Positions 1 through 8,699 of a DNA stretch of 8,699 bases are shown here, piece after piece. Source of the stretch: Nitrospinae bacterium RIFCSPLOWO2_12_FULL_45_22. Lineage in GTDB: Bacteria > 2-12-FULL-45-22. The translations under genes and the position numbers were made by a program. Below the pieces are notes generated by a model. The model ran no database searches and had not been told where the DNA came from. It saw only the letters and a program-made list of their open reading frames with translations. Numbering within the stretch: position 1 is the stretch's first letter; every line of letters starts with the position of its first letter. The DNA is taken from NCBI GenBank assembly GCA_001803565.1, contig MHDQ01000042.1, positions 1 to 8,699 on the forward strand. The letters are read 5' to 3'.

Positions 1-1464
1 GAAACAGTTGTTCGGGTAAAACTTCCCAGGTTATTTGCTCCTAAAGAGACAATAAGCTTACGGATTAAGTTTCTCACAAAGCTTCCCCAAATAGTGCTTA
101 GAACTGGCTATATTGACGATTTTTATTTAATCTCTCTCTGGTATCCTAAATTAGCAGCGTTTCATAAAGATGAATGGAAATATTATCCCTTCCACCCCAG
201 GAGCGAATTTTTTTCGAATTTCGGAAGTTATAAAGTGTGGGTAACAGTACCAGAGAATTTTATAGTTGGCGCTTCTGCGGAGTGTTTAGATAGCACCAAC
301 AATCAAGATGGAACGAGAACCCTTTATTTTTTTATAAAGAATATCCATGATTTTGTCTGGGCTGCAAGCCCAAACTTCAAAATTCTGACCTCTTCATTTG
401 GTAATTCTAAAATAAATTTCCTGTATCAAAGGGCAACTCAAAAAAGGGCGGATGAATTTCTTCAGGTTATTCGTGATGGTCTCTTGTATCTTTCAAAGAT
501 TATAGCCCCATATCCTTATCCGATATTTACCTTTATAGAACCTCCAAGTGGAATACCAGGAGCAACTGGCATTGAGTTCCCTCTCCTAATTACTGCAAGC
601 TTAGCCCCTCCTCCATTTCCGTTAAACGATCATATCTTAAAAACTCATCTCTATCACGAGATTAGCCATCAATATTGGTATGGAGTGGTTGGGAATAATG
701 AGCTAGAAGATGCTTGGCTGGACGAAGGTTTAGCCTCATACTATGCAGAAAAGTTAACTCGCCATTTTCGTGGAAATAATGCCGATATATTGGATACTGG
801 AAAGATAAAAATCGGGTTTACAGACCTTAAAAGAGCTTTCTATATCATGAATTTGACAGATGGGCCTACCAAGAAATACCCTTGGGAATTTAAAGATTGG
901 ACAAGTTATTATGCCCATAATTATGCAAAGCCGTCATTACTCTTGATGACCATTGAGAATTATTTTGGTGGAGAAGAATTAGAGTTATTCTTAAAGAAAT
1001 TTTATGAGAAATGGAAGTTTAACCACCCAGGCACAGAAGATTGGTTTTCTGCATTGAATAGAGTTTTTCCTAAATGGGTTAATAATTTGTTCCAATCCAT
1101 GATCCTAAGAAATGACTACCTGGACTATGAGGTAATTGAAATTAAAAATGTCAGAGAAGAGAGTGGGGCTGCCAAAATTCTGGTGCGAAATAATGGGAAA
1201 GTTTTTATTCCAGTCACTGTCAGAGTATTTTTTGCCGATGGGTCCTATGGTGATCAAATTTGGGATCCGCCTGCTAAAGAAAAAGTTATAAATTACCAAG
1301 GACAGCAGCAGGTTTTAAGAGTTGTAGTTGATCCAGAGCGAAAGATCATTATAGATATCAATTATTCAAATAACCAAATAATGATGGCGGGACAAAATGA
1401 TATCTTTAAGATCATTGAAGAAAAATATCTAGAGATTGTTAAAGCCTTTTCTCATTGTTTTTGA
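1..1464 (+). CDS. M1-family zinc metallopeptidase (aminopeptidase), 5' end outside window
   Basis: The frame is open from base 1, so the gene starts upstream. The GTG at 94 is internal, because the residues before it continue the usual M1 N-terminal beta-domain pattern. Numbering from base 1, the substrate-binding motif is GATGIE (187-192, equivalent to GAMEN). The zinc motif is HEISH (219-223), with the third ligand Glu242 eighteen residues later, giving the gluzincin HEXXH-x18-E signature. Tyr308 in NYAK fits the catalytic tyrosine. All active-site residues are therefore present. The family removes N-terminal amino acids from peptides. Many bacterial members of this subtype are exported or membrane-attached, but the N-terminus that would show this is missing. 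The C-terminus holds a small beta-domain ending in the typical VVVDPERKIIIDINYSNN stretch plus about 25 residues. The gene is AT-rich. I see no functional link to the downstream genes, which begin nearly 700 bases away. Confidence 0.93.
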   Translation, partial: ETVVRVKLPRLFAPKETISLRIKFLTKLPQIVLRTGYIDDFYLISLWYPKLAAFHKDEWKYYPFHPRSEFFSNFGSYKVWVTVPENFIVGASAECLDSTNNQDGTRTLYFFIKNIHDFVWAASPNFKILTSSFGNSKINFLYQRATQKRADEFLQVIRDGLLYLSKIIAPYPYPIFTFIEPPSGIPGATGIEFPLLITASLAPPPFPLNDHILKTHLYHEISHQYWYGVVGNNELEDAWLDEGLASYYAEKLTRHFRGNNADILDTGKIKIGFTDLKRAFYIMNLTDGPTKKYPWEFKDWTSYYAHNYAKPSLLLMTIENYFGGEELELFLKKFYEKWKFNHPGTEDWFSALNRVFPKWVNNLFQSMILRNDYLDYEVIEIKNVREESGAAKILVRNNGKVFIPVTVRVFFADGSYGDQIWDPPAKEKVINYQGQQQVLRVVVDPERKIIIDINYSNNQIMMAGQNDIFKIIEEKYLEIVKAFSHCF

Positions 1465-1760
1465 AAATAGGCATATTTTTTTAATCTCCAACAAATCTTT
1501 CTTATCCTTAACGACCTTCCTTGGTAATAATCCCCAGGGGTAATTTATTATCCCTTTCGTAATAACCCCTCAAATGCCACTTGCTGGGTTCTTCTTTTGT
1601 CTCTTTCCTGATTTCTTATCCAGGGTATTTAAACCTATTATGCCTTTACAGTCCTAGAAGGATGAAAATCCTAGAGAAGAAACTTCAAGCATAACAGCAA
1701 TTCTCGGTCAACTTGTAAATCCTTGATATTTCTTCGCTTTGCTCACAATGACACTCTCTT

Positions 1761-1820
1761 ATTATTGCGAAGCTTGTCCGGAGCCAGAACGAGGGAACTC
1801 GAGGAAGCAATCCCGTCCTC
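1761..1820 (-). repeat. Dispersed intergenic repeat, copy 1
   Basis: Read on the minus strand, this 60-base stretch matches 8450-8509 on the plus strand at 46 of 60 positions without gaps (counted by hand). It carries the shared blocks gagttccct and ggctccggacaag. The ends carry gattgc- and gcaat-type arms, as in palindromic intergenic repeats seen in many bacteria. It lies outside genes at both places. The type (MITE, REP-like or other) cannot be decided from two copies. Confidence 0.7.
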
Positions 1821-2028
1821 TGGGAATATAATATATGCTTCCCTGTAACTGAGGTATTACATATGTCCCAAAATTCATCTTGACTCTGCTGCTACAACTT
1901 GATATAAATTTTTTAGCTATTGCATCCCCTGGAAAAGCACCCTTAGAAGCTAATAAAGCTATCTGTTTTTAGCGGATATTGGAGGGTAAAAAAGAGTAAG
2001 TTCTTATCCCTATAATATCTGTTAAGTA

Positions 2029-2051
2029 GTGGTGAAGTGTCAAAACACCAC
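2029..2051 (+). promoter_or_regulatory. Hairpin upstream of the DUF4160/DUF2442 pair
   Basis: GTGGTG (2029-2034) pairs with CACCAC (2046-2051) across an 11-base loop. An alternative inner pairing GTGT/ACAC lies within it. It sits about 100 bases before the DUF4160 start and could be an operator or a leader structure. Only the symmetry is seen; the role is a guess. Confidence 0.25.
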
Positions 2052-2060
2052 CGCGAAGCC

Positions 2061-2080
2061 AATGGCAAAGGAGAGCCATT
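2061..2080 (+). promoter_or_regulatory. Hairpin with a Shine-Dalgarno-like loop in the DUF4160 leader
   Basis: AATGGC (2061-2066) pairs with GCCATT (2075-2080) around the loop AAAGGAGA, which holds a purine-rich ribosome-binding-like sequence. A nine-codon mini-frame begins at ATG 2086 and ends at TGA 2110-2112. The hairpin is followed by only four T, so a terminator is possible but weak. A role as a leader for the small gene pair is inference. Confidence 0.25.
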
Positions 2081-2148
2081 TTACCATGTTAGGATTTCGA
2101 AGACAATATTGAATCAATGTTCATTCGAGCGAGGATGATCCTTTATCT

Positions 2149-2385
2149 ATGCCGACTGTTTTTCAGGACGGTCCTTATAGTTTTGTCTTTTTTAGTTCCG
2201 ATCAGGGTGAACCTCCTCACATCCACGTTAAACGTGAACGGCAAATTGCCAAATTCTGGCTCAATCCTACTTCACTCGCCAAAAATCGAGGCTTCAAAGA
2301 GCACGAACTGAACGAGATAGGCCGGCTTGTTGTAAAGCATCAAAAACCACTATTGGAGGCTTGGCATGACTACTTTGGTTCTTGA
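2149..2385 (+). CDS. DUF4160 domain protein, first gene of a toxin-antitoxin-like pair
   Basis: This is a complete 78-residue protein of about the usual family length. It opens with MPTVFQDGPYSFVFFSSD, followed by the hallmark EPPHIHV (21-27) with two histidines, then AKFWLNP (34-40), a short helix ELNEIGRLV (53-61) and the C-terminal LLEAWHDYF (68-76). All are features I associate with DUF4160 (PF13711). Its biochemical activity is not established as far as I know. It is repeatedly found next to DUF2442 genes, as here, and the pair is often considered toxin-antitoxin-like. The ATG at 2149 has a GAGG at 2131-2134, a rather long 14-base spacing, so translation may be modest. The gene overlaps the next by 20 bases. 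An overlapping frame starting at 2117 is a shadow. Confidence 0.9.
   Translation: MPTVFQDGPYSFVFFSSDQGEPPHIHVKRERQIAKFWLNPTSLAKNRGFKEHELNEIGRLVVKHQKPLLEAWHDYFGS
2355..2359 (+). promoter_or_regulatory. Ribosome binding site of the DUF2442 gene
   Basis: GGAGG lies six bases before the ATG at 2366, inside the end of the DUF4160 gene. It is much stronger than the site of the upstream gene. That would favour more of the second protein, as expected if it is the antitoxin-like partner. Confidence 0.7.
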
Positions 2386-2674
2386 AAGAGAGCCAGTCGT
2401 GATTAACGTCACGATAACGGATGAAAAGCTGACGGTAGACCTTGACGACGGTCGAAGCCTTATAGTTCCACTTGACTGGTATCCACGCCTCGTACACGCT
2501 TCTCCAAAAGAGCGAAACAACTGGCAGTTGCTAGGAGACGGCTACGCCATCGAGTGGCCTGACCTAGACGAACATATCGGTATTGAAGGCTTACTGGCCG
2601 GACGGCGCAGTGGCGAAAGTAAGGAATCGTTTCAACGCTGGCTGGCTTCTCGTCAAAGTGTAACTCACGCCTGA
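2366..2674 (+). CDS. DUF2442 domain protein, second gene of a toxin-antitoxin-like pair
   Basis: The protein has 102 residues. Its N-terminal half is beta-rich, with DDGRSLIVPLDWYPRL (27-42), in which DG-R and P-L-x-W-YPRL are DUF2442 (PF10387) hallmarks. The second hallmark is IEWPDLDEHIGIEGLLAG (62-79). A charged C-terminal tail follows (about 80-102). The start is fixed by GGAGG six bases upstream. The gene overlaps the DUF4160 gene by 20 bases, so the two are likely translationally coupled and made in one transcript. Some DUF2442 proteins carry DNA-binding tails and are proposed to act as the antitoxin or regulator; here only the family match is seen. GC content is about 50-58% in hand-counted lines, above the neighbours, suggesting acquisition by transfer. 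Confidence 0.9.
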   Translation: MTTLVLEREPVVINVTITDEKLTVDLDDGRSLIVPLDWYPRLVHASPKERNNWQLLGDGYAIEWPDLDEHIGIEGLLAGRRSGESKESFQRWLASRQSVTHA

Positions 2675-3179
2675 AACATTAAAGCCGAAATGATCCGATC
2701 GGGCCAAAATCACAGGTGAGTAGTTTATTACCATCAGGAGAGATACATCATTGGGGATCAGATCCGCCGACCCAAGGAATTGACTGAAGCAAGCAGTGAC
2801 AATAGGAGGAACGATGAATCGGATTATCTGCTTGTAGGTAAGGTTTTCCGGAGAGGATTTCATGCCTTCATTTTATTCTAATAATATTTTATCTATGAGG
2901 AAGATTTACAAATGAGACCGATATGGGAAGGGTTATTTTAGCCTATATCTGGTAAAATCTTAAATCTGGCTATCCGCATGACTACCAATGCTCCAATATG
3001 CAGAACATTCGGACCGCGTTGAACATTGAGCCCGTTAAAGGCCAAGACATTTGTGGCGTTAGTTAGCAAGTTGAGCCCCCAAGATTTAGCCGTAGTGGTA
3101 CCCAACCGGATAACCAGAATCTTACATTTGCTGGGATAGATTGGTATGTGTAGTCCACTCCTTGGGATAATTGGGATAA

Positions 3180-3335
3180 TAGCAAGATTACTGTTTAAAA
3201 GCTGTACTCAAAAACTTAGAGGTTATCCCCATTGACAATATAAAGCTTACAGTTTTTCCTGATGGTTCAATTTCATCGGCATGGGGAGCGGTTTCCCCCG
3301 CCGATAACAATTTTTTACCATCTCATTTTCTATAA
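3180..3335 (+). pseudogene. Possible remnant of a coding region upstream of the CHAT gene
   Basis: The frame between the stops at 3180-3182 and 3333-3335 reads as 50 residues, including IDNIKLTVFPDGSIS and SAWGAVSPADNN, a protein-like beta-strand and turn composition. It has no ATG, GTG or TTG start with a ribosome site. The other plus frame just upstream (about 3106-3170) reads NQNLTFAGIDWYV, a stop, then STPWDNWDNSKITV, which could be an earlier part of the same decayed gene. I cannot assign a family. Chance is a real alternative. Confidence 0.25.
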
Positions 3336-3336
3336 T
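3331..3336 (+). promoter_or_regulatory. Candidate -10 box for the CHAT operon
   Basis: TATAAT occurs 58 bases before the CHAT gene start in very AT-rich DNA. No good TTGACA lies 16-18 bases upstream. A second AT-rich option is the GATAAT at 3347-3352. This is only a weak promoter candidate, but no other gene shares this region, so the operon promoter is likely near here. Confidence 0.25.
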
Positions 3337-3394
3337 CTCGAAATATGATAATTATCTTATTGCCATTAAAAATAACTCCCAAAATGGATTAAGG

Positions 3395-6300
3395 ATGACA
3401 ATTTCGGTCAAAGACAAGGATTTAAGTCAATTTAAGCTTCAGATTAAAAGAGATAATGGCAGATACGCCGTTGTCTCTTCCGCAAGCGGTTTTGAAGCGG
3501 AAAGATTTTTTCCTGATCAGGATGAAATCACTAGAATTATGAAGCGTTCCAGGCTGATAGATTCTTTATTAATAAACCCCACCGCCCATCGGTTTACAAC
3601 TGAATTTATAGAGATAGGCAGTGAGATTTATGGGCTATTCCTGAGACCATTCAGCAAACTTGAAGAATTTATAAACTACTCTATCTCCCAAAACAGCGCT
3701 ATCCTGATAAACATCCAGACAAATGACCATGATATAAGCCGTCTGCCCTGGGAGCTTTTATATTCTCCTGAATATCAATTCATAGCCACATCCCCACGAT
3801 TTCAGATTATACGAACTATTGAGGATAGCGGCGCTCATAGCAGAGAGCTTTCCGCAGGTCCGCTCAGGATCTTGTTTATGGCATGCTCGCCGGATGGGAC
3901 AGAGCCGTTATTAAATTATGAGAAGGAAGAGGAGATAATCCTCAATGCCGTAGCTGACCTTAAGAGAAAAAAAGAGCTGGAGATAGACATTGCCGAAGGG
4001 GGGACATTAGAAGAGTTAAAAGAGATGCTAGCAAAGAAAGCGTACCATGTCGTCCACCTCTCAGGCCATGGGTATTATGACGAACAACAGAATACCGGCT
4101 ACCTGAGCATGGAAAATGAATCAGGGACTGAAAAAAAGGTAAGTGCAAAGGAGCTTGCAGACACTCTTATCGGATACGCATCCATTCGTTTATTATTCCT
4201 GAGCGCCTGCCAATCAGGAAGAGAAGAGGCGCCAAACACTGGGTTTGCATGCTCCCTTATATCAAACGGCATTCCGATGGTCATTGGAATGAAACAGGCC
4301 GTTAGCGATTATGCCGCTTCATTTATGGAAGAATCATTCTATAGACACCTGACATTAAAAAGGTCTGTTTCTCATGCATTTCAGTTATCGAGAGAAGAGT
4401 TTGCAAAAAAACATAGTGGCAACTTCCAGTGGGCTATCCCTGCAATATTTAGCAGAGTTGAGGATACGTCAATAGTCGATTGGACTAAACCGTTAATCCC
4501 CATTAAAGAGAGGGAGACTTCCATTATCCTTTATGGTGGGGTAGAACATTTAAAAGAGGGTTTTAGAGGGAGGCGCAGAGAATTACGGGAATATCTAAAA
4601 ATACTAAGAGGAGGACCGCCATCGACAATATGTATAACAGGGGCAGGGGGGGTAGGTAAATCAACCCTGGCTAGCAGGCTGACCGATAGGCTCCACAAAT
4701 CCGGGTACATGGTTATCCCATTAAAGGGCGAAATAACACCTGATAGATTCATACAAGAGACCATCAACACACTGGTTGCCGAAAAAGAATGGGAGCATCT
4801 GGAAATCTTAAAGAGATTGGTAGATTACAATGAAAAGATCATATACATAATATCCAACATATTAGGAACAAGAGAGACCATCTACCTCCTGGATAATTTT
4901 GAAGACAACCTGAAACAGTCTGCAAGATTTAGAGAATTTAAAAATCCATTCTGGGAGGCATCTTTCAAGACTATATTAGAGCAACTCCCGCACACCTGCT
5001 CAAGGATGCTGATTACCTGTAGATATACTATCCCCCGCATTCCAGAAAACCTTTTATTCCAGAGGCCTTTAAAAGAGATGTCTGAAGGAGAGGCAAGGAA
5101 GCTTATGATATTCAATAAAGATTATGCAGGGATAGACCTAAAACAGATAAGAGAGGTCTATCAAGCAATAGGCGGGAACCCAAAGGCAATAAAGGAGTTA
5201 GGAAGGCTTCTATATAAAGGAGATATTACCTGGGAATCTTTAAAAGAAAAACTGGGAAAGGTAACAAAAGAGATGCGGGAATTCACCATCTTTGAACAGC
5301 TTTACAACTTTCTAAGCAGGGAAGAACAGGGATTTTTCCGCAGGGTCTCGGTATATCGGGGGCCCGTGGGATTAGATGGGATAAAGGTTCAAGAACCAGA
5401 TGATTCTAAGGCAAAAGATTATATAAAGAGATTGGTAGACTACAGCCTGCTCCAGCAATATGAGGATAATATCTATGCCAGAGAATATTATCAGGTACAC
5501 CTGCTAAACCGGGAGAATATCAGGCAAGAGTGGTGGCAGGAAGGAGAGAAAGAAAAGGCACACCAGAATGCAGCAGGATATTATCTACGTTTTGAAGATA
5601 AGCGTTTTAGGATAGAGAGTCTATCTAATGCGGTCTATCAACTTAGGTCCGGGAAAATGTATAATCAGATGGCAGAATTGATTACTAAGTATGCAAACCA
5701 GTTGATATTAAAGGGCTTTTGGGATGAAGGCATCTATCTCCATCAGTCTATCCTGGAAGAAAAAGGCTCAGTTGAGAAGAGGTTTTCAGGGATTGCCTAC
5801 AACAATATTGGAGGAATCTATGACAGCAAAGGCGAGTGGGACAAGGCCTTAGAATATTATCTTAAGGCTGAGGAGATATTGATTGAAGTGGGTGACACGG
5901 CCGGTTTAGGGTCTACTTACAATAATATTGGATTAATCTATTCAAAGAAAGGCGATTGGGACAGGGCCTTGCAATACTATCTTGAGGCGGAAAAGATATC
6001 GATTGAAGTGGGAGACAGGGCAGGTTTAGCTCCTACATACAACAATATTGGAAGAATCTATGATAACAAAGGCGATTGGGACAAGGCCTTGCAATACTAT
6101 CATAAGGTTGAAAAGATAAGTATTGAAGTGGGAGACAGGGCAGGTTTAGCCACGACTTACAACAATATTGGATTAATCTATCATAACAAAGGCGAGCAGG
6201 ACAGGGCCTTAGAATATTATCTTAAGGCTGAAAAGATATTGATTGAAGTAGAAGACCGAGTAGGTTTAGCTCGCACTTACAACAATATTGGATCAATCTA

Positions 6301-6847
6301 TTCCGAAAAAGGAGAGAGGGACAAAGCCTTAGAAAAATTTCTTGAGGTTGAAAAGATAAGTATTGAAGTGGGAGACAGGGCAGGTTTAGCCACGACTTAC
6401 AACAATATTGGATTAATCTATTATAACAAAGGCGTATGGGACAGGGCCTTGCAGTACTATCTTAAGGCTGAAAAGATATTGATTGAAGTAGGCGACAGGG
6501 CAGGGTTGGGGACGACTTACAACAATATTGGAGGAATCTATTCCAAGAAAGGCGTATGGGACAGGGCCTTGCAGTACTATCTTAAGGCTGAAAAGATATT
6601 GATTGAAGTAGGCGACAGGGCAGGGTTGGCCGTTACCTATTTCAACACCGGTGCAAGCTATTTAAATAAAAATAATAAGGAAAAGGGAGATAGTTACATC
6701 GTCCTTGCAGGATATATTGCCATAACCCTCGGCATGAAGCATGAGCTTTCCCAAATGCGATGTGCATTAGAACCTATAATTAAAGAGATAGGTGAAGAAG
6801 GGTTTATGGAGATCGGAAAAAGACTTTATGAAAGCAAAAAATTATAA
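3395..6847 (+). CDS. CHAT protease - STAND NTPase - TPR repeat protein
   Basis: The protein has 1150 residues in three parts. (1) A CHAT (caspase HetF-associated with TPRs) domain spans about 105-345. It has the entry motif LPWELLY (117-123), the catalytic His in HLSGHG (His225) and the catalytic Cys in SACQSG (Cys272), so the dyad is intact and the protein should be an active cysteine endopeptidase. (2) A STAND/NB-ARC-type NTPase spans about 385-650. It has Walker A GAGGVGKST (416-424), Walker B IYLLDNFED with Asp500, an ITCR motif (Arg543) and GGNPKAI (593), followed by a winged-helix-like segment. (3) A helical linker precedes seven 40-residue TPR units (802-1081) and a degenerate eighth. 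STAND proteins of this layout are thought to be cytoplasmic switches: the repeats sense a trigger, the NTPase oligomerises and the protease is released. The ATG at 3395 has AAGG directly against it, a poor ribosome site. The frame is open back to a stop at 3305 but offers no better start. It leads a three-gene operon. Confidence 0.93.
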   Translation: MTISVKDKDLSQFKLQIKRDNGRYAVVSSASGFEAERFFPDQDEITRIMKRSRLIDSLLINPTAHRFTTEFIEIGSEIYGLFLRPFSKLEEFINYSISQNSAILINIQTNDHDISRLPWELLYSPEYQFIATSPRFQIIRTIEDSGAHSRELSAGPLRILFMACSPDGTEPLLNYEKEEEIILNAVADLKRKKELEIDIAEGGTLEELKEMLAKKAYHVVHLSGHGYYDEQQNTGYLSMENESGTEKKVSAKELADTLIGYASIRLLFLSACQSGREEAPNTGFACSLISNGIPMVIGMKQAVSDYAASFMEESFYRHLTLKRSVSHAFQLSREEFAKKHSGNFQWAIPAIFSRVEDTSIVDWTKPLIPIKERETSIILYGGVEHLKEGFRGRRRELREYLKILRGGPPSTICITGAGGVGKSTLASRLTDRLHKSGYMVIPLKGEITPDRFIQETINTLVAEKEWEHLEILKRLVDYNEKIIYIISNILGTRETIYLLDNFEDNLKQSARFREFKNPFWEASFKTILEQLPHTCSRMLITCRYTIPRIPENLLFQRPLKEMSEGEARKLMIFNKDYAGIDLKQIREVYQAIGGNPKAIKELGRLLYKGDITWESLKEKLGKVTKEMREFTIFEQLYNFLSREEQGFFRRVSVYRGPVGLDGIKVQEPDDSKAKDYIKRLVDYSLLQQYEDNIYAREYYQVHLLNRENIRQEWWQEGEKEKAHQNAAGYYLRFEDKRFRIESLSNAVYQLRSGKMYNQMAELITKYANQLILKGFWDEGIYLHQSILEEKGSVEKRFSGIAYNNIGGIYDSKGEWDKALEYYLKAEEILIEVGDTAGLGSTYNNIGLIYSKKGDWDRALQYYLEAEKISIEVGDRAGLAPTYNNIGRIYDNKGDWDKALQYYHKVEKISIEVGDRAGLATTYNNIGLIYHNKGEQDRALEYYLKAEKILIEVEDRVGLARTYNNIGSIYSEKGERDKALEKFLEVEKISIEVGDRAGLATTYNNIGLIYYNKGVWDRALQYYLKAEKILIEVGDRAGLGTTYNNIGGIYSKKGVWDRALQYYLKAEKILIEVGDRAGLAVTYFNTGASYLNKNNKEKGDSYIVLAGYIAITLGMKHELSQMRCALEPIIKEIGEEGFMEIGKRLYESKKL
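5798..6637 (+). repeat. Seven tandem 120-bp units encoding TPR repeats
   Basis: Exactly seven in-frame 120-base units each encode 40 residues, starting at YNNIG and carrying the pattern IY-x3-G-x3-AL-x-YY-x-KAEKI-x-IEVGDRAGLA-x-T. A decayed eighth begins at 6638 (YFNTGASY). The 40-residue period is of the kinesin-light-chain/TPR_12 type. Units 6 and 7 share 82 identical bases (6428-6509 and 6548-6629). The 3-4 and 5-6 boundaries share 77 identical bases (6105-6181 and 6345-6421). This points to recent duplication or conversion within the array. Confidence 0.95.
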
Positions 6848-6857
6848 CCCCAAAAAA

Positions 6858-6865
6858 GAGAGGTG
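6858..6865 (+). promoter_or_regulatory. Ribosome binding site deciding the start of the winged-helix gene
   Basis: GAGAGGTG ends six bases before the ATG at 6872. The upstream in-frame GTG at 6863 lies inside this site and so has no ribosome site of its own. The ATG is therefore the better start. Confidence 0.7.
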
Positions 6866-6871
6866 TGGATC

Positions 6872-7189
6872 ATGAAAGATTTAAAAGAGTTTTCTCTGTC
6901 ATATTATCTTGACGAACTAAAGAGGCGAGAGGGAAAAAAGGCACAAGAGGAGGTATCAGCGGCCTTGTCTGCTACCACTGTCAGCATAGAGGTGCTAAAG
7001 GCCATAAAAGAGGCGAAAGATCACAAACTTCCCCTTACAACCCTTGCCAGAAAGGTCAATCTAAAGATAGCCCCCTGCCAGGAGGTCTGCGAACATCTGA
7101 GGGATGAGGGGTTGATAGAGATAGAACCAGATCAAGAGACAGGGAATGACTGGATCAAACTATCAGATAAAGGCATGGGTTTACTATGA
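6872..7189 (+). CDS. Small winged-helix protein of the CHAT operon
   Basis: The protein has 105 residues from the ATG chosen for its well-spaced ribosome site; starting at GTG 6863 would add three. Residues 1-32 form a charged N-terminal helix region. Residues 37-49 (VSIEVLKAIKEAK), 55-62 (LTTLARKV) and 67-81 fit the three helices of a winged helix-turn-helix. The EVCEHLRDEGLIE stretch (71-83) and the final WIKLSDKGMGLL (94-105) match the recognition helix and wing typical of MarR/PadR-like regulators. I recognise the fold, not a family. It starts 24 bases after the CHAT gene stop and its stop overlaps the next start (ATGA), so all three genes are probably one transcript. It may regulate the operon, or serve as a small adaptor between the CHAT-STAND protein and the membrane partner. 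Winged-helix domains in STAND systems can also bind protein. Confidence 0.8.
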   Translation: MKDLKEFSLSYYLDELKRREGKKAQEEVSAALSATTVSIEVLKAIKEAKDHKLPLTTLARKVNLKIAPCQEVCEHLRDEGLIEIEPDQETGNDWIKLSDKGMGLL

Positions 7190-7818
7190 CCTCCGCCTAT
7201 CTGATAACTATATTCTTGAGTCTTATGGTTGCCTCGGCTGAGCTGGTCACAAAGTTTAAAGACGAGCCTTTTGCCATCCTTACAAAAAATATAACCGCAT
7301 GGTTTTATATCCTTTTTAATATCTTAATCGCCTCTATATCTCTATATCTTCTTACCAAAACCGGTTTCTTTGGAAATACCGAATACGATCAGATAAAGGC
7401 GGCATTCACGGCGGGTTTTGGTTCTACAATCCTGATGCGGTCAAAGTTTTTTAAGGTAAGGATCAATGGAAAGGAGGCGGCAATTGGTCCGGAAATAATC
7501 ATCAATATATTCCTTGAGACACTGGAAAAGATGATAGACAGGGATAGGGCGTTGGAACGGAAAAATATAGTAGAAAAATATATGGCGGATATAGATTTTG
7601 ACAAGACAAAAGATTATGTAGTAACTACAATCATAGCCTCTCTCCAGAATGCTTCCCCTGAAACAACCAGGAAATTAATGGATGACACAGATAAGATTGC
7701 TATATCGTCAATGGGCGATATAGAAAAGAGCTTTGCCCTCGGCTATTTAATACTGGATATCATGGGTGAGAAATTTTTAAAGGGGCTTTTTTATAATAAG
7801 GAAAGATTTATACGATAA
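7186..7818 (+). CDS. Membrane protein with a soluble C-terminal domain, last gene of the CHAT operon
   Basis: The protein has 210 residues. Hydrophobic segments lie at 4-21 and 38-57, both long enough to cross the membrane. A shorter one (72-84, AAFTAGFGSTILM) could be a re-entrant or third segment. About 125 mostly soluble, helical residues follow, containing IGPEIIINIFLETLEK and a charged stretch MIDRDRALERKNIVEKY. The block GFGSTILMRSKFF followed by IGPE looks conserved in the way family motifs do. I have an impression of similar small membrane proteins near STAND-type genes but cannot name a family. The start overlaps the winged-helix stop in ATGA, so the two proteins are likely made in linked amounts. 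Possible roles are a membrane effector or pore, a substrate cut by the CHAT protease, or a membrane anchor for the complex. None is shown by the sequence. Confidence 0.82.
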   Translation: MTSAYLITIFLSLMVASAELVTKFKDEPFAILTKNITAWFYILFNILIASISLYLLTKTGFFGNTEYDQIKAAFTAGFGSTILMRSKFFKVRINGKEAAIGPEIIINIFLETLEKMIDRDRALERKNIVEKYMADIDFDKTKDYVVTTIIASLQNASPETTRKLMDDTDKIAISSMGDIEKSFALGYLILDIMGEKFLKGLFYNKERFIR

Positions 7819-8066
7819 AAAAGAAATCTTGCTATAACTACACCTGGCAGTTCAGTCCCGGGTTAAACAGGGCAGGCGACACGATATGATAAGCATGCGA
7901 GAATATATTTATTGGTTGGAATAATTCAAGGATATAACCGACCGCTTTCAAAAGCTTAGTATCTCGGCCTAGGGCAGTAGAATTACAAGAGATATAGAGC
8001 ATCCGGTTGATCTTCAACCTTTTTATCTCTTTTATAAGTTGGGGATGGCAGCCTGAGCGGTGGCTA

Positions 8067-8088
8067 ATAGGGCAAGATTGTGCCCTAT
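8067..8088. other. Perfect 8-bp-stem hairpin
   Basis: ATAGGGCA (8067-8074) and TGCCCTAT (8081-8088) pair perfectly around the loop AGATTG. No T-run follows on either side, so it is not a standard terminator. It lies 250 bases after the operon and its role is unknown. Confidence 0.5.
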
Positions 8089-8363
8089 CCCTTGTGCAAA
8101 GAGCTTCAATGGAATCGTTCCCTCCTTGCTAGTACGAAAAGAGTAATTTTTTAGACCATTGGATTGGGCATTATTTAGGGATAGGGATAAGATTTAAACC
8201 GGTGAGACGTAACATAAGGGATAGATTTGCTGTAGTAATTAACACTCCTGAAAGTATCTCATAAAGTAGAGATTTCTACGAGTAATGTTTACTAAACAGT
8301 AATAGAGAAAGGAGTATCTCTAATCCCAAGGCTTTTCAAAACCCGCGGGCAATCGCTCATTCC

Positions 8364-8378
8364 CGGGGTGCTACCCCG
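8364..8378 (+). terminator. Weak terminator-like hairpin
   Basis: CGGGGT (8364-8369) pairs with ACCCCG (8373-8378) around a three-base loop and is followed by the pyrimidine-rich ccttcctttt. It could end a transcript read through from the CHAT operon. At over 500 bases from that operon, and with a mixed C/T tract, this is uncertain. Confidence 0.3.
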
Positions 8379-8449
8379 CCTTCCTTTTGCTGTTAACTCC
8401 AAACAATTTTTATCCATATTATAATGTCAGGGGAGCATCTATATTCCCG

Positions 8450-8509
8450 AAGGACGAGATTGCGTTGTTGAGTTCCCTGGCTTGGGCTCCGGACAAGTCA
8501 CGCAATGAC
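8450..8509 (+). repeat. Dispersed intergenic repeat, copy 2
   Basis: This is the opposite-orientation partner of 1761-1820, with 46 of 60 bases identical and no gaps. The best conserved blocks are ggacg.gattgc, gagttccct, ggctccggacaag and cgcaat. A further gcaatctca arm lies near 8567-8575, so the full element may extend over about 130 bases as a larger palindrome. Confidence 0.7.
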
Positions 8510-8659
8510 CGGGAAAGATATGGTAGTTTTATTGCTGGGAGCATTAGTGAAGGGGAGGAGCAATCTCATGAAGGTTTTAACTGAGAATTGCTGCAAAGTG
8601 AACCGGTGAGCTTGACCTCTGCGTATAGCAATGATATGGTATATAGGTTTAAAATTTTT

Positions 8660-8699
8660 GCAACCGTTCAGCCACCAAGTCACTAAGGCACCAAGGAGA
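8660..8699 (-). repeat. CACCAAG-type dispersed repeat, cut by the window end
   Basis: The end of the window carries gcaaccgttcagccaccaag followed by two imperfect copies of an 8-base unit (cactaagg, caccaagg). On the minus strand this reads as TTGGTG units, then GGCTGAACGGTTGC. From general knowledge, very similar 'cttggtg...ggctgaacggttac' sequences are scattered through intergenic DNA of diverse environmental bacteria. Its function is unknown to me. Confidence 0.5.

Follow-up and report, generated by a model that had tools for sequence, protein, structure and literature searches.

A conserved winged-helix and membrane protein gene pair, optionally joined by a CHAT-STAND-TPR protease gene, as a candidate bacterial conflict cassette

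CHAT-STAND-TPR genes are common in complex bacteria, and we know of substrates for few of them. The stretch of DNA analysed here (8,699 nucleotides, referred to as the window) carries such a gene immediately ahead of two small genes, which raises the question whether the three form a functional unit in which the protease acts on a neighbour's product. A conserved and repeatedly co-located gene pair would supply CHAT-STAND-TPR proteins with named candidate partners and offer a small testable system. The window represents an entire contig of a 3.67-Mb genome that is about 85% complete, and its list of open reading frames contains the three genes named in the initial annotation, with the following features:

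3395..6847, forward strand: P1, a CHAT-STAND-TPR protein of 1150 amino acids (open reading frame, Pfam and motifs)
P1 residues ~111-349: predicted CHAT caspase-like protease domain with H225 and C272
P1 Walker A at residue 416 and Walker B at 497: P-loop NTPase, followed by a C-terminal TPR array
5798..6631, forward strand: tandem repeat coding for TPRs, 6.9 copies of a 120-bp unit with 81% match (repeat analysis)
6872..7189, forward strand: P2, a 105-amino-acid winged-helix protein (HTH_24 match, AlphaFold2 model and P2 profile)
7186..7818, forward strand: P3, a 210-amino-acid membrane protein whose gene overlaps that of P2 by ATGA at 7186-7189
P3 residues: TM1 2-23, TM2 36-59, third helix 66-84, beta-hairpin 89-100, helical domain 102-210 (predicted to be cytosolic)

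By profile and catalytic dyad, P1 is a predicted CHAT protease. Its score against the Pfam CHAT model (PF12770; E 4.8e-28, 98.9 bits) exceeds the curated cut-off of 24, and the proposed dyad is found in the motifs HLSGHG (H225) and SACQSG (C272). The NTPase likewise retains the two Walker motifs ascribed to it, GAGGVGKST at 416 and YLLDNFED at 497, and matches the Pfam models ATPase_2 (2.2e-7) and AAA_16 (1.1e-6), both slightly below cut-off; this P-loop domain sits between the effector and the repeat sensor, the arrangement characteristic of STAND proteins. The TPR array is recovered by TPR_12 (E 3.1e-57) and constitutes a probable sensor, which has probably expanded recently since its 6.9 repeat copies still match at 81%. 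The component domains of P1 are thus of already known kinds. On the 5' side of the cassette, at 2149-2674 of the window, lie overlapping DUF4160 and DUF2442 genes, which make up a common accessory pair.

P2 follows P1 on the same strand. Its start was placed at the ATG at 6872, correcting the mechanically assigned GTG at 6863, and with this start the 24-base gap given for the two genes is right. The predicted winged helix of P2 is weak but real, as the Pfam HTH_24 match has an E-value of 8.9e-4 and the AlphaFold2 model retrieves MarR/ArsR-like folds in Foldseek with a probability of 1.00. A conserved N-terminal motif of the aromatic-L/M-E type reads SLSYYLDEL in the window protein, and most members of the P2 family carry an S/T-F-x-x-Y/F-L/M-E-like version of it in a poorly ordered tail. 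Furthermore, P2 homologues are mostly neutral or acidic (pI range 4.7-10.1; pI 5.4 and net charge -3 for window P2). The prevalence of this motif together with the charge of most homologues suggests that P2 is closer to an adaptor than to a DNA-binding regulator, and the regulator role first assigned to the winged helix finds no support. P2 resembles no antitoxin family above a cut-off, and its matches to PADLOC models are weak and confined to the winged-helix parts of CARF and III-A proteins.

The AlphaFold2 model of P3, computed from an alignment of 11 homologues, is confident (mean pLDDT 89). In every one of the 11 homologues the first two helices are strongly hydrophobic, and the third helix is conserved and moderately hydrophobic, ending with a conserved R-S/T; the near-invariant residues of the family include E19, N45, G79 and R85. 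Across the alignment, the first loop (joining helices 1 and 2) is either neutral or positively charged, whereas the second (joining helices 2 and 3) is neutral or negative in most homologues and has a long acidic insert in the planctomycete homologue L100; the segment that follows helix 3 is positive in nearly every case. As this charge pattern fits a three-pass topology, P3 probably crosses the membrane three times with its C-terminal domain in the cytoplasm, so that the two strong transmembrane helices of the initial annotation stand while the total of two is a probable undercount. P3 matches no family in Pfam, NCBIfam, PADLOC or PHROGs, and structure searches yielded nothing significant, the matches being to helix bundles of GPCR and TRP proteins and, in the viral library, to holins. 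It has no Pfam match or significant fold match to gasdermins either. In view of this lack of a structural match, a membrane activity of P3 is suggested by hydropathy alone. No description of the P2-P3 family was found in the literature outside subscription papers, and the P3 family appears to be undescribed.

As a single-protein query against viral contigs, genome contigs and plasmids, P3 retrieved nothing; its family surfaced only once the search was extended to whole genomes with CHAT-STAND relatives, with P3 in 2/33 and then 2/42 genomes of P1 relatives, one genome of the latter set holding two copies. In phylum background samples, which exclude the centre genomes, P3 was absent from Nitrospirota (0/197), Planctomycetota (0/293) and Cyanobacteria (0/243) and present in Acidobacteriota (4/326) and Actinomycetota (1/325, a false hit having been removed). 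The resulting 4 of 75 CHAT-STAND genomes versus 5 of about 1,385 others point to an enrichment that is suggestive only, because genome size and phylum are uncontrolled. A further candidate homologue (L124 in genome G1311, a partial match at E 1.3e-4) proved to be a false positive on inspection of its open reading frame.

In total, 24 intact P3 members from at least five phyla were found. A P2-type winged-helix gene lies immediately 5' of P3 at 22 of these 24 loci (the window, L100, L101, L107, L119, L120, L121, L123 and all 14 intact Bryobacterales loci), and a different small open reading frame occupies this position in the two exceptions, L109 and L122. The P2 profile was built from nine loci, leaving 13 Bryobacterales loci as an independent test, and all 13 match it with E-values of about 1e-5 to 5e-20. 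The regularity with which a P2-type gene precedes P3 identifies P2-P3 as a conserved two-gene core. At the actinobacterial locus (L123:1-18001) the pair lies near genes for a protein kinase, a conjugation-type ATPase and a restriction-type protein.

A CHAT-STAND-TPR gene stands beside the pair at 8 of the 24 intact loci, a count that includes the window, which was itself selected for carrying the protease. Outside Bryobacterales, none of the nine other loci has a CHAT neighbour, so the pair can presumably work without P1. An early reading, formed when five of five unselected hits were free of CHAT, held that the pair is independent of CHAT, and it was overturned by a survey of Bryobacterales. 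This survey covered 257 genomes and was undertaken because of locus L108, where a CHAT-STAND-TPR gene lies head-to-head with the pair, so that one instance of the link was already known when the sample was chosen. Matches occurred in 20 of the 257 genomes. Among the 14 intact Bryobacterales pairs (L108, L151-L162 and L164), seven are immediately flanked by a CHAT-STAND-TPR gene, which is divergent at L108 and L151 and convergent with P3 at L153, L154, L157, L160 and L161. The motifs HFDGHG and NAC(Q/R)S are both present in six of these seven proteases and the P-loop in all seven, and Pfam confirmed CHAT, AAA and TPR domains in those that were scanned. In the L160 protease the first reading frame ends at 748 amino acids and resumes in another frame, and L159 retains a shortened protease remnant convergent with P3; at L159 and L162 the sequence ends soon after P3, leaving the far side partly out of view. 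Genome G788, with 19 CHAT matches, gives a chance of about 0.4% per pair and thus about 0.05 expected adjacencies in 14 loci compared with the seven seen, an arithmetic that assumes ~10,000 genes and loses weight through shared ancestry. The linkage of CHAT-STAND-TPR genes to the pair in Bryobacterales is non-random and far above chance.

Comparison of the Bryobacterales loci showed several flanking genes common to L108, L151 and L168 only, with no common flanking genes among the others apart from one distant match between L152 and L158. Since flanking genes are shared by these three loci alone, the trio appears to move as one unit and to sit at mostly different chromosomal sites. In the P3 tree, the label of having a CHAT gene next door must have changed four times or more across well-supported branches. 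The CHAT-STAND-TPR gene is therefore best described as a frequent but optional third gene, and the proposed three-gene unit is upheld in so far as it recurs in Bryobacterales, the constant element being P2-P3 (22/24) and the protease an option (8/24). The initial annotation had named a predominance of small-gene homologues without CHAT as evidence against itself; such a predominance exists by raw count and is contradicted by the strong non-random linkage.

The Bryobacterales proteases form one family (51-80% identical among themselves), and they share 20-24% identity with P1 over the CHAT and NTPase region and are separate from it in the tree. Window P3 groups with planctomycete L100 and not with Bryobacterales; at L100 a TPR protein is encoded upstream in the same orientation, of which the contig end leaves only the C-terminal part. 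Given an identity to P1 of just 20-24%, the association of protease and pair may have arisen more than once. Judged from these sequences, either the trio is ancient and its protease fast-changing, or CHAT-STAND genes joined the pair on more than one occasion.

One Bryobacterales locus bears on the role of the membrane part of P3:

L168:1075-2181, reverse strand: winged-helix gene followed by a gene for a TIR-P3 C-terminal fusion

L168, where no protease gene was seen next to the pair, occupies the L108/L151 chromosomal site, as judged by the same flanking gene (83-85% identical). Its winged-helix gene is followed by an intact gene for a 260-amino-acid protein that combines a TIR domain with the C-terminal domain of P3, the latter 50% identical to L108 P3 over 82 amino acids. 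The TIR half matches the PADLOC TIR-TM (CBASS) model with an E-value of 1.7e-51 and Pfam TIR_2 at 4.5e-5, below cut-off, and it provides the one convincing match of P2 or P3 homologues to defence-specific models. Although a single case, this replacement makes more likely an effector role of P3, which the initial annotation had proposed as one option for the membrane protein, and supports a swappable killing domain; by analogy with the PycTM/PycTIR exchange it argues for the membrane part as the effector and for the C-terminal domain as the coupling part. Six further Bryobacterales modules (L163, L165, L166, L167, L169 and L170) are broken by frameshifts, stops or deletions, which fits rapid gain and loss. 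Two of these decayed pairs, L166 and L167, retain pieces of the protease, and at L167 a deletion fuses the P3 N-terminus to the apparent TPR end of the protease gene.

In order to rationalise these observations, we propose, with a probability of roughly 0.48, that the window encodes a three-gene conflict cassette of the abortive-infection type in which P1 is the sensor-trigger protease, P2 an adaptor and P3 a membrane effector. According to this model, the TPR array of P1 would sense an invader or damage, whereupon the STAND NTPase would oligomerise and switch on the CHAT protease. Genes for CHAT substrates commonly lie close to that of the protease (PMC9729208), and because CHAT proteases tend to act on the products of their neighbours, P3 or P2 is the likely substrate of P1. 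The activated protease would act on one of these two proteins and thereby release the membrane activity of P3, which would kill or arrest the infected cell. Within P3, the N-terminal membrane domain of two or three helices would cause the damage and the cytosolic helical domain would couple it to control, and P2, a small winged-helix adaptor, would hold or organise P3. Elsewhere the pair would operate without the protease or with a TIR domain in place of the membrane domain. We infer the effector role and toxicity of P3, the cleavage of P3 or P2 by P1, and a phage or other invader as the trigger. A wider formulation, in which P2-P3 is a widespread but sparse immune module, swappable to TIR, that joined CHAT-STAND-TPR sensor-proteases more than once and is activated through their cleavage, is possible and put forward more tentatively. 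Should the cassette act as proposed, P3 would bring an uncharacterised membrane effector family into bacterial immunity, and bacteria would have a counterpart to protease-gated membrane cell death.

Alternatively, P2-P3 could be an independent module and P1 a chance neighbour in the window, given that accessory genes cluster. The nine protease-free loci outside Bryobacterales agree with this explanation, as does the membership of P1 in a large family: of its 80 nearest fetched relatives, none has P2 or P3 alongside by BLAST. The genome from which the window comes contains another CHAT-STAND-TPR protein of 1227 amino acids on contig C120 (L014:4223-10266), whose gene converges on a two-gene unit of the KAP-type P-loop NTPase kind and is also free of P2 and P3. 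Chance accounts poorly for the recurrence of the trio at half of the intact Bryobacterales loci, where it takes two arrangements and for the most part occupies different sites, and for the close spacing of the window genes on one strand, and we consider this explanation unlikely. A second possibility is that P3 anchors P2 at the membrane and that cleavage by P1 frees P2 to act on DNA as a transcription switch, following the logic of RseA-sigmaE or Csx30-CASP-sigma. The MarR/ArsR-like fold of P2 would suit such a switch, and there is a precedent in the TPR-CHAT protease Csx29, which cleaves Csx30 and so relieves the inhibition of a sigma factor (PMC10028731). The predominantly neutral or acidic character of P2 homologues speaks against DNA binding, and at L168 the TIR fusion accompanies P2 with no membrane anchor, contrary to a tether, which together render the switch improbable. 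Least probable is a toxin-antitoxin-like pair in which P2 restrains a membrane toxin P3 until P2 is lost through P1 or otherwise, for although the tight arrangement, in which the small gene comes first and overlaps the next by ATGA, the absence of P1 from most genomes with the pair, the many decayed Bryobacterales copies expected of a fast-turnover element and the TIR swap at a toxin position would all be in keeping with it, P2 resembles no known antitoxin family above a cut-off.

The proposed conflict cassette shares features with several known systems. The EACC1-caspase two-gene membrane conflict system (Kaur et al. 2020, PMC7159879) similarly combines a gene for a caspase-type protease, often with STAND or repeats, with one for a small membrane protein. 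EACC1 has a single transmembrane helix with short alpha+beta ends and is encoded by the 5' gene, whereas P3 has two or three transmembrane helices, a helical domain of ~110 amino acids, a 3' gene and a winged-helix partner, which sets it apart from EACC1. Pycsar exchanges PycTM and PycTIR (PMC11224242), one type of regulatory receptor bearing a killing domain that is a membrane domain or a TIR, as in the P3 family, where the shared domain is the C-terminal helical domain of P3; no pyrimidine cyclase or cyclic-nucleotide-binding domain occurs among the scanned open reading frames of the window. Type III-E Craspase (Csx29, Csx30 and a sigma factor) also pairs a CHAT and TPR protease with partners encoded next door (PMC9729208, PMC10028731). 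The domain order differs (CHAT-NTPase-TPR in P1, TPR-CHAT in Csx29), P2 and P3 match neither Csx30, Csx31 nor a sigma factor in the libraries searched, and the short 8.7-kb contig, the only sequence considered in this respect, has no open reading frame for a gRAMP/Cas7-11 effector. Bacterial gasdermin operons with CHAT or caspase-like proteases combine a protease with an adjoining membrane-acting partner, as proposed here, but P3 is a predicted helical integral membrane protein. The CBASS TIR-TM proteins are matched only by the TIR of L168, which is fused to the P3 C-terminal domain and not to a transmembrane segment.

Other CHAT-STAND genes are likewise adjoined by small proteins. Differing proteins with two or three transmembrane helices are encoded at L021:3676-4167, L024:6059-6487, L025:5131-5613 and L027:3762-4190, and such genes lie downstream of the CHAT-STAND gene in archaea and upstream in bacteria. 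These four have no BLAST similarity to P3, and no family scores above cut-off for them; CHAT-STAND genes may generally have a small membrane partner. EACC1-like small proteins with a glycine-rich hydrophobic segment stand beside CHAT-STAND genes of cyanobacteria and Azospirillum (L037:7346-7684, L050:7388-7714, L006:4392-4715 and L007:8423-8800), and small cysteine-rich, zinc-ribbon-like proteins are encoded immediately 5' of CHAT genes at L028:7595-7807 and L029:7493-7696.
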